54,677 bases of DNA from a bacterium (GTDB taxonomy: Bacteria; Patescibacteriota; Minisyncoccia; UBA6257; GWB1-50-10): NCBI GenBank assembly GCA_021824045.1, contig JAKALR010000003.1, positions 1 through 54,677 of the forward strand, given 5' to 3'. Shown one piece after another: positions 1 through 54,677 of this stretch. The notes under the pieces were generated by a model, which was not told the origin of the DNA, ran no database searches, and saw only the letters and a list, made by a program, of their open reading frames with translations. How positions within the stretch are numbered: position 1 is the first letter of the stretch; every line of letters starts with the position of its first letter. A program made the translations under genes and the position numbers.

Positions 1-274
1 AGAACCAATAGACCAGCTTCTTGAAGAACTTTCCGCTCTTCAAGGTCATGCCGGCCCTCTCGAAGTACTCACCCAGTCCCAGATTAGCGAGGAGCTTATC
101 TAACTGAATCATGTCGATGATCCGTTCGACGAGCGTGCCCAACAGGGACGCTACGATAAGCCCGATGATGAAAACGATGAGCGCACCGATAATCGAAGCG
201 ACCGTGCTCACAAATCCAATCCAAATATTTTGGAGCGAAGCCGCGACGACTGAAGTCCAATCTTGAATAAACAT
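1..274 (-). CDS. Mechanosensitive-channel-like membrane protein, N-terminal part (cut by window edge)
   Basis: Reading the minus strand from an ATG at 274 gives 91 open codons that run off the window start, so only the N-terminus is present. The protein begins MFIQDWTSVVAASLQNIWIG and has one long hydrophobic helix (about residues 22-46, rich in Val, Ile, Gly and Ala), followed by an amphipathic stretch with 'LDKLLANLGLGEYFERAG'. This resembles the conserved TM-helix repeat found in small MscS-related proteins common in CPR genomes. A role as a channel or membrane scaffold is inferred from that resemblance only. It is transcribed away from the PHP gene next to it, so the 77-bp gap should hold divergent promoters. 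Confidence 0.6.
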   Translation of the reverse strand, partial: MFIQDWTSVVAASLQNIWIGFVSTVASIIGALIVFIIGLIVASLLGTLVERIIDMIQLDKLLANLGLGEYFERAGMTLKSGKFFKKLVYWF

Positions 275-351
275 CTCTTATCATCTATTATTTTTAACGA
301 CCTTTATTATTTGGTTCCATTATACCATACGGGGCCAATCTCAAAAAGCGC

Positions 352-1095
352 ATGGAAATAAAAACGAACCTCCACTTCCACACGAAGGACGACCGGGAAG
401 AGGACGGGGAATCGACCACGGAAGTCCACTATGATCTTTTTCAGGGCCTCGATGAGGCCAAAAAATTGGGATTCAACGCCCTCGCGGTCACCTGCCACAA
501 CTTCGTGACCGACGACGAGAGCTATTACAAATACGCCGAAAAACTCGGCATCACCCTGATCCGCGGGATAGAAAAAACCGTAGGGGGGAAACATGTCGTC
601 ATCTTGAATGTCGACAAATCAGCCGAGCATATCAAAACATTTTCCGATCTCCGGGGATACCGCACAAGCCACCCCGAATCGTTCTTTCTCGCTCCTCACC
701 CGTTTTTCGACGGCGGGTATTCGTTAGGGAAAAAACTCAAGACTTACGCCGAGCTCTTCGACGCCATCGAGTATTCGTGGTTCCATTTTAAATTTCTGGA
801 TCTCAACGCCGAGGCGTACTTCTTCGCGAAGGAGCACGGCCTTCCCCTCGTCGCCACGTCCGATACCCACGATCTCGCGAATCTCGGCTTGAGCTACGCG
901 ATCCTCGACGTCCGCGACAATTCCTTTGCAGCGATCGTAGAGGCCCTGAAAACCGGAAAAATCCGGAACGTTTCGCCGGATACCGCGTTCTGGAACAAAA
1001 GGACGTGGAGGATTATACTACAAACTATGGGAGGTTTATTGAAAGGTCGCAAGAAGAATTCATACTATGAAAAAAAACGTAGGAAAATGGGATAA
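352..1095 (+). CDS. PHP-domain metal-dependent phosphoesterase
   Basis: 247 residues. The N-terminus carries the PHP signature 'NLHFHT' (residues 6-11). Further metal-ligand candidates are the His in 'VTCHNF', the Glu in 'RGIEKT', 'APHP', and a C-terminal 'SDTHD' near residue 170. These fit the polymerase-and-histidinol-phosphatase fold, which hydrolyses phosphoesters with a di- or trinuclear metal centre. The substrate cannot be told from sequence; stand-alone PHP proteins act on nucleotides, histidinol phosphate or RNA ends. The start ATG at 352 has no Shine-Dalgarno site. The last 29 bases overlap the next gene, so the two are probably one transcript. Confidence 0.8.
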   Translation: MEIKTNLHFHTKDDREEDGESTTEVHYDLFQGLDEAKKLGFNALAVTCHNFVTDDESYYKYAEKLGITLIRGIEKTVGGKHVVILNVDKSAEHIKTFSDLRGYRTSHPESFFLAPHPFFDGGYSLGKKLKTYAELFDAIEYSWFHFKFLDLNAEAYFFAKEHGLPLVATSDTHDLANLGLSYAILDVRDNSFAAIVEALKTGKIRNVSPDTAFWNKRTWRIILQTMGGLLKGRKKNSYYEKKRRKMG

Positions 1096-1297
1096 GATCA
1101 TCCGAATTGTCGTCGGCTTGATATTCCTCTATTTCGGATCGATGTCCGCCGGGGCGCTTTCCGTCATCTTTTACATCGTGGCGGTCGTCCTGCTCTTAAC
1201 CGGCCTTTTCGGGACTTGTCCGCTCTATTCGGCGCTCAAGATTAATACCTGCAAGAAATCGGGTTCATCGGGCGAGATGCCGCCGACGCAGCAATAG
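1067..1297 (+). CDS. DUF2892 (YgaP-like) small inner-membrane protein
   Basis: 76 residues. The N-terminal 'MKKNVGKWDKIIRIVVGL' motif followed by two short membrane helices and 'GTCPLYSALKINTC' is the standard pattern of DUF2892. In other bacteria this module is the membrane part of YgaP rhodanese proteins; alone, its function is unknown. The two Cys residues (in 'GTCPLY' and 'NTCKK') are the family's conserved pair. It starts inside the 3' end of the PHP gene in another frame, indicating co-transcription, and is followed 21 bases later by a strong terminator. Confidence 0.85.
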   Translation: MKKNVGKWDKIIRIVVGLIFLYFGSMSAGALSVIFYIVAVVLLLTGLFGTCPLYSALKINTCKKSGSSGEMPPTQQ

Positions 1298-1317
1298 ATT
1301 AGGGCTTAGAAAATACC

Positions 1318-1344
1318 AACACCCCATCACAAAGATGGGGTGTT
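1318..1344 (+). terminator. Rho-independent terminator after PHP/DUF2892 operon
   Basis: Perfect 11-bp stem, AACACCCCATC at 1318-1328 and its complement at 1334-1344, with a 5-base loop. A short T-rich tail 'gtattt' follows. It ends the two-gene unit. Confidence 0.85.
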
Positions 1345-1381
1345 GTATTTGTGGAGGCTAATAGAATTTGTTAGAACCTCT

Positions 1382-1420
1382 GTCCGGGAGAAGATCAAAA
1401 AAGAAATATCTTCTCCTGAC
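1382..1420. other. Hairpin in the leader of the NYN gene
   Basis: GTCCGGGAGAAGAT (1382-1395) pairs with ATCTTCTCCTGAC (1408-1420), with one bulge. It has no T-tract on the plus strand. It may be an mRNA 5' structure or a weak terminator for minus-strand transcription. The rest of 1345-1524 holds nothing recognisable. Confidence 0.4.
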
Positions 1421-1524
1421 AGTTCATAATCCATAATACAGAGATTTTATTCGCAGGGAAAGATGAGTGAGAATGACGGAAGAGACAAATCGACTCCGCT
1501 CCCCCCTCATGGTATCCTTATGGC

Positions 1525-2025
1525 GTGGAGAAAGAGGAAAATAACTTTGCTTTCATCGACAGCCAGAATGTATACAAAGGCATCCAAAGCCTTAGCTGGA
1601 AGCTGGACTGGGCGAGATTCAGGAAATACCTCAAGGAGAAATACGGCGTTACGACCGCCTACCTCTTCATCGGCTTCATGCCGGAACATAATGACATCTA
1701 TGACGAACTCCAGAAGGCTGGGTTCGTCTTGAAGTTCAAACCGGTCCTCCCGAACAGCGACGGCGGCGTGAAGGGTAATGTGGATGCCGATCTCGTCCTC
1801 CAAGCCATGCTGGATTATGGGAACTACGACAGGGCAGTCATCGTCTCCAGCGACGGCGATTTCTACTCCCTGGTACGGCACCTATACCAGAATGGCAAAC
1901 TGAAACTTGTGATGAGTCCTTATGTGAAAACCTGTTCCACGCTCCTCAAAAAATCCGCCAAGGAAAAGATCGTCTATATGGACAATCTCAAGAAGAAGCT
2001 CGGTAAAAGAAAAAGCACCGCTTAG
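1525..2025 (+). CDS. NYN-domain (LabA/DUF88-type) putative ribonuclease
   Basis: 166 residues with a GTG start at 1525; no in-frame ATG is nearer. Conserved acidic positions of the PIN-like NYN fold are visible: 'FAFIDSQNVYKG' (first Asp), 'GNVDADLVLQAM' (central Asp pair) and 'VIVSSDGDFYSLV' (the DGDF motif). NYN proteins are metal-dependent RNases in RNA processing or decay; the target here is unknown. 'KLVMSPY' and a basic tail (KKKLGKRK) follow. The gene stands alone between the upstream hairpin and its own terminator. Confidence 0.85.
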   Translation: MEKEENNFAFIDSQNVYKGIQSLSWKLDWARFRKYLKEKYGVTTAYLFIGFMPEHNDIYDELQKAGFVLKFKPVLPNSDGGVKGNVDADLVLQAMLDYGNYDRAVIVSSDGDFYSLVRHLYQNGKLKLVMSPYVKTCSTLLKKSAKEKIVYMDNLKKKLGKRKSTA

Positions 2026-2047
2026 GGACGGAACCCGAAGAGGTGCT
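2014..2047 (+). terminator. Terminator overlapping the NYN stop codon
   Basis: AGCACC (2014-2019) pairs with GGTGCT (2042-2047). Inner CTT/AAG and GGG/CCC pairs form an interrupted stem, followed by 'ctttc'. The stop codon lies inside the stem. Confidence 0.55.
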
Positions 2048-2138
2048 CTTTCATGTGGATATTATTATAATACACGCCGCTGCGGCGAAGTCAAGGATGG
2101 TGTGGATAATCGGAATAGATCACATTGCGGGGTTTCTA

Positions 2139-2309
2139 TTAATCAAGCATATCCAGCCTTTTCCTCTTACGGAATACGATCCTACAAACGCTATCCAATC
2201 TCTCAAACTTCTCCAAGGCTCCGTCTCTCGTGAGCTTCTCGCCGAACTCCTGGTCCATAAGCTTGATGAATTTGTCTAGGGTATGATCGGGTATTTGTAT
2301 AAAAAGAGA
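2139..2309 (-). pseudogene. Remnant of, or very short, conserved CPR small protein
   Basis: The minus strand is open from just after a TAG at 2312-2310 to a TAA at 2141-2139, encoding 56 residues that include 'TLDKFIKLMDQEFGEKLTRD' and 'ALEKFERLDSVCRIVFRKR'. This pattern (LDKFI...EFGxKL...ALExxxRL) resembles a small helical hypothetical protein I have seen often in Parcubacteria, usually 50-70 residues. The only in-frame ATG (2258) would leave 39 residues and cut the conserved start, so I read it as a decaying copy whose N-terminus is lost. The rest of 2048-2377 holds nothing else recognisable apart from a TATAAT at 2326-2331. Confidence 0.35.
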
Positions 2310-2377
2310 CTATCAGGCCATGATGTATAATGGAAGTGGACAATTACAAAAACTTATCTCATTATTTATCTGTGAAC

Positions 2378-2896
2378 ATGAACTGGTTTACGAGTCCGGC
2401 ATCGTGGGGATGGGTTGCCGTCATAGTCGCTGTCGTCGCAGTGATTCTGCAAGCCGTACAAGTGTGGTTACAGAACAAGACTACAAGGGAACAGCTCCGT
2501 GTTAATTTTTATCTCGAACTTAGGAAGCAATTTGATAGCCCTGAATTTCGTCGGGCTCGTGGTTATCTCGCGCAACAGTTTCTAGCGAAGGATTTTCAGG
2601 AAGGTATTATTACAACTCCGACTCATGATGAGATTCAAGAAACCGTCATGAACTTTTTTGAAGACATGGGCACCCTTCTCCGACGTGGCTACCTTGATTC
2701 CGAATTGATAACAGATACTTTTAGTTACTATGGACTTGGTTGGTGGAACGTATGCAAAGAATACATTATCGAAGAGAGAAAAACACATAATAACGACCCA
2801 ACACTCTTTTCTGATTTCGAAAAGCTTGCCACCCTGTGGAAAGATTGGCCAGTAGCTGGTATCAAGGATTTCCTATTTGAGGAACTTCGTGCTTGA
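2378..2896 (+). CDS. DUF4760-like membrane-anchored protein
   Basis: 172 residues from ATG 2378, or 188 from ATG 2330. I prefer 2378 because a TATAAT box at 2326-2331 overlaps the upstream ATG. One N-terminal membrane helix (WGWVAVIVAVVAVILQAVQV) is followed by a cytoplasmic helical domain with 'FYLELRKQFDSPEFRRARGY', 'NFFEDMGTLLRRGYLD', 'WWNVCKEYI' and 'ERKTHNNDP'. This order matches the DUF4760 family, whose function is unknown. The gene is convergent with the XRE regulator 28 bp downstream. Confidence 0.65.
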   Translation: MNWFTSPASWGWVAVIVAVVAVILQAVQVWLQNKTTREQLRVNFYLELRKQFDSPEFRRARGYLAQQFLAKDFQEGIITTPTHDEIQETVMNFFEDMGTLLRRGYLDSELITDTFSYYGLGWWNVCKEYIIEERKTHNNDPTLFSDFEKLATLWKDWPVAGIKDFLFEELRA

Positions 2897-2924
2897 TCCA
2901 CTATTTAATCACGATGTACGAGAA

Positions 2925-3170
2925 TTAGCGCCACATTTCCTCTCGGACCTTACAAGTAAGGCCACCAAAAAGCTCATTGACTGGCACACCCAGGAACACT
3001 GAGAGCCTGATGGCGCTTATAAGGTTTGGCAGCGAGTCACCGCTCTCCCAATGAGATATCCAGTCGGGATCGATACGGAGACGTTCGCCCAACTCTCGCT
3101 GGGTCAGGTCCATCCTTTTCCGATACTTTCTGATGTAATTCGATATATGACGGTATTTTTCATAATCCAT
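2925..3170 (-). CDS. XRE-family helix-turn-helix regulator
   Basis: 81 residues. 'LTQRELGERLRIDPDWISHWESG' (about residues 22-44) is a textbook Cro/C1-type helix-turn-helix, followed by 'LPNLISAIRLSVFLGVPVNEL', the usual dimer helix ending. There is no extra domain, so it is a small DNA-binding repressor-like protein. No toxin or phage gene is next to it that would name its target. Confidence 0.85.
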   Translation of the reverse strand: MDYEKYRHISNYIRKYRKRMDLTQRELGERLRIDPDWISHWESGDSLPNLISAIRLSVFLGVPVNELFGGLTCKVREEMWR

Positions 3171-3263
3171 ACCTAAGATGGTACAGATGAGTTATTCACT
3201 TCATAAGGTGGGCAGTTTTGTCGCTTCCGGCAACTTTAGGCCTATGAATCCTGCCTAAAACAG

Positions 3264-3291
3264 AAAAGCCCATCCTGAGAGATGAGCTTTC
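3264..3291 (-). terminator. Terminator downstream of tRNA-Ala
   Basis: On the minus strand AAAGCTCATC (3290-3281) pairs with GATGGGCTTT (3274-3265) around a 6-base loop, followed by TTCTG. It lies 18 bases past the tRNA 3' end. Confidence 0.75.
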
Positions 3292-3308
3292 CCGTGGAAG
3301 TACACAGG

Positions 3309-3379
3309 TGGACCTGAGGGGAATTGAACCCCTACCTCAGCAATGCGAATGCTGCGTAATGCCGTTTTACTACAGGCCC
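3309..3379 (-). tRNA. tRNA-Ala (CGC)
   Basis: Full cloverleaf on the minus strand: acceptor GGGCCTG/CAGGTCC, D-stem GTAA/TTAC, anticodon arm CAGCA-TTCGCAT-TGCTG (anticodon CGC), T-arm AGGGG-TTCAATT-CCCCT, discriminator A. The acceptor contains G3:U70, the alanine identity pair. CCA is not encoded, so the CCA-adding enzyme in this window is needed. Confidence 0.95.
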
Positions 3380-3392
3380 GAGAAAACTTTTT

Positions 3393-3848
3393 CTATTCTA
3401 CCTTATTTTCCGGATTTTTCCACTCCTCAACGTTGGGAACCGTATTGAGTCTCTCTTTGAAGTATTTCTCGATCATCTCGATGTCTTTCAAATCCTTTTC
3501 TCTTTTGAGCAACTTCTTCCATTTCAAGACCTCAATCAGCCTGACGAAAGGCAATCCTTCTATTATTTCCGAGTCCTCTATCAGTTGTTTTACGTTCCAC
3601 TCCCCCGGCCCCCAATCATTGAATATCTCAACACCATCGTTTGCCAACACCTCATCGCCGTTCTCCACATCTTTCAATTCCCAGCCGGACTCGTTCTTAT
3701 ATTCGTTAAAAACTTCTTCGGTGACGATGAGGTCGATGTCATGACAATCCCTCAAACCTCTCACGGCCATGGGGCCGCTGCCGAATATGGCGTACGAACC
3801 GGCCGGCAGGCCGATGTTCTTCACTTTCTCGAAAAGCTCCCACGACAT
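3393..3848 (-). CDS. Nucleotidyltransferase-fold protein
   Basis: 151 residues. 'YAIFGSGPMAVRGLRDCHDIDLIVTEEVF' (about residues 19-47) has the GS...(12)...DxD arrangement of the polymerase-beta-like nucleotidyltransferase fold, with 'DIDLIV' as the metal-binding pair. The C-terminal half is helical and Lys-rich ('VLKWKKLLKREKDLKDIEMI'). Homologues are usually annotated as hypothetical nucleotidyltransferases in CPR; the substrate is unknown. A TAGAAT box sits 6 bases before the ATG, the leaderless pattern seen across the core genes here. Confidence 0.7.
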   Translation of the reverse strand: MSWELFEKVKNIGLPAGSYAIFGSGPMAVRGLRDCHDIDLIVTEEVFNEYKNESGWELKDVENGDEVLANDGVEIFNDWGPGEWNVKQLIEDSEIIEGLPFVRLIEVLKWKKLLKREKDLKDIEMIEKYFKERLNTVPNVEEWKNPENKVE

Positions 3849-3876
3849 AATTTTATTCTACCATACCGATATGGGG

Positions 3877-3882
3877 TATAAT
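3877..3882 (+). promoter_or_regulatory. -10 box of the helicase gene (near-leaderless)
   Basis: Perfect TATAAT with 8 bases before the ATG at 3891. A start site about 7 bases downstream would give essentially no 5' UTR. No Shine-Dalgarno motif is present. Confidence 0.65.
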
Positions 3883-3890
3883 GGCAGTGC

Positions 3891-6800
3891 ATGGAAATAA
3901 AGACCAAAACATTCGAGGAGGCATATCAGCGTCTCAATAAGGAGCAAAAGGAAGCTGTCGACGCGGTGGAGGGTCCGGTCATGGTGATCGCGGGCCCGGG
4001 AACCGGGAAAACGGAGGTTTTGGCCGTCCGGATCGCGAACATCATTTTGAAAACGGGGACTCCCCCGGAAGCGATTCTCGCCCTTACCTTCACCGAATCG
4101 GGTGCTCATTCCATGAAGCTCAGGCTCCGAGAACTCATCGGGCCCGAAGCGTACCGGGTTATCGTTGCAACGTTCCACGGTTTCGCAAATTCGGTCATTC
4201 AAGATTATCCCGAATATTTTCCCGATATCGTCGGCTCCTCCCCCATCGACGAGGCGGAGCAGATTAAGATCCTCCGGAAGATCCTCGATGAAACGCCGTT
4301 CGAATATTTAAAAACAAAAAATAACCCCTACTACTACCTTGAAAAGATTAAGCGCGCCATTGAGGACTTAAAACGCGAAGGCGTTTCACCCGACGACTTC
4401 CGCCGCATCGTGGAAAAAGAAGAAAAGCTATTCGCTTCCCAGGACGACGTCCGGAACGCGGCGGGAAAAGTGAAAACCAAATACTTGGATGATGAACGGC
4501 ATATTGAGAAGAACAAAGAGCTTGCCGCAATCTATGAAGCGTACGAACGCGGACTCCGGAACGGCGGCCATTACGACTACAACGACATGATCATGGAAGT
4601 CGCTGAGGCGCTCGAGAAACGGGAAAATCTCCGTGCGACACTCCAGGAGAAATACCACTACTTCCTCATCGACGAACACCAGGACACCAATAAGGCGCAG
4701 AATAAAATTCTCGAGCTCTTGGCGAGCTTTTACGATAACCCCAACCTCTTCATTGTAGGCGATGCAAAACAGGCCATCTTCCGGTTCCAGGGAGCGTCCA
4801 TCGAGAATTTCTTCCACTTCCGAAAGCTTTACCGCGAGGTGCGGCTCATAAATCTCAAGGACAACTACCGCTCAACCCAGACCATCCTTGACGTCGCCTA
4901 CGCCCTCGCAAAGCACGACGAACCGCTCACGGCCCGTGCGGGGCACACCGAGTCCCCCGTGAAGATCTGCACCTTTGACACGCGCGACCATGAAAACTAT
5001 TTCATTGCCCGAAAAACTGCCGAACTCATCGAGAACGGCGAGCGTCCCGAGGAAATCGCCATCATTTTCCGGGAGAACAAAGACGCTGAACCCATCGCGC
5101 GGATGCTGGAAAACCTGAACGTTCTCTCGAACATCGAGTCGGAGGACGACGTTATGAGCGACCCCGATTTCGAGCGGTTCAAGGCAATCCTTGAATCCAT
5201 TCAAAGCTTCGGCGATGACGCCGCATTCCTGAAAACTCTCTCCGTCGGCTTTGTCGACATTCCCCCGCTTGACGTCTATAAACTTTCCATTGCGGCGGCG
5301 GCCATGAGGCACGAAACCAAAAAAATCCACGCCGCTCTCGATATCGCACGATCGAAAGCGCTTCTCGAAAAAGCCGGCATCGAGCGAAGCGATTTGATCC
5401 TCGACTTCGAACGGAAACTCGCTTTCTGGAAAAGCGCATCGGAAAAGGAGGGTGTCTTGAACGTTTTCTCCGACATCGTCCGCGAATCCGGCTTCCTCGC
5501 GAAGATCCTCCGCGATCCGCAAGGCAACGTGAAACTCGAAAAACTCCACACACTCTTCAATCATCTCCGGACGCTCACGGAAGCGCACCGCGAGTACCGT
5601 CTTGCCGACTTCATGGAATACCTGCGGCTTCTCGAAGAACACAACGTGAAAATCAAGAGTCCGTCCGCGGGCCCCGTCCCCGGAAGAGTACGTCTTATGA
5701 CCGCCCACCGGTCGAAGGGTCTCGAATTCAACGAGGTCTTCATCGTAAATGCCATTGAAGGTAAATGGGGATCGTCCCGGAAACGGCCGGAGCATATCAA
5801 GCTCCCCGCGCGCGTCTTTTCGTTCAATCAAGCCGGAGAACGGGAGGAATCGGAGAAAACCGACGAAGAACTCAATATCTTCTATGTGGCGCTCACGAGG
5901 GCAAAGAAAGAGGTGTACCTCACCTATGCCTCGCTCAAAGATTCCGGCGAACCGACCGAACCAACCCGTTTCATCGCCGAGATCGCGCCGGAGCTTGCGG
6001 AACAGGTCGACACGAAACGGTATAAAGAAGAATTCGAATCGCATCTTGAGATTGCATTCGCGAAGCGGCCGCAAGCCGCTCCCCCGCTCATGGAAAAGGA
6101 ATATTTGAATCGCCTCTTCCGGGAACAGAACTTTTCGGTCACCGCGCTCAACAACTTTCTCGCATGCCCGTGGCAATATTTTTACCGCAATCTCGTTCGC
6201 ATCCCCGAGGCGCCGACGCCGAGTTTGGCGTTCGGGAATGCCGTGCACTATGCCATGAAAAATTTCTTCGAGGCCCTGAAAAGCGGCAAAAAACCAAACA
6301 AGGAATATCTTTTGAAGATGTTCCGCTTCGGCCTTGCTCACCAACCGCTCATGGAAACCGATGAAGAGCGTCTTCTTCAACGCGGCGAACAATCGCTTGC
6401 CGGCTACTACGATGAGTACGAGAGTACCTGGAACCCAAACGTTCTCGTTGAGAAGAGCATCAACGATGTTGAACTCGACGGTATAAAACTCACGGGGAAA
6501 CTCGACAAGGTGGAACTATTGGATATCGGGGGACACGTGAACGTCGTCGATTACAAAACCGGCAAACCGAAATCCGAGAACGAGGTACGAGGTCTCACGA
6601 AATCGAGCGACGGCAACTATTTCCGCCAACTTTCCTTTTATAAACTCCTCCTCGATGAACATGGAGGGGAACGATTCATGATGACGTCCGGCATCATCGA
6701 TTTCGTGGAGCCGACCGAGAGCGGTGCGTACCGGCGGTATGCTTTCGACATATCGGACGGCGACGTCAAAAAGGTTTCTGAAGAGATCAAAGAAACCGCG

Positions 6801-6899
6801 CAGAAGATACTCGATCTTTCTTTCTGGGACGAGTATTGCGGCGACAAGGATTGCGAATACTGCGAGCTTCGCAAGATGTCCCTCTTGAAAACAAATTGA
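3891..6899 (+). CDS. UvrD/Rep-type DNA helicase fused to a C-terminal RecB-like nuclease with Fe-S site
   Basis: 1002 residues. Helicase motifs occur in order: Walker A 'GPGTGKT' (35-41), motif II 'LIDEHQDT' (about 258), 'VGDAKQAIFRFQGA', 'NYRST', 'TAHRSKGLEF' (about 604) and 'VALTRAKK'. The last 260 residues form a PD-(D/E)XK nuclease: 'LNNFLACPWQYFYR', 'AFGNAVHYAMKNFF', catalytic 'VVDYKTGK' (about 886) and 'RQLSFYKLLL'. A Cys near 757 plus 'YCGDKDCEYC' at the end make the four-Cys Fe-S site of AddB/AdnB/Cas4-type nucleases. It probably resects or repairs double-strand breaks in place of RecBCD/AddAB. It appears self-contained, with no partner gene next to it. Confidence 0.93.
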   Translation: MEIKTKTFEEAYQRLNKEQKEAVDAVEGPVMVIAGPGTGKTEVLAVRIANIILKTGTPPEAILALTFTESGAHSMKLRLRELIGPEAYRVIVATFHGFANSVIQDYPEYFPDIVGSSPIDEAEQIKILRKILDETPFEYLKTKNNPYYYLEKIKRAIEDLKREGVSPDDFRRIVEKEEKLFASQDDVRNAAGKVKTKYLDDERHIEKNKELAAIYEAYERGLRNGGHYDYNDMIMEVAEALEKRENLRATLQEKYHYFLIDEHQDTNKAQNKILELLASFYDNPNLFIVGDAKQAIFRFQGASIENFFHFRKLYREVRLINLKDNYRSTQTILDVAYALAKHDEPLTARAGHTESPVKICTFDTRDHENYFIARKTAELIENGERPEEIAIIFRENKDAEPIARMLENLNVLSNIESEDDVMSDPDFERFKAILESIQSFGDDAAFLKTLSVGFVDIPPLDVYKLSIAAAAMRHETKKIHAALDIARSKALLEKAGIERSDLILDFERKLAFWKSASEKEGVLNVFSDIVRESGFLAKILRDPQGNVKLEKLHTLFNHLRTLTEAHREYRLADFMEYLRLLEEHNVKIKSPSAGPVPGRVRLMTAHRSKGLEFNEVFIVNAIEGKWGSSRKRPEHIKLPARVFSFNQAGEREESEKTDEELNIFYVALTRAKKEVYLTYASLKDSGEPTEPTRFIAEIAPELAEQVDTKRYKEEFESHLEIAFAKRPQAAPPLMEKEYLNRLFREQNFSVTALNNFLACPWQYFYRNLVRIPEAPTPSLAFGNAVHYAMKNFFEALKSGKKPNKEYLLKMFRFGLAHQPLMETDEERLLQRGEQSLAGYYDEYESTWNPNVLVEKSINDVELDGIKLTGKLDKVELLDIGGHVNVVDYKTGKPKSENEVRGLTKSSDGNYFRQLSFYKLLLDEHGGERFMMTSGIIDFVEPTESGAYRRYAFDISDGDVKKVSEEIKETAQKILDLSFWDEYCGDKDCEYCELRKMSLLKTN

Positions 6900-6924
6900 C
6901 GCCCGTTCGGAGCTGGTTTATGCT
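6896..6924 (+). promoter_or_regulatory. Sigma-70 promoter of tRNA-Pro
   Basis: TTGACG (6896-6901), 17-base spacer, TATGCT (6919-6924). The -35 box overlaps the helicase stop codon and the tRNA starts 11 bases past the -10. Confidence 0.75.
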
Positions 6925-6935
6925 AATAAAACGTT

Positions 6936-7006
6936 CGGGCTGGAGTATGCCGGTAGTACGCACGCTTCGGGTGCGTGTAGACTGGGTTCGATTCCCAGCA
7001 GCCCGA
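6936..7006 (+). tRNA. tRNA-Pro (CGG)
   Basis: Acceptor CGGGCTG/CAGCCCG with the C1-G72 pair and A73 typical of bacterial proline tRNA; D-arm GTAT/GTAC; anticodon arm CACGC-TTCGGGT-GCGTG (anticodon CGG); T-arm CTGGG-TTCGATT-CCCAG. CCA is not encoded. Position 8 is G instead of the near-universal U, a small oddity. Confidence 0.93.
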
Positions 7007-7014
7007 CAAGAGAG

Positions 7015-8523
7015 TTATTTCACGTAGTATTTCTTTTTCATCTCGTCCTCGACGCCGCCTTCGAATTCTTCCTTGGTCTCCCGGGCTTTTTCCGACAAGG
7101 TCTTCAACTCTTTGTCCGAGAGCATGCCGAGGTATTCGACGCGGCTGATGAGTTTGTCTTTGACATTCTTCTTCGGGTCGTCCAAGACCTCTTCGAGGAG
7201 AATCGCGAGGATCCAGCCGATTTTCGGGCCGGGTTTCGCGTTCAAGAGCTTCATCACGTCCGTCCCGTCAACCGCGAGCATCTTGGGCGATATCGGGTCG
7301 CGCTTCACTTTCTCGATCATGAAGAGAAGGTGGCGGAGTTTATACGGGAACGCCTTCGGCACGCCGGAACCGATGCGATCAGCTTCCCGAACTTTCAGAA
7401 GATCATCGACATTCTCCGGTCCCACCCGCGCGAGGAATCGCCGGACGCCCGCTTCCGTCACCTCGCCGACGTTGTAATAGAAAAGGTGGAATCGCACCAA
7501 GTGGCCGATTTTTTCGATCAGTTCCCTGGAGAACTTCAGACGATCCATGATTTTCAAGGCCATCCGGGCGCCCACGACCTCGTGGTTGTAGAACGTGGAA
7601 TCGGGTCCGTCTCCCCGCTTCACCCGCGGCTTCCCGACGTCATGGAGGAGCGAGGCGAGGCGCACCTCGAACGAATAGCCCTTCTCGGCGGTGTAATTCA
7701 GCGCCCGCACGTTATGATCAAAAACAGTATAGATATGGTGCTTGTTCTGACCGCACCCGATTCCCTCCCGGAGTTCCGGGATGATGTACTGCAAAAGCCC
7801 GGCATCTTCGAGGAGGACGATTCCTTCGGCCGCCCGGTCAGCCACAATGATCTTCACGAGCTCATCCCGTATCCGCTCCTTCGATATGCCGTCCAGAAGG
7901 CCTGCCTTTTCCTTGATCGCTTCGAATGTTTTCCGCTCTATCTCGAAACCCAGTTGGACCGCGAACCGCACCGCTCGCATGAGGCGCAACGCGTCTTCGT
8001 CGAAGCGCTTATGCGGATCACCGACGGCGCGGATGATTTTCTTCTTCAGGTCTTTTTGGCCGTCGAAGGGATCGACTAACAACAAATCACCTCCGACTGA
8101 TAACTTATAACTGTTATTAGTTTTAAGTTTTTTGTTGCCAGTTAAGGCCAATGCCAGGGCGTTCACGGTGAAATCGCGCCGCGACAGATCTTCTTCGATG
8201 GTCGAAACGAACCGCACCTCCAACGGATGCCGGAGATCGCCGTACTCGCCGTCCGATCGGAACGTGGTCACCTCGAGAATCTTGACGGCCGGATCCTCCG
8301 AACGGGTCTTCACGCCCACCGTGCCGAAATTGTTTTCGTAGACGTTGTCCGGAAAGATTTTTTGGATCTCTTCCGGCCGGGCGTTCGTCGCGATATCCCA
8401 ATCCTTCGGCGTCGCACCGAGCGCCAAATCCCGCACGCAGCCGCCGACGAGATATGCCTCGTAGCCGGCTTCGGCCAAAGCTTTCACCGCTTCTTTCACT
8501 TCTTTGGGGATTTTCGGGATCAT
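7015..8523 (-). CDS. cca: CCA-adding tRNA nucleotidyltransferase with HD domain
   Basis: 502 residues from ATG 8523; an upstream ATG at 8559 would add 12 residues, but family members begin at 'IPKEVKEAVKAL'. Head domain: 'YLVGGCVRDLALG' and 'PKDWDIATNA' (DxD), then 'DLSRRDFTVNALAL'; neck 'RFDEDALRLMRAVRFAVQLGF'; then an HD phosphohydrolase motif 'LLHDVGKPRVK' with downstream 'LVRFHLFYYN'. It adds or repairs 3'-CCA on tRNAs, and most tRNAs in this window lack an encoded CCA. It is convergent with tRNA-Pro, ending 8 bases after it. The 5' flank is AT-rich with no Shine-Dalgarno site. Confidence 0.95.
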   Translation of the reverse strand: MIPKIPKEVKEAVKALAEAGYEAYLVGGCVRDLALGATPKDWDIATNARPEEIQKIFPDNVYENNFGTVGVKTRSEDPAVKILEVTTFRSDGEYGDLRHPLEVRFVSTIEEDLSRRDFTVNALALALTGNKKLKTNNSYKLSVGGDLLLVDPFDGQKDLKKKIIRAVGDPHKRFDEDALRLMRAVRFAVQLGFEIERKTFEAIKEKAGLLDGISKERIRDELVKIIVADRAAEGIVLLEDAGLLQYIIPELREGIGCGQNKHHIYTVFDHNVRALNYTAEKGYSFEVRLASLLHDVGKPRVKRGDGPDSTFYNHEVVGARMALKIMDRLKFSRELIEKIGHLVRFHLFYYNVGEVTEAGVRRFLARVGPENVDDLLKVREADRIGSGVPKAFPYKLRHLLFMIEKVKRDPISPKMLAVDGTDVMKLLNAKPGPKIGWILAILLEEVLDDPKKNVKDKLISRVEYLGMLSDKELKTLSEKARETKEEFEGGVEDEMKKKYYVK

Positions 8524-8596
8524 TATGATAATTTTAGCTTCATTTGGCGTTTTTGCCAAAAAACGCGATTCCGAATAGAATCAAGGTAAGGGCATT

Positions 8597-8828
8597 GCCC
8601 CTATAGCTCCCTCCTTCGCTCAAGCATAGCTGAGCTTCGGAAGGGCGAGAAGCTTAAATTCAGCGGTCCCTTGCTCATCCGAAGCTTTGATGTGAAATCA
8701 AAGCGGAGGAGAGCCCCTATAGCTCCCTCCTTCGCTCAAGCATAGCTGAGCTTCGGAAGGGCGAGAAGCTTAAATTCAGCGGTCCCTTGCTCATCCGAAG
8801 CTTTGACGTGAAATCAAAGCAAGGCACT
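8597..8828 (+). repeat. Two tandem 116-bp tRNA-derived repeats leading into tRNA-Arg
   Basis: Unit 1 is 8597-8712 and unit 2 is 8713-8828. They are identical except for one base in the 3' hairpin and the last 8 or so bases. Each begins GCCCCTATAGCTC, exactly the 5' end of the tRNA-Arg gene, which itself starts one further 116-bp step along (8829). Each unit contains an imperfect hairpin (CCTTC..GCTCA/TGAGC..GGAAGG) and a second one (GCTTTGAT/ATCAAAGC). No protein is encoded. The stretch from the cca start to the tRNA is therefore almost entirely this repeat. Confidence 0.85.
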
Positions 8829-8903
8829 GCCCCTATAGCTCAACGGATAGAGCACTGGTCTTCGGAACCAGGGATGTGGGTTCGATTCCTGCTGGGGGCA
8901 CCA
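8829..8903 (+). tRNA. tRNA-Arg (TCG), CCA encoded
   Basis: Acceptor GCCCCTA pairs with TGGGGGC (one G-U), then A73 and an encoded CCA (8901-8903). D-arm GCTC/GAGC; anticodon arm CTGGT-CTTCGGA-ACCAG (anticodon TCG, reads CGA); T-arm GTGGG-TTCGATT-CCTGC. It is one of two tRNAs in the window with CCA in the DNA. Confidence 0.93.
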
Positions 8904-9219
8904 CAATCAAGAATTTTTAATCTTTAAACATAGAATAACCGAAAACTTTCAGCAGGAATCGAACGGAAAAGGGGTCGGGAAAACGGGAGTTTTCCCGTGG
9001 TGGAAGTACTGAAACCGCAAGGTGTCAGGGAGCGGAGCGACGTTCGCTTCCTGCTGGGGGTACCACAATTAAGAATTTCCAATTTGAAATTTACATAAGT
9101 GAAAAAAGAAAAGAGAGGTTATCCACTAGGGTAACCTCTCGTAAAAATTGCCGCGGATTCAAGGGTCAAACGACGAGATATCAAAAGACCCAAGGATTCA
9201 AGTTGGCAAGACTCGAATT
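8904..9219. other. Gene-free region with a duplicated tRNA-Arg 3' end
   Basis: Bases 9053-9083 repeat the tRNA 3' end and its flank: 'TTCCTGCTGGGGG(T)ACCACAA(T)' matches 8886 onward with a few changes. A short inverted copy ('CAGCAGGAATCGAA', about 8951-8964) lies between them. A 9-bp hairpin CGGGAAAAC/GTTTTCCCG occurs near 8976-8997. The far end holds the terminator at 9113-9140. No gene is seen. It resembles the debris of repeated recombination at the tRNA. Confidence 0.6.
9113..9140 (-). terminator. Terminator of the IS-split gene
   Basis: GAGAGGTTA (9113-9121) pairs with TAACCTCTC (9132-9140). On the minus strand it is followed by a T-rich run (ctttTcTTTTTTc), so it ends transcription coming from the interrupted gene at 9220-11248. 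Confidence 0.75.
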
Positions 9220-9728
9220 TTACTGCGGAACAGCACCGGAGACCGAACCAAAGTACTCGAAGGGATGGTCAACCCAGTATATGCCCAACTCAACCCAGTC
9301 GCCGCTGAAGTCGAAGTTCGAAGCCCCGGAGAAATCGCCATCAGCCCCAGGAGCGAATTTGTCACCCGGGCAATCCATGTCTAGCTCCTCGTAACGAACG
9401 AGGCGTTCGGGATGAATCAGTATTTGACTCCCAGCATGGAATGCGCCGAGACCGAATTCGGGCAGATTCATGACTTCCCATGCCCTGCGAGTCGAACGAC
9501 CAGCATGGCGTTTGCCGAATTGGAACGGGAATATCAGAATATCGCCCTTTTGCTTCTCAGTGATGAGGCTCAAAGCCTGAGCTGTGCGTTCGTGTTCGCG
9601 GAACCGATCCGGAGTGAAATGTCCTTCGTGGTAGTTATGAAACTTCCGCGAGGCGCCGATTTTCTCGAGGACAAGATTCGTCGCTCGGCAATACTTTTCG
9701 GCCGGATCTTTGACTTCCGGGAAAAATC
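9220..9728 (-). pseudogene. 3' fragment of a conserved unknown gene split by an IS element
   Basis: Reading on the minus strand from the IS junction gives 'PEVKDPAEKYCRATNLVLEK', then 'FHNYHEGHFTPDRFREHERT', 'FPFQFGKRHAGRSTRRAWEV', 'FGLGAFHAGSQILIHPERLV' and 'DCPGDKFAPGADGDFSGASN', ending in a TAA at 9220. Removing the IS and one 8-bp target copy joins it in frame to the 5' fragment at 10841-11248, giving about 302 residues. I recall this as a recurrent hypothetical protein of Parcubacteria with no known function. Translation of this part alone could start at an internal Met, but no promoter supports that. Confidence 0.8.
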
Positions 9729-10840
9729 GGGTTAAGGGAACTTAAGTGTGTTTTCTCGGAGGAAATTTTTGTGTCGGTTTTGCTCTCGCAAGGTGCGAGA
9801 GGACAATCGACACAAGGATTTTCTTCTGCGAAACGTGGAGCCCGCGGTGCCGCCGCAAGGCCTCAGCGATCGTGGCATTCGGCCAGCCCTCCATGAGATT
9901 GGTCGTGTTCGGGCATCCCGGATGATCGAGGTAGGTGAAGAGGTTCGGGATGGCGCGACGCACGATATTCCGAATGCTCCGGAGCTTCCGGTACTGATAT
10001 CCTCCCGAATCCGTCTTCTTTTTGAAATACCATGCGTATTGTTTCTCCCAGATCTTGAAGAGCAGGATCCATTTTTCTTTTGCCTCGTGCGTCTTCACGG
10101 CTTTCAACCGATACATGAGATTGAGGATATCGTGTCCGGCCTCCTCCCTTGGATTCCGTGAGAGGTACTGGATCGCGAGTTTCACCATGTGGAAATGGCA
10201 CCGCTGGAAAGCGGTGCCTGGCCAGTACCGCGCAAGAAACCGCGCCACGCCTTTCTCCCCGTCGGCCACAACGACCTCGGGCGGTTTGAACCGGATGAGA
10301 AATCCATACCACGTGCCGGAGCATTCGTCCGTCGCAAAATCCCAGAAGAGGTCGTCATGCTCGTCGAGTGATAGGAGGGCGCAGAGCTCGCCGCCATGGA
10401 TGAACTTGGCATCCAGGATGAGTATCGTGGGCCGGTATCCCGATGGCGGCAGGCGCTTCGGATCCCCGCGAAAGAACGGTGCGAACTCCTTTGTGAGCGC
10501 TCGTCGCGAGAGGCCGTACTGTTTCGCGACGGCGTCCTTGCCATCTGGACCCGTGAGCCATGCGACAAGACGGTCGCGGTCATGTCGGAGGCGCGTGTCC
10601 GTGCGGTGAACCGTGCCTGATGTCCCGCACGCCATGCATCGAAACCGCTCCGTCCCGGCCCCCGTCCTCCCGTTCCGCCGCATTTTCCTCCCGCACGTCC
10701 CGCATATTTTGTTGTGCTTTTGCATGAAGTCAGACAACCCGATGTCTGGCTTTTGGTCAAGGCAAACGAAAGAGTTCGATACCATCGAGCTTTTTCGTTT
10801 GCCGACGTCGGAGAAAAACACACTTAAGTTCCCTTAACCC
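9729..10840 (-). mobile_element. 1112-bp insertion sequence, IS256 family (IS1249-like)
   Basis: Ends are perfect 26-bp inverted repeats (9729-9754 and 10815-10840) beginning GGGTTAAGGGAACTTAAG. The flanking 8 bases GAAAAATC occur at 9721-9728 and again at 10841-10848, an intact target-site duplication. One transposase gene fills the element. Intact repeats, intact target duplication and restored host frame on excision together indicate recent insertion. An 8-bp duplication suits the IS256 family. Confidence 0.92.
9742..10725 (-). CDS. IS256-family (IS1249-like) transposase
   Basis: 327 residues from the Met at 10725; a longer form could start at 10821 inside the right terminal repeat. N-terminal zinc-ribbon-like cysteines (CGTCGRKM...CMACGTSG) are followed by a mutator-type DDE domain: 'ILILDAKFI' (first Asp), 'VVVADGEKGVARFL' (second Asp), 'FQRCHFHMVK' (the C..H block), and 'TTNLMEGWPNATIAEALRRH' carrying the catalytic Glu. 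The TAA stop lies inside the left terminal repeat. It catalyses cut-and-paste movement of the element. The frame appears intact and potentially active. Confidence 0.9.
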   Translation of the reverse strand: MQKHNKICGTCGRKMRRNGRTGAGTERFRCMACGTSGTVHRTDTRLRHDRDRLVAWLTGPDGKDAVAKQYGLSRRALTKEFAPFFRGDPKRLPPSGYRPTILILDAKFIHGGELCALLSLDEHDDLFWDFATDECSGTWYGFLIRFKPPEVVVADGEKGVARFLARYWPGTAFQRCHFHMVKLAIQYLSRNPREEAGHDILNLMYRLKAVKTHEAKEKWILLFKIWEKQYAWYFKKKTDSGGYQYRKLRSIRNIVRRAIPNLFTYLDHPGCPNTTNLMEGWPNATIAEALRRHRGLHVSQKKILVSIVLSHLARAKPTQKFPPRKHT

Positions 10841-11248
10841 GAAAAATCTGGCGGCCACCGCATCAAGCGAGGGAAATGCTCCCCAACCCTCAGCCCATTC
10901 CGGAAGAGTGAGCGTCGGCAGGACCTTCTCGATGAATTCCGTGGCATAGCCGAGGGAGAGTTGGAAGATATCCGCGAGGATATCAATCTGCTTCTCGATG
11001 GGCTTGAGACCTTTGTACTCTGGAGGATACACGTAGCTGGAATGGACTTCTTCGTTCTTGTACTTTTCAGTGAAACGGTTTTCAGCTATGTGATCACTGA
11101 TGAGATTAGCCAAGCCGGGGGCGTTGTTGACGCGCTGCGCCTCGTCATCGGAGAGGCGAGCTTTGTTGTAAGCATCCTCAACGATGGAGACGAACTTGAG
11201 ACCCTTTGGGTCACGGGTGGTGACAGACGGAGCCAATGAAGTTTTCAT
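10841..11248 (-). pseudogene. 5' fragment of the conserved unknown gene split by the IS
   Basis: The start ATG at 11248 is preceded by AAAGGAG (11264-11258) at 9-base spacing. The fragment begins MKTSLAPSVTTRDPKGLKFV, contains 'ARLSDDEAQRVNNAPGLANL' and 'YVYPPEYKGLKPIEKQIDIL', and ends '...TLPEWAEGWGAFPSLDAVAA' followed by RFF at the IS edge. The reading frame then runs into IS sequence and stops. With the 3' fragment it makes one protein of about 302 residues of unknown function. It is divergent from the HTH gene to the right across a 28-bp palindrome. Confidence 0.85.
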
Positions 11249-11298
11249 CGGAGCCATCTCCTTTCTTTGGTTAGTTGGTGAATATAAAGTTGTTTGAG

Positions 11299-11326
11299 AA
11301 CATTCCTGAATATATTCAGGAATGTT
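11299..11326. promoter_or_regulatory. 28-bp perfect palindrome between divergent genes (operator candidate)
   Basis: AACATTCCTGAATA followed directly by its exact reverse complement. It lies 51 bp before the start of the disrupted gene and about 74 bp before the HTH gene. The HTH protein next to it is an obvious candidate binder, but nothing in the sequence proves it. Confidence 0.5.
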
Positions 11327-11399
11327 TAAACAATGCCACAATATGGCTAAAAAGTCAACCCATCCCAAAGCAACTGCCATAGGTGATATAATTGGAGGT

Positions 11400-12131
11400 A
11401 TGAATAGCAGATACGCTGCATTTAAAAATGATGCCGTGGCTTTGAGACGCAAAGGTTTCAGCTACAACGAAATAAACAAAAAGATCGGCGTGCCGAAAAG
11501 CACATTGAGCTCATGGTTAAAGTCCGTTCCCCTGAAACCCGAGCACAGGAAACGGCTGTATACCAAGCAAGTGCAAATTCTATCAAGGGGCTCCCAATCT
11601 CAGAAGGAAAGGAGACGCAGAGAAATTGATTCAATTGTAGAAGAGGCGATACGTGAGATTGAGTTGCCCCTATCAGGCCAAACATTCAAGCTTTTCGGCG
11701 CAGCCCTGTACTGGGCGGAAGGCAGCAAAACAAAAAGCTTCACGGTGACCAATTCAGATCCCCACCTTGTCGCATTTATGGTTAGCTGGTTCGAAAAAAT
11801 ATTCAATGTGTCGCCGAAAACAATGAAAGCATATCTCAACATATATGCTCAACAAAACGAAAAGCGTATAAAAAGATTTTGGTCGGATATTACCGGCATA
11901 CCAGTGGATAGATTCGGCAAAAGTTACATAAAGCCGTTAAGCACCGGGTACAAGAAAAATAATTTGTACTACGGGACCATAAAAGTCTTCGTCCCCAAAG
12001 GGACAGACATGAAACATCGCCTATTCGGATGGATACAAGCAACTTTACAAAGCACCAATCCCAAAGTAAAATTAGCACAGAAAAAGTGGGTTAGTCTAAC
12101 CAGCATCCAACGCCCACCGGTCAATTTATAA
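11400..12131 (+). CDS. HTH plus LAGLIDADG-like protein abutting tRNA-Lys
   Basis: 243 residues from ATG 11400, chosen because a TATAAT (11387-11392) sits 7 bases upstream; in-frame ATGs at 11343 and 11322 would lengthen it. An N-terminal helix-turn-helix ('RRKGFSYNEINKKIGVPKST', about residues 16-35) is followed by a basic linker and a domain with 'LFGAALYWAEGSKTKSFTVT', 'NSDPHLVAFMVSWFEKIF', 'RFWSDITGIPVDRF' and 'YYGTIKVFVPKG'. The 'LY..EG.K' block resembles the acidic motif of LAGLIDADG/WhiA-like folds. Its stop TAA is the three bases immediately before tRNA-Lys. A second family member sits at 15714-16403 in the same position relative to tRNA-Met. Nuclease or regulator is undecided. Confidence 0.75.
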   Translation: MNSRYAAFKNDAVALRRKGFSYNEINKKIGVPKSTLSSWLKSVPLKPEHRKRLYTKQVQILSRGSQSQKERRRREIDSIVEEAIREIELPLSGQTFKLFGAALYWAEGSKTKSFTVTNSDPHLVAFMVSWFEKIFNVSPKTMKAYLNIYAQQNEKRIKRFWSDITGIPVDRFGKSYIKPLSTGYKKNNLYYGTIKVFVPKGTDMKHRLFGWIQATLQSTNPKVKLAQKKWVSLTSIQRPPVNL

Positions 12132-12204
12132 CCACCCCTAACTCAACTGGTAGAGTAGCGGCCTCTTAAGCCGAATGTTCTGGGTTCGACTCCCAGGGGG
12201 TGGA
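12132..12204 (+). tRNA. tRNA-Lys (CTT)
   Basis: Acceptor CCACCCC/GGGGTGG, D-arm ACTC/GAGT, anticodon arm CGGC-CTCTTAA-GCCG (anticodon CTT) with a G-A mismatch closing the stem, T-arm CTGGG-TTCGACT-CCCAG, A73, no CCA. Position 1 follows directly on the stop codon of the HTH gene, so there is no room for its own promoter. It must be transcribed with that gene or from a promoter inside it. Confidence 0.93.
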
Positions 12205-12207
12205 CTA

Positions 12208-12246
12208 CAAACAAAAATACCTGGCAGCGCCAGGTATTTTTGTTTG
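12208..12246 (+). terminator. Strong terminator after tRNA-Lys
   Basis: 18-bp perfect stem, CAAACAAAAATACCTGGC (12208-12225) with its complement at 12229-12246 and a 3-base loop. The stem's own A and T runs make it work on either strand. Confidence 0.9.
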
Positions 12247-12280
12247 CTATCTGAAACTCGAACCTTGGGTCTTTTTGCGG

Positions 12281-12286
12281 TATAAT
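12281..12286 (+). promoter_or_regulatory. -10 box of recG (leaderless)
   Basis: TATAAT, then 7 bases, then the ATG at 12294. No Shine-Dalgarno site. Confidence 0.65.
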
Positions 12287-12293
12287 ATGCGGG

Positions 12294-14414
12294 ATGTTAC
12301 GCCTCGAGGATCCGGTATCCCGGGTGAAATTCGTCGGCACGAGATGGGAATCCAAGCTCAAGAAACTCGGCATTGATTCGGTGCGCGATCTTCTCTTTCA
12401 CTTCCCCGTCCGCTACGAAGATTTTCGGGAAATTTACAAGATAGCGGATTTGATTCCCAAACAGGAAGCGACTATCCGCGGCGTCGTCGAAGAGATCGAC
12501 ACGCGAAGAAGCTGGAAAAGGAATCTTTCCATCACCGAAGCCGTGATCTCCGACGACACGGCTTCCATCCGCGCCGTTTGGTTCAATCAGCCGTACGTCA
12601 AAAACGTCCTCCAGCCCGGAACGATCGCAAATTTCTCCGGCAAAACCTCAGGCAGCGGCGATGTGTACCTTTCGAACCCGACCTATGAAACGATACGGGG
12701 TGAGGACGAGGAAACCAAGCACACCGGGCGCATTGTCCCGGTTTATCCCGAAACGAAAGGACTCACGTCGAAGGGGCTCCGGAATATGGTCGCCGCGGCG
12801 CTCGGTGGCATCGGAACAGTGAAAGATCCCCTGCCTCCCGACATATTGTCCGCCGTCGGCGCGCCGGGGCTCACAAAAAGCCTGCGGGATATTCACTTCC
12901 CCGACGCCGTCGAGGACGCTTTCGCGGCGCGGCGCCGGTTTTCCTTCGAGGACCTCTTCCTGCTCCAGTTGTTCAATCTCAAGCGGAAAATAACCCTCGC
13001 AAAAAGCGAATCGATCGATGTTCCCGTCGATCTGGAATACGTGAAATCCGTCATCGGACGGCTTCCCTTTCTGCTCATGGATTCGCAGAAAAAATCCCTC
13101 TGGGAAATTCTGCAGGACACCGGAAAAAAGATACCCATGAACCGTCTCCTCCAGGGAGACGTCGGGTCGGGGAAAACGGTCGTCGCGGCGATCGCAGCTT
13201 TGAACGCGGCGCGCGCCGGGCGCCAAACGGCGTTTCTCGCCCCGACGTCGCTCCTCGCCTCCCAGCACTACAACACGTTCATTAAATTCTTCGGCGATTT
13301 CGAGGGCGGCGTTGCACTTTTAACGTCCCACGAAAGCGAGGTTTTCTACGGCCACGAGCTCTCGAGTGAGATCGCGAAAGCCAAGCTCGCGAACGAGATT
13401 AAAAAGGACAAGGTGAAGATCGTCGTCGGCACCCACGCGCTGCTCCAGAAATACATCGATTTCCCCGATTTGGCGCTCGTCATCGTCGATGAGCAACACC
13501 GCTTCGGCGTGAAGCAGCGGGCGGAACTCCTCGGGGGCAGGCGCGCGGCCCTGGTCCCCCACTTTCTCTCGATGTCCGCGACGCCGATACCGCGAACGCT
13601 TTCCCTCACGCTCTTCGGCGATCTTGACCTTTCGATTATCAGCGAAGTGCCGAAAAACAGAAAGAAAATAGTGACGAAGGTTATTCCCTCGAAGGAGCGA
13701 AGTGATACGTACCGCTTCATCCGGAACGAGATTAAGCGCGGACGGCAGGCATTCGTCATCTGCCCGCGCATTGATCCTCCGGACGGGGCGGCCGAGCAAA
13801 ACAGCTACCAAGCGGCTCTCCTGTGGCAAGTGAAAGCGGTGAAGGAAGAATACGAAAAGCTTTCCCAAAAGATATTCCCCGATCTCAGGGTCGGCATGCT
13901 CCACGGGAAAATGAAATCAGCCGACAAGGAACAGGTTATGGAGGATTTCATGGAGCGGAAGATAGATCTTGTCGTTTCGACGTCCGTTATCGAGGTTGGC
14001 ATCGACGTCCCGAACGCCACCATCATGATGATCGAGGACGCGGACCGCTTCGGTCTGGCTCAGCTCTATCAGTTCCGGGGCCGCGTCGGCCGCGGAGAAC
14101 ACCAATCCTACTGTTTTCTTTTTACTGAAACGGCTACGCCGCACGCAAACCGGCGGCTCAAGGCGATCGTGGAGGCAAAGAACGGATTCGAACTTGCGGA
14201 ATATGACCTAAAACAGCGGGGGCCCGGCGAATTCCTGGGAGAATCCCAAACCGGCATGCCGGACCTCGCCATGAAGGCGATCCAAAATCCGGAGCTCGTG
14301 AAGAGCACCCGGGAGCTTGCGCTCAAAACCTTAAAAGAAGATCACGCACTCAAAAAATATCCGCTCCTCAAGGAGCGGCTCGGAATCTTCGAACGGATGA
14401 TTCACTGGGAGTAG
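12294..14414 (+). CDS. recG: ATP-dependent DNA helicase RecG
   Basis: 706 residues, normal RecG length. N-terminal wedge/OB domain starts 'GIDSVRDLLFHFPVRYEDF'; helicase motifs follow: 'RLLQGDVGSGKTVVAAIAAL' (Walker A), 'IVDEQHRFGVKQRAEL' (the DEQH box diagnostic of RecG), 'LSMSATPIPRTLSLTLFGDL', 'MLHGKMKSADKEQVMEDF', 'STSVIEVGIDVPNATIMMIE' and 'QLYQFRGRVGRGEHQSYCFL', with the C-terminal 'GPGEFLGESQTGMPDL'. RecG remodels stalled replication forks and D-loops. It is a stand-alone gene between the tRNA terminator and an AT-rich spacer. Confidence 0.97.
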   Translation: MLRLEDPVSRVKFVGTRWESKLKKLGIDSVRDLLFHFPVRYEDFREIYKIADLIPKQEATIRGVVEEIDTRRSWKRNLSITEAVISDDTASIRAVWFNQPYVKNVLQPGTIANFSGKTSGSGDVYLSNPTYETIRGEDEETKHTGRIVPVYPETKGLTSKGLRNMVAAALGGIGTVKDPLPPDILSAVGAPGLTKSLRDIHFPDAVEDAFAARRRFSFEDLFLLQLFNLKRKITLAKSESIDVPVDLEYVKSVIGRLPFLLMDSQKKSLWEILQDTGKKIPMNRLLQGDVGSGKTVVAAIAALNAARAGRQTAFLAPTSLLASQHYNTFIKFFGDFEGGVALLTSHESEVFYGHELSSEIAKAKLANEIKKDKVKIVVGTHALLQKYIDFPDLALVIVDEQHRFGVKQRAELLGGRRAALVPHFLSMSATPIPRTLSLTLFGDLDLSIISEVPKNRKKIVTKVIPSKERSDTYRFIRNEIKRGRQAFVICPRIDPPDGAAEQNSYQAALLWQVKAVKEEYEKLSQKIFPDLRVGMLHGKMKSADKEQVMEDFMERKIDLVVSTSVIEVGIDVPNATIMMIEDADRFGLAQLYQFRGRVGRGEHQSYCFLFTETATPHANRRLKAIVEAKNGFELAEYDLKQRGPGEFLGESQTGMPDLAMKAIQNPELVKSTRELALKTLKEDHALKKYPLLKERLGIFERMIHWE

Positions 14415-14516
14415 AAATTAATTTTCAATTATCAATTTCCATTGAATTTTACAAATTTGAAAATTTTCAAACGTTTGAAAATTGATTGTAAATTGCAAAA
14501 TTGCGAATTGTAAATT
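14415..14516. repeat. AT-rich spacer of TTTTCAAT/ATTGAAAA repeats
   Basis: About 100 bases made of imperfect, mutually inverted copies of AATTTTCAAT and ATTGAAAATT. It can fold on itself and lies between the convergent ends of recG and the PheRS gene. Related short runs occur inside ligA (19681-19710) and the pilW-like gene (22408-22437). Confidence 0.6.
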
Positions 14517-15647
14517 TCACCTGACTTCCGCCTTGAATTGCCGTTTCGTTTCTTCGATGATTTTATCTTGAATTGGATTGATCTCCTCGTTGGTGAGCGT
14601 CCGTTCATTCGAACGGTACACGATGCGATAGGTGTAGCTCACCTTGCCGGCACCGAATTTGTCGGCGTTTTCATACTTGTCGAGAAGCGAAACTTCTTCC
14701 ACGAGATCGCCGCCCAAATCGCGAATGAGATCGAAATAATCGTTGGGAAAGAAGCTTACGTCAACAACGAAGGAGATGTCCCGGATGATCGAGGGATATT
14801 TACTGACCTCTTTATAGGCGTTGCCGAGTTTTAATTGCTGCTTCACCCGCTGATCTTCCGACCAGAGGAGCCGGATATCGGGAAGCTTCATGCTGATGAT
14901 CGCGAGTCGTTCAAGACCGAAGCCGAACGCCCACGCGTTATATCCCTCAACGCCGAATTTCTTGAATACGCTCTGCTTCGTCATGCCGCCACCCAAAACT
15001 TCGATCCATCTGCCGCCGACTTCGACTTCCACCTGGAGCGATGGATCAGTATACGGGAATGCATCATCCAAAAACCGGTACTTCGCGTCATCCCCGAAGA
15101 GACCCTTCACGATGTCGCTTAGGGCTTTTTTCAAATCTTCAAGCGTCAAAGGTGCCGTTGTGGAAGGCGTCAGATACCACCCGCCGAACTGATGAAACAC
15201 GTTCATGTGGTTGCGGTCGATTTCATCCTTGCGGTACACCTTCCCGTAACAAACAACGCCGAACTTTTCCCCGCGGGCAATTCGGGCCTTCACTTCCGGC
15301 AGCTGCGTATAGTAATACCACATGACGGTGTCATGCGGACGCAAGATGTGGTTGTCGTCAACGTAGTAGGTATCCGACCGGCTCCGCGCGGGATGGTCGA
15401 GAGCGAAATCGAAAAGATCGAAGCTCACGTCGGCCGGGACGATTTCGGGGATCACGATATTATCAAAGCCTTTCAAAACGGGGATCTCACGGGCCTTGGT
15501 CACGAGATCATGGAGCGGGCTGCCGGGAGTGCGTGAAAGATCCGGCATCGCCAAAAATCTTTTCATCCGGAGCGCTTCGGCATCGCCCCGCTTCTCGAGG
15601 ACTTCCCGCAACTTCTTTTCTTCCGATAAATCGATGAGTATTTCCAT
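14517..15647 (-). CDS. pheS: Single-chain phenylalanyl-tRNA synthetase (PheS core plus FDX-ACB domain)
   Basis: 376 residues from ATG 15647. Class II catalytic motifs: 'RSDTYYVDDNHILRPHDTVM' (motif 1 region), 'GKVYRKDEIDRNHMNVFHQF' (motif 2, PheRS type) and 'WAFGFGLERLAI' (motif 3), with 'IEVLGGGMTKQSVF' for Phe binding. After residue 285 comes 'YPSIIRDISFVVDVSFFPND', the ferredoxin-fold anticodon-binding (FDX-ACB) domain that in most bacteria sits at the end of PheT. This is the monomeric, mitochondrial-like layout. No pheT is in the window. The start codon lies 2 bases past the 3' end of tRNA-Met, so it is probably co-transcribed with it. Confidence 0.88.
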   Translation of the reverse strand: MEILIDLSEEKKLREVLEKRGDAEALRMKRFLAMPDLSRTPGSPLHDLVTKAREIPVLKGFDNIVIPEIVPADVSFDLFDFALDHPARSRSDTYYVDDNHILRPHDTVMWYYYTQLPEVKARIARGEKFGVVCYGKVYRKDEIDRNHMNVFHQFGGWYLTPSTTAPLTLEDLKKALSDIVKGLFGDDAKYRFLDDAFPYTDPSLQVEVEVGGRWIEVLGGGMTKQSVFKKFGVEGYNAWAFGFGLERLAIISMKLPDIRLLWSEDQRVKQQLKLGNAYKEVSKYPSIIRDISFVVDVSFFPNDYFDLIRDLGGDLVEEVSLLDKYENADKFGAGKVSYTYRIVYRSNERTLTNEEINPIQDKIIEETKRQFKAEVR

Positions 15648-15649
15648 AG

Positions 15650-15723
15650 TGGCTGGGGTGAGACTCGAACTCACGACCTCGGCTTTATGAGGGCCACGCT
15701 CTAACCAGCTGAGCTACCCAGCC
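15650..15723 (-). tRNA. tRNA-Met (CAT), elongator type
   Basis: Minus strand: acceptor GGCTGGG/CCCAGCC, D-arm GCTC/GAGC, anticodon arm TGGCC-CTCATAA-AGCCG (anticodon CAT, with C31-A39 mismatch), T-arm GTGAG-TTCGAGT-CTCAC, A73, no CCA. Overall form resembles elongator Met; a lysidine-modified Ile2 tRNA cannot be excluded from sequence. Its bases U8-A9-G10 are the stop codon of the HTH gene just upstream. Confidence 0.9.
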
Positions 15724-16403
15724 TCACTAATCCTTTTTATTATCCCATAGTATAAACCCATAATTTTGTACTGTAAATCAGAGCTTTTTTTAACCCTTAT
15801 CGTGAGGGTTCCAAAATGTTCGTTCAGATTTTCATAAACTTTTTTACTTTTTGATTTGATGAATACTGTTTTATTAAATTGATTGACTCTGACTCCTGTT
15901 ACTCTTGACCAATATTTTTTTATAACCTCCGCACGGTTCCGATGGATTTGGTTCACAATAACGTTAAGGATGATATCCTTTTTGTTAATTTGAAAAATCT
16001 TTTCAAGCCAAAGAATAGCAAGTCTTACGATATCCGGGTTTGAGTTAGTAAACTGAAATTGATTTCCACTTTTATTTCCCTCCCCTAAATATAATCCCAA
16101 CCCAATAAAGAAAAGTGACTTATGGGTCACGGGACCGATTGTTTCAATTCCTAATTTTCGATATTTACTGATCTTTTCCTCTTTTATCAATTTATTCTTT
16201 TGAGCGCCTTTTAGTCTACCGACGTAGCCGCCTCTCACCATTTTCTCGTGGAGCTTTTTAATCTGTCGCGAGGTTAATTCAACATCATGGCACCAAATAC
16301 TCACCGAACTTTTGGAGACTTTTAATTTCTCCGCAATATCTTTAATACTTCCTCCCTTTCTTCTCAATCCCCGTGCGGCCAATTTTTTATTTGATTTCGC
16401 CAT
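15714..16403 (-). CDS. HTH plus LAGLIDADG-like protein running into tRNA-Met
   Basis: 229 residues from ATG 16403, which lies 27 bases after a TATAAT (16436-16431). N-terminal HTH 'LRRKGGSIKDIAEKLKVSKS' with 'SVSIWCHDV', a basic linker, then 'FFIGLGLYLGEGNKSGNQFQ', 'FTNSNPDIVRLAILWLEKIF', 'KKYWSRVTGVRVNQF' and 'HFGTLTIRVKK'. Each block has a counterpart in the protein at 11400-12131. The last codons GAG-GCT-GGG-TAG are read from the tRNA itself: the stop is tRNA bases 8-10. The paralogues share position and orientation relative to a tRNA, suggesting a targeted insertion habit. Function unproven. Confidence 0.75.
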   Translation of the reverse strand: MAKSNKKLAARGLRRKGGSIKDIAEKLKVSKSSVSIWCHDVELTSRQIKKLHEKMVRGGYVGRLKGAQKNKLIKEEKISKYRKLGIETIGPVTHKSLFFIGLGLYLGEGNKSGNQFQFTNSNPDIVRLAILWLEKIFQINKKDIILNVIVNQIHRNRAEVIKKYWSRVTGVRVNQFNKTVFIKSKSKKVYENLNEHFGTLTIRVKKSSDLQYKIMGLYYGIIKRISEAG

Positions 16404-16520
16404 AGAACCGACAATAACACTATCTGTATCATTATAGCATGGGTTCGATTCACATCCACTTCTCAAACATTAAGAGTGGGGACTTCACATTTCTGAAAAA
16501 TCGTGATAATCTGTAGTAAT

Positions 16521-16595
16521 CGCGGGGAGGAGCAGCGGTCGCTCGTCGGGCCCATAACCCGGAGGTCGCCGGTTCGAATCCGGCCCCCGCAACCA
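16521..16595 (+). tRNA. Initiator tRNA-fMet (CAT), CCA encoded
   Basis: CGCGGGG 5' end with the C1-A72 mismatch of bacterial initiators; anticodon arm TCGGG-CCCATAA-CCCGG with the three G-C pairs that mark initiator tRNA; T-arm GCCGG-TTCGAAT-CCGGC; ends in AACCA with CCA at 16593-16595. A GATAAT box at 16505-16510 with TTCACA at 16484-16489 is a plausible promoter. Confidence 0.95.
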
Positions 16596-16599
16596 ACTT

Positions 16600-16623
16600 G
16601 AAAAACTGCGGATGCAGTTTTTC
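16600..16623 (+). terminator. Terminator after tRNA-fMet
   Basis: GAAAAACTGC (16600-16609) and GCAGTTTTTC (16614-16623), perfect 10-bp stem with a 4-base loop, followed by tgcgtttt. Confidence 0.88.
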
Positions 16624-16642
16624 TGCGTTTTAGACACCCTTA

Positions 16643-16671
16643 TTGCCAACCGGAAAAATTTCCAATACTAT
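16643..16671 (+). promoter_or_regulatory. Sigma-70 promoter of tRNA-Asp
   Basis: TTGCCA (16643-16648), 17-base spacer, TACTAT (16666-16671); the tRNA begins 13 bases later. Confidence 0.7.
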
Positions 16672-16683
16672 ATAGGAAGATTT

Positions 16684-16757
16684 GCAGCCGTAGCTCAATT
16701 GGTTAGAGCACTGCCCTGTCACGGCAGGGGTTACCGGTTCGAGTCCGGCCGGCTGCG
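16684..16757 (+). tRNA. tRNA-Asp (GTC)
   Basis: Acceptor GCAGCCG/CGGCTGC, D-arm GCTC/GAGC, anticodon arm CTGCC-CTGTCAC-GGCAG (anticodon GTC), T-arm with a closing A-C mismatch, discriminator G73 as expected for Asp. CCA is not encoded. The following gene starts 12 bases later and likely shares the transcript. Confidence 0.93.
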
Positions 16758-16769
16758 CAAAAGACAATC

Positions 16770-17450
16770 ATGAAAGCAGTTATTTTGGCCGCCGGACTCG
16801 GAACCCGGATGCAACCCCTCACCAACGAAATTCCCAAGCCGCTCCTCACAATCGGCGGCATGCCCCTCATACAAAGGATCATTGCTACCTTTCCCGCCGA
16901 GGTTTCCGAGATCATCGTGGTCGTGGGGTACCGGGGAGAGCAGATACAAAACTTCCTCGGAGGCGAATTCCTGGGAAGGAAAATAAACTACGTCTTCCAG
17001 GAAAATCCCGCTTCCGGAACCATGGAAGCCCTGAAACTTTGCCGATCATACTTGGACGGCGAAAAGAGATTCTTCGTGTTTTATTCGGACGACCTCATCG
17101 ACGGAGAAACGCTCAAAAAAATGATGGCGTACGACCTCGCGGCTGCCGTTGCAACCCATCCGGAACCGCAAAAGTTCGGCGTTGTGATCGTCGACGAAAA
17201 TGAGAATATCAAAGAAATCGTGGAAAAACCCGAACATCCGCTTTCCAACATCGTCCTCGCGAACGGGCTTCTCCTCACGAACGATATTTTCACCTATGAA
17301 CCGACAATGGAAAGCGGGAGGGAAAAATATCTTTCCTACGCCCTCTCCCGCATGATCAAGGATCACGACGTCAAAGCGGTCATGGCCCGTGAGTGGATTC
17401 CGATCGGTACGCCGGAGGATCTTGCGAAAGCAGATCAGTTTTTCTCGTAA
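16770..17450 (+). CDS. Sugar-1-phosphate nucleotidyltransferase (GlmU/RmlA-like)
   Basis: 226 residues, a single Rossmann-like GT-A domain. 'MKAVILAAGLGTRMQPLT' with 'PKPLL' is the nucleotide-binding signature, 'YSDDLID' the metal-binding Asp motif (about 105-111), then 'FGVVIVDENENIKEIVEKPE' and 'EWIPIGTPEDLAKA'. It activates a sugar phosphate with NTP, probably for cell-surface glycans; the sugar cannot be named. There is no C-terminal acetyltransferase domain, unlike GlmU. It starts 12 bp after tRNA-Asp and converges on gatA, overlapping its end by 16 bp. Confidence 0.9.
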   Translation: MKAVILAAGLGTRMQPLTNEIPKPLLTIGGMPLIQRIIATFPAEVSEIIVVVGYRGEQIQNFLGGEFLGRKINYVFQENPASGTMEALKLCRSYLDGEKRFFVFYSDDLIDGETLKKMMAYDLAAAVATHPEPQKFGVVIVDENENIKEIVEKPEHPLSNIVLANGLLLTNDIFTYEPTMESGREKYLSYALSRMIKDHDVKAVMAREWIPIGTPEDLAKADQFFS

Positions 17451-18877
17451 AGTTTGCCGAGCGCGAAAAGCCTGTTTTCCTCGAAGCGGTTCCCGATCAG
17501 TTGGAAGCCGACCGGCAACTCTCCCCCGCCGAGGCTGTACTGCTTGATCGGAACGGCAAGCGCCGGAATCCCCGCGAGGTTTGTCTGGGTCGTAAAAATA
17601 TCCGAGAGGTACATGGCCATCGGGTCGGAGATTTTTTCTCCGAACCTGAAGGCCGGCGCCGGCGCGACGGGCGCCATAATGGCATCAACATTCTTGAACG
17701 CTTCATCGAAATCGTTCTTGATCAAGCGCCTCACCTTCTGCGCTTTGGCATAATAGGCATCGTAGTAACCGGCCGAAAGGACGAAGGTTCCGAGGAGGAT
17801 CCGCCGCCGCGGCTCCGGACCGAAACCGGTCCCCCGCGTCGCGAGGTATAAATCGGACAAGCTTTTTGCTTCGTTTCTCATGCCGGCGACGCCTTGGTAG
17901 CGGACGCCGTCGAAGCGCGCCAAATTCGAACTCACTTCCGCGGGCATAATGATGTAATAGCACGAGAGCGCGTACTTGGCGTGAGGCAACTCGATTTCCC
18001 TGAACTCGATGCCGAGTTTTTTGAATTTTTGGACCGCGAACTCGAGTCCTTCCTCGACTTCCCTGCTGAGGCCGGAAACGAAAAATTCTTTCGGGAGACC
18101 GATCTTCAGCCCCCTTGCGTCATCCAAATGTTCTCCCGCTCCATAGACGTGGTTGACGGTCGTCGAATCCAACGCGTCCTTTCCCGCAAAGTGCCGAAAA
18201 AGTATTTCCGCGTCTTCCACGGTTTTGGCCATCGGTCCGATCTGATCGAGGCTGGAGGCCATGGCAATGAGGCCGGAACGCGATACCGCGCCGTAAGTCG
18301 GGCGGAGGCCCACAATGCCGCAGAAAGAAGCGGGAAGGCATATGGAGCCGCTGGTATCGCTTCCGAGGGCCGCCATGGCGAGTCCTGCCGCGACGGCGGC
18401 AGCAGAGCCCCCCGAAGATCCTCCGGGAACCCTCGAAAGATCATAGGGATTTTTTGTTTTCTTGAACGCCGAGTATTCCGTCGAAGATCCCATGGCGAAT
18501 TCGTCCATATTCGCCTTCCCCAAGAGAACAGCGTTAGCGTCCTTCAGTTTCCTGACGACCGTGGCATCGTACGAAGCGACGTAATTTTCAAGCATTTTCG
18601 AAGCGGCCGTGGTCTTCATGCCCTTGACGAGCATGTTGTCCTTCAAGGCCATCGGGACACCGGCGATCTCCGAAATTCCGTCGCCGGAGGCGATTTTCTC
18701 GTCAACGACCGAAGCGGCCGCGAGCGCCTCCTCGCCGAAAATCGAAAGGTATGCTCCAATCTCCCCATCCTTCGCGTCGATGGCTTTCAAAAACTCTCCT
18801 GTCGCCTCTTTGGCGGAAAATTTCTTTTCCGTAAGGCCGCTATGGAATTCTTTTATGGTTAACTCGTTCACGTTCAT
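17435..18877 (-). CDS. gatA: Asp-tRNA(Asn)/Glu-tRNA(Gln) amidotransferase subunit A
   Basis: 480 residues from ATG 18877 (a tandem ATG at 18880 is equivalent). Amidase-signature catalytic triad is visible: Lys in 'ALKDNMLVKG', the Ser-cis-Ser of 'GGSSGGSAAAVAAG', and 'GSDTSGSICLPASF'. GatA releases ammonia from glutamine for transamidation of mischarged tRNA. It directly follows gatC, separated by one base. gatB, the third subunit, is not in this window and must be elsewhere. Confidence 0.96.
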   Translation of the reverse strand: MNVNELTIKEFHSGLTEKKFSAKEATGEFLKAIDAKDGEIGAYLSIFGEEALAAASVVDEKIASGDGISEIAGVPMALKDNMLVKGMKTTAASKMLENYVASYDATVVRKLKDANAVLLGKANMDEFAMGSSTEYSAFKKTKNPYDLSRVPGGSSGGSAAAVAAGLAMAALGSDTSGSICLPASFCGIVGLRPTYGAVSRSGLIAMASSLDQIGPMAKTVEDAEILFRHFAGKDALDSTTVNHVYGAGEHLDDARGLKIGLPKEFFVSGLSREVEEGLEFAVQKFKKLGIEFREIELPHAKYALSCYYIIMPAEVSSNLARFDGVRYQGVAGMRNEAKSLSDLYLATRGTGFGPEPRRRILLGTFVLSAGYYDAYYAKAQKVRRLIKNDFDEAFKNVDAIMAPVAPAPAFRFGEKISDPMAMYLSDIFTTQTNLAGIPALAVPIKQYSLGGGELPVGFQLIGNRFEENRLFALGKLYEKN

Positions 18878-18881
18878 CATA

Positions 18882-19178
18882 TCAATCCGCGCTCGCGTCG
18901 AAGACTGCCGGAACCTTGAGGTATCCGTCCTTCGTCTCCGGAAATTCTTTTTTCGCCGCTTCGCCGTCCAAAGCGCCCGTCGTTTCGTCGTTCCTCCAAA
19001 CATTCAGCGACGAAGTGCCGCCGTTCATGGGTTCCACGTCGTCCGTCGGCAGCTCTTTCAGTTCCTCAAAATGGGCCAAAACGCCTCCCAAATCGTGGAG
19101 AAGTTTTTCTTCTTCCCCTTCTTCGATTTTCATTCTCGAGAGATCCGCCAATTTTTCCAAATCCTTCTTCGTCAGCAT
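18882..19178 (-). CDS. gatC: Asp/Glu-tRNA amidotransferase subunit C
   Basis: 98 residues. 'LTKKDLEKLADLSRMKIEEG', 'LGGVLAHFEELKELPTDDVE' and the end 'DGYLKVPAVFD' are the GatC signature. It wraps and stabilises GatA against GatB. A TATAAT (19190-19185) lies 6 bases before the ATG, so gatCA has its own leaderless promoter separate from ligA upstream. Confidence 0.93.
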   Translation of the reverse strand: MLTKKDLEKLADLSRMKIEEGEEEKLLHDLGGVLAHFEELKELPTDDVEPMNGGTSSLNVWRNDETTGALDGEAAKKEFPETKDGYLKVPAVFDASAD

Positions 19179-19184
19179 AGAAAA

Positions 19185-19190
19185 ATTATA
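19185..19190 (-). promoter_or_regulatory. -10 box of gatCA (leaderless)
   Basis: TATAAT on the minus strand, 6 bases before the gatC ATG. No Shine-Dalgarno site. Confidence 0.65.
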
Positions 19191-19263
19191 GAGTAACTGG
19201 CAATGAGGAACAAGTATGGTAGATATATCTATTTATATCCGTGAGTATCCGTCAGTATCCGTT

Positions 19264-21390
19264 CTACCCGACCAACTTTTTGAATTCTTCTTCGTTCAGT
19301 ATTCTCATCCCCAACTTCTTTGCTTTCTCAAGCTTCGACCCAGGATTCTCGCCCGCGACGACATATGCGGTCTTGGAAGAGACACTTTCCGAAACGTCTC
19401 CTCCCAACTCCCGTATCTTATCTTTTGCCTCGTCGCGCGACATCGAAGACAGCGTGCCCGTCAGGACGAAGACTTCACCCTGCAGCTTGCGGCTTGCGGT
19501 ATGCAGCTTGGACAGCTCAATTTGGACGCCTGCCTTTTCCAGTTTTTCCAGAAGCTTCAGATTTTTCCCGCCGCGGAACCAATCATAGATGCTCTTCGCG
19601 ACGATCGGCCCGATATCCTGGATGTTTTGCAAATCTTCCACAGATAATTTCTGAAATCTCTTCAGGACGTCTGTTGGTTTTAAAATTGAAAATTGAAAAT
19701 TGAAAATTGCGCCCCCCAGGGCGATAGCCGTCTCTTCGCCGACATGGAGTATCCCCAGGGCATACAGGAATCTCGGCAGGGTTATTTTCTTTTTTTCATC
19801 CACCTCGCGCACGATGTTTTCGGCTGATTTCTCGCCGAATCGGGGAAGAGCTTCGATGTCCCCTTCCTTGAGACTGAAGATGTCGGCGGCATCGGCGATT
19901 AAACCTTCATCCAGGAATTTGTCCAGTATTTTCGGCCCCAATCCTCTGATGTCGAACGCGGCGCGGGAAACGAAATGGTACAGTGATTCCTTGTGCTTGG
20001 CTCCGCAATCCGGATTTGTGCATTTCGAAAGCGCACCGATCTTCACGACACGGCCGCCGTCGACCGGGCAGAAGGCGGGCATTTTGAACGGCTTCTCCCT
20101 GCCGGTCCGCAATTTCTTCAGGACTTCGACCACCTGGGGAATAACGTCCCCCGCGCGGGAAACGATAACCGTATCTCCCACCCGGAGATCGAGCCGATTC
20201 ACTTCATCGTCGTTGTGGAGCGTGGCGTGCGTGATTGTGACGCCGCCGACTTGGACCGGCTCCATGACGGCGACGGGAGTCAAAACGCCCGTCCGGCCGA
20301 CCTGGACCACGATATCCAAAACCTTCGTCGTTGCTTCCTTCGGGGAGAATTTATAGGCCATGGCTCCCCGCGGCGCTTTCCCCGCGACGCCGGCGCGGTC
20401 GAAAATCTCGTTGCTGTTCACCAAGACCACCGTTCCGTCGATCTCGTACGGAATTTCGTTCCTCTTTCTGACCCACGAATCCCTGAATCGGAAGGCCTCC
20501 TCCAGAGAATCCGCTCCCCGGTTATGGGGATTGGTCTTGAAACCGAACGCTTTGAGGAGCAGGTGCTCCTCTTCGTGAAATCGCTGGCCGAGGTCGGTGA
20601 AGAGCGCGTATTGGAACGAGTCGAGCTTCCGCGACGCCGTTATTTTCGGATCGAGCTGGCGGATGGACCCCGCCGCGATGTTCCGGGGATTGGCATACGC
20701 CCGTTCGCCCTTCTCAACTTGCTCCTTGCTTATCCTCTCGAATTCTTTCCGCGTGATGAATGCTTCGCCGCGAACGACTAAGCGCTTAGGGTTCAGGGTG
20801 TAGAGGGCGGGGTCGACACCAAGCTTCCGCAAGTTTTCAGCAACCTCGTTGGGCGGAAGGAGGTTCAGGGGAATGGCCTCGATCGTTTTCAGATTCTGCG
20901 TGACATCTTCGCCCACGAGACCGTTCCCCCGCGTCGATCCTTGGACCAAGACGCCTTGCTCATAGGTGAGTTCGATGGCCAGGCCGTCGATTTTGAGTTC
21001 ACAATAGAGGAGCGGCGGATGAGATTTGCCGTAGGGTTTTTCTCCAAGCGATCGATGAATGGTTTTCAAATCGCCTCCCAGAAAATTTTCCAGTCGCGAA
21101 AGCCACGCGCGCATATCTTCCTCCGAGAAAGAATCGTCGAATGATATCATCGGCCGCTCGTGGGGAACTTTCTTGAACGCCTTGAGAGGCTTCCCTTCCA
21201 CCCGCTGCGTCGGCGAATCGGACGTGACGAACTCGGGGAATCGGTGTTCGAGATCGAACAATTCCTTCTTGAGGGAATCGAGCGCTTCCGGGGATATCAA
21301 TTCCTTGTCCAAGACGTGGTACGCGTACCGGTACCGGTTAATCTCCTTCCTGAGCTTTTCGATTCTCTTTTTTGCCTCATCTCTCGTCAT
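19264..21390 (-). CDS. ligA: NAD-dependent DNA ligase
   Basis: 708 residues. Ia domain at the N-terminus, adenylation site 'LLYCELKIDGLAIELTYEQG' (active Lys about residue 134), 'STRGNGLVGEDVTQN', zinc finger with four Cys ('AFCPVDGG...ALSKCTNPDCGAKH'), helix-hairpin-helix region and C-terminal BRCT ('VFVLTGTLSSMSRDEAKDKI'). It seals nicks in replication and repair. The HhH region carries an in-frame AT-rich insert 'IFNFQFSILKP' encoded by tandem AAAATTG repeats (19681-19710). It sits 10 bp behind the pilus run and may be co-transcribed. Confidence 0.97.
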   Translation of the reverse strand: MTRDEAKKRIEKLRKEINRYRYAYHVLDKELISPEALDSLKKELFDLEHRFPEFVTSDSPTQRVEGKPLKAFKKVPHERPMISFDDSFSEEDMRAWLSRLENFLGGDLKTIHRSLGEKPYGKSHPPLLYCELKIDGLAIELTYEQGVLVQGSTRGNGLVGEDVTQNLKTIEAIPLNLLPPNEVAENLRKLGVDPALYTLNPKRLVVRGEAFITRKEFERISKEQVEKGERAYANPRNIAAGSIRQLDPKITASRKLDSFQYALFTDLGQRFHEEEHLLLKAFGFKTNPHNRGADSLEEAFRFRDSWVRKRNEIPYEIDGTVVLVNSNEIFDRAGVAGKAPRGAMAYKFSPKEATTKVLDIVVQVGRTGVLTPVAVMEPVQVGGVTITHATLHNDDEVNRLDLRVGDTVIVSRAGDVIPQVVEVLKKLRTGREKPFKMPAFCPVDGGRVVKIGALSKCTNPDCGAKHKESLYHFVSRAAFDIRGLGPKILDKFLDEGLIADAADIFSLKEGDIEALPRFGEKSAENIVREVDEKKKITLPRFLYALGILHVGEETAIALGGAIFNFQFSILKPTDVLKRFQKLSVEDLQNIQDIGPIVAKSIYDWFRGGKNLKLLEKLEKAGVQIELSKLHTASRKLQGEVFVLTGTLSSMSRDEAKDKIRELGGDVSESVSSKTAYVVAGENPGSKLEKAKKLGMRILNEEEFKKLVG

Positions 21391-21400
21391 ATGAAATTTC

Positions 21401-21802
21401 TTACCTCAGGGAAAAATTCGATTCCAAAACCCGTTCCGATTTGCCGGCATACCCGAAACTCTCCGCCTGAAAACTCACCGGAACGCCTCCGCTGCAGGTG
21501 AAATTCAGGGACGACGAAGCGGTGGCGCCGTTCGCGAGATTGGTCGTCGTGGCGCACAGAGAAAACATCGTGCTGCACAAGGTTGCCGGCGTTGTTGTCG
21601 TGAAGTAGCAATAGAGACTGCGCTCGATGCCCGCGTCGGCGGCGAACACGGCCGCACCGGACGAAACGGCATCGGACGATTGCTGCAGCTGGTAATACAT
21701 GAGGAGTCCCGCGATGGCCGTCCCCACGAGGAATAATCCGCCCATCAGGATGGAAACGATGATCATCGCTTGACCTTTTCTTTTTTCGTTAATTGCAGGC
21801 AT
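21401..21802 (-). CDS. PilX-like minor pilus component
   Basis: 133 residues. The N-terminus 'RKGQAMIIVSILMGGLFLVG' leads into one long hydrophobic helix, like PilX proteins, which begin with a small-residue-rich helix and lack the usual GFTLIE motif. The rest is Ser/Thr-rich with four Cys. Position at the end of the minor pilin genes supports the role; sequence alone would not. It overlaps the preceding pilW-like gene by 14 bp. Confidence 0.6.
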   Translation of the reverse strand: MPAINEKRKGQAMIIVSILMGGLFLVGTAIAGLLMYYQLQQSSDAVSSGAAVFAADAGIERSLYCYFTTTTPATLCSTMFSLCATTTNLANGATASSSLNFTCSGGVPVSFQAESFGYAGKSERVLESNFSLR

Positions 21803-22442
21803 ATTTTCCCGTTTTTAAATTGACCGGCATGTCTTTCGGCAATACCCGCGAGGAGACCGTCGTTTGAAGGTTGAACGGCTGGATCGTCTGGCTGGTTTGG
21901 TTCGGGGAAGCTTCAGCGAAAATGGTCACCCGCCACGGATTGCAGGGAATACCAGCCGCGTCAGCGCCGTACATAGCCGAATCCCCCAAATTCGCCTGGG
22001 AAACGATGAAGCAGAGATTGGAAACGTTGACGTCCGACGACGTGATGGTCGTCGTCGCCCCGCCCTCGCTCCTCGCTATCCGCCCCGACGAAGACAGGGC
22101 GTAGGTGGTCGTCCCGCTGGGACCGATAAAGGTGACTGACGAATACCCCGCCGGATTCCCCGAAACCGTGTCGGTCGCGCAATCCTTGGCCGCCGAAGAG
22201 AGGGAGGAGTCGTTGAATAAATACCCTCCCCTGATTTCCCTCGCCATCTGTTCCAACGCAATATTCAAATTGCCCTGCATGCCCATCACGGTTATGAGAT
22301 GGTTCTCGTTCTGAATGGATTTGATGAATACGCCGCTCGCGATGGCAACGATGACGACAAAGATCGACATGGAGACCAAAAGCTCCACTAAGGTAAACCC
22401 CTCTTTAAAAATTAAAAATTTAAAATTAAAAATTTTCATCAT
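21789..22442 (-). CDS. Prepilin-type minor pilin (PilW/PulJ-like)
   Basis: 217 residues from ATG 22442, which overlaps the preceding stop as ATGATG (translational coupling). Leader peptide ends 'FKEG' before the mature 'FTLVELLVSMSIFVVIVAIA', the type III signal cut by PilD. The body has 'NLNIALEQMAREIRGGYLFN', typical of PilW/GspJ. The leader 'IFNFKFLIFKEG' is encoded by an AT-rich TTTAAAATT repeat of the kind also found between genes here. Confidence 0.82.
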   Translation of the reverse strand: MMKIFNFKFLIFKEGFTLVELLVSMSIFVVIVAIASGVFIKSIQNENHLITVMGMQGNLNIALEQMAREIRGGYLFNDSSLSSAAKDCATDTVSGNPAGYSSVTFIGPSGTTTYALSSSGRIARSEGGATTTITSSDVNVSNLCFIVSQANLGDSAMYGADAAGIPCNPWRVTIFAEASPNQTSQTIQPFNLQTTVSSRVLPKDMPVNLKTGKYACN

Positions 22443-22948
22443 TGTCTCCAATTATAAAATTGATCGTCCAGAGAAATCGTCTTGTTTTGACCCGCCTCCG
22501 ACCAAGAAACGGTTGAGGTCACGTCGATTTCATCGGTTCCCACGACGCCGACCGAAAGAATTCTCGAAAAGAGTGTTGTTTCCGTCGCGCCGCTCGATGA
22601 AAAAATCGGATTATCGCCCGTGAAGATTCCCGTCGACGTACTGAAATAGACGGCGCTGCCCCCTCCCTGACTCAAGTTATCGAACGATACCCCGTAATCG
22701 CCGGTGGTTATATTGGAATTCCAGGGGATATTCTGAGCAACATTCTCGTCGATTTGGTTCTTGACGACCTCGACACCCTCGGCCGCGAGATACGTGGCTT
22801 GCAGGTTATGCACCGCTTCTTTGTCTCTGGCGGTCGAATTGTACATGAGTTGGAAAAGCCCCAAGAGCCCCACGACGACGAGACTCGCCGCCACCAGGGA
22901 TTCTATCATCAAGCTGCCTTCTTTGTTTTTGAAAATATCCTTTTCCAT
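22439..22948 (-). CDS. Prepilin-like minor pilin (PilV/GspI-like)
   Basis: 169 residues. The N-terminal 'NKEGSLMIESLVAASLVVVG' resembles the prepilin signal (K-E-G then a hydrophobic helix with E5 as '..MIESLV'), but G is followed by S instead of F, as in PilV/GspI relatives. 'AHNLQATYLAAEGVEVVKN'-type sequence (here 'VHNLQATYLAAEGVEVVKNQ') is the common PilV block. It is probably part of the pilus tip or priming complex. Confidence 0.75.
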   Translation of the reverse strand: MEKDIFKNKEGSLMIESLVAASLVVVGLLGLFQLMYNSTARDKEAVHNLQATYLAAEGVEVVKNQIDENVAQNIPWNSNITTGDYGVSFDNLSQGGGSAVYFSTSTGIFTGDNPIFSSSGATETTLFSRILSVGVVGTDEIDVTSTVSWSEAGQNKTISLDDQFYNWRQ

Positions 22949-22957
22949 ATTCCGTGA

Positions 22958-23494
22958 TTACGGCGTCGAAACGGAGGAGACGCTTCCGCCGGCGTTAACT
23001 TCGATCCCCGCGGTGACCCCGCTTTTCGTATCCTGAATCACCACCGTCCCGGTGGCATTCGCCGTGAAATACGGCGGAACAAAATAAATATCCTGCGATG
23101 TCGGCGGGATGAACGCGAGCTGGCCGTTTAATTGCAGGGTTTGGATTTGGTAATTATACGGGCTCCCTCCCCACGTGTAATCGGCCATACCGGCGCAACT
23201 ATCGGAACTCGTGCCCACGGCGTAAATGAAATACTCCCCGGTCGACGTGCTGAAATTCACGCCGAAGGCGCAGGTGGTCGTTCCGCCGTATGCGCCGCTC
23301 GTGTATTTATCCAAAGCCAGGGATTTCGCGCGTTCCAGGACTCCCGCGACCTCGGCCCGCCCGGTGTAGAGGACTAAATTGCCGGTCGAGGAATTGCTGT
23401 AAATGATGAACATGGTCGAGAGAATCGCCGTGATGGCGATGACAACAAGCGTCTCGATCAACGTGAAAGCACTCTGATCTTTTGCGTCTTTCAT
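22958..23494 (-). CDS. Prepilin-type minor pilin (FimT/GspH-like)
   Basis: 178 residues from ATG 23494. The signal 'KDQSAFTLIETLVVIAITAI' has Ser-Ala before FTLIE instead of the usual Gly, so cleavage by PilD may be altered. 'VAGVLERAKSLALDKY' is the FimT/GspH helix. It begins the minor pilin group that follows the terminator after pilD. Confidence 0.78.
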   Translation of the reverse strand: MKDAKDQSAFTLIETLVVIAITAILSTMFIIYSNSSTGNLVLYTGRAEVAGVLERAKSLALDKYTSGAYGGTTTCAFGVNFSTSTGEYFIYAVGTSSDSCAGMADYTWGGSPYNYQIQTLQLNGQLAFIPPTSQDIYFVPPYFTANATGTVVIQDTKSGVTAGIEVNAGGSVSSVSTP

Positions 23495-23515
23495 TTCATT
23501 AATGATAACACAAGA

Positions 23516-23548
23516 GACTTCCCGAGCGCCTTCAGTGCTCGGGAAGTC
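23516..23548 (-). terminator. Terminator at the end of pilD
   Basis: GACTTCCCGAGC (23516-23527) pairs with GCTCGGGAAGTC (23537-23548), 12 bp. On the minus strand it is followed by tcttgtgtt. It overlaps the pilD stop codon and separates pilD from the minor pilins. Confidence 0.75.
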
Positions 23549-24452
23549 ACATTCCGAACATCTTGAAGTAGCCGTAGATGAGCGCGTTCCCAAAAAGAGC
23601 CGTCGCGAGAACCCCGATGACGAAGAACGGAGCGTAGGGTATTTTATCCTTCATGCCTTTCCGCTGAACGAGCAAGAGGATGCTTCCGAAAAGACCACCG
23701 AGGACAAACGACAGGAATATGGCGAGACCGATATCCGGCCAGCCAAGGGCGATGCCGGACGCGAATGCCAGTTTCACGTCGCCGAACCCGATTCCCTTTC
23801 CCCGGCTAATCAAAACCAAAAGCTCGAAGAATATCCCGCCGGCAAAAGCCCCGATAAAATGGTTCACGAGAACATTTTGGGTCGGCGAGAAAACCATCAT
23901 GTAGTTCTCCAAAAAGGACGTCCGGAAAGGCAGGATGCCGTTGCCGTGGAAAAAGAGCAGGAGCGAAACAATCACGCCGAAAACGATGAGAACGATGTTC
24001 AGTTCGTCGGGGACGACGTAGTACCGGAAATCGATGAGCGCAATAACGAGGAAGGTGAGCGCGATCATGAGCCAGGAGACCACGAGGGCGTAATACCACA
24101 GAGGCATCGCGAATCCCCAGAAAACGATTCCGGAAACGCCATAGAATGCATTGAGGAAGAGCGGAACGCCGGCGAAAAGAATCGCCGTTACGATCTCGGT
24201 AAAGGGATAAAACCACGAGATTTTTTGGCCGCAATGGGAGCACTTTCCCCGTAAAAAGAGGAAACTCAGAACCGGGATTAATTCCCCGGCACTGAGCTCG
24301 TGCAGGCACTTCGGACAATGCGATCGTCCGTTCAGGTTTTTAAAACGAAAGAGCTTGCCGTCGGGTGAGTATCTCAATATCAAAACATTGAAGAAACTGC
24401 CGAACGACAAGCCCAAGATGAAGAGGAGAAGAGAGGGCAACATTATTGGCAA
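23547..24452 (-). CDS. pilD: Type IV prepilin peptidase/N-methyltransferase
   Basis: 301 residues (or 298 from the second Met). Eight or so membrane helices; cytoplasmic zinc motif 'SHCPKCLHELS...GKCSHCGQKISW'; aspartyl protease residues in 'LIDFRYYVVPDELN' and 'GIGFGDVKLAFASG'. It cleaves the leader of the pilins encoded around it and methylates their new N-terminus. It overlaps the pilin gene upstream by 10 bp. Confidence 0.95.
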   Translation of the reverse strand: MPIMLPSLLLFILGLSFGSFFNVLILRYSPDGKLFRFKNLNGRSHCPKCLHELSAGELIPVLSFLFLRGKCSHCGQKISWFYPFTEIVTAILFAGVPLFLNAFYGVSGIVFWGFAMPLWYYALVVSWLMIALTFLVIALIDFRYYVVPDELNIVLIVFGVIVSLLLFFHGNGILPFRTSFLENYMMVFSPTQNVLVNHFIGAFAGGIFFELLVLISRGKGIGFGDVKLAFASGIALGWPDIGLAIFLSFVLGGLFGSILLLVQRKGMKDKIPYAPFFVIGVLATALFGNALIYGYFKMFGM

Positions 24453-24910
24453 ACCGCCGTGGGAGCGGATTTGATCTGGTTATAATCCGGCTCCGTGATG
24501 AGGAAATCGGCATGGCCCGAGCTGTCCACGCAGTAATATTGCGTCACCTGAGTCTGCGTCGTGGGGTCGGTGACCGTCGTATTGAGCTGCGAAAAGGCCA
24601 GGTAGGTCCTCTCGTCGGACGATTTAATGATGTTCAAAGCGCCGCCCTCGCTCGTGATATCGGTTGCCAACTGACTCAGGTTCGGATCGGCGATGGTCTG
24701 CGCGGGCAATTCCTGAAGTCCGGCATACGTCCCGTTGTACATCGTCTCCGCCAACGACCGCACCTGATTCACTTCCTGCATGATGCGCGCGTCCTTCGCC
24801 TTGTTCTTCGCGGGGCCGAGCGCGGTCAAGATGACCGAGGACAAAAGCCCGATGATCGCGACGACCACAAGCATTTCAATCAGCGTGAAACCGCCCTTTG
24901 AATTTTTCAT
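24443..24910 (-). CDS. Type IV major pilin-like protein
   Basis: 155 residues from ATG 24910. 'MKNSKGGFTLIEMLVVVAII' is a canonical prepilin leader (cleavage after GG), followed by 'ALGPAKNKAKDARIMQEVNQ' and a C-terminal Cys pair (YYCVD...TAVCQ) forming the D-loop. It is clearly related to the next pilin (24938-25402), with which it forms a tandem pair. Confidence 0.92.
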   Translation of the reverse strand: MKNSKGGFTLIEMLVVVAIIGLLSSVILTALGPAKNKAKDARIMQEVNQVRSLAETMYNGTYAGLQELPAQTIADPNLSQLATDITSEGGALNIIKSSDERTYLAFSQLNTTVTDPTTQTQVTQYYCVDSSGHADFLITEPDYNQIKSAPTAVCQ

Positions 24911-24937
24911 TCCTCGGAATTGCATTGGTATTTCGAA

Positions 24938-25402
24938 TTACTGACAGCTGTTCCCTGCCGGCTTGGCGCTCATGCTCGCGTTCGTATTGCCGATCGAGTC
25001 GACGCAGTAGAAAACGTTCGTGGTGACCAATTTCGCGTATACCGCGACGGAAGTCGCCGTCGTACCGCTCGTCGGCATGGTTCCGTAATCCGTATCCAAG
25101 CCATTCTGATTGCCTATCTGATTGCTTATGTCTGTGAACGTCGACGAAGCCGCCGATCGCAAACTTCCAACGTCATATGCTCCGGTCACCGGATTATAGT
25201 AGGTTTCCGCCAAAGCTCGTATCTGATTCACGTCGGAGATGATTCTCGTGTCCTTCGCCTTGTTCCGCGACGGTCCCAGGGCGACCAAAACGACCGCCGA
25301 AAGGAGGCCAATCATGGCGATCACGACGAGCATTTCGATCAGCGTGAAGCCCTCTTTTTTGTTCATTTTCATTGTATTTATTTGCATAATTTTTTCGACC
25401 AT
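24938..25402 (-). CDS. Type IV major pilin-like protein
   Basis: About 144-154 residues depending on the Met used; 'MKMNKKEGFTLIEMLVVIAM' contains the prepilin cleavage site KEG/F. 'ALGPSRNKAKDTRIISDVNQ' and the C-terminal Cys pair (FYCVD...GNSCQ) parallel the sister pilin at 24443-24910, showing tandem duplication. TATAATATAAT lies just upstream. This or its sister would be the main fibre subunit. Confidence 0.92.
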   Translation of the reverse strand: MVEKIMQINTMKMNKKEGFTLIEMLVVIAMIGLLSAVVLVALGPSRNKAKDTRIISDVNQIRALAETYYNPVTGAYDVGSLRSAASSTFTDISNQIGNQNGLDTDYGTMPTSGTTATSVAVYAKLVTTNVFYCVDSIGNTNASMSAKPAGNSCQ

Positions 25403-25435
25403 TTTTTTATTTATTATATTATATCACACTGGATG

Positions 25436-25575
25436 GCAAAAAATCCTAAATTCCAAATCTTAAATCCTAAATAAATCCCAATGCTCCAAATTCAAGGTTC
25501 AAAACACGTTTTGGTCATTATGATTTCGAATTTTGGTATTATTTAGGATTTGGTGCTTAGGGTTTAGGGCTTCTG
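25436..25575. repeat. Interspersed AT-rich inverted repeat between pilin and pilC
   Basis: The left part (AATCCTAAATTCCAAATC) and the right part (GGTATTATTTAGGATTTGG) are imperfect reverse complements around ACACGTTTTGGTCATT. I recall very similar 'CTAAATCCTAAA...TTTAGGATTTAG' elements scattered in Parcubacteria genomes. No protein is encoded, and it splits the pilus run. Confidence 0.6.
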
Positions 25576-26781
25576 TCAGAATGCCTGCGACATATTGTAG
25601 ATCGGGAGCAGGATTGAGGCGAAAAGGAACGCGATAATAACGCCGATCACGACCATGAGGATCGGCTGAATCAGCGAAACCAAGTTCTCAACCGTATTTT
25701 CCACTTCCCGGGAGTAGAAATCGTTGACCTTCCCCAGGAGTTCTTCCAGGCGGCCGGTCGATTCCCCGACGGCAACGAGCTGCGACACGAGCGGGGGGAA
25801 TTCCGGCATGGATCCCAGAGCCTGGGACAGGAGTTTTCCTTTCCGTATTTGTTCCGCCGCACTGTGGAGCAGTTCTTCATAGATTGAATTCCCGATGACG
25901 CGGGAGGAAATTTCCACAGCCTGCGGGATGGTGAGTCCGCCCTTAATCAAGACTCGCGCCGATTCGGCGAACCGCGATATGTAAAGCTTTTGCAGTAACT
26001 TCCCCACGATCGGGGTTTTGAGAGCGATGGTGTCCAGGACAACCTTCCCCTCATTGGTCTGGAAGTAATCAGCCAAAACGAGGACGACGGCGACCAGAAC
26101 GATAACTACTGTCCACCACCACGTCATCATGAAGTTGCTCACCGAGAGGAGAATCTGGGTCGTGATCGGGAGCGCTACGTGGGATTGCTCGAGAATCGGC
26201 GTAATCTGCGGGAAGACCATGGTGACCATGATGATGACAACGACGAAGAAGAGGACGATGATGAATGCCGGATAGGTCAAGGCATTCTTGATCTGCGAAA
26301 CGAGCCCCGACTGTTTTTCCTGGTAATCCGCCAAGAAATCGAGGACTTCGCTGAGGCGGCCGGTCACCTCGGCGGATTTCACCATATTCACGTAGAATTC
26401 CGAGAATATGCCCGGGTGCCTCCCCAGAGCCTGGGAGAGGGAAAATCCGGCGTCGATATCCGAGGCGATTTCATAGACCGCTTCTTTCAAAACGGTATTC
26501 GTCGTTTGCTTGTAGAGACTCACCAAGCTGTCCGAGAGCGGCACTTGGGAAGCGAGGAGTGTCGCGAATTGCCTCGTGAAAATCATGAGGTCCTGGACTT
26601 TGACCCGCTTGAAGATCTCCAAAATCCTGGCCGACCAGGTGTTCTCCACGATCGGTTCCAAACTCAAGACAAAGAGCCCGTGACTCAATAAAATGGCGAG
26701 AGCCGCTTCCTTCGACGCGGCATCAACGTTTCCCACCTGCAATTCTCCTTCTTTAGTTCTCGCTTTGTAATTGAACTTCAT
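25576..26781 (-). CDS. pilC: Type IV pilus inner-membrane platform protein
   Basis: 401 residues with two repeats of the T2SSF domain: 'FTRQFATLLASQVPLSDSLV' (first) and 'FAESARVLIKGGLTIPQAVE' (second), each followed by 'GFSLSQALG'/'GKLLSQALG' type segments, and three membrane helices. It couples the ATPases PilB and PilT to pilin insertion. A TATAAT (26794-26789) is 7 bases before the ATG. Confidence 0.95.
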   Translation of the reverse strand: MKFNYKARTKEGELQVGNVDAASKEAALAILLSHGLFVLSLEPIVENTWSARILEIFKRVKVQDLMIFTRQFATLLASQVPLSDSLVSLYKQTTNTVLKEAVYEIASDIDAGFSLSQALGRHPGIFSEFYVNMVKSAEVTGRLSEVLDFLADYQEKQSGLVSQIKNALTYPAFIIVLFFVVVIIMVTMVFPQITPILEQSHVALPITTQILLSVSNFMMTWWWTVVIVLVAVVLVLADYFQTNEGKVVLDTIALKTPIVGKLLQKLYISRFAESARVLIKGGLTIPQAVEISSRVIGNSIYEELLHSAAEQIRKGKLLSQALGSMPEFPPLVSQLVAVGESTGRLEELLGKVNDFYSREVENTVENLVSLIQPILMVVIGVIIAFLFASILLPIYNMSQAF

Positions 26782-26788
26782 TACCTTA

Positions 26789-26794
26789 ATTATA
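26789..26794 (-). promoter_or_regulatory. -10 box of pilC (leaderless), inside a short tandem repeat
   Basis: TATAAT on the minus strand, 7 bases before the pilC ATG. Just upstream, 26800-26833 is a tandem CTTATCAGTCCTAT repeat. Confidence 0.6.
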
Positions 26795-26835
26795 CCCTAT
26801 AAGACTTATCAGTCCTATCGGTCTTATCAGTCCTA

Positions 26836-27912
26836 TTAAGTCCTCTCGAGGAGGATCCGGAGTTCCGCCGGGTTCAAGGAATAAGACTCGGCCTGTTCGA
26901 GTGAAACTTCTTTTTTCTTAATGAGGCTGACGAGCGAGCGATTCAAAGATATCATGCCCTCCTGGACGCTCGTTTCAATCACGAGATCGATCTGGTAGAT
27001 CTTCCGCTCGCGGATCAGGTTCCTGATGGCCGGATTCACAATCATGATTTCCATCGACGGCGTTCTCCCGCCGCCGACCTTCGGGATCAACCGTTCCGAA
27101 ACGATGGCGACCAAAGTTGAGGCGAGCTGCGAAACGATTTGGCCCTGCTGGTTCGGCGGGAAGCTGTCGATGATGCGATCGATGGTCTGCGACGCGGAAT
27201 TCGTGTGGAGTGTCGAGAAGACGAGGTGTCCGGTCTCGGCGGCGGTCATGGCCGTCGCGATCGTCTCGGCGTCGCGCATTTCCCCGATCATGATGACATC
27301 GGGGTCCTGCCGGAGGACCGCCCGGAGCGCGGAGTTGAACGAAATGGTATCGGCGCCGACTTCACGCTGCGAGATGATGCAGCGATCCTGCGAGAAGATG
27401 TATTCGATCGGGTCCTCGATGGTGATGATGTGGTCGTTCCGCTTGTGGTTCACCTCGTCCAAGAGCGCGGCGAGTGTGGTTGATTTCCCGTGGCCGGCGG
27501 GGCCCACGACCAAAATGAAGCCCTGGTTCAGTTTGGTGAAATCGTGGAGCATCGGCGGTAAATTCAATTCTTCGATGGTCTTGATTTGCGCCGGTATCAA
27601 GCGAAGCGCCGCCGCGACGAATCCGCGCTGGAAATACGCGTTTACCCGGAACCGCGCCTTGTCTTCGTAGTTATAGGAAAAATCCAGCTGTTTCCGGTCT
27701 AAAAAAGAGATTTTTTGGTCTTCCGTCAAGAGCGCGAAGACCAATCCTTCGGCATCCTCTTTCGTCAAAATCGGCTCTTCGGCGATCGGGATCAAAACGC
27801 TGTCGACCCTGACTGTCGGCCGCCGACCGACCGCGATATGAAGATCCGAAGCGTTCTGCTTCGCCGTCGTCACGAGCAGACTGTTCAATTTCTGTTTATA
27901 ATCCATTGCCAT
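26836..27912 (-). CDS. pilT: Type IV pilus retraction ATPase
   Basis: 358 residues from the Met at 27912, chosen because TATAAT (27924-27919) ends 6 bases before it. 'SDLHIAVGRRPTVRVDSVLI' N-domain, Walker A 'VVGPAGHGKSTTLAALLDEV', 'ITIEDPIEYIFSQ', Asp/His boxes, Walker B 'VIMIGEMRDAETIATAMTAA' and 'GHLVFSTLHT' are in order. 'AIRNLIRERKIYQIDLVIET' is the PilT-specific C-terminal motif. It powers pilus retraction. Confidence 0.96.
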   Translation of the reverse strand: MAMDYKQKLNSLLVTTAKQNASDLHIAVGRRPTVRVDSVLIPIAEEPILTKEDAEGLVFALLTEDQKISFLDRKQLDFSYNYEDKARFRVNAYFQRGFVAAALRLIPAQIKTIEELNLPPMLHDFTKLNQGFILVVGPAGHGKSTTLAALLDEVNHKRNDHIITIEDPIEYIFSQDRCIISQREVGADTISFNSALRAVLRQDPDVIMIGEMRDAETIATAMTAAETGHLVFSTLHTNSASQTIDRIIDSFPPNQQGQIVSQLASTLVAIVSERLIPKVGGGRTPSMEIMIVNPAIRNLIRERKIYQIDLVIETSVQEGMISLNRSLVSLIKKKEVSLEQAESYSLNPAELRILLERT

Positions 27913-27918
27913 TGGTTC

Positions 27919-27924
27919 ATTATA
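27919..27924 (-). promoter_or_regulatory. -10 box of pilT (leaderless)
   Basis: TATAAT on the minus strand, 6 bases before the chosen pilT ATG. Confidence 0.6.
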
Positions 27925-27943
27925 CACTATATTCCCCCCGAAC

Positions 27944-29677
27944 CTATTCTTCGGTTTCCCGGATCACCTCTTCGAGAGAAACTTCGCCCTGGAGCGCTTT
28001 CAAAATTCCGTCCTGCCGCATGAAGACCATCCCCTGCGTCTTGGCCTCGGCGATGAGCGCGTTCTCCGTGAAGCCGCGGCTGATGATATCCGAAAGATTC
28101 TTCGTCATCTTGAATATTTCGAAGATGGCAACCCGGCCGGATATTCCCTTGCCGTGGCATATCTCGCACTGGGGATCCGGTTCGGCGTGCCATGACGTGT
28201 ACGGCTTTTTGAATTTCAATTCCGCCTTCATGCTCTCCGGAAGATTGCCGAGTTCTTCGTCGATGATTTTCTCGAGCGGCCCTGAAACCGGCTTTTCTTT
28301 CTTGCATTGGGGGCAGAGGCGGCCGATGAGGCGCTGGGCGAGCATTAAATTCAGCGATGACGCGAGGAGGAAGCCGGGCACGCCGAGATCGGCGAGCCGC
28401 GGCACAACGCCCACCGCATTGTTCGTGTGGAGCGTCGAGAGCATCAAGTGCCCCGTCAAAGCCGCGTTCACGGCGAGGTTTGCCGTTTCGGAATCCCGTA
28501 TTTCGCCGACCATGATGATATCCGGGTCCTGCCGGAGAATCTGGCGCAAGCCCGAGGAAAAGTCATACCCGATTTCGGGTTTCACCTGCGATTGGTTCAC
28601 GCCATCCATGAAGTACTCAACCGGATCTTCCAGGGTCACGATGTTCACTTTCTCCGAGTTGATCGTCTGCATGATTGCGTAGAGCGTGGTTGATTTTCCG
28701 GATCCGGTGGGGCCGGTGATGAGAATCATGCCGTAGGGCGCATCGATCGCCTGCTCGAGAATTTTGAAATTGTAATCGCTGAGGCCGAGCTCGGGGAGAC
28801 CCTTGAGGCCGGTCGTGGGATCGAGGACGCGGAGCACCACTTTCTCTCCCGAAGGAGTCGGGAATGTCGCGACCCGGAAATCGATATCGCGCCCCGAGAT
28901 GACGGCGCGGAACCTGCCGTCCTGCGGAATCCTCGTTTCATCAAGCTTCAGGCGGGACAAAACCTTGACCCGCGAGATCACGGGCTGGCTCAAGGCGATC
29001 GGCATCGAACTCACCTCGTTCAAATCGCCATCGATTCGAAAGCGGACTCGCAGGCGCAATCGTTCGGGTTCGATGTGGATGTCGGAAGCTTTTTGCTCCA
29101 CCGCTTCCCTCAAGGTGGAGGCGACGATCTTGATGATCGGCGCGTCTTCGCCCGCTCCCCGCTCCTCTTCAAGAGAAACCAAAAGCGAGTCGGCCTGTTT
29201 CACGTTGCCGATTTCTTCAACGGCCGATTGGACTTCGCTCTTATAGGGTGAATATTTCCTCCACACGGCGGCGATGTCCGACGGCGTCACGAGATACACG
29301 CCGAGGCTGATTCGTTCCTGTTTCGCGATGAATTTCAACGCTTCCTGCGCCTGCAAATTATCCGGACGGAGCATACCGACAATCAGCATATCGCCGTTCC
29401 TCGTGACGGGTATTACCTGATAGGTCTTCGAGGTTTCTTTGGGGATAAGGGCGATGAGCGCACTCGTCACGGCGGCGGGGTCAACTTTTTTATAGGGAAC
29501 GCCCAGGAGTTCACTCTTCACTTTCGCCACAGCGACTTCGTCGGCCAGTCTCCCCTGGTAGATCATTTCTTCCGCCGGCTGCCCCCGGAGACCCGCGTCT
29601 CGAAGCACCCGCTTCCCGACGGCATCGGTCACGATGTTCTTCTCCACTAATTTTTGAATAAGTTCCTGATCGGTCAT
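27944..29677 (-). CDS. pilB: Type IV pilus assembly ATPase
   Basis: 577 residues. N-terminal GspE_N-like region, then 'KASDIHIEPERLRLRVRFRI', Walker A 'LITGPTGSGKSTTLYAIMQT', 'VTLEDPVEYFMDG', Walker B 'DIIMVGEIRDSETANLAVNA' and the zinc-binding Cys set 'LCPQCKKEK...CEICHGKG' that marks PilB/GspE. It drives pilus extension. It lies 16 bases upstream of pilT's box in the same direction. Confidence 0.96.
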   Translation of the reverse strand: MTDQELIQKLVEKNIVTDAVGKRVLRDAGLRGQPAEEMIYQGRLADEVAVAKVKSELLGVPYKKVDPAAVTSALIALIPKETSKTYQVIPVTRNGDMLIVGMLRPDNLQAQEALKFIAKQERISLGVYLVTPSDIAAVWRKYSPYKSEVQSAVEEIGNVKQADSLLVSLEEERGAGEDAPIIKIVASTLREAVEQKASDIHIEPERLRLRVRFRIDGDLNEVSSMPIALSQPVISRVKVLSRLKLDETRIPQDGRFRAVISGRDIDFRVATFPTPSGEKVVLRVLDPTTGLKGLPELGLSDYNFKILEQAIDAPYGMILITGPTGSGKSTTLYAIMQTINSEKVNIVTLEDPVEYFMDGVNQSQVKPEIGYDFSSGLRQILRQDPDIIMVGEIRDSETANLAVNAALTGHLMLSTLHTNNAVGVVPRLADLGVPGFLLASSLNLMLAQRLIGRLCPQCKKEKPVSGPLEKIIDEELGNLPESMKAELKFKKPYTSWHAEPDPQCEICHGKGISGRVAIFEIFKMTKNLSDIISRGFTENALIAEAKTQGMVFMRQDGILKALQGEVSLEEVIRETEE

Positions 29678-29782
29678 GAATTACAAAAAGAAACACTTAG
29701 AGATACCGTGGAAATAGAGAGAGATAAATCGTGATTGTCGTATCTCCATTTATCTCCGTAATATATCCGCGCATATCCGTTC

Positions 29783-30073
29783 CTAAAATGGCGTGAACGG
29801 ATTAGTCCTCCCCGGCGTCGGTATCGTGAGCGATGAACCGTAGTTCGTCGTGAAATACTTCTGGAGCGAATTCACGACTGGCGTCGGGTCGACTTGAACC
29901 TGGGAAAGAGTCTTGATGTTGTTCAAGTTCCCCGGCAAGACGACATCGATGAGCTGCGGCTTGTTGAATAAGATGAAATACGCGACCGCGAAGACGAGTG
30001 CGACAAAAACCACGATCGCGACGACATTGATCCAATTGACCGGCTTCTTGTCTTGTTCAACCATGATTGCCAT
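29783..30073 (-). CDS. Small membrane protein in the PilP position of the pilus operon
   Basis: 96 residues (93 from 'MVEQDKK'). Short charged N-terminus, one membrane helix ('VVAIVVFVALVFAVAYFILF'), then a periplasmic tail ending 'PTPGRTNPFTPF'. No match to PilP lipoprotein features (no lipobox). It sits 4 bases after the pilO-like gene and before pilB, so by position it may connect the PilNO complex outward. Function inferred from context only. Confidence 0.65.
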   Translation of the reverse strand: MAIMVEQDKKPVNWINVVAIVVFVALVFAVAYFILFNKPQLIDVVLPGNLNNIKTLSQVQVDPTPVVNSLQKYFTTNYGSSLTIPTPGRTNPFTPF

Positions 30074-30077
30074 AGGA

Positions 30078-30665
30078 TTAGCTTTGTTGATAGAACGTAT
30101 TGACCGTCATTTGCAATGAATACAACTGACCGGGGCTCGACGGCGCCGTTCCCTGAGAAATATTAACCGGCTTGAAATCGAACGAAGTAACATTGATGAC
30201 CCGCGCGTTCGATTCCACAGATGTCAAAAATTGCTTCACGGCATCATAGGTCCCCACGACGCCCAAATTGACCGTGATCGTTCCCATCCCCTTCGCGAGG
30301 GGTTGATTGGAGTTCGCGAAGGCGTTCGCGACTTTGATATCGAGGGATTGGACGCTCGCCTGCGAGTTTTGGGAGATGGTATACCACTGATTCAAGGCGT
30401 CGGTGACGCCCGGCCCGATCGGCATGGCGAGAGAAAGCGTTTGCTGGAGCGCTCCGGCGTTCTGGAACTGGCCGATGAGTTTCGAAACCTGGGATACCGC
30501 GTTTTTCTGGTTTTGATATGCGTTCGTCTTCGAAGCGACCACGGACTGCAATTCGCTCGAGCTCCCGATTTCCGGCTGGATCAAACTCGTATAAACGATA
30601 ATCGTCGCAATCAGGAAGAAGATCGAGAACAGGATGCTTAATGCTCTTTTGGTTGACGGTTTCAT
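30078..30665 (-). CDS. pilO: PilO-like alignment complex protein
   Basis: 195 residues. One N-terminal membrane helix (LSILFSIFFLIATIIVYTSL), a coiled-coil stretch, then a ferredoxin-like domain with 'ITVNLGVVGTYDAVKQFLTS' and 'ARVINVTSFDFKP', the typical PilO/GspM core. It partners PilN to link PilM to the envelope. One base separates it from the pilN-like gene. Confidence 0.82.
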   Translation of the reverse strand: MKPSTKRALSILFSIFFLIATIIVYTSLIQPEIGSSSELQSVVASKTNAYQNQKNAVSQVSKLIGQFQNAGALQQTLSLAMPIGPGVTDALNQWYTISQNSQASVQSLDIKVANAFANSNQPLAKGMGTITVNLGVVGTYDAVKQFLTSVESNARVINVTSFDFKPVNISQGTAPSSPGQLYSLQMTVNTFYQQS

Positions 30666-30666
30666 A

Positions 30667-31239
30667 TTATACGGGTTTCGCGAGATAGCTTTGGTTGAAC
30701 GTCAGGGTGATGGTGAACGACGTATTGCCGCTGGGATTGAATTGCATGCTCGAAAGAACCGCGCTCGCGAGTTCCGGCGCCTGCTCGAATTGGGAAATTT
30801 GCTCAGCGAGAACTTGGAGCGACGCGGCCTGGCCGGTCAATTCGAGAACGCCCGTGTAGCCGGTGAATTTCGCCTCCGAATAGAATACCTGCGGGAGCGT
30901 ATTCTTCTCGAGGAACGGGAAAATGTTACCGGTGAAGAGATGGCTTCCCAGAATGCTCTTCAGGTTGATGATTTGGGAGTAAATGTTGATGAATTGCTGC
31001 TGGTCCTGCTGACTGATGGAACTCGAGAGCTGCGATAAATTTTGATCGAGCGCATTAGATCGCGATTGCAGGTAATTCTCATAGCCGACGCTGAGCCCGA
31101 AATAAACTAAGAGCGAAAACGCGAAGAGCAGCACGGAAAAAACGAATAAGCGCCACGGCGTCCCGATTGAAACGGGTGAATTTAAGAACGCCTCATTGAG
31201 GCTCGTGGCTGGTTGCTGTTGATTTTGCTGCGGATCCAT
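30667..31239 (-). CDS. pilN: PilN-like alignment complex protein
   Basis: 190 residues. Gln-rich start, membrane helix 'LFVFSVLLFAFSLLVYFGLS', coiled coil, then a domain with 'EAKFTGYTGVLELTGQAASL' and 'SFTITLTFN'. Weak sequence similarity, but topology and order (pilM, this gene, pilO) fit PilN. The usual PilM-binding N-terminal INLLP motif is absent. Confidence 0.7.
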   Translation of the reverse strand: MDPQQNQQQPATSLNEAFLNSPVSIGTPWRLFVFSVLLFAFSLLVYFGLSVGYENYLQSRSNALDQNLSQLSSSISQQDQQQFINIYSQIINLKSILGSHLFTGNIFPFLEKNTLPQVFYSEAKFTGYTGVLELTGQAASLQVLAEQISQFEQAPELASAVLSSMQFNPSGNTSFTITLTFNQSYLAKPV

Positions 31240-31240
31240 A

Positions 31241-31376
31241 CCAGGTAGTAGAAATTCGATTTTTCTTGATTTCGAATCTTATACTATAATGTTAGCATTT
31301 TTCACACTCACGACTTTGCGGTATAAATTCCAGGCTGGGGAAACTCGAGAAATCTTATCGAATTTTCACTACCTGG
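31241..31376. repeat. 136-bp imperfect inverted repeat between pilM and pilN
   Basis: CCAGGTAGTAGAAATTCGAT (31241-31260) is repeated, inverted and with 3 changes, at 31357-31376. The ends lie 2 bp from the pilN start and 5 bp from the pilM stop. The interior is AT-rich with TATAAT-like sequences and partial further pairing. No gene is present. Confidence 0.65.
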
Positions 31377-31381
31377 CATTT

Positions 31382-32485
31382 CTATTCGAAATATCTCTCG
31401 GCCAAACCGATTGCCGTCGGAAATTCATTGTTCAACTGGCGGAGAACGGGTTCCAAGCTCAAATTATACGAAACTTTCCTGAAGACGTTCGGCTTCGTTC
31501 CCCGAAGGCCGGTCTGCTTCGTAAAATATTTCTCGATGCCGATGAGGTTCGCGCCACCACCCACGAGCATGATTTTTTTCGCTTCCCCGCCGTACCGTCG
31601 TTGATACACCTCTTTCACATGGTTTACTTCTTGTATTATAACATCCAGGAACGGAATAGTTAATGTTGATAACTCCGACTCCGGCCCTTCGGAGGATAAT
31701 CCCCGCCGCCGCTTCAATTCCTCGGCGCGCATCGTCGTGATGCCGAGGCTCCGCGCGACCGATTGGGTCAGATGAATCCCGCTGTAATCCGTGCCGCCGA
31801 CGTATTCCAGACGCCCGCGGGAAGCGACGAAGATTTCCGTTTCCTCCGCTCCGATATCGACGATGATCGTTTCATCCTCGCCCGCATCAATCAGGCTCCG
31901 CGTCATCGCCAATCCATTGAACTCGAGCGACACGAGCCGAAGCCCCGCCTCCCGGAAGATGTTTTTATACTTTTGAATGAGCTTTTTTGAGATGCCGACG
32001 ACGAAGATGTGTTGAAATTTTTGCCGGGCATCGGTTCCGAATTCGTCGATCTTCAACCAATCGATCAGGGCTTCCGAGACGGGCATCGGGATGTACTGCG
32101 GCGCCTGAAACAGAACCGCCTTGGCCGTCTCTTCGCGGGACATGAGGGGCATATCAATCACCGTGGCGAACGAGGCAAACGAAGGGATCGACGCGATCGC
32201 GAGATTGGTTTTCGGTTTCACTTCCCACACGAGCGTTTTCAACATATTCGCCGTTTCCCTTTCTTCGATCGGCAGGGAACTCGTTTGGATGGCCTTGTTG
32301 GGGTGGTTCAAGTAATCCTTGGTTTCCAGAATCCCGTAATTCGCGAGATTCAATTTGCCGCCGGTCTCGCTGATTTCCGCGAGCTTGATCGAGGCGGTTC
32401 CGATATCGACGCCGAGGATCGCTCTCCCCTTGAAAAAATTGAGGACGTCGGTGAAAAAATCGGAGACGACGTTCGTGATCTTCAT
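31382..32485 (-). CDS. pilM: Type IV pilus actin-like ATPase
   Basis: 367 residues. Actin/FtsA-fold phosphate-1 motif 'ILGVDIGTASIKLAEI' (about 19-34), 'ETIIVDIGAEETEIFVAS' (phosphate 2) and 'KIMLVGGGANLIGIEKYFTK' (adenosine). It binds PilN in the cytoplasm and starts the pilus run. No Shine-Dalgarno site or close TATAAT was found. Confidence 0.94.
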   Translation of the reverse strand: MKITNVVSDFFTDVLNFFKGRAILGVDIGTASIKLAEISETGGKLNLANYGILETKDYLNHPNKAIQTSSLPIEERETANMLKTLVWEVKPKTNLAIASIPSFASFATVIDMPLMSREETAKAVLFQAPQYIPMPVSEALIDWLKIDEFGTDARQKFQHIFVVGISKKLIQKYKNIFREAGLRLVSLEFNGLAMTRSLIDAGEDETIIVDIGAEETEIFVASRGRLEYVGGTDYSGIHLTQSVARSLGITTMRAEELKRRRGLSSEGPESELSTLTIPFLDVIIQEVNHVKEVYQRRYGGEAKKIMLVGGGANLIGIEKYFTKQTGLRGTKPNVFRKVSYNLSLEPVLRQLNNEFPTAIGLAERYFE

Positions 32486-32602
32486 CCCGTTAGAAACAAA
32501 ACGCCTTTTTCATAAGCGGCTGCCTATGATGCGCGGTTAATTCGACTTTGTCGGCGATTATCCTTTTCATAAGTTTATGGTTTCTCACGGGATTCATTGT
32601 CT

Positions 32603-32608
32603 TATAAT
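32603..32608 (+). promoter_or_regulatory. -10 box of comF (near-leaderless)
   Basis: TATAAT, 9 bases before the ATG at 32618. Confidence 0.55.
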
Positions 32609-32617
32609 AATACCATC

Positions 32618-33373
32618 ATGGGGGAATTTGGTGAACTCGTGAATCTCATCGCGGATGCGGTCTTCCCGCCGCTTTGCCTTTCGTGCGAGAACATTCTCGG
32701 AGAGAACGAGAAGGTTCTCGCGATCTGCGGCGAATGCCTCGGTCGATTCGAAATCGGGAACGGTTTTTTCTGCCCGATCTGCCGACGAAGGTTGCCGGAA
32801 CCGAACGTGACGTGCCACAATAACGCGCGGTTTGTGCTGGCTTCGCCACTCTCCTTCGAGAACCGGGCAGTCCAGAAAATCATCCACCTCCTGAAATATC
32901 GGCACATCACGAAAGCGGCGACACCTCTCGCCTTTTTCACGGTATTTTACCTGACCACAATCTCGAGCATGAGGAGTGCCGGCCCGGAGGATTTCGTCAT
33001 GCTCCCGGTCCCGCTCCACAGATCAAAAGAACGGAGGCGGGGGTTCAATCAGGCGCTCCTCATCGCGCGGGAGATTCAGCGGCTCGCGGGAATGCTCGAC
33101 CGGGAGAAGAGGCTCCCCTCTTTCACGATCGAATCCGACGTCCTCGCGAGGGTGAAAAAGACCGCGTCGCAAACCAAGCAGAAAAACCGCGACGAGCGGA
33201 GAAGAAACGTGGAAAACGCCTTTGTTCTTACGGACAAAGCGAAAATAGAACGGAAGAACATCATGGTGGTCGATGACGTTTTCACATCCGGTGCCACCAT
33301 GGGAGAAATCGCGAAACTGCTCAAGGCAAACGGCGCGGTGAAAATCATCGCCCTGACTGCCGCGAGGACCTAA
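32618..33373 (+). CDS. comF: ComF-family phosphoribosyltransferase-like competence protein
   Basis: 251 residues. N-terminal zinc finger 'FPPLCLSCENIL...ICGECL...FFCPICRRRL', then 'FVMLPVPLHRSKERRRGFNQ' and the PRPP loop 'NIMVVDDVFTSGATMGEIAK'. ComF helps bring single-stranded DNA to the cytoplasm during transformation. With the type IV pilus beside it, this fits a DNA-uptake system, although comEC and dprA are not in the window. It overlaps the next gene's stop codon by 4 bases, convergently. Confidence 0.92.
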   Translation: MGEFGELVNLIADAVFPPLCLSCENILGENEKVLAICGECLGRFEIGNGFFCPICRRRLPEPNVTCHNNARFVLASPLSFENRAVQKIIHLLKYRHITKAATPLAFFTVFYLTTISSMRSAGPEDFVMLPVPLHRSKERRRGFNQALLIAREIQRLAGMLDREKRLPSFTIESDVLARVKKTASQTKQKNRDERRRNVENAFVLTDKAKIERKNIMVVDDVFTSGATMGEIAKLLKANGAVKIIALTAART

Positions 33374-34827
33374 TTTTCCTGGAATATCTTCGAGGAGCGC
33401 CCTACGTTCGCGCAATCAGAATTCTTCAAACACTGGCCGCTGCTTCCCCAGCCGGTTTGCGTCGTCGAGGTCGCGATGCAAACATTGTTGTCAATGCAAA
33501 GCCCCGTCGATTCTTGAGTCGTCATGTCGGGAGTCGCCGTCCGCGCGCCGGCATAGTTGGACCAGCCATTGCTGCCAGTGCCACCGGTGCAGTACGAACC
33601 GCCGTGGGGGCCGCCCTGGTAGCACAGTTCAACCCGGTACGCATACACGGTCCCCGGTGCGAGATTCGTATCGGTGTAGGAAGGCGCGGCGGTCAGCTTC
33701 GTTGACGTTCCGGCATTCGTGAAGTAATCATTGATGGCCACTGGGCCGCCGGTCGATTGCGCTTCAGCCGTGCCATTCATCATGTCGGCAATGCGGTTGA
33801 ACGCGCTCCCCACGGACGAAAAGATCGATCGGAGTGCATTGGAAACGGCGACAAACACATTGCTACCGCCGTAGGATACCGGACTTGCGATATTCCCCGC
33901 CACGATCGGATCGGTGCAAACGGAATCCGGCGCGCCAAGGCCGTCGGAGCGCAGCCAATCGATGCCGATGAACGAGCAATTTTGGATGCCGTAGTAATAA
34001 GAAAGACCCGGAGCGAACGGCCCCTTGTCGGTTAAGGAAATTTGCTCGCTCGTCGGACCGGCAGACGGGGTAAGATAGTTCGTTGATGTTCCACTGAATA
34101 CCGTCGTCCACACCGATGGGTCGTTCCACGTGCTTGTCGAAGGTGTTATCCCGGCAGATGTCGTAGTGGATGATTTCAAAATCGTATAGAACGGTGTGTT
34201 TCCGGTTTGCACCGTGAAATCAACATCGATCCCCTGGGAAGGGTTCTTCAGGACGTCGGGCGCCGTCGGCAGTGCCGGCGTCACCTGGATGCGCTGAATT
34301 TCGAAGTACCTCGAGGGATCAGTTGAAGTTGAATTGTCTTTCCAGTTCAAGAAGAGGGCGGTTTGTCCCCTTGAATAGACATTGAGGTTCGACGGCGTCT
34401 GGTTCGCGATAGAAAGCGTCGCGGCGCAAGCGTTCGTCGAAGACGAGGTGTTGTCATTGTACTTCGTCGTCAGCGTGTAGCAATAGGTCGTGTTCGCGCT
34501 GAGGCCGGTTTGCTGGAACGAGGTGACGGTTTTTTGGGAGACCAGCGTCGTTGCCGGCAGGGGCGAGGTTTGATTCAGCGTAAAGACGGGGCTCCGGGCC
34601 GACGTTCCGTACCAGGTTACCGACATGGTGTCGACGCTCGGCGCGAGGTAGAGCACATAGGGAGTTTCATTGCCGCTCGAAGCGCTGAGCGTTGTTGTTG
34701 TGGCGATATTCGAATCGCAGTACGTCGCCGTACACGAACCGGCGGCGCGCGCGCTCGAAACGGCAAAACCGCCCGCGAGAGCCAGGAGGCCGGATAGAAC
34801 AATTAAAGAAAATTTCCTCCCTGTCAT
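33370..34827 (-). CDS. Secreted fibronectin-type III-like surface protein
   Basis: 485 residues. Signal peptide 'KFSLIVLSGLLALAGGFAVS' cut near ARA/AG. The body has Thr/Ser-rich beta segments with FN3-like phrases 'TGLSANTTYCYTLTT', 'LNWKDNS' and 'NLAPGTVYAYRVELCY', and several Cys near the C-terminus (CIDNNVC...QCLKNSDC). Extracellular adhesion is plausible, unproven. TATAAT (34840-34835) sits 7 bases before the ATG (leaderless). Its stop (plus-strand CTA 33370-33372) interlocks with comF's TAA. Confidence 0.8.
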   Translation of the reverse strand: MTGRKFSLIVLSGLLALAGGFAVSSARAAGSCTATYCDSNIATTTTLSASSGNETPYVLYLAPSVDTMSVTWYGTSARSPVFTLNQTSPLPATTLVSQKTVTSFQQTGLSANTTYCYTLTTKYNDNTSSSTNACAATLSIANQTPSNLNVYSRGQTALFLNWKDNSTSTDPSRYFEIQRIQVTPALPTAPDVLKNPSQGIDVDFTVQTGNTPFYTILKSSTTTSAGITPSTSTWNDPSVWTTVFSGTSTNYLTPSAGPTSEQISLTDKGPFAPGLSYYYGIQNCSFIGIDWLRSDGLGAPDSVCTDPIVAGNIASPVSYGGSNVFVAVSNALRSIFSSVGSAFNRIADMMNGTAEAQSTGGPVAINDYFTNAGTSTKLTAAPSYTDTNLAPGTVYAYRVELCYQGGPHGGSYCTGGTGSNGWSNYAGARTATPDMTTQESTGLCIDNNVCIATSTTQTGWGSSGQCLKNSDCANVGRSSKIFQEN

Positions 34828-34879
34828 CTTTATTATTATAGCAAATCAAGGCTTAATTATTATTGTTCAAAAACAAAAA

Positions 34880-34914
34880 ACGCCATCATGTACCACAAAG
34901 GGTAATGATGGCGT
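34880..34914 (-). terminator. Terminator of the first radical SAM operon
   Basis: ACGCCATCAT (34880-34889) pairs with ATGATGGCGT (34905-34914); on the minus strand it is followed by TTTTTGTTTTTG. It begins 12 bp past the radical SAM stop codon. Confidence 0.9.
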
Positions 34915-34925
34915 ACGTTCGTGTT

Positions 34926-36002
34926 TTAGTTGCGATCAGATTTTAATTCGTCCAATCTGGCAGTAATGTACCGAAATGTCTCCTGGTAGGCGTGGCAGAA
35001 TGGTATATTGCCGTCATATCGCCCAGAAAACCAGAAAGCTTCCGAGCGGCAACCTCCTCTGCAAATCGGCAAGAATTCACAATTACCACAATTGGCTTTT
35101 ATGTGCTCGTCACGCATTTCCCGTAGTTTTTTAACCGAGCTATTGTTGAGTATTCTAAGAAGTGGCTCATGAAAAATATTGCCGAGCACAAATTCATTCA
35201 GGGCCAATGAGCCGCAGGGCACTACTTTCCCGCTTTGGGTGATAGTTATCATCCTTTTAAGACAGACTTCTGAGAATGAGCACAGTGTCGGTCTTGAACC
35301 GAGTAGTGACCGCAGGATGTTATCGAGTGGTTGAATTGAGGAAAAATTGTTCTCGGTATACATCCATAGATTAAACACATCTCTGTAGAGATCAAATATT
35401 TCTTCATCGCTCGGCAGGAGAGGTTTGGTCGCCAGTGGAACAGATTTTAATGGCAAGAGAGAAAAAGAATCGACGCCAATTTCCTTGAATAAATCGAAGA
35501 TTTCATGACTACGTCTGACATTGAGTTTGCTTATCACGCAGAGCGTTCTCAGCGGCAATCCATGCTGTTTGATAAGTTCGCATATGCCAAGCATTCTTTC
35601 CGGTTTGACACCCCGGTGGATCTCGCAAATTTCCAATGGGGCATCGAAACTCAAGCCAAGGTGGAAATCATTCTCTTTGAGGAAATCGAGCCAGCGATCG
35701 TCAAGAAGCGTGCCATTGGTTTGTATAGTGTTCCTAAACACAATGCCGCGTTTCTCTTTCTCCTTCTTCTCTGCGTCTAAAATCTTACTAAAGAATTCCA
35801 TGCCAACACTTAAGGGTTCGCCACCGAACCAACAAAAATCTACATTATCGAAGCCGAGAGAGCAATTCTGAATAAGTGTTCCCAGGTTTTTCGCATCAAA
35901 TCTACTTTTTTTATCCTGAGATGTGGCTGCGTGGCAATAGCTGCAATGTAAGTTACATGCAGAGGTTGTCATGGCTATGACTGTTGCCGATCTTTGTGGC
36001 AT
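34926..36002 (-). CDS. Radical SAM/SPASM peptide maturase 1
   Basis: 358 residues. SAM-binding [4Fe-4S] motif 'SACNLHCSYCHA' (CX3CX2C, about residues 15-22), GGE motif in 'FCWFGGEPLS', then a SPASM domain with auxiliary-cluster Cys: 'EVCLKRM', 'KVVPCGSLAL', 'ANCGNCEFLPICRGGCRSEA' and 'PFCHAY'. This class includes anaerobic sulfatase maturases and RiPP enzymes. There is no N-terminal leader-binding domain; the protein starts directly at the barrel. It follows the 66-residue peptide gene by 12 bp on one transcript, arguing for that peptide as substrate. The chemistry cannot be predicted. Confidence 0.9.
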   Translation of the reverse strand: MPQRSATVIAMTTSACNLHCSYCHAATSQDKKSRFDAKNLGTLIQNCSLGFDNVDFCWFGGEPLSVGMEFFSKILDAEKKEKEKRGIVFRNTIQTNGTLLDDRWLDFLKENDFHLGLSFDAPLEICEIHRGVKPERMLGICELIKQHGLPLRTLCVISKLNVRRSHEIFDLFKEIGVDSFSLLPLKSVPLATKPLLPSDEEIFDLYRDVFNLWMYTENNFSSIQPLDNILRSLLGSRPTLCSFSEVCLKRMITITQSGKVVPCGSLALNEFVLGNIFHEPLLRILNNSSVKKLREMRDEHIKANCGNCEFLPICRGGCRSEAFWFSGRYDGNIPFCHAYQETFRYITARLDELKSDRN

Positions 36003-36014
36003 TTCCTCACCCCC

Positions 36015-36215
36015 CTACGTATCAACGTAATATTCATGAGATGGAGACTCAATATAATACTGATGGAAATCAGTGTTGGCGCATCCGCTCTTTCCTTCAA
36101 TGACGCTCTTGATGATGCGTTTCACTGGGAGCGACACGTCGGATAATTTTTCCTCGGATATCTTACTTGCATCCAAGGTTACATTATCAGTAGCATCAAA
36201 CAACTCTTTCCTCAT
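36015..36215 (-). CDS. Candidate RiPP precursor peptide 1 (66 aa)
   Basis: Starts at 36215 with AAAAGGAG 9 bases upstream. The N-terminal 40 residues are acidic and helical (MRKELFDATDNVTLDASKIS..., leader-like). The last 23 are different: one Cys and paired tyrosines ('GCANTDFHQYY' and 'SPSHEYYVDT'), suggestive of a core modified on aromatic or Cys residues. It is directly upstream of radical SAM/SPASM maturase 1 on the same strand. A TATAAT lies near 36300 (minus strand). I do not recognise the family, and the precursor role is inferred from size, context and shape. Confidence 0.65.
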   Translation of the reverse strand: MRKELFDATDNVTLDASKISEEKLSDVSLPVKRIIKSVIEGKSGCANTDFHQYYIESPSHEYYVDT

Positions 36216-36325
36216 GTCACACTTCTCCTTTTGGGATTTTTCTTCGTTACGGTTTTTTCAGAGAATCTGGACATTCCAAATTGTCCAAGGATCTGGTATT
36301 ATTATAACATAAACTAGACACTCGT

Positions 36326-37363
36326 GTGAAGATTATTTTAAAACTGAGCAAAACGGCCAATTTCTTCTTTTTCGTCAGTAATCTGTCGGAATGGCACTTT
36401 TCCTGCCGAAAAACATACAACGAGGCGTGGCTTAAAAAAACCGGGCCGCTCAAAGCCGAAGAAAAAAAAGTATTGTTATTATTCAAGAAAATAATGAAGC
36501 GGCGCGGATTTTCCCGAGACAAAGATTGGCAAAGTGAATATCTCGGCAAATATTTCTATCTGTTTCCAAAAGAGAGCGTTTGGAGGGAACTTAAAAAAAC
36601 TGCAAGCGAAAAGGAAATACAGCAGTTGAAAATGATCTTTGACGTCGTGCGTCCCCGGTTTGAAAAGATATGGAAATCGTATGATCCCGGGAAGAGAGTA
36701 TCTATCATCGAAAGATATATACACAGCAGGCTCTATACAAAACTTCTGGATGATTTGGGGATGGTTTTCGGAGGAAAAAAGAGTATGCTTGAGAAACTCA
36801 ACGTCGTCATTATCGTTTCCCCTCTCGGCAAAGAGACGACAGCGGCCGGCGGAGCAAACACGGGCCCAAGCAGCATAACCCTCGAACTTCCCAGCCTGAG
36901 ACCAAAGACTTGGCAACTGGACTTTTCCGCGATGATTCTCGCCCATGAAATAGCCCACAGTCTCTTTGAAAGACGCGGTGGTGCCGAACTTATTTCAAAA
37001 TCCATCACGAGATTGAGATTACCAAAAACAATCAAAAATCTTCCCGAAGGATTCAGCACCATGCAGTTGATCAACGAAGCCCTTACGGGAAGTTTCGTGC
37101 CACTCGGTTACTTTGGTCAAAAGTATACCCAATTCAGATTAGCCCCGCTTTTGTTAAACGATTTAAACAAGGGTCTCATTGGTTATCAAAAACTGTCATG
37201 CGGAGAGAAGATAAACTATTACAATGAATTGGAATATTATCTCATCCCCAGCTTGTATTCTCTCGCAATCATCTATGGGAGGAATAAAAAATCAATCGAC
37301 CGGAATTTCGTTCTTGAGGTAGCGAAAACTATAAAAACCTCTCTGCGCTACCGTTCACCGTAG
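36326..37363 (+). CDS. HExxH zinc metallopeptidase-like protein
   Basis: 345 residues from a GTG at 36326. 'MILAHEIAHSLFERRGGAEL' (about residue 210) is a zincin HExxH, with 'LINEALTGSFVPLGYFG' 45 residues on offering a third Glu ligand (gluzincin-like). The N-terminal half is Lys-rich and helical, and no signal peptide is obvious, so it may act inside the cell. It is divergent from the RiPP-like pair, and a role in leader removal is possible but unproven. The last nine residues (KTSLRYRSP) are encoded by a 65-bp repeat that recurs at 39810, so the native end may be lost. Confidence 0.75.
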   Translation: MKIILKLSKTANFFFFVSNLSEWHFSCRKTYNEAWLKKTGPLKAEEKKVLLLFKKIMKRRGFSRDKDWQSEYLGKYFYLFPKESVWRELKKTASEKEIQQLKMIFDVVRPRFEKIWKSYDPGKRVSIIERYIHSRLYTKLLDDLGMVFGGKKSMLEKLNVVIIVSPLGKETTAAGGANTGPSSITLELPSLRPKTWQLDFSAMILAHEIAHSLFERRGGAELISKSITRLRLPKTIKNLPEGFSTMQLINEALTGSFVPLGYFGQKYTQFRLAPLLLNDLNKGLIGYQKLSCGEKINYYNELEYYLIPSLYSLAIIYGRNKKSIDRNFVLEVAKTIKTSLRYRSP

Positions 37364-37396
37364 CGCCTCACTTTCTCCCATATGGGAAAAAGTGAA
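37332..37396 (+). repeat. 65-bp repeat R1, copy 1 (double-hairpin terminator)
   Basis: Identical to 39810-39874. It contains GCGCTAC/GTAGCGC (37345-37351 with 37360-37366) and a second hairpin CACTTT..TCCCATATGGGA..AAAGTG (37369-37394). It supplies the stop codon of the peptidase gene. Confidence 0.85.
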
Positions 37397-37454
37397 ATCC
37401 ACTGCACGGTGAAACCATTTGCCGAAACGGCGGTCGTTGTCACACCGGTCGGCC
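37397..37454 (-). pseudogene. 58-bp relic of the surface-protein gene at 47607
   Basis: The plus-strand text 'CACTGCACGGTGAAACC' to 'ACACCGGTCGGCC' matches 47797-47850 with a few changes. On the minus strand it encodes 'VTTTAVSANGFTVQW', the C-terminal part of that protein. It directly follows repeat R1: a recombination scar. Confidence 0.7.
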
Positions 37455-37517
37455 TGTTTGTTAAAGTTTTCGCATGCTCCCAATAAGCGGCAACGGAGCG
37501 TGATACACTTATTACAT

Positions 37518-38192
37518 ATGGAGTTGATTCTTATCCGACACGGCGAAACCAAAGAGGGCAAAAAGGGGATTTTATTGGGACAACTTCCGGGTACATTGAC
37601 GGCCAAGGGGCGCAGGTTTGCCGACGAAGTCGGTCGCGTGATCGCCGGATTTTCATATCGCTCCCCGCTTATTATCGCAAGTGATTTAGAACGATCAAAA
37701 GAAACCGCGCGCGCCATTGCGCGGATTACGCACGCGCCTTTAAAATGTGATAGATTGCTCCGGGAACGGAACGGAGGCATCGACGAGGGGAAAAAAGAAA
37801 GTCAAATAAATTGGAAAGAATATGAAAGGAGGCCACTCGCCTATCGCCGGCACGAAGGGGGAGAAAGTTTTGCTGATGTTAAGAAGCGAGCGAGCGCATT
37901 TCTGGAAAAAATACAAAAGGAAAAGCATTCACCGATCATTATTGTTTCCCATCAAGCGCTTATTTCCACGCTGCTCTCAGAACTTTTTGGTTGGAGCTAT
38001 CCAAAAGCCCTTAAGTTTGATCTTAAAAACAAGTTGGTCATTGTGAATACAAAAAAACGGGAGTGGACGAAATCACACTCCCGTTTAAGGATTGTTCTAG
38101 TTGATATGAGAGTATCATTGCTCGGTTATTATCGTGTGCAGCTTATGAGCAATAATATCACGAATCATGGCACATCGATCGACAGGAAATGA
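37518..38192 (+). CDS. Histidine phosphatase (phosphoglycerate-mutase-like), 3' end replaced
   Basis: 224 residues from ATG 37518. 'MELILIRHGETKEGKKGILL' has the RHG active-site His; 'IIASDLERSKETARAIA', 'LLRERNGGIDEG' and 'IIIVSHQALISTLL' (second catalytic His) complete the fold. The normal C-terminus ends about 'NKLVIVNTKK'; the remaining 40 residues are read through the terminator (38055-38086) and 78 bp of the opposite radical SAM gene, so the true end seems to have been cut off. The substrate is unknown; the family includes sugar and nucleotide phosphatases. Confidence 0.85.
   Translation: MELILIRHGETKEGKKGILLGQLPGTLTAKGRRFADEVGRVIAGFSYRSPLIIASDLERSKETARAIARITHAPLKCDRLLRERNGGIDEGKKESQINWKEYERRPLAYRRHEGGESFADVKKRASAFLEKIQKEKHSPIIIVSHQALISTLLSELFGWSYPKALKFDLKNKLVIVNTKKREWTKSHSRLRIVLVDMRVSLLGYYRVQLMSNNITNHGTSIDRK
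38055..38086 (-). terminator. Terminator of radical SAM operon 2
   Basis: AAACGGGAGTG (38055-38065) pairs with CACTCCCGTTT (38076-38086); on the minus strand a TTTTTTTG run follows. It lies inside the read-through end of the phosphatase gene. Confidence 0.9.
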
Positions 38193-39368
38193 GCTAAACC
38201 AGTCACCGTTCTTGGAATAAACACATCCGCCCCGACAATGCCATTTTGCAAAACATGTCGCACAGCCGGGCATGTTCAAAACGTGGAACTGACGAACTGA
38301 TTCAACTGATTCATCGCGAATCGTGACGCCCCGATCGGTCACCATGCCGATTTCGAACGATTTGGCAAATGCGCTTTTGTCATTGAAAGAAATGGTGCAC
38401 GCAGAGATGGTACCGTCCGGTGACACCGAATAGTTGGGAATTGGCACAGAACATGGAAATGGCGACACCGAATGAATATCAGTACCCGTCAGATTGATAT
38501 CCATACCTTTTGCGCGGTAATCTTTCCACAATTCGAAGTATGCTTTTCCAAGCGCGGCATAATCAACAGTAGATTTGCCTCCAAGGGCTCGACCGAGATT
38601 TTCTTTAAGGCTGAGAAAGATATGTTTCACACCATATGTATACATCTCATCGACAATCTCCCGAAGATGTCCACTGTTCGACTCAGAAACTACCACGAGT
38701 ACGCTCATTGGAACGTTGTTCTCGAGAAGAAAACCAATGTTTCCCCACACGCGTCTTGCAATCTGCGCGTTGCCACCATATCTGAGGTTTTTGTCTCCGA
38801 AACCATCCCAGGAAACTTGCACTTCCTTCATGTCACCAATAATTCTGGTAAATTTCTTGCGACTAAAAAGGCCGTTCGTGAGAAGACGAGGTATTAACTC
38901 AGTTTTTGCTCCCAATCTACTTCTAGCATATGCGATCGTCTTTTCTATGAATGGTGTGCGTAACGTTGGTTCTCCGCCTGAATAGACTATTTCTAGAAAC
39001 TTGGCGCCGGTTTCTTCGGCGAATTTACAAAAACCGTCGATCGCGTTCTTTGCAATTACCTCCGGCATGTCTGTCACAGGACCGCTATCGGCCCGCACAC
39101 TGCAATAACGACATTCTAAATTACAACCAGTCGTTATGTTGAGACGAAGACGAATCTTTTCTTTGTCGAACACAAACCCCTTATTGCGGATAAAGTCGGG
39201 AACGTTTTTCATGTCCGATGCTTCCTTTAGCCATTCTTCATCGACATCTTCTAGTGTAATTATACCGTCATAGACGGTAAAAAATCTGGTCAGAGGAGCA
39301 TAAAAGAGCGTCTGACCATCGAGGTGGATTGCGTACACCTCTTCTCTTAGTAACCTTTCGTCCAACAT
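38115..39368 (-). CDS. Radical SAM/SPASM peptide maturase 2
   Basis: 417 residues; AAAGGAG precedes the ATG by 7 bases. An N-terminal segment of about 70 residues ('AIHLDGQTLFYAPLTRFFTV'...'DFIRNKGFVF') may bind a leader peptide. The barrel has 'TTGCNLECRYCSVRAD' (CX3CX2C) and 'IVYSGGEPTLR'; the SPASM end has 'PFPCSVP', 'GTISACTISF' and 'MPGCATCFAKWHCRGGCVYS'. It probably modifies the 38-residue Cys-Cys peptide encoded just upstream. Thioether (sactionine-type) links are one option because the peptide has Cys; nothing here proves it. Confidence 0.9.
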   Translation of the reverse strand: MLDERLLREEVYAIHLDGQTLFYAPLTRFFTVYDGIITLEDVDEEWLKEASDMKNVPDFIRNKGFVFDKEKIRLRLNITTGCNLECRYCSVRADSGPVTDMPEVIAKNAIDGFCKFAEETGAKFLEIVYSGGEPTLRTPFIEKTIAYARSRLGAKTELIPRLLTNGLFSRKKFTRIIGDMKEVQVSWDGFGDKNLRYGGNAQIARRVWGNIGFLLENNVPMSVLVVVSESNSGHLREIVDEMYTYGVKHIFLSLKENLGRALGGKSTVDYAALGKAYFELWKDYRAKGMDINLTGTDIHSVSPFPCSVPIPNYSVSPDGTISACTISFNDKSAFAKSFEIGMVTDRGVTIRDESVESVRQFHVLNMPGCATCFAKWHCRGGCVYSKNGDWFSSFPVDRCAMIRDIIAHKLHTIITEQ

Positions 39369-39415
39369 TGTAGTCTCCTTTCTACTCCCTGATCTTATTT
39401 TTCAGATAAAATGCA

Positions 39416-39444
39416 GGGGGTTAGAATCAGAAATTCCAACCCCC
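39416..39444 (-). terminator. Hairpin between precursor 2 and maturase 2 (attenuator candidate)
   Basis: GGGGGTTAGAATC pairs with its near-complement ending AACCCCC across 39416-39444. It is followed on the minus strand by tgcattttatc, a weak T-tract. Partial termination here would give more precursor than enzyme. Confidence 0.65.
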
Positions 39445-39450
39445 AACAGG

Positions 39451-39567
39451 CTACTTCGACAGGATGCGTGTATTTGAACAGCAACCGAATGTCGAAGCGC
39501 GATTTCCGTCGGAAATCTTGCCCGAGACAACTTTTTTGGGCTTTTTTACAACAGCAATCTTTTTCAT
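39451..39567 (-). CDS. Candidate RiPP precursor peptide 2 (38 aa)
   Basis: ATG 39567 with GGGAGGAAG 8 bases upstream; stop TAG at 39453-39451. The N-terminal 15 residues are basic (MKKIAVVKKPKKVVS), and the C-terminal part holds an adjacent Cys pair in 'RASTFGCCSNTRILSK'. It is preceded by a good promoter (TTGACA-N16-TATATT, 39726-39699) and a leader of about 125 bases, and followed by a hairpin and the radical SAM/SPASM gene. Size, strong ribosome site, Cys pair and context support a modified-peptide precursor. No family recognised. Confidence 0.7.
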   Translation of the reverse strand: MKKIAVVKKPKKVVSGKISDGNRASTFGCCSNTRILSK

Positions 39568-39698
39568 TGCCTCTTCCTCCCTTCTTACCTAATATTCCCG
39601 CACTCCAATTGGCTGAAATCCACCCTGGATTTCATTTAACTTTATTGAACCAAAAGCGCGTGAAAATATGTAGGGTTTTTTGTTTAAAGACTGATATT

Positions 39699-39726
39699 AA
39701 TATAATATCATTGATCATCTTGTCAA
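39699..39726 (-). promoter_or_regulatory. Promoter of precursor 2 / maturase 2
   Basis: On the minus strand TTGACA (39726-39721), 16-base spacer, TATATT (39704-39699). The leader that follows contains a hairpin GAAATCC/GGATTTC (39615-39633). Confidence 0.7.
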
Positions 39727-39809
39727 GGGCCTCGGATTGAACCGGGGATCTAGCGGCGATCAGTATTTTGCTGATATCACTTGGGACATATGAGAGAAGT
39801 GGGTATCAT

Positions 39810-40050
39810 TAAAAACCTCTCTGCGCTACCGTTCACCGTAGCGCCTCACTTTCTCCCATATGGGAAAAAGTGAAGCAACTGGTTCAAAACATACGATCGC
39901 ACAAAGTGTACCAATAGCAAGGATAGGCGAAGAAGCAGTGCTACAAAATATGCGATCGTTGAATTTGTAGCACAGGAGGGCGGCCGGAAAATAAAGAACA
40001 CCGTCAGCACATTGAGCGCTGGCGGTGTTTACATACACTCTTCAGACATT
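39810..40050. repeat. Repeat R1 copy 2 joined to 3'-flank repeat R2 copy A
   Basis: 39810-39874 is identical to R1 at 37332. R2 follows (39876-39983), with CGATCG palindromes and the hairpin GTGCTACAAA/TTTGTAGCAC, then the terminator at 39997-40029. R2 recurs at 42850-42974 and 45715-45810. The stretch 39568-40064 otherwise holds only the promoter and leader of precursor 2. Confidence 0.8.
39997..40029 (-). terminator. Terminator of T9SS-sorted protein gene 1
   Basis: AACACCGTCAGC (39997-40008) pairs with GCTGGCGGTGTT (40018-40029) with one G-T; on the minus strand ctttatttt follows. Confidence 0.85.
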
Positions 40051-40064
40051 GAAGAAGGTCCTTT

Positions 40065-41633
40065 CTACTTAAGGAGATTCATCTTCTTCGTCTGGACGAA
40101 GTTGCCGGCCTGGAGACGGTAGAAATAGACACCTGAAGCTAAGCTTGATCCGTTGAATTGGACCGAATAGCTTCCGGGGCTCTTTTCTCCGTCAACCAAC
40201 GTCGCAACTTTTTGTCCAAGAACGTTGAAAATGGTCAGGTTAACGATAGTTCTTTTTTGGACCGAGAATTGAATGGTCGTTGTCGGGTTGAAGGGATTCG
40301 GATAGTTCTGGAGCAATGTGAAAGTTGCCGGGCCGTGTGAAGGCTCATCGACGCCGGTCACGATCTTGAAGGACCATGACGCGGAGTCCGATGCTCCTGA
40401 AGCATCGCTCACGACAACGGAAACCGTTGTCGCCGACGAGATCTCCCTGAAGGTATATATCAGGGAATCGCAACCGGCAGAAACAACGTTGCCGTTCACT
40501 TTCCAGGTATAGGAAAGTGAATCGCCGTTCGGGTCCGTTGCCGCAACCGAGAAGGTCATCGGCACGTTGACTCCAACAGAGTCCATCGAGGATGGCATTT
40601 GGGATGCGATCTGAGGAGGCGAAACGACACTGAGCGTCAGGATATAAATGGAACCATTGATGTTTGCCAAGAGATGCGTGCTGTCGAGCTGCATCATGGC
40701 GCCTATCTGGTAACCTTTGAATCCGAAAACGCTCCATGTCGCACCGTTGTCGGTCGAGCGGAACAAGCCGTCGCTCACGATGTTGTTGCCATCACCCACG
40801 AACAATCCGAGATTGCTCGAAGCGAGAATGCTGGGATAACTAACGCCTACCGGAGTAGTTGGCACGGGAACTTTTTGCCAGGTTTTGCCGTCGTCGGTGG
40901 ATTTATAGACTCCTGCATCTTTCGTCGCCGCGAAGACTGTGCCATCTGATGCTTCTTCGAAATTCTCAACGCAATCCAGATCAGCACCATCTCCCGTCGG
41001 CAAACCGCTCGCTATGTTCCATGTGAAACCGTTATCGGTTGATCGGTAAACACCGTACCACTGAGGACTTATTCCCCCAACCCCCATTAGAACCGTGCCC
41101 TTGCTTGTGGTAAACAAACTCGCTGCAGTATTCCAATGGAAAGGAGAATTATCGGTAATAGAACTCCAGGTTTGGCCGTCATCAATGGATCGATAGAGAG
41201 AATCTTGTCCACCGCTGATGATTGATCTATTGGGTGCTACCGTGAAATAACGTCCAGCTTTCGTTGCGATGGTTTCCCATGCGCTTCCTCCATCTATCGA
41301 CCTTCCAAACACACTCCCCAATCCTGTCGCAAGTAGTGTTCCCGAGTCGGTAACTCCCAAAGCAAGAGTGATACCGCCGCTGAACTTAAGGTTCAGAGTC
41401 TGCCACGTTTTCCCGCTATCCGAGGAACGAATGAGATTGTTGGTGCTCGTCTGTCCCACGATATACTCACCGCTTCTCACGAAACGATAAATATAGGAAA
41501 AGTTACTGACATTCATGGTGTCAACCGGGAATACGCGGATCTGATCTGTGATCATCAGCCCCCTGGTCCCTTGTCCGAGAACAATCGCTGCAATGCTCAA
41601 AAGGAGCATTGCGATCATCATCAAACGTTTCAC
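40065..41633 (-). CDS. Secreted BNR/beta-propeller-like protein with T9SS C-terminal sorting domain (1)
   Basis: 522 residues from a GTG at 41633, with AAAGGAG 10 bases before it. Signal peptide 'LMMIAMLLLSIAAIVLG'. Six BNR-type repeats such as 'RSSDSGKTWQTL', 'RSIDDGQTWSSI' and 'KSTDDGKTWQKV' suggest a beta-propeller. Then comes an Ig-like domain ('PMTFSVAATDPNGDSLSYTW') and a terminal 'NYPNPFNPTTTIQFSV'...'GVYFYRLQAGNFVQTKKMNL', the type IX secretion sorting tail of Bacteroidota and Ignavibacteria. No T9SS gene is in the window. A close paralogue is at 45827. It is probably imported. Confidence 0.88.
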   Translation of the reverse strand: MKRLMMIAMLLLSIAAIVLGQGTRGLMITDQIRVFPVDTMNVSNFSYIYRFVRSGEYIVGQTSTNNLIRSSDSGKTWQTLNLKFSGGITLALGVTDSGTLLATGLGSVFGRSIDGGSAWETIATKAGRYFTVAPNRSIISGGQDSLYRSIDDGQTWSSITDNSPFHWNTAASLFTTSKGTVLMGVGGISPQWYGVYRSTDNGFTWNIASGLPTGDGADLDCVENFEEASDGTVFAATKDAGVYKSTDDGKTWQKVPVPTTPVGVSYPSILASSNLGLFVGDGNNIVSDGLFRSTDNGATWSVFGFKGYQIGAMMQLDSTHLLANINGSIYILTLSVVSPPQIASQMPSSMDSVGVNVPMTFSVAATDPNGDSLSYTWKVNGNVVSAGCDSLIYTFREISSATTVSVVVSDASGASDSASWSFKIVTGVDEPSHGPATFTLLQNYPNPFNPTTTIQFSVQKRTIVNLTIFNVLGQKVATLVDGEKSPGSYSVQFNGSSLASGVYFYRLQAGNFVQTKKMNLLK

Positions 41634-41782
41634 TTTCTTAACGCTCCTTTCGAGTTTTTATCGGTGAAACAACCGTTATGAACTTTATTTACAATCTAAG
41701 GGAAGATTCCTTAGTCTGGTTATATTATACCACAAACAACGAAAAAAGGCAAAAATATTGATTTCCCTTTATTAATGCGGAT

Positions 41783-42376
41783 TTATTGGAGCAATCCCCT
41801 AATGAAGATATTGTACGTCGTCGAGGCATTTAGACCACTAATTCCGAGGGTTTGGGTCCCTGTTGCACTCAAAGCGCTCTGGAGATTCGAGGGGATGGGA
41901 TAGGATTGATAGCAACTGGGATTATTGGCCGGATTCGGCGTACTCGACGGACAAATATTAAAGTTTGGATCCTGTGCACTAAAAAGGTAGATCCCCATCT
42001 GCTTATACGACTGCGGGTTGGTCCATTGCACGGTGAAACCGTTGGAAGTGACGCTCGCGGAAGGGATCGTGACATTCGTCGGCCACTGGTTGCCGCCGGT
42101 CACGTTTGCCGTCGTGACGCAGTAGCTCGAACCGCACCAGGACATTTGTCCCAGGACGTTCACCGGCGTTGTGGGGGTTTGTCCCCCGAAGTTGCCAGTC
42201 GAGGGGTTGTAGGAGATGTCGCTCAAATCGACGAGTCCGTTCCAAGAGCTATTGCTTCCGTCGCCGAATGAAAGGAATTTAGCCTCGCCGGAAAGTTTCC
42301 CCGTCGACGAATCTATCTTGGGGGCTTGGCCCGACGGCACATCGGAAGGATTGAACGACAGCCAGCCATAGCCGCC
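41783..42376 (-). pseudogene. C-terminal fragment of a surface protein, paralogue of 47607-49787
   Basis: About 197 residues: 'GGYGWLSFNPSDVPSGQAPK', 'SSWNGLVDLSDISYNPSTGN', 'VNVLGQMSWCGSSYCVTTAN' and 'GFTVQWTNPQSY' line up with the end of the protein at 47607. The upstream part is missing: the homology starts exactly at 42376, the base next to the hicA stop codon. There is no signal peptide, promoter or good start codon. It looks like the stump left when hicBA or a larger segment joined here. Confidence 0.8.
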
Positions 42377-42568
42377 CTATTTCTTCAATTTTTGTATACC
42401 CAAATCTTGGCAGATTTTCTCTGCTAAGAAATTATTAATCTCCTGATGGCGCGGTACCGTCGAAACCCTTCTGGTTTCGGGATTAAAAAAGACGCTGTGT
42501 CTAGCGCCCTCGCGTACAAAAACGCAACCTTGTTTCATGATGTGGTTTATAAGATCGCGTCTCTTCAT
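42377..42568 (-). CDS. hicA: HicA mRNA-interferase toxin
   Basis: 63 residues. 'MKRRDLINHIMKQGCVFVRE' and 'GARHSVFFNPETRRVSTVPR' with the catalytic His in 'ARHSVF' and 'HQEINNFLAEKICQDLGI' match the HicA double-stranded-RNA-binding-like fold. It cleaves mRNA when free of HicB. It follows hicB with a 4-bp overlap, so the antitoxin is made first. Confidence 0.93.
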   Translation of the reverse strand: MKRRDLINHIMKQGCVFVREGARHSVFFNPETRRVSTVPRHQEINNFLAEKICQDLGIQKLKK

Positions 42569-42780
42569 AAAGACACGAAAATCGGTTCTCTTAAGATTTT
42601 GGAGTCGGAGCTCTTAACCAAAAACTTGCCCGTTTCCAGAACAAGCACCAGAGCTTCCTTGAGGTTTTCTTTGGCTTCTTTTAGCGTGCGGCCCTGAGTA
42701 TTAACGCCGGGAATTTCTTCTATCCATGCGGAGTACCATTTTCCAGTTTTTTTATAAACGGCTGTAAATTGTCGGCTCAT
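42565..42780 (-). CDS. hicB: HicB antitoxin
   Basis: 71 residues: 'FTAVYKKTGKWYSAWIEEIP' and 'GVNTQGRTLKEAKENLKEAL' form the HicB degraded-RNase-H-like core. There is no C-terminal HTH/RHH domain, so repression would need HicA or a short tail. An inverted repeat ATACT-tcaat-AGTAT (42782-42796) just upstream is a candidate operator. Confidence 0.92.
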   Translation of the reverse strand: MSRQFTAVYKKTGKWYSAWIEEIPGVNTQGRTLKEAKENLKEALVLVLETGKFLVKSSDSKILREPIFVSL

Positions 42781-42781
42781 A

Positions 42782-42796
42782 ATACTTCAATAGTAT
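42782..42796. promoter_or_regulatory. Inverted repeat at the hicBA promoter (operator candidate)
   Basis: ATACT, 5-base gap, AGTAT, overlapping a GATACT -10-like box 2-17 bases before the hicB ATG. Confidence 0.45.
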
Positions 42797-42849
42797 CATA
42801 GATTTATTTAAAAACAAGCGTATATTCGAACACTTGCCGGATTTTGGAA

Positions 42850-42974
42850 CAACTGGTTCAAAACATACGATCGCACAAAGTGTACCAATAGCAAGGGTGG
42901 GCAAAGAGGCAGCGCTACAAAAGAAGCAGTGCTACAAAATATGCGATCGTTGAATTTGTAGCACAGGAGGGCGG
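42850..42974. repeat. 3'-flank repeat R2, copy B
   Basis: Matches 39876-39983 (copy A) nearly base for base, with a 17-base internal duplication (CTACAAAAGAAGCAGTG). It contains CGATCG palindromes and the GTGCTACAAA/TTTGTAGCAC hairpin. No gene is seen between 42797 and 43185 apart from this and the hairpin at 42984-43056. Confidence 0.8.
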
Positions 42975-42983
42975 TTCAAAAGA

Positions 42984-43056
42984 AAGAAGGCTGACATATG
43001 CAGAGCATAGTCATCCTTCGAAAATCCGATTCCTAAAGAGGAATCCGAACCTTCTT
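42984..43056 (-). terminator. Nested hairpin downstream of the methyltransferase gene
   Basis: AAGAAGG (42984-42990) pairs with CCTTCTT (43050-43056), enclosing GATTCCT/AGGAATC (43028-43034 with 43039-43045). The minus-strand side ends in a T-rich run (CTTCTTTCTTTT). It probably ends methyltransferase transcription, 130 bp past its stop. Confidence 0.5.
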
Positions 43057-43185
43057 TTTTGCAATCAATGAAGTATTGGCACAAAAAAAGACGATCGCAC
43101 CAAGCGTACCAATGAGACACTCGGAAAACAAAGAACCATAGGTTGATATTATTATAATACAAGTCGGGAACCAAAAACGCCTCCA

Positions 43186-43905
43186 TTAAATTGATTTTGC
43201 GCAAATAAAGTATATCCTGTCGGAGACTTCTGACGCGCGGTCACCGTTCCCATCAATGACGTCAACCCCTTTAAACATTTTCTTAAGGGATCTCTCAATC
43301 TCTATGATAGGGAATGAACATTCTTTTATATTCTCGGAACTTACCACCTCCCCACCGTTTATGCCGCCCTTCATAACCTTAATGTCCCAGTTATAAATCT
43401 CCATTTCTTTTATCACACTTATCACCACTCTCCCATCGTTGAGTATTCTTATTATTGGATTCGATTGAGTTAATTTTTCTAACTTCTGCCGCGTATTAAT
43501 ATCAAAGATAAAAATACCCCCACCATTTAAATGGCGATAAGCACGAGAAAATGCATGCTCCCAATTTTCATAATTCAGTAGGTGGTTCATGGTATCGAAT
43601 ATACACAAAACGACATCATATCTCCCGGAGAGAGAAAAATTTGATATATCCTGATGAGATAAGTGAGCATTGGGGACTTTCTGTCGCGCAATTGAAAGCA
43701 TTTCCTCCGATGTGTCAATGCCAACAACAGAGTATCCGAGATCAGAGAAATATTCTAAAAACATTCCTGTTCCGCACCCTAATTCTAAGATGGTTTTTGC
43801 TTGTGGATTGTATTTCTTAATTAATTCTTCGATAAACTTTTCTCCATTTTTCCTATCCCCCATCGCGGAATCATAAAATTTAGCAAAAGCCCCGTAGTTA
43901 GTCAT
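43186..43905 (-). CDS. Class I SAM-dependent methyltransferase
   Basis: 239 residues. 'AKTILELGCGTGMFLEYFSD' (motif I), 'VVGIDTSEEMLSIARQKVPN', 'RYDVVLCIFDTMNHLLNY' (motif IV) and 'LNGGGIFIFDINT' mark a Rossmann methyltransferase of the UbiE/small-molecule type. The substrate is unknown. Given its place between peptide-maturase operons it could methylate a peptide, but it has its own TAAAAT box 6 bases before the ATG and lies beyond the terminator at 43947, so it is not part of the operon. Confidence 0.88.
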   Translation of the reverse strand: MTNYGAFAKFYDSAMGDRKNGEKFIEELIKKYNPQAKTILELGCGTGMFLEYFSDLGYSVVGIDTSEEMLSIARQKVPNAHLSHQDISNFSLSGRYDVVLCIFDTMNHLLNYENWEHAFSRAYRHLNGGGIFIFDINTRQKLEKLTQSNPIIRILNDGRVVISVIKEMEIYNWDIKVMKGGINGGEVVSSENIKECSFPIIEIERSLKKMFKGVDVIDGNGDRASEVSDRIYFICAKSI

Positions 43906-43946
43906 ATCCCTATTTTACACTCTCGCAAAAGAATTGAGAAACAAAA

Positions 43947-43971
43947 GAGCTCATCGATATAAGATGAGCTC
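43947..43971 (-). terminator. Terminator of radical SAM operon 3
   Basis: GAGCTCATC (43947-43955) pairs with GATGAGCTC (43963-43971), 7-base loop; on the minus strand TTTTGTTTC follows. Confidence 0.88.
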
Positions 43972-43988
43972 AGTGCTACCAAAAATAT

Positions 43989-45368
43989 TCAGAGAGCAAA
44001 GCCATACTCCCTGAGAAGAGGGGCAACCTTTCTCTTAAAGAAAGAGACCGCCAAGCAGGCATAGTCGTCTTTCGCGTTGTAAAAATCACCGTGGAGAAAA
44101 TAAGCATTTGCCCGACATCCCGTGCCACAGAGTTCTCGCAGTTTGCATCCTCTGCAACCAGCAACATCGCCGATCTTCACCGTTTTTACCTCGCGCATTT
44201 TGTCGGAGTACCAAATATTCCAAATTGATGATTGTTTAATATTACCAATCGGCAATTCAGAACAGTAGGCACAGGAAACGACATCACCGTTCGGTTTCAC
44301 GCAACATTCGGACCTACGACCCTCATAATCACAAACGAAATCGTTATCCGTAAGTTTCTGGAAACCTTGTTCAAAGAGCTGTTCCCTGAACAAATATTCA
44401 ATTTGCAAGTGAAACGGCATGCCGTTCGCCAAATGTCGCCGCAAAAGGACTAAACAGCGCTCGGCAATAATACCCCATTCTACGTTGAATGTTGCGCGGT
44501 AATTCTTGAACTCCGGCGTCATCTTGGGAAAACCAAGTCTCCAACTGCTCACACTCATCCTTTTCACCAGATCATACATTGCATCAAGATGATCAATATT
44601 CTCCATGTTCACCACGGTGTTCACGACTACACTGATCCCTTTTGAGGTTAATAGCATAATGTTCCGCACTATGCGCTCGAGCACTTTCCTGGAATCCTTA
44701 CTGGAGAAACCCCGAAAGGAAAAGTCCACGCCGGGGATCGAATCAAGGCTGACAAAAAGCGAGAACTGACTGCGCAACTCCTGGACCGCCTGGATGAACC
44801 TGCCGTTTATCAACAGACCGTTCGAGAATATCGCAGAAATTCTCATCTTTCTCTCCTCGATGGCTGATAGCACATCGGCAAGCCGGGACATCATCAACGG
44901 CTCGCCGCCACTGATCCCGATGTTATTTACCTGCATGCCCTGCAAATCATCAAGAAGGCGAATAATCTCGTCGAAGCTCAACTCTTCGCCGCTCTTGACA
45001 TATTCAGCTTGATAGCAGTGAACGCATTTCATATCGCACTTACCGCTCGCTTCTAGATGGACTGCCTCAAGTCTTCTGTCCGGCACTTGATTTCTCCCGA
45101 GAACTCTTGGCGCGGATGCATTAGTAAATTCTACAGCTGAGATATTTTTCAGTTGATCAATGAATTGTAATACATCAACCCTCGAGGTTTTGGCGTATTG
45201 TTTGAGTATCTGTTCCACAGTGTTCGTGCCGTCAAGTGACTGGAGGAATTCAACCTGGTCGGCAGTCAACTCATAGGTAGTACCATTCCGCAAACAATAA
45301 AGAGTGCTCATTGATGTGGAATGCTTCAGTGTGAAATCGCCCGCTAACGAAACATATTGATTGGGCAT
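43989..45368 (-). CDS. Radical SAM/SPASM peptide maturase 3 with PqqD-like leader-binding domain
   Basis: 459 residues from ATG 45368, preceded by GAGGAGG at 5 bases. N-terminal 'YELTADQVEFLQSLDGTNTV'...'KTSRVDVLQFIDQLKN' (about residues 28-80) is PqqD-like, the RiPP recognition element fold that binds leader peptides. Barrel: 'ASGKCDMKCVHCYQAE' (CX3CX2C), 'IGISGGEPLM'. SPASM: 'RSECCVKPNGDVVSCAYC', 'AGCRGCKLRELCGTGCRANA'. A fused recognition element plus SPASM strongly indicates a RiPP enzyme. Substrate candidate: the 39-residue peptide encoded upstream, which has no Cys. Confidence 0.92.
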   Translation of the reverse strand: MPNQYVSLAGDFTLKHSTSMSTLYCLRNGTTYELTADQVEFLQSLDGTNTVEQILKQYAKTSRVDVLQFIDQLKNISAVEFTNASAPRVLGRNQVPDRRLEAVHLEASGKCDMKCVHCYQAEYVKSGEELSFDEIIRLLDDLQGMQVNNIGISGGEPLMMSRLADVLSAIEERKMRISAIFSNGLLINGRFIQAVQELRSQFSLFVSLDSIPGVDFSFRGFSSKDSRKVLERIVRNIMLLTSKGISVVVNTVVNMENIDHLDAMYDLVKRMSVSSWRLGFPKMTPEFKNYRATFNVEWGIIAERCLVLLRRHLANGMPFHLQIEYLFREQLFEQGFQKLTDNDFVCDYEGRRSECCVKPNGDVVSCAYCSELPIGNIKQSSIWNIWYSDKMREVKTVKIGDVAGCRGCKLRELCGTGCRANAYFLHGDFYNAKDDYACLAVSFFKRKVAPLLREYGFAL

Positions 45369-45420
45369 ACGAGCCTCCTCTTTTTTAAAAGTACTTAACG
45401 TACAAAAACTATAGAATAAT

Positions 45421-45450
45421 GGGTGGAATGCTTTTGAGAACACTCCACCC
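45421..45450 (-). terminator. Hairpin between precursor 3 and maturase 3 (attenuator candidate)
   Basis: GGGTGGAATG (45421-45430) pairs with CACTCCACCC (45441-45450) with one G-T. On the minus strand it is followed by 'attattctatagttttt'. Same position as the hairpin in operon 2. Confidence 0.65.
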
Positions 45451-45469
45451 CCGCTGGAGCCGAGTGAAA

Positions 45470-45589
45470 CTACGAACCCGGCGCACTGGCGTTCAGGGCC
45501 TGCGTCAGTCTTACCTGAAGCACCCTCTTTTTGAGTAAAGAGTTTTTCAGGACCTTCTGACCGGCCCCTTTTACCAGGGGCTTTTTCAT
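45470..45589 (-). CDS. Candidate RiPP precursor peptide 3 (39 aa)
   Basis: ATG 45589 preceded by GAGAGG; TAG stop at 45472-45470. Basic N-terminal half (MKKPLVKGAGQKVLKNSLLK), then 'VRLTQALNASAPGS' at the end. There are no Cys or aromatic residues, so thioether or Tyr cross-links are excluded; epimerisation, methylation or backbone changes remain open. A TATAAT (45670-45665) lies 75 bases upstream. Followed by the hairpin and the maturase with a leader-binding domain. Role inferred from context. Confidence 0.65.
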   Translation of the reverse strand: MKKPLVKGAGQKVLKNSLLKKRVLQVRLTQALNASAPGS

Positions 45590-45714
45590 AACAGCCTCTC
45601 TACAGTTTTTGTTAAGCAAGTAACTTCACAGAAAAGCCTGCAAATACCAATTACCTGCCCTATGATTATAATAACACAAAAATAAACCATTCGTAATAAA
45701 AACGCCGCCTCGCT

Positions 45715-45810
45715 ATATGCGATCGTTGAATTTGTAGCACAGGAGGGCGGCCGAAAAATAAAGAACACCGTCAGCACATTGAGCGCTGGCGGTGTTTACA
45801 TACACTCTTC
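45715..45810. repeat. 3'-flank repeat R2, copy C
   Basis: Shares 'ATGCGATCGTTGAATTTGTA' onward with copies A and B, and with copy A also the terminator and the following 'TACATACACTCTT'. It follows the second T9SS-sorted gene, exactly as copy A follows the first. Confidence 0.8.
45764..45796 (-). terminator. Terminator of T9SS-sorted protein gene 2
   Basis: Same AACACCGTCAGC/GCTGGCGGTGTT hairpin as at 39997-40029, followed on the minus strand by ctttattttt. Confidence 0.85.
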
Positions 45811-45826
45811 CATTGAAGAAGATCTC

Positions 45827-47473
45827 CTATTTAAGTAATTCCATCTTCTTGATCTGGGAGAAGGTTCCAGCTTGGAGACGGTAGAAATAGACGCCGCTGG
45901 AGAGATTCGATCCATTGAATTGGACCGAGTAGCTTCCGGGGTTCTTTTCTCCGTTTACCAAAACTTGAACTTCTTGCCCCAAAATATTGAAGATAGACAA
46001 GTGAACGAAAATGGGTTTTGAGACCGAGAATTCGATCGTGGTGGTCGGGTTGAAAGGATTCGGGTAGTTCTGGAGCAATGTGAAAGTCGCCGGGCCGTGA
46101 GAGGGCTCATCGACGCCGGTCACGATCTTGAAGGACCATGACGCGGAGTCTGATGCTCCCGATGCATCACTCACGACGACGGAAACCGTTGTCGCCGACG
46201 AGAGTTCCCTGAAGGTATATATCAGGGAATCGCAACCGGCAGAAACAACGTTGCCATTCACTTTCCAGGTATAGGAAAGTGAATCACCGTTGGGGCTGCT
46301 TGCCGCAACCGAGAAGGTCATCGGCACGTTGACTCCAACGGAGTCCATTGAAGATGGCATCTGGGATGCTATTTCCGGCGGGTTGGATGGGGTATACGAA
46401 ACGATGTATATACCGGATCCTGTACCCGCAAGGATTCTACCGCCACCGTAAGGATAGAGACAGTATCCATTGGTATTCGCGAGACCAACAAACTGCCACG
46501 TTTTACCGGAGTCTGCTGAATAATAGAGGCCTGCATCTCCGCTTATTCCCGCGCCAATATCATTGTGGTATATCGCCCACACTTTTCCATTGGCCGCGAG
46601 AACCGCAGAGGCATACTTCGGCATCGGAGTCGACCCATTGACCTGAATCCAGCTTTGACCGTCGTCATTGGAGCGGAAGATTCCCTCTCCATCAGTCGCG
46701 GCGTAGACAACGCCAGTCGAAGAATCACACGACAACCCCCAGATGTTGTATCCGTTGGCTGCCATGTTTCCATTCGAGTCCAGTGTGCCATCACCGATGT
46801 TGCCGATCTGACCAATGAGACCACTGTCGGCCTCCATCCAAGTGCCGCTATCACCATTGTCAGTGGAACGGTAAATTCCCGAAGTCCATCCTTGAGGATC
46901 ACCATTGCCAGTACCAGCGATAATTGTTCCTCTCGGCGTGAAAGTAATAGCACGAAAACCACCAATTGGAGGATTAAGTACATTGAGCCAGTCCGAACCG
47001 TTATCGATTGAACGATAAACAGATCCCCCAAAACCAGTTGCCACGAACATATTACTATCCTTTATGCTTATCGCTAAAGGACCGGTAGAGTTGAGGCCCT
47101 GCACAGAATTCCAAGAATTGCCGTTATCAGTGGAATTGAAAAGGTCACCTCCTGTTCCCAAGAACAATGTTCCATTTGAATTTGCCTCAATGGCATATGC
47201 GGATGCAAATGGCATATTGGCGCCCTTGAGACCATTCATTAAATGAACCCAGGTGCTTCCTCCATCAGAAGAGCGATAGAGGTAATCAGTTCCGGTACCA
47301 GCGAAAATATTTCCACTTCTATCAACAAAGAGGGAGGCGACGGCAGCGTTGATTTTTCCACCATCGAGGATATTTTTCATTTGGAATTTTGTGGTAACGT
47401 TCGTCTGACTCCAAACCGCTATTGGCCAGATGCTCGCGAGGAGCACCAAAGCAAAAAGAATGATTCGCTTCAC
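45827..47473 (-). CDS. Secreted BNR/beta-propeller-like protein with T9SS C-terminal sorting domain (2)
   Basis: 548 residues from a GTG at 47473 with AAAGGAG upstream; promoter TATAAT at 47574-47569. Signal peptide 'IILFALVLLASIWPIAVWSQ'. BNR-like repeats 'RSSDGGSTWVHL', 'NSTDNGNSWNSV', 'RSNDDGQSWIQV' and 'YSADSGKTWQFV'. The last 165 residues (Ig-like domain plus 'NYPNPFNPTTTIEFSV' sorting tail) are almost identical to the paralogue at 40065, even in DNA, while the propellers differ: recent duplication with gene conversion of the 3' half. Confidence 0.88.
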   Translation of the reverse strand: MKRIILFALVLLASIWPIAVWSQTNVTTKFQMKNILDGGKINAAVASLFVDRSGNIFAGTGTDYLYRSSDGGSTWVHLMNGLKGANMPFASAYAIEANSNGTLFLGTGGDLFNSTDNGNSWNSVQGLNSTGPLAISIKDSNMFVATGFGGSVYRSIDNGSDWLNVLNPPIGGFRAITFTPRGTIIAGTGNGDPQGWTSGIYRSTDNGDSGTWMEADSGLIGQIGNIGDGTLDSNGNMAANGYNIWGLSCDSSTGVVYAATDGEGIFRSNDDGQSWIQVNGSTPMPKYASAVLAANGKVWAIYHNDIGAGISGDAGLYYSADSGKTWQFVGLANTNGYCLYPYGGGRILAGTGSGIYIVSYTPSNPPEIASQMPSSMDSVGVNVPMTFSVAASSPNGDSLSYTWKVNGNVVSAGCDSLIYTFRELSSATTVSVVVSDASGASDSASWSFKIVTGVDEPSHGPATFTLLQNYPNPFNPTTTIEFSVSKPIFVHLSIFNILGQEVQVLVNGEKNPGSYSVQFNGSNLSSGVYFYRLQAGTFSQIKKMELLK

Positions 47474-47606
47474 TTTCTTAACGCTCCTTTCTGAGCTTTC
47501 TGTTAAGCAATCAGTTATTGAGAAATGACAAGCAAGGATTTATTTAACTTCATCCTTGGCTGTTAAGTATTATACCACAAATCGCTGAAAAATGGAAGGG
47601 GTAGAT

Positions 47607-49787
47607 TTACTTCAAAAATGCTCGTATTTTCACGTAGTATGTTGTATTGGGACTCAAATTATTTATTGTTTGTGAATATGTAGTATTTGATGAAGTTGCA
47701 TCCAATTTCGGTATTATAAACCATCCCCTCACTGGATTACTCGACGTGGCATACAACACCTGCGCACCACCGGCGTAGCTCTGTGGGTTGTACCATTGCA
47801 CGGTGAAACTATTTGCCGAAACGGCGGTCGTTGTTACGCCGGTTGGCCACTGGTTGCCGCCAGTCACGTTTGCCGTCGTGACGCAGTAGCTCGATCCGCA
47901 CCAAGACATTTGTCCCAGGACGTTCACCGGCGTTGTGGGAGTCTTGCTCCCGAAGTTGCCGGTCGAGGGGTTGTAGGAGATGCCGCTCAAATCAACCCAG
48001 CCGTCCCAGGAACTGTTGCCGCCGTTGAAAGCGGGGAACCGGGCGTAGCCGGAGAGTTGATTTTTCGCCGGATTCAACTTCGGAGCGCAATTCGGAGCTC
48101 CCGTTGGGCAGCCGTTGAAGTCACTGGTGTTGAACGACAGCCAGCCGTAGCCATTCCCGCTCCACGCGTACCCGGAAAGGTTATTGTTCGAATCTATGTA
48201 CACGCCATACTGATTCGAGTCGGTCGGCGAGGTATTCGAACTGAATTTCACCCAGCCGATGCCCTGGTAGGTTGCTCCGCCCGTTTTCGCGTTGAAATAT
48301 TGTCCAAGACCCCAGACAGCCGAGATCCCATAGCCATCAACTTCGTAATAGTACGGCATGATGTTGCTCAGATTACTGTCGGTGAAGGTATGCGTGCTGC
48401 CGGGATTCAAATTAAAGGAATCTATTTGAGTTTTCCCGCTGCATCCGAAAGCGGAACTGTATCCGGAGCACCGATAGATGGTTCCCTTCCATACATCATT
48501 CGGGTTGACCACGGAGATCGTAACGCTGTTCGCCGAAGCGCTCCCGGTGACCGAGAAGGGCACCGACGGAGTTCCATAGAAACTCGACGATCCCATCTTT
48601 TGGAAATAGCCGTTGGTTATCGTCCCATTGACATTGGCCCAGGCATACCCCGAAAGCGATTCTTTCAGATTCAAGTTGATGGAACCCGATGTCACGGGAC
48701 CGGTGATATTCCCGCTCCCGTCCTTGAAGGCAACGCTGTAAACATGAGTTGCGCTGAGCGGCGCCGTAGTGTCGTAGTACGACGTCGCCGTAGAACGCCC
48801 GAGAGACACGGTGTATATCTGTGTTCCGTCCCGGTATACAACGTAGGTCCCCGACGAAGCATTTTTGACCGTCGGCCAGGAAAGATACACCGTCCCCTGA
48901 TTCGCGGTCGTCGAGGCATAGACCACATTAGCGGTCATGGAGGATCCGCTGAAACTCGGTAGAGGCGGCACCACTTTCGTGAAATTCGCCGTGAGAGCGC
49001 CCGATGCGGTACTCCCCGTATCATTGATAATCTTGCACGTTGCGTTGGTCACCGGGTAGCAAGAATCCAGAGCGATGCCCGTACCGCTCCAGCTGGAAAA
49101 CGTGTAGCCGGATGCGGGAGTAGCAGTGAGAGTGATATTTTGCGGAGGCGTAAATTTCAAATTGGTGCTGCACTGCGTCGATCCCTCGCCGCAGTCTATG
49201 GCAGTTACCCCGGCGCTACTGTTTACCGTCGTGATCATGCCGGCATTATTATTGGCGCTTCCATTAGCGGCTAACTGAACGGTCAAATTATTCGATGGCG
49301 GCGGCGACGGCGGCTGATAAGCTTGGGTGAAATCAGCCGATACGGCCGCGTTATAGACGTCATCCACGATCCAGGTCAACGAGCATGCGCTCGTATTCGG
49401 CGTTCCGCTGCACGCGCCGCCCCAGCTTGAAAATTGGTATCCACTTGCGGGCGTTGCCGTCAAAGTAACCGTGATATTGCCGCTGCCGACTCCCCCGCTG
49501 CATCTCGTGCCGGTCGTGCCGCAGTTTATGATTACCGTTCCGCTCTGGGTTTTACCAACCACCGAACCAGCGACCGTCCCGCTGCCGCCGTTCAATGTTA
49601 TCGTAACCGACAACTGCCGCGTCGGTTGCGGAGGCGGCGGAGGCGTCCCGCCTCCCCCCCCCGTTCCTCCGCCATCCGGGGGCAATGGCGCTACCGCGGA
49701 CACGCCATGCGACATCATAACGGACCCTACGCCGATGGCCGCGATCGCGATGAAAAAGATGAAAAATTTTTTATTCGACAATTTCAT
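47607..49787 (-). CDS. Large secreted multi-domain surface protein
   Basis: 726 residues. Signal peptide 'FFIFFIAIAAIGVGSVMMSH', then a Gly/Pro-rich linker (GGGTGGGGGTPPPPPQP). Two divergent InlB-type B-repeats follow ('VTLTATPASGYQFSSWGGAC' and 'ITLTATPASGYTFSSWSGTG'), then FN3-like segments and the CPR-type motifs 'LSGYAWSGNGYGWLSFNTSD' and 'SGYARFPAFNGGNSSWDGWV'. Probably an adhesin or structural wall protein. The start ATG overlaps the previous stop (TAATG). Fragments of the same C-terminus lie at 41783-42376 and 37397-37454. Confidence 0.85.
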   Translation of the reverse strand: MKLSNKKFFIFFIAIAAIGVGSVMMSHGVSAVAPLPPDGGGTGGGGGTPPPPPQPTRQLSVTITLNGGSGTVAGSVVGKTQSGTVIINCGTTGTRCSGGVGSGNITVTLTATPASGYQFSSWGGACSGTPNTSACSLTWIVDDVYNAAVSADFTQAYQPPSPPPSNNLTVQLAANGSANNNAGMITTVNSSAGVTAIDCGEGSTQCSTNLKFTPPQNITLTATPASGYTFSSWSGTGIALDSCYPVTNATCKIINDTGSTASGALTANFTKVVPPLPSFSGSSMTANVVYASTTANQGTVYLSWPTVKNASSGTYVVYRDGTQIYTVSLGRSTATSYYDTTAPLSATHVYSVAFKDGSGNITGPVTSGSINLNLKESLSGYAWANVNGTITNGYFQKMGSSSFYGTPSVPFSVTGSASANSVTISVVNPNDVWKGTIYRCSGYSSAFGCSGKTQIDSFNLNPGSTHTFTDSNLSNIMPYYYEVDGYGISAVWGLGQYFNAKTGGATYQGIGWVKFSSNTSPTDSNQYGVYIDSNNNLSGYAWSGNGYGWLSFNTSDFNGCPTGAPNCAPKLNPAKNQLSGYARFPAFNGGNSSWDGWVDLSGISYNPSTGNFGSKTPTTPVNVLGQMSWCGSSYCVTTANVTGGNQWPTGVTTTAVSANSFTVQWYNPQSYAGGAQVLYATSSNPVRGWFIIPKLDATSSNTTYSQTINNLSPNTTYYVKIRAFLK

Positions 49788-51097
49788 TATGGTTTAGCAC
49801 AGTAAATGGTTCCAAACGGTATCGTTACTGAGTTGCTGGGGTTTCTCGTTGTTACATTTTCCTTCACTCCTACCAAGAGATAACCATTGGGGCAGGTTAC
49901 AGCATTAACACAGGTGCCACCCTGAGATTGAGGACAACTGGTAACACTCTTTTTAATTACATTACTCCACTGCTGATTTTTCAGTTCAAGCTGGCCGACG
50001 TTTAACGTTGCTGTGTTGTATGACGGATCATTGGGGTTTACGTCGCATTGATAGAATTCCAATAAATCGCCGTTGTACGACTGCGCATTGACCGACGGAC
50101 AGGAGGACCCGGATCCGGTATACAACCATTTCCTCAAGAGAATAATATTGCCCTTGGTATTTGAGTTACATAAATTGTTGTCGATGATAGTCTGCGGCGG
50201 TAACCCGGATAAACATTGGTTGTTGTTACTGGTATCGGTATAACATTTACCTCCGTGTTGCTGGCAATACTGAGATGTATAATCCTTTATATTCGGTAGC
50301 CCACTCACCGACGGCCAGTTCCCAATGCTCAACCGATCGTACCCCGGTCCCGGCACGCCTCCCCGATTGCGGTCGCTGATCAGCACCGTCCCGTCCGATC
50401 CGTTAATATCAAAAGAGTTGATCCAGGCGATAGACCCGTCATTGCTGATGGTGCCGTTGCCGAAATAGAGATCGGAGGGACTGAAACTGATCCGCATGGG
50501 TTGATAGTCGGGCAACTGCGAGATCAAATTATCCGGCATCCACGAATTCGCGGATGAATCATAGTGAGCACCGACCGTTATGGAACTTGTGGTACCTATG
50601 GCATCCAAGACCATCGGCATGGAAGATGGTGTATTATTACCCAATAATAATTCACCTACCGTTCCCGTCTGCTGTAACGGCGCCGTCCCGATGCCGATAT
50701 TGAGCGGTGTCGAGGAAAAGGGACTGGTGCCGGACGCTTCCGACCATGCGGCGAGAGGACTCAAATCGTTGCCGGGCGTGCTTAACGCCAGTGTCGTGCC
50801 GACCCAAGGGACGTCGAATAGACCCAAGGCCCCGTTCACGTATCCGCTGTTACTAAAAAGGATTGCCGGGGAGGAAACGGAGAACGTGATAGTTCCTGAA
50901 TTCACATCGACCGACAATGACCCACTCTTCGCTTGAGAAAAAGGCCCTGCGCTGATCGGTTCCGTGGAGCCAATGTCACTCGGCGGAGCGGCGATTGGTT
51001 CGCTGTAGGCAATGGCCTTCAAAGAAACAAGCACGCTGACCCCCAGGCCGGAAATTATTATGATGAAACTTATTATCTTATTTTTTTGCATAATCAT
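49787..51097 (-). CDS. Secreted surface protein, tandem family member 3
   Basis: 436 residues from ATG 51097 (51091 also possible). N-terminal membrane anchor 'IISFIIIISGLGVSVLVSLK', then a Ser/Gly/Asn-rich beta protein with 'GSLSVDVNSGTITFSVSSPA' and 'GTVGELLLGNN'. The C-terminal Cys block 'AVTCPNGYLLVGVKEN'...'GTIYCAKP' is shared with the two upstream genes. Function unknown; no catalytic motif. Its stop overlaps the next start as TAATG. Confidence 0.78.
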   Translation of the reverse strand: MIMQKNKIISFIIIISGLGVSVLVSLKAIAYSEPIAAPPSDIGSTEPISAGPFSQAKSGSLSVDVNSGTITFSVSSPAILFSNSGYVNGALGLFDVPWVGTTLALSTPGNDLSPLAAWSEASGTSPFSSTPLNIGIGTAPLQQTGTVGELLLGNNTPSSMPMVLDAIGTTSSITVGAHYDSSANSWMPDNLISQLPDYQPMRISFSPSDLYFGNGTISNDGSIAWINSFDINGSDGTVLISDRNRGGVPGPGYDRLSIGNWPSVSGLPNIKDYTSQYCQQHGGKCYTDTSNNNQCLSGLPPQTIIDNNLCNSNTKGNIILLRKWLYTGSGSSCPSVNAQSYNGDLLEFYQCDVNPNDPSYNTATLNVGQLELKNQQWSNVIKKSVTSCPQSQGGTCVNAVTCPNGYLLVGVKENVTTRNPSNSVTIPFGTIYCAKP

Positions 51098-51114
51098 AGT
51101 GTCCGCTGATTGTC

Positions 51115-52527
51115 TTAAAACGGCTGCCACAATTTTTCGCACTGGATTATGGGGACAACTCCGTTCGCGGTTTTATTCGTATCTCCGACGACATTAGCAA
51201 AGAAGCCCTTGGGGCATGTTGCCCAACTGTTCGGATAATATCCGCTCGTCGGCGTCGGATCGGTATCTTGTGGCATAAGGTAATGAAGATTGCTGCCCGT
51301 AGGAGTCGTACCTGTAAAGACCTCTTGCTTCAAGCGGCTACAACCATTCGCTTGAGCTAAGGAGCTTGTTGCCGGCCAAAAGATAAGATTAGCGCTCGCG
51401 GGACTCTGGCCGCACTGCACGGCAACACTCTGCAGTTGACTCTTCCAATCAGTGGTCGGTGTCGAAGCCCACCATCCGCTCCACATTGGATTCATTACGT
51501 TAATGTCATTTGCTCTCACGAGGGTTCTCCCGCCCGCCTGCACTTCCTGATATACATACCATTCATACGTACCATCTGGATTATTCAGATAGCCATACTG
51601 TCCTACATTATAGGTATTGGAGGATCCTATATACGTTGATATTTCAGCAGAATAAGTCTGACCCGGGAAGATCTTAAAAAATTCGTCGGGCTTATTGAGA
51701 TCCAAAAATATCGCCCCTGCTGGTTTGGTAGTTTGGAAACCAACATCGTGAAAAGCGAATGTCGCTTCACCCGTCGGCGCGCCGATTGTTACATTCGTGC
51801 TACTTGCAAAAGGTATCTTGATGCCGTACCGGAACCGATTTTTCAAAGCAACTTGGGGATCGTTCACATTCGGTTTCGGCCCTGCCACCGCGATGCCCAA
51901 TCCGTTGCCGAGAGATCCTCCGAAGAGAATCCCAAAAGAGGATGCGTTCGGATTGAACTCATTCCAATCCCAGTTGATAATAGTTCGATCCGGTGTCGAA
52001 GTGGCGTACGCATTGAAGAGAATGCCGTTCTCGGTGCCGCTCGGATTCTGATAGAAAGAAGCGTTCGGCGTCGAGGCAGCGCAATTTATCATAATGCCGG
52101 AATTAACGCATCGATCCGGATTCGGCATGAGTCCCCGAATACTCAAGGTGCTGGAGCCGATAGGCATGTTGTTCACCGCAGGATTTGTTTCAATAACCAG
52201 ATCGTTCGGCGAATAGAGACCCGTTGTTGTCGCAAACCAGGAAAGCAAGTTGGCATTCCCCCCCGAACTTGAAAGAATACCGAAGATCCCGTTGGAAAAT
52301 TGCAACATCGCATTCGATCCGGCGGTATTCCACTGCAACGCTTCGCCGGTTACCGAGTTTCCCACCGAGAAATTCAGCGATGAAGAAGCAAAATTCAAGG
52401 GACCGCTTTTGATCTGATCGACTAAGGAAGTGTCCAGCGGCACTTCAACTGCCAGGGCAGTGAGGGTTCCCGCCGCAAGAGCGGCTATTACGACGGGCAG
52501 AAGATATTTTTTCATGATTGGAAGCAT
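51115..52527 (-). CDS. Secreted surface protein, tandem family member 2
   Basis: 470 residues from ATG 52527, which shares bases with the previous stop (TAATG); the Met at 52515 is the other choice. Signal peptide 'YLLPVVIAALAAGTLTALA'. The beta-rich body begins 'QIKSGPLNFASSSLNFSVGN', like family member 3, and it ends 'WATCPKGFFANVVGD'...'PIIQCEKLWQPF', the shared Cys block. No enzyme motif. Confidence 0.78.
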   Translation of the reverse strand: MLPIMKKYLLPVVIAALAAGTLTALAVEVPLDTSLVDQIKSGPLNFASSSLNFSVGNSVTGEALQWNTAGSNAMLQFSNGIFGILSSSGGNANLLSWFATTTGLYSPNDLVIETNPAVNNMPIGSSTLSIRGLMPNPDRCVNSGIMINCAASTPNASFYQNPSGTENGILFNAYATSTPDRTIINWDWNEFNPNASSFGILFGGSLGNGLGIAVAGPKPNVNDPQVALKNRFRYGIKIPFASSTNVTIGAPTGEATFAFHDVGFQTTKPAGAIFLDLNKPDEFFKIFPGQTYSAEISTYIGSSNTYNVGQYGYLNNPDGTYEWYVYQEVQAGGRTLVRANDINVMNPMWSGWWASTPTTDWKSQLQSVAVQCGQSPASANLIFWPATSSLAQANGCSRLKQEVFTGTTPTGSNLHYLMPQDTDPTPTSGYYPNSWATCPKGFFANVVGDTNKTANGVVPIIQCEKLWQPF

Positions 52528-53654
52528 TAGAAGGATTGGAATATTTGAGTACAGTGGATACTCGGGAGTGTATTCGCCTGAAATTTGATAGCATCGATGT
52601 AGTATCCATTCGGACAAATAATCGGCAGTCGCCCCCCGCCAACCAAATCCGTCCCTATGGTATTAGCAGGAGTTATACTACTGTCAACGCTCTTAACGAA
52701 GTTGGTGATATCCGTATTGCCGCTGGGACTCTGCAAAATAATCCCATCTCCACTGTTATTCCACACCACTAAGTCCGAGGATAATGATGCATTCGCATCC
52801 ATCGAGGGGTTCTCAGCGATTTGACCAACCGTTATGTTCGCGAAACTCGGCTTTCCCATCGATCCTTTCAATATATCCACATTGCCATTCGCGTACACCC
52901 GCACAAAAGCGCCGGATGAAAAATTGCCATATCCTCCGCCGCCCAGGAGTGTGGACCCATCAGTCACGTCGCTCGCCAGATCAATAAAGCCGTTGACGTG
53001 ATTCACGAAGATGCCGGAAAACGACACAATGTTCCCATTCGGCAACGTACCGCTCGGCGCGTTGTACTGGCCAAGCAACGAGCTTGTGGAAAAATACCCA
53101 CCCGACAAGATAACCGGCCCCATGCCACTGTAATTCTGGGTTCCCAGGGGATTGGTATACATATTCAGCCCGCCGCTTCTGTCCGCGTTTAATACCGAAA
53201 AGTCGGGAACCATGAAATTTCCGCTCTCAAGATCGGCGATGGAACCCTGATTCGAAGCACCAGCAATAACCGACTCCGTAGAAAGAAACGTTCCGCTGGA
53301 TGATTGCCAATTGTAGCCGAGAACCGACGAATAACCGCCGCCGGTAACTCGAATACCTTGCGAGTTAACATCGTAAACCATGGAACTCGTAACATTACCA
53401 TTGCTGTCGATCCACTGGATGCCGGCAGGCGACAATTGCAACCGCAGTGGCTGAGACGCGCCGCCTATCATGAGACTGCCCGCCGCCGTTTGCGACGACG
53501 TGCCAGTATCAAGCGGCGGGTAAAACATTCCTAACGGCGGCTGAGTATTCGGAGCCGCATATTGGGCACTCACCGAAGAGTATCCCTCAAATCCTAAGAC
53601 CACGAAGAGCACGAGGGCGAGATGAAAAAGCGGATTGGAGAAAAGTTTCTTCAT
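52527..53654 (-). CDS. Secreted surface protein, tandem family member 1
   Basis: 375 residues from ATG 53654; TATAAT lies about 18 bases upstream. Signal peptide 'HLALVLFVVLGFEGYSSVSA'. Body 'TAAGSLMIGGASQPLRLQLS' and 'NADRSGGLNMYTNPLGTQNY', ending 'LPIICPNGYYIDAIKFQANT' and 'SIHCTQIFQSF'. First of four tandem secreted-protein genes on one probable transcript. The conserved C-terminal CPxGY...C pair suggests a common cap or anchoring unit. Confidence 0.78.
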   Translation of the reverse strand: MKKLFSNPLFHLALVLFVVLGFEGYSSVSAQYAAPNTQPPLGMFYPPLDTGTSSQTAAGSLMIGGASQPLRLQLSPAGIQWIDSNGNVTSSMVYDVNSQGIRVTGGGYSSVLGYNWQSSSGTFLSTESVIAGASNQGSIADLESGNFMVPDFSVLNADRSGGLNMYTNPLGTQNYSGMGPVILSGGYFSTSSLLGQYNAPSGTLPNGNIVSFSGIFVNHVNGFIDLASDVTDGSTLLGGGGYGNFSSGAFVRVYANGNVDILKGSMGKPSFANITVGQIAENPSMDANASLSSDLVVWNNSGDGIILQSPSGNTDITNFVKSVDSSITPANTIGTDLVGGGRLPIICPNGYYIDAIKFQANTLPSIHCTQIFQSF

Positions 53655-53704
53655 GCGAACTTCTTTTAAAGCATTATAGCACATTTGCGCCACGAGAAAT
53701 ATGG

Positions 53705-53710
53705 TATAAT
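53705..53710 (+). promoter_or_regulatory. -10 box of the 53717 gene (leaderless)
   Basis: TATAAT, 6 bases before the ATG at 53717. It is divergent from the surface-protein operon. Confidence 0.65.
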
Positions 53711-53716
53711 GAGCAC

Positions 53717-54229
53717 ATGGAAATAATGACTCCAAAAAACAAAAAAGTTCTCACAATCCTCAGCCTCATCCTTCTCGTCGTCGTGATATTCATCGTTGGT
53801 TTCTGGGCTGGAAACCAAATCGGCATGCGAACGGGAACCGCGGAAGGGGTTCAGACAGCCGAAGCGCAATACAAACCGCTCTTGAACGTTGCATTTCCGG
53901 AACCGCCGGCCGTGCTTACGCAAACCAGGGCAAAAATAACTGGCATTGAGGGAAGTACTTTCACCATCTCAATGGATGATCCAAATGACTACCTCCCCCA
54001 TCTTGATGGCTCCCCTAAGAAGCAAATTACGAAAACGGTTGTCATTAATCCCGGTACGCAAATCATAAAGTTAGACTACTCGAAAATGGATAAATCGGGA
54101 ATGCCTCTTCAGTCTCCCCTTGCCATATCGGACTTGAAAACGGGCGACATAGTAACGGTCACCACAAATTCGAATATCAGGACCGACAATACGTTCGTTG
54201 CGAATCAAATCACTCTTGCGGTATACTAG
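53717..54229 (+). CDS. Membrane-anchored protein with an OB-like (DUF5666-type) extracellular domain
   Basis: 170 residues. One N-terminal helix '[20 protein letters not shown]', then '[20 protein letters not shown]'...'[13 protein letters not shown]'...'[18 protein letters not shown]'. The pattern 'G.I..I.G..F.I......T..TTIV....T.I......DL..GD.V.V' is that of DUF5666-like beta-barrel domains common on CPR surfaces. Function unknown. It lies 5 bp upstream of clpP. Confidence 0.7.
54222..54227 (+). promoter_or_regulatory. -10 box of clpP (leaderless)
   Basis: TATACT, 7 bases before the ATG at 54235; it overlaps the end of the upstream gene. Confidence 0.55.
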
Positions 54230-54234
54230 CTTCC

Positions 54235-54677
54235 ATGAATCTTATTCCGACGGTAATTGAAAAATCGTCTTTCGGCGAACGGGCGTACGATATCTACTCG
54301 CGCCTTCTCATGGAGCGGATCATTTTTCTCGGCGGTCCGATCATGGACGACGTTGCGAACAGCGTGATCGCCCAGCTTCTCTTTTTAGATCACGAGGACC
54401 AGAAGAAAGACATTAAATTGTATTTGAATACGCCGGGCGGATCCGTCACGGCGGGCCTCGCGATCTACGACACGATGCAGCATGTCAAGTCCCCGGTCTC
54501 GACAATCTGCGTCGGCATGGCGGCTTCGATGGGCGCGGTGCTCTTGGGCGCCGGGCAAAAAGGCAAACGGTTCGCCCTTCCCAATTCCGAGATTCTCCTC
54601 CACCAGGTGATGGGCGGCGCGGAGGGCCAGGCAATCGAAATAGAAATCACGGCGCGGCAGATCGTGAAGATGAAGGA
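54235..54677 (+). CDS. clpP: ATP-dependent Clp protease proteolytic subunit, 5' part (cut by window edge)
   Basis: 147 codons before the window ends, out of about 195 expected. '[20 protein letters not shown]' start, '[20 protein letters not shown]', '[20 protein letters not shown]', nucleophile Ser in '[14 protein letters not shown]' and catalytic His in '[14 protein letters not shown]' are all present; the third residue (Asp) lies beyond the edge. It forms the protease barrel fed by ClpX or ClpC. Confidence 0.95.

Follow-up and report, generated by a model that had tools for sequence, protein, structure and literature searches.

A Patescibacterial protein family with a LAGLIDADG-like motif is encoded directly 5′ of tRNA genes and probably acts as free-standing homing endonucleases

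Introduction

The closest described counterparts of the genes reported here are the free-standing endonucleases of bacteriophage T4. The genes for SegB, segG, segA, mobB, and others lie beside the gene they target, nearly always in its orientation; SegB is encoded between T4 tRNA genes, which it targets, and the coding regions of seg and mob endonucleases contain promoters for the genes that follow, an arrangement that favors retention (PMC2988022). The family described below, called the HTH family here for its N-terminal helix-turn-helix, is likewise free-standing and appears to embed promoters for what lies downstream. However, the T4 enzymes have GIY-YIG or HNH catalytic domains, belong to phage, and concern a single tRNA region, whereas the HTH family occurs in cellular genomes, is LAGLIDADG-like, has a separate clade for each tRNA isoacceptor, and is accompanied at some loci by half-tRNA remnants.

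I-ShaI and the other LAGLIDADG endonucleases of CPR rRNA insertion sequences, which are single-domain proteins of the homodimer type, share the host phylum of the HTH family and attack conserved RNA genes, as that family would (PMC11270868). They reside, in contrast, inside rRNA insertion sequences; no free-standing position before a tRNA has been described for them, and the main text of the survey that reports them never mentions tRNA (PMC11270868). A third comparison is with intron-encoded endonuclease activity directed at the anticodon region of a single tRNA gene, the target proposed below for the HTH family, but that family is free-standing and needs no intron.

The searchable literature, which is thin on subscription journals, contains no report that we could find of bacterial endonuclease genes placed 5′ of tRNAs. 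Free-standing homing endonuclease genes (HEGs) are already known; in the papers searched we found no description of a family like this large one in Patescibacteria, which is devoted to the 5′ ends of tRNAs and has a clade for each isoacceptor.

Results and Discussion

Two homologous genes adjoin tRNAs in the window

The window, by which we mean the whole 54,677-nucleotide stretch of DNA analyzed, comes from a genome of 612 kb whose nearest named relatives within the Lys clade of the family are Ca. Liptonbacteria and Ca. Jorgensenbacteria (Patescibacteria). Its features are collected in Table 1. At the Lys locus the reading frame is open from 11322, and ATG 11400 is the most likely start because homologue alignments begin there and because TGATATAAT and GGAGGT stand directly 5′ of it. 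The same element is found before the start codon of several relatives in the Lys clade and is probably the gene's own promoter. The initial annotation had the stop codon flush with the tRNA, and so it is, TAA occupying 12129-12131. It had also named a second example at tRNA-Met. The gene there does encode a homologous protein (33% identity, E 4e-30), in a frame open over 15714-16466(-) with a probable start at ATG 16403, but it overlaps its tRNA by 10 nt, and its stop codon is U8-A9-G10 of tRNA-Met. Close upstream of the Lys locus lies, at 9742-10821(-), the gene of a Mutator-family transposase (PF00872, at 25.5 bits and thus over the cut-off), adjoined by an ORF at 10760-11251(-) for which Pfam gave no match.

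Table 1. Features of the Lys and Met loci in the window.
Feature	Coordinates	Strand	Basis or remark
Endonuclease-like gene, HTH and LAGLIDADG-like, Lys-CTT clade	11400..12131	+	Homologue alignment, clade, purifying selection in relatives
tRNA-Lys(CTT)	12132..12205	+	ARAGORN; first base directly after TAA
TGATATAAT extended -10 (11384-11392) and GGAGGT directly 5′ of start codon; probable promoter	11384..11399	+	
AAAGCAACTGCCATAGGT, homologous to DNA upstream of the L006 gene (there a tRNA-Lys 5′ half)	11367..11384	+	
Embedded promoter-like TTTACA-17-TAAAAT in 3′ coding end	12044..12072	+	60-88 nt 5′ of tRNA-Lys
Second family member, Met/Asp clade	15714..16403	-	Stop TAG 15716-15714
tRNA-Met(CAT), elongator type	15649..15723	-	ARAGORN; 10 nt shared with endonuclease ORF
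Embedded promoter-like TTTACA-17-TATACT in 3′ coding end	15749..15777	-	26-54 nt 5′ of tRNA-Met
Region 5′ of second gene: TATAAT flanked by inverted half-sites CGAACC ... GGTTC	16404..16461	-	

Members lie directly 5′ of tRNAs, one isoacceptor per clade

All five family members in the window genome lie immediately 5′ of a tRNA on the same strand, with ORF-to-tRNA offsets of 0 (Lys), -10 (Met), +7 (Ala), -10 (Arg-CCT), and -18 (Tyr). An ARAGORN reading of one of these tRNAs as tRNA-Pyl(CTA) was rejected; its anticodon call is shifted and, judged by other Arg(CCT) loci, the tRNA is Arg(CCT). When distances and orientations were tabulated for homologues in this and related genomes (about 100), 81 of 88 full-length members had a same-strand tRNA at their 3′ end, compared to 14 of 382 unrelated ORFs from the same tRNA-rich loci, which bears out the suggestion that the family is enriched in this position. 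Several seeming exceptions were resolved by counting tRNAs that group I introns divide. Two of the seven that remain are cut by contig ends. The other five are L036, L040, L049, L081, and L061:1811-2707(-), with those of L040, L049, and L081 found 3′ of tRNA-Met or tRNA-Glu instead. In a wider set, 108 of 117 members are 5′ of a tRNA, although Lys and Gln are over-represented there by a second scan seeded from the Lys clade, which was chosen because a pattern scan could not cope with the diversity of the large alignment. The last sample to be fetched, after the pattern had been stated, gave 15 of 15. Distant relatives in viral contigs (L235-L243) likewise adjoin tRNA genes.

Offsets cluster at -10 and -15; in such cases the stop codon comes from the tRNA sequence. 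Among 168 non-redundant ORF-tRNA pairs, 81 ORFs stop within the tRNA and 74 end between flush and +30. The earlier proposal that RNase P would leave an mRNA ending exactly in UAA therefore fits the flush cases only, since cleavage at a tRNA that contains the stop would leave the mRNA without one.

Mapped onto a FastTree phylogeny of 174 proteins, the adjoining tRNA changes identity 28 times for 25 labels, where the minimum is 24. Labels shuffled on the same tree average 113.7 changes, and none of 200 shuffles came as low as 28. Site specificity tracks protein lineage, as it does in free-standing HEGs. Lys-CTT (54 rows), Gln-TTG (23), Ile-TAT (15), Trp-CCA (9), Arg-CCT (8), Ala-GGC, Arg-TCT, and Val-GAC each form a clade to one side of a branch, so that the family is divided by anticodon and not merely by amino acid. 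Within the Lys clade, read by eye, members from one host family appear scattered and do not seem to follow it. The similarity of the proteins there correlates weakly with that of their tRNAs (Mantel r 0.26). We therefore reject the idea that the whole tRNA always moves with the gene; over long times, carriage of the tRNA is not what usually happens.

The protein has a LAGLIDADG-like motif after an N-terminal HTH

Family members have an N-terminal HTH, a long helix, and then a domain with the motif LYWxEGxK, which in the window protein reads LYWAEG. The pair Glu133-Gly134 (numbered from the opening of the ORF at 11322) is nearly invariant, being conserved in at least 90% of the family. Close pairs of members give dN/dS values of 0.05-0.22, indicating purifying selection.

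Profile and structural comparisons differ in what they recover. Pfam finds only weak HTH matches in the two window proteins; a Pfam scan of 74 members found HTH-type and similar families, and no LAGLIDADG family, among its 25 commonest matches; and NCBIfam and PHROGs, where matches were likewise weak and mostly to HTH proteins, give no LAGLIDADG family for either window protein. A profile built from the 74 members, when searched against PDB, matched I-DmoI with an E-value of 2e-4; in the alignment, the second LAGLIDADG motif of I-DmoI has its acidic residue opposite Glu133 of the window protein. The seven top matches of a profile of the domain alone were all I-DmoI, at E 0.004. This archaeal enzyme (PDB 2vs7 and others) is the best endonuclease match of the family profile, over the acidic motif and the strand and helix that follow it. 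It has, however, two motifs per chain and no HTH.

The AlphaFold2 models are confident (pLDDT 90 and 93). They predict a helix-strand-helix-strand-helix-strand-strand-helix order, the first helix of the domain (119-133) ending C-terminally in Glu133, an order compatible with the alpha-beta-beta-alpha-beta-beta-alpha core plus an extra helix. Foldseek against PDB placed no LAGLIDADG structure, I-DmoI included, among the best 50 matches of either the full model or the domain model; its top matches, to OmpA-like YfiB (TM 0.24-0.41, rmsd 6-8), were dismissed as not credible. In hhalign against the LAGLIDADG_3 profile, the motif region alone was aligned, with a probability of 6-9%. The label LAGLIDADG-like, as first applied, is thus fair for the motif, in which a helix of the LAGLIDADG type ends in a conserved acidic residue, but reaches further than Pfam or Foldseek will follow. 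We describe the family by this motif and by its apparent homing-endonuclease behavior, and regard its membership in the LAGLIDADG fold family as putative.

Occupied, decayed, and empty loci

Members are present in 50 of the 99 related genomes searched, the window genome included, and genomes of the same genus are without the gene at the Lys and Met loci; at tRNA-Lys(CTT) these include G001, G002, and G004. The divergent tRNAs of the Met locus are 72 bp apart in G001 and 797 bp apart in the window. In G003 and G037, remnants of the 3′ end of the gene persist before tRNA-Lys, and broken copies of family genes occur elsewhere among the relatives. At the Ile locus, occupied in G305 and empty in G386, the leader from TATAAT to the tRNA is alike at 17 of 19 nt; the insertion therefore joined just 5′ of the -10 box. 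The empty relatives so compared (Met, G001; Ile, G386) have an ordinary short leader between promoter and tRNA, as had been foreseen. Optional presence at a fixed site, with both empty alleles and decayed copies, is what characterizes a HEG.

Promoter-like sequences in the 3′ coding ends

The initial annotation inferred that tRNA-Lys has no private promoter, and here the family does not support it. Sigma-70-like promoter sequences (at least 8 bits) occur in the last 100 nt before the tRNA at 34% of loci, against 5-11% elsewhere in the same region and 8% in shuffled sequence. For ORFs that end flush with or enter the tRNA, the frequency is 26%, compared to 7.6% after synonymous-codon shuffling (p 2.5e-6). 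Those of both window genes are among the best scoring. The one at the Lys locus reaches 11.5 bits, a score attained in none of 40 codon shuffles, and its TTTACA and TAAAAT hexamers and their spacer can be recognized by eye in the decayed copy of L128 as well. These elements are matches to consensus and their activity is predicted. The accompanying proposal, that the family inserts itself between a tRNA and its promoter, is supported to the extent that members do sit before tRNAs and empty loci do have a short leader.

A recognized endonuclease family in the same position

Free-standing ORFs with the LAGLIDADG_3 domain (PF14528) occur in the relatives as well (L310, L316-L319, L322, L323, L325-L328, L331-L342), and 24 of 29 distinct loci are 5′ of a tRNA. 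They form a separate protein family, and all five that we checked against Pfam score above cut-off. Their tRNAs (Asp, Tyr, Leu, Cys, Gln-CTG, Ser-GCT, Phe) are mostly unlike the isoacceptors of the HTH family, yet the ORFs end at or inside the tRNA 5′ end with the same offsets, and some have 5′-half remnants. Of all the arguments for a homing-endonuclease life of the HTH family, the position that it shares with these endonucleases is the strongest.

A probable homing cycle and half-tRNA remnants

Patchy presence, decayed copies, purifying selection, and the motif aligned with I-DmoI all point to a HEG. In our preferred reading, which we consider probable, the window gene is a free-standing HEG whose product cuts near the anticodon arm and which is copied together with tRNA sequence. 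The protein, with its HTH, long helix, and single LAGLIDADG-like half-domain, would presumably act as a homodimer. The target of each clade would be a single tRNA gene, which for the window gene is tRNA-Lys(CTT), and the cut would probably fall within the anticodon arm, a natural pseudo-palindrome, or next to it. Repair of the break would copy in the gene and tRNA sequence, leaving a complete tRNA 3′ of the gene, while the old 5′ half of the tRNA would stay upstream and decay. A promoter evolved within the 3′ coding end, co-transcription from the promoter of the HEG, or both, would express the tRNA, and with its expression tied to the HEG, loss of the cassette would be costly.

Remnants of the kind such a cycle would leave are clear in about nine loci, a minority. 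The DNA upstream of L185 matches tRNA-Lys 1-27 at 27 of 27 nt; it is the same as the L011 allele and unlike the tRNA downstream of L185 itself. Upstream of L006, tRNA-Lys 2-32 is followed directly by the promoter of the gene. Other 5′ halves of the Lys type precede L035 (1-35), L168 (1-25), L165 (2-41), and L155 (10-30), while L211 has tRNA-Arg 1-27 and L005, in the window genome, has tRNA-Tyr 4-43 or 4-53. In the PF14528 family, such remnants are found at L331 (Gln 1-32) and at L335, L337, and L340 (Leu, ends 37-38). Scores of at least 14 were reached nine times by the own isoacceptor, never by shuffles, once by another isoacceptor, and three times on the minus strand. Matches on the minus strand and to 3′ halves include neighboring tRNAs interrupted by introns. 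At the other loci there was no excess of 5′-half remnants over shuffles, and downstream of the genes 3′ halves gave no convincing signal. The AAAGCAACTGCCATAGGT region of the window and its promoter are alike by eye to the corresponding DNA of L006 at 30 of 36 nt; although not significant by itself, it may, by homology to L006 only, be a decayed tRNA-Lys 5′ half. Remnants mostly start at tRNA position 1-4 and end at 25-41, in the anticodon arm. Cognate 5′ halves that end near the anticodon suggest that the cut falls in this arm and that the old tRNA gives way to the copy in the cassette.

A stronger version of the same cycle, which we entertain tentatively, is a cleave-and-rescue element: the endonuclease would destroy the resident essential tRNA gene at the anticodon arm and the cassette would supply a divergent tRNA of the same isoacceptor that is not cut, making loss impossible. 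Within the genus, tRNA-Lys(CTT) and elongator tRNA-Met diverge strongly between species (L096-L099 and L126-L129 against the window), while the adjacent tRNA-fMet is nearly identical between the same species. Under cleave-and-rescue, different clades would hold different tRNAs of one genome, and this divergence would be explained as well.

Other explanations

A homing endonuclease might instead target the junction of promoter and tRNA, with the upstream half-tRNAs being decayed tandem copies. The commonest 3′ boundary is tRNA position 1, and the G305 junction falls at the -10 box, with a leader common to the empty G386. Against such a target stand the same-isoacceptor 5′ halves with the boundaries described above, seen in two protein families, and the division of clades by anticodon (Lys-CTT; Arg-CCT, TCT, and GCG; Gln-TTG), for which a target at the 5′ end gives no need. 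We regard the junction as a rather unlikely target, yet one that keeps a share of the best explanation because the half-tRNA evidence comes from few loci.

That the protein is a transcriptional regulator, combining HTH and LAGLIDADG-like regions in the manner of WhiA and controlling its tRNA after losing nuclease activity, we consider improbable. The HTH domain, strong purifying selection, and fixed position at a tRNA would suit a regulator, as would the inverted half-sites around promoters of family genes. GTTCG/CGAAC is the word of the tRNA T loop, which the half-sites resemble. No other 5-mer is as enriched in the DNA before family genes, where it occurs in 57 loci against 15 expected; GTTCGA words are strongly enriched there too, and in 11 loci inverted half-sites form GAAC-N33-GTTC, possibly an autoregulatory operator. 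But this upstream DNA resembles the own isoacceptor no more than it does others (p 0.29), by which we rejected an operator that mimics the tRNA of its own locus. A palindrome at 11303-11330 was rejected as an operator because it is not conserved in the family. Against a regulator also stand the patchiness even within a genus, the broken copies and remnants, the nearly invariant acidic residue of the motif, and the recognized LAGLIDADG_3 endonucleases in the same niche.

Less probable still is collaborative homing, in which the endonuclease would open the anticodon loop mainly to spread ORF-less group I introns in tRNA. Such introns do interrupt the anticodon loop, near where remnants end, in 11 of 87 HEG-associated tRNAs, but they are also found in 9 of 141 other tRNAs of the same loci; the difference is not significant (Fisher p 0.15), so we rejected an enrichment, and most HEG tRNAs are intronless. 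The gene is itself outside the tRNA and not within a group I intron or intein, any introns being in the downstream tRNA. Chance or gene order in compact Patescibacterial genomes, which put many genes beside tRNAs, is refuted by the counts for members and for other ORFs of the same loci, by the offset peaks, and by the last sample.

Consequences and related observations

If the homing reading is correct, selfish endonucleases attack essential tRNA genes one after another across a bacterial phylum, with a specialized lineage for each isoacceptor. The family would then help to drive the unusual turnover of tRNA sequences in Patescibacteria. It would also offer a natural set of nucleases, the specificity of each being legible from its position, and may be nature's equivalent of the cleave-and-rescue drives that have been engineered. 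For annotation, family genes resemble those of orphan HTH proteins, and overlapped tRNA 5′ ends, or introns in those tRNAs, are easily missed. The anticodon-loop group I introns in the tRNAs downstream of L024, L025, L026, L031, L042, L044, L067, L086, L089, L090, and L093 were missed by ARAGORN run without its intron option.

Another type of gene takes the same position before a tRNA. In G382 and G384, relatives of G305 without the endonuclease, a small gene, RelE/ParE-like by eye, precedes tRNA-Ile(TAT). The one in G382 (L275:574-1110) ends 5 nt before the tRNA and has another small gene upstream of it; that of G384 is at L276.
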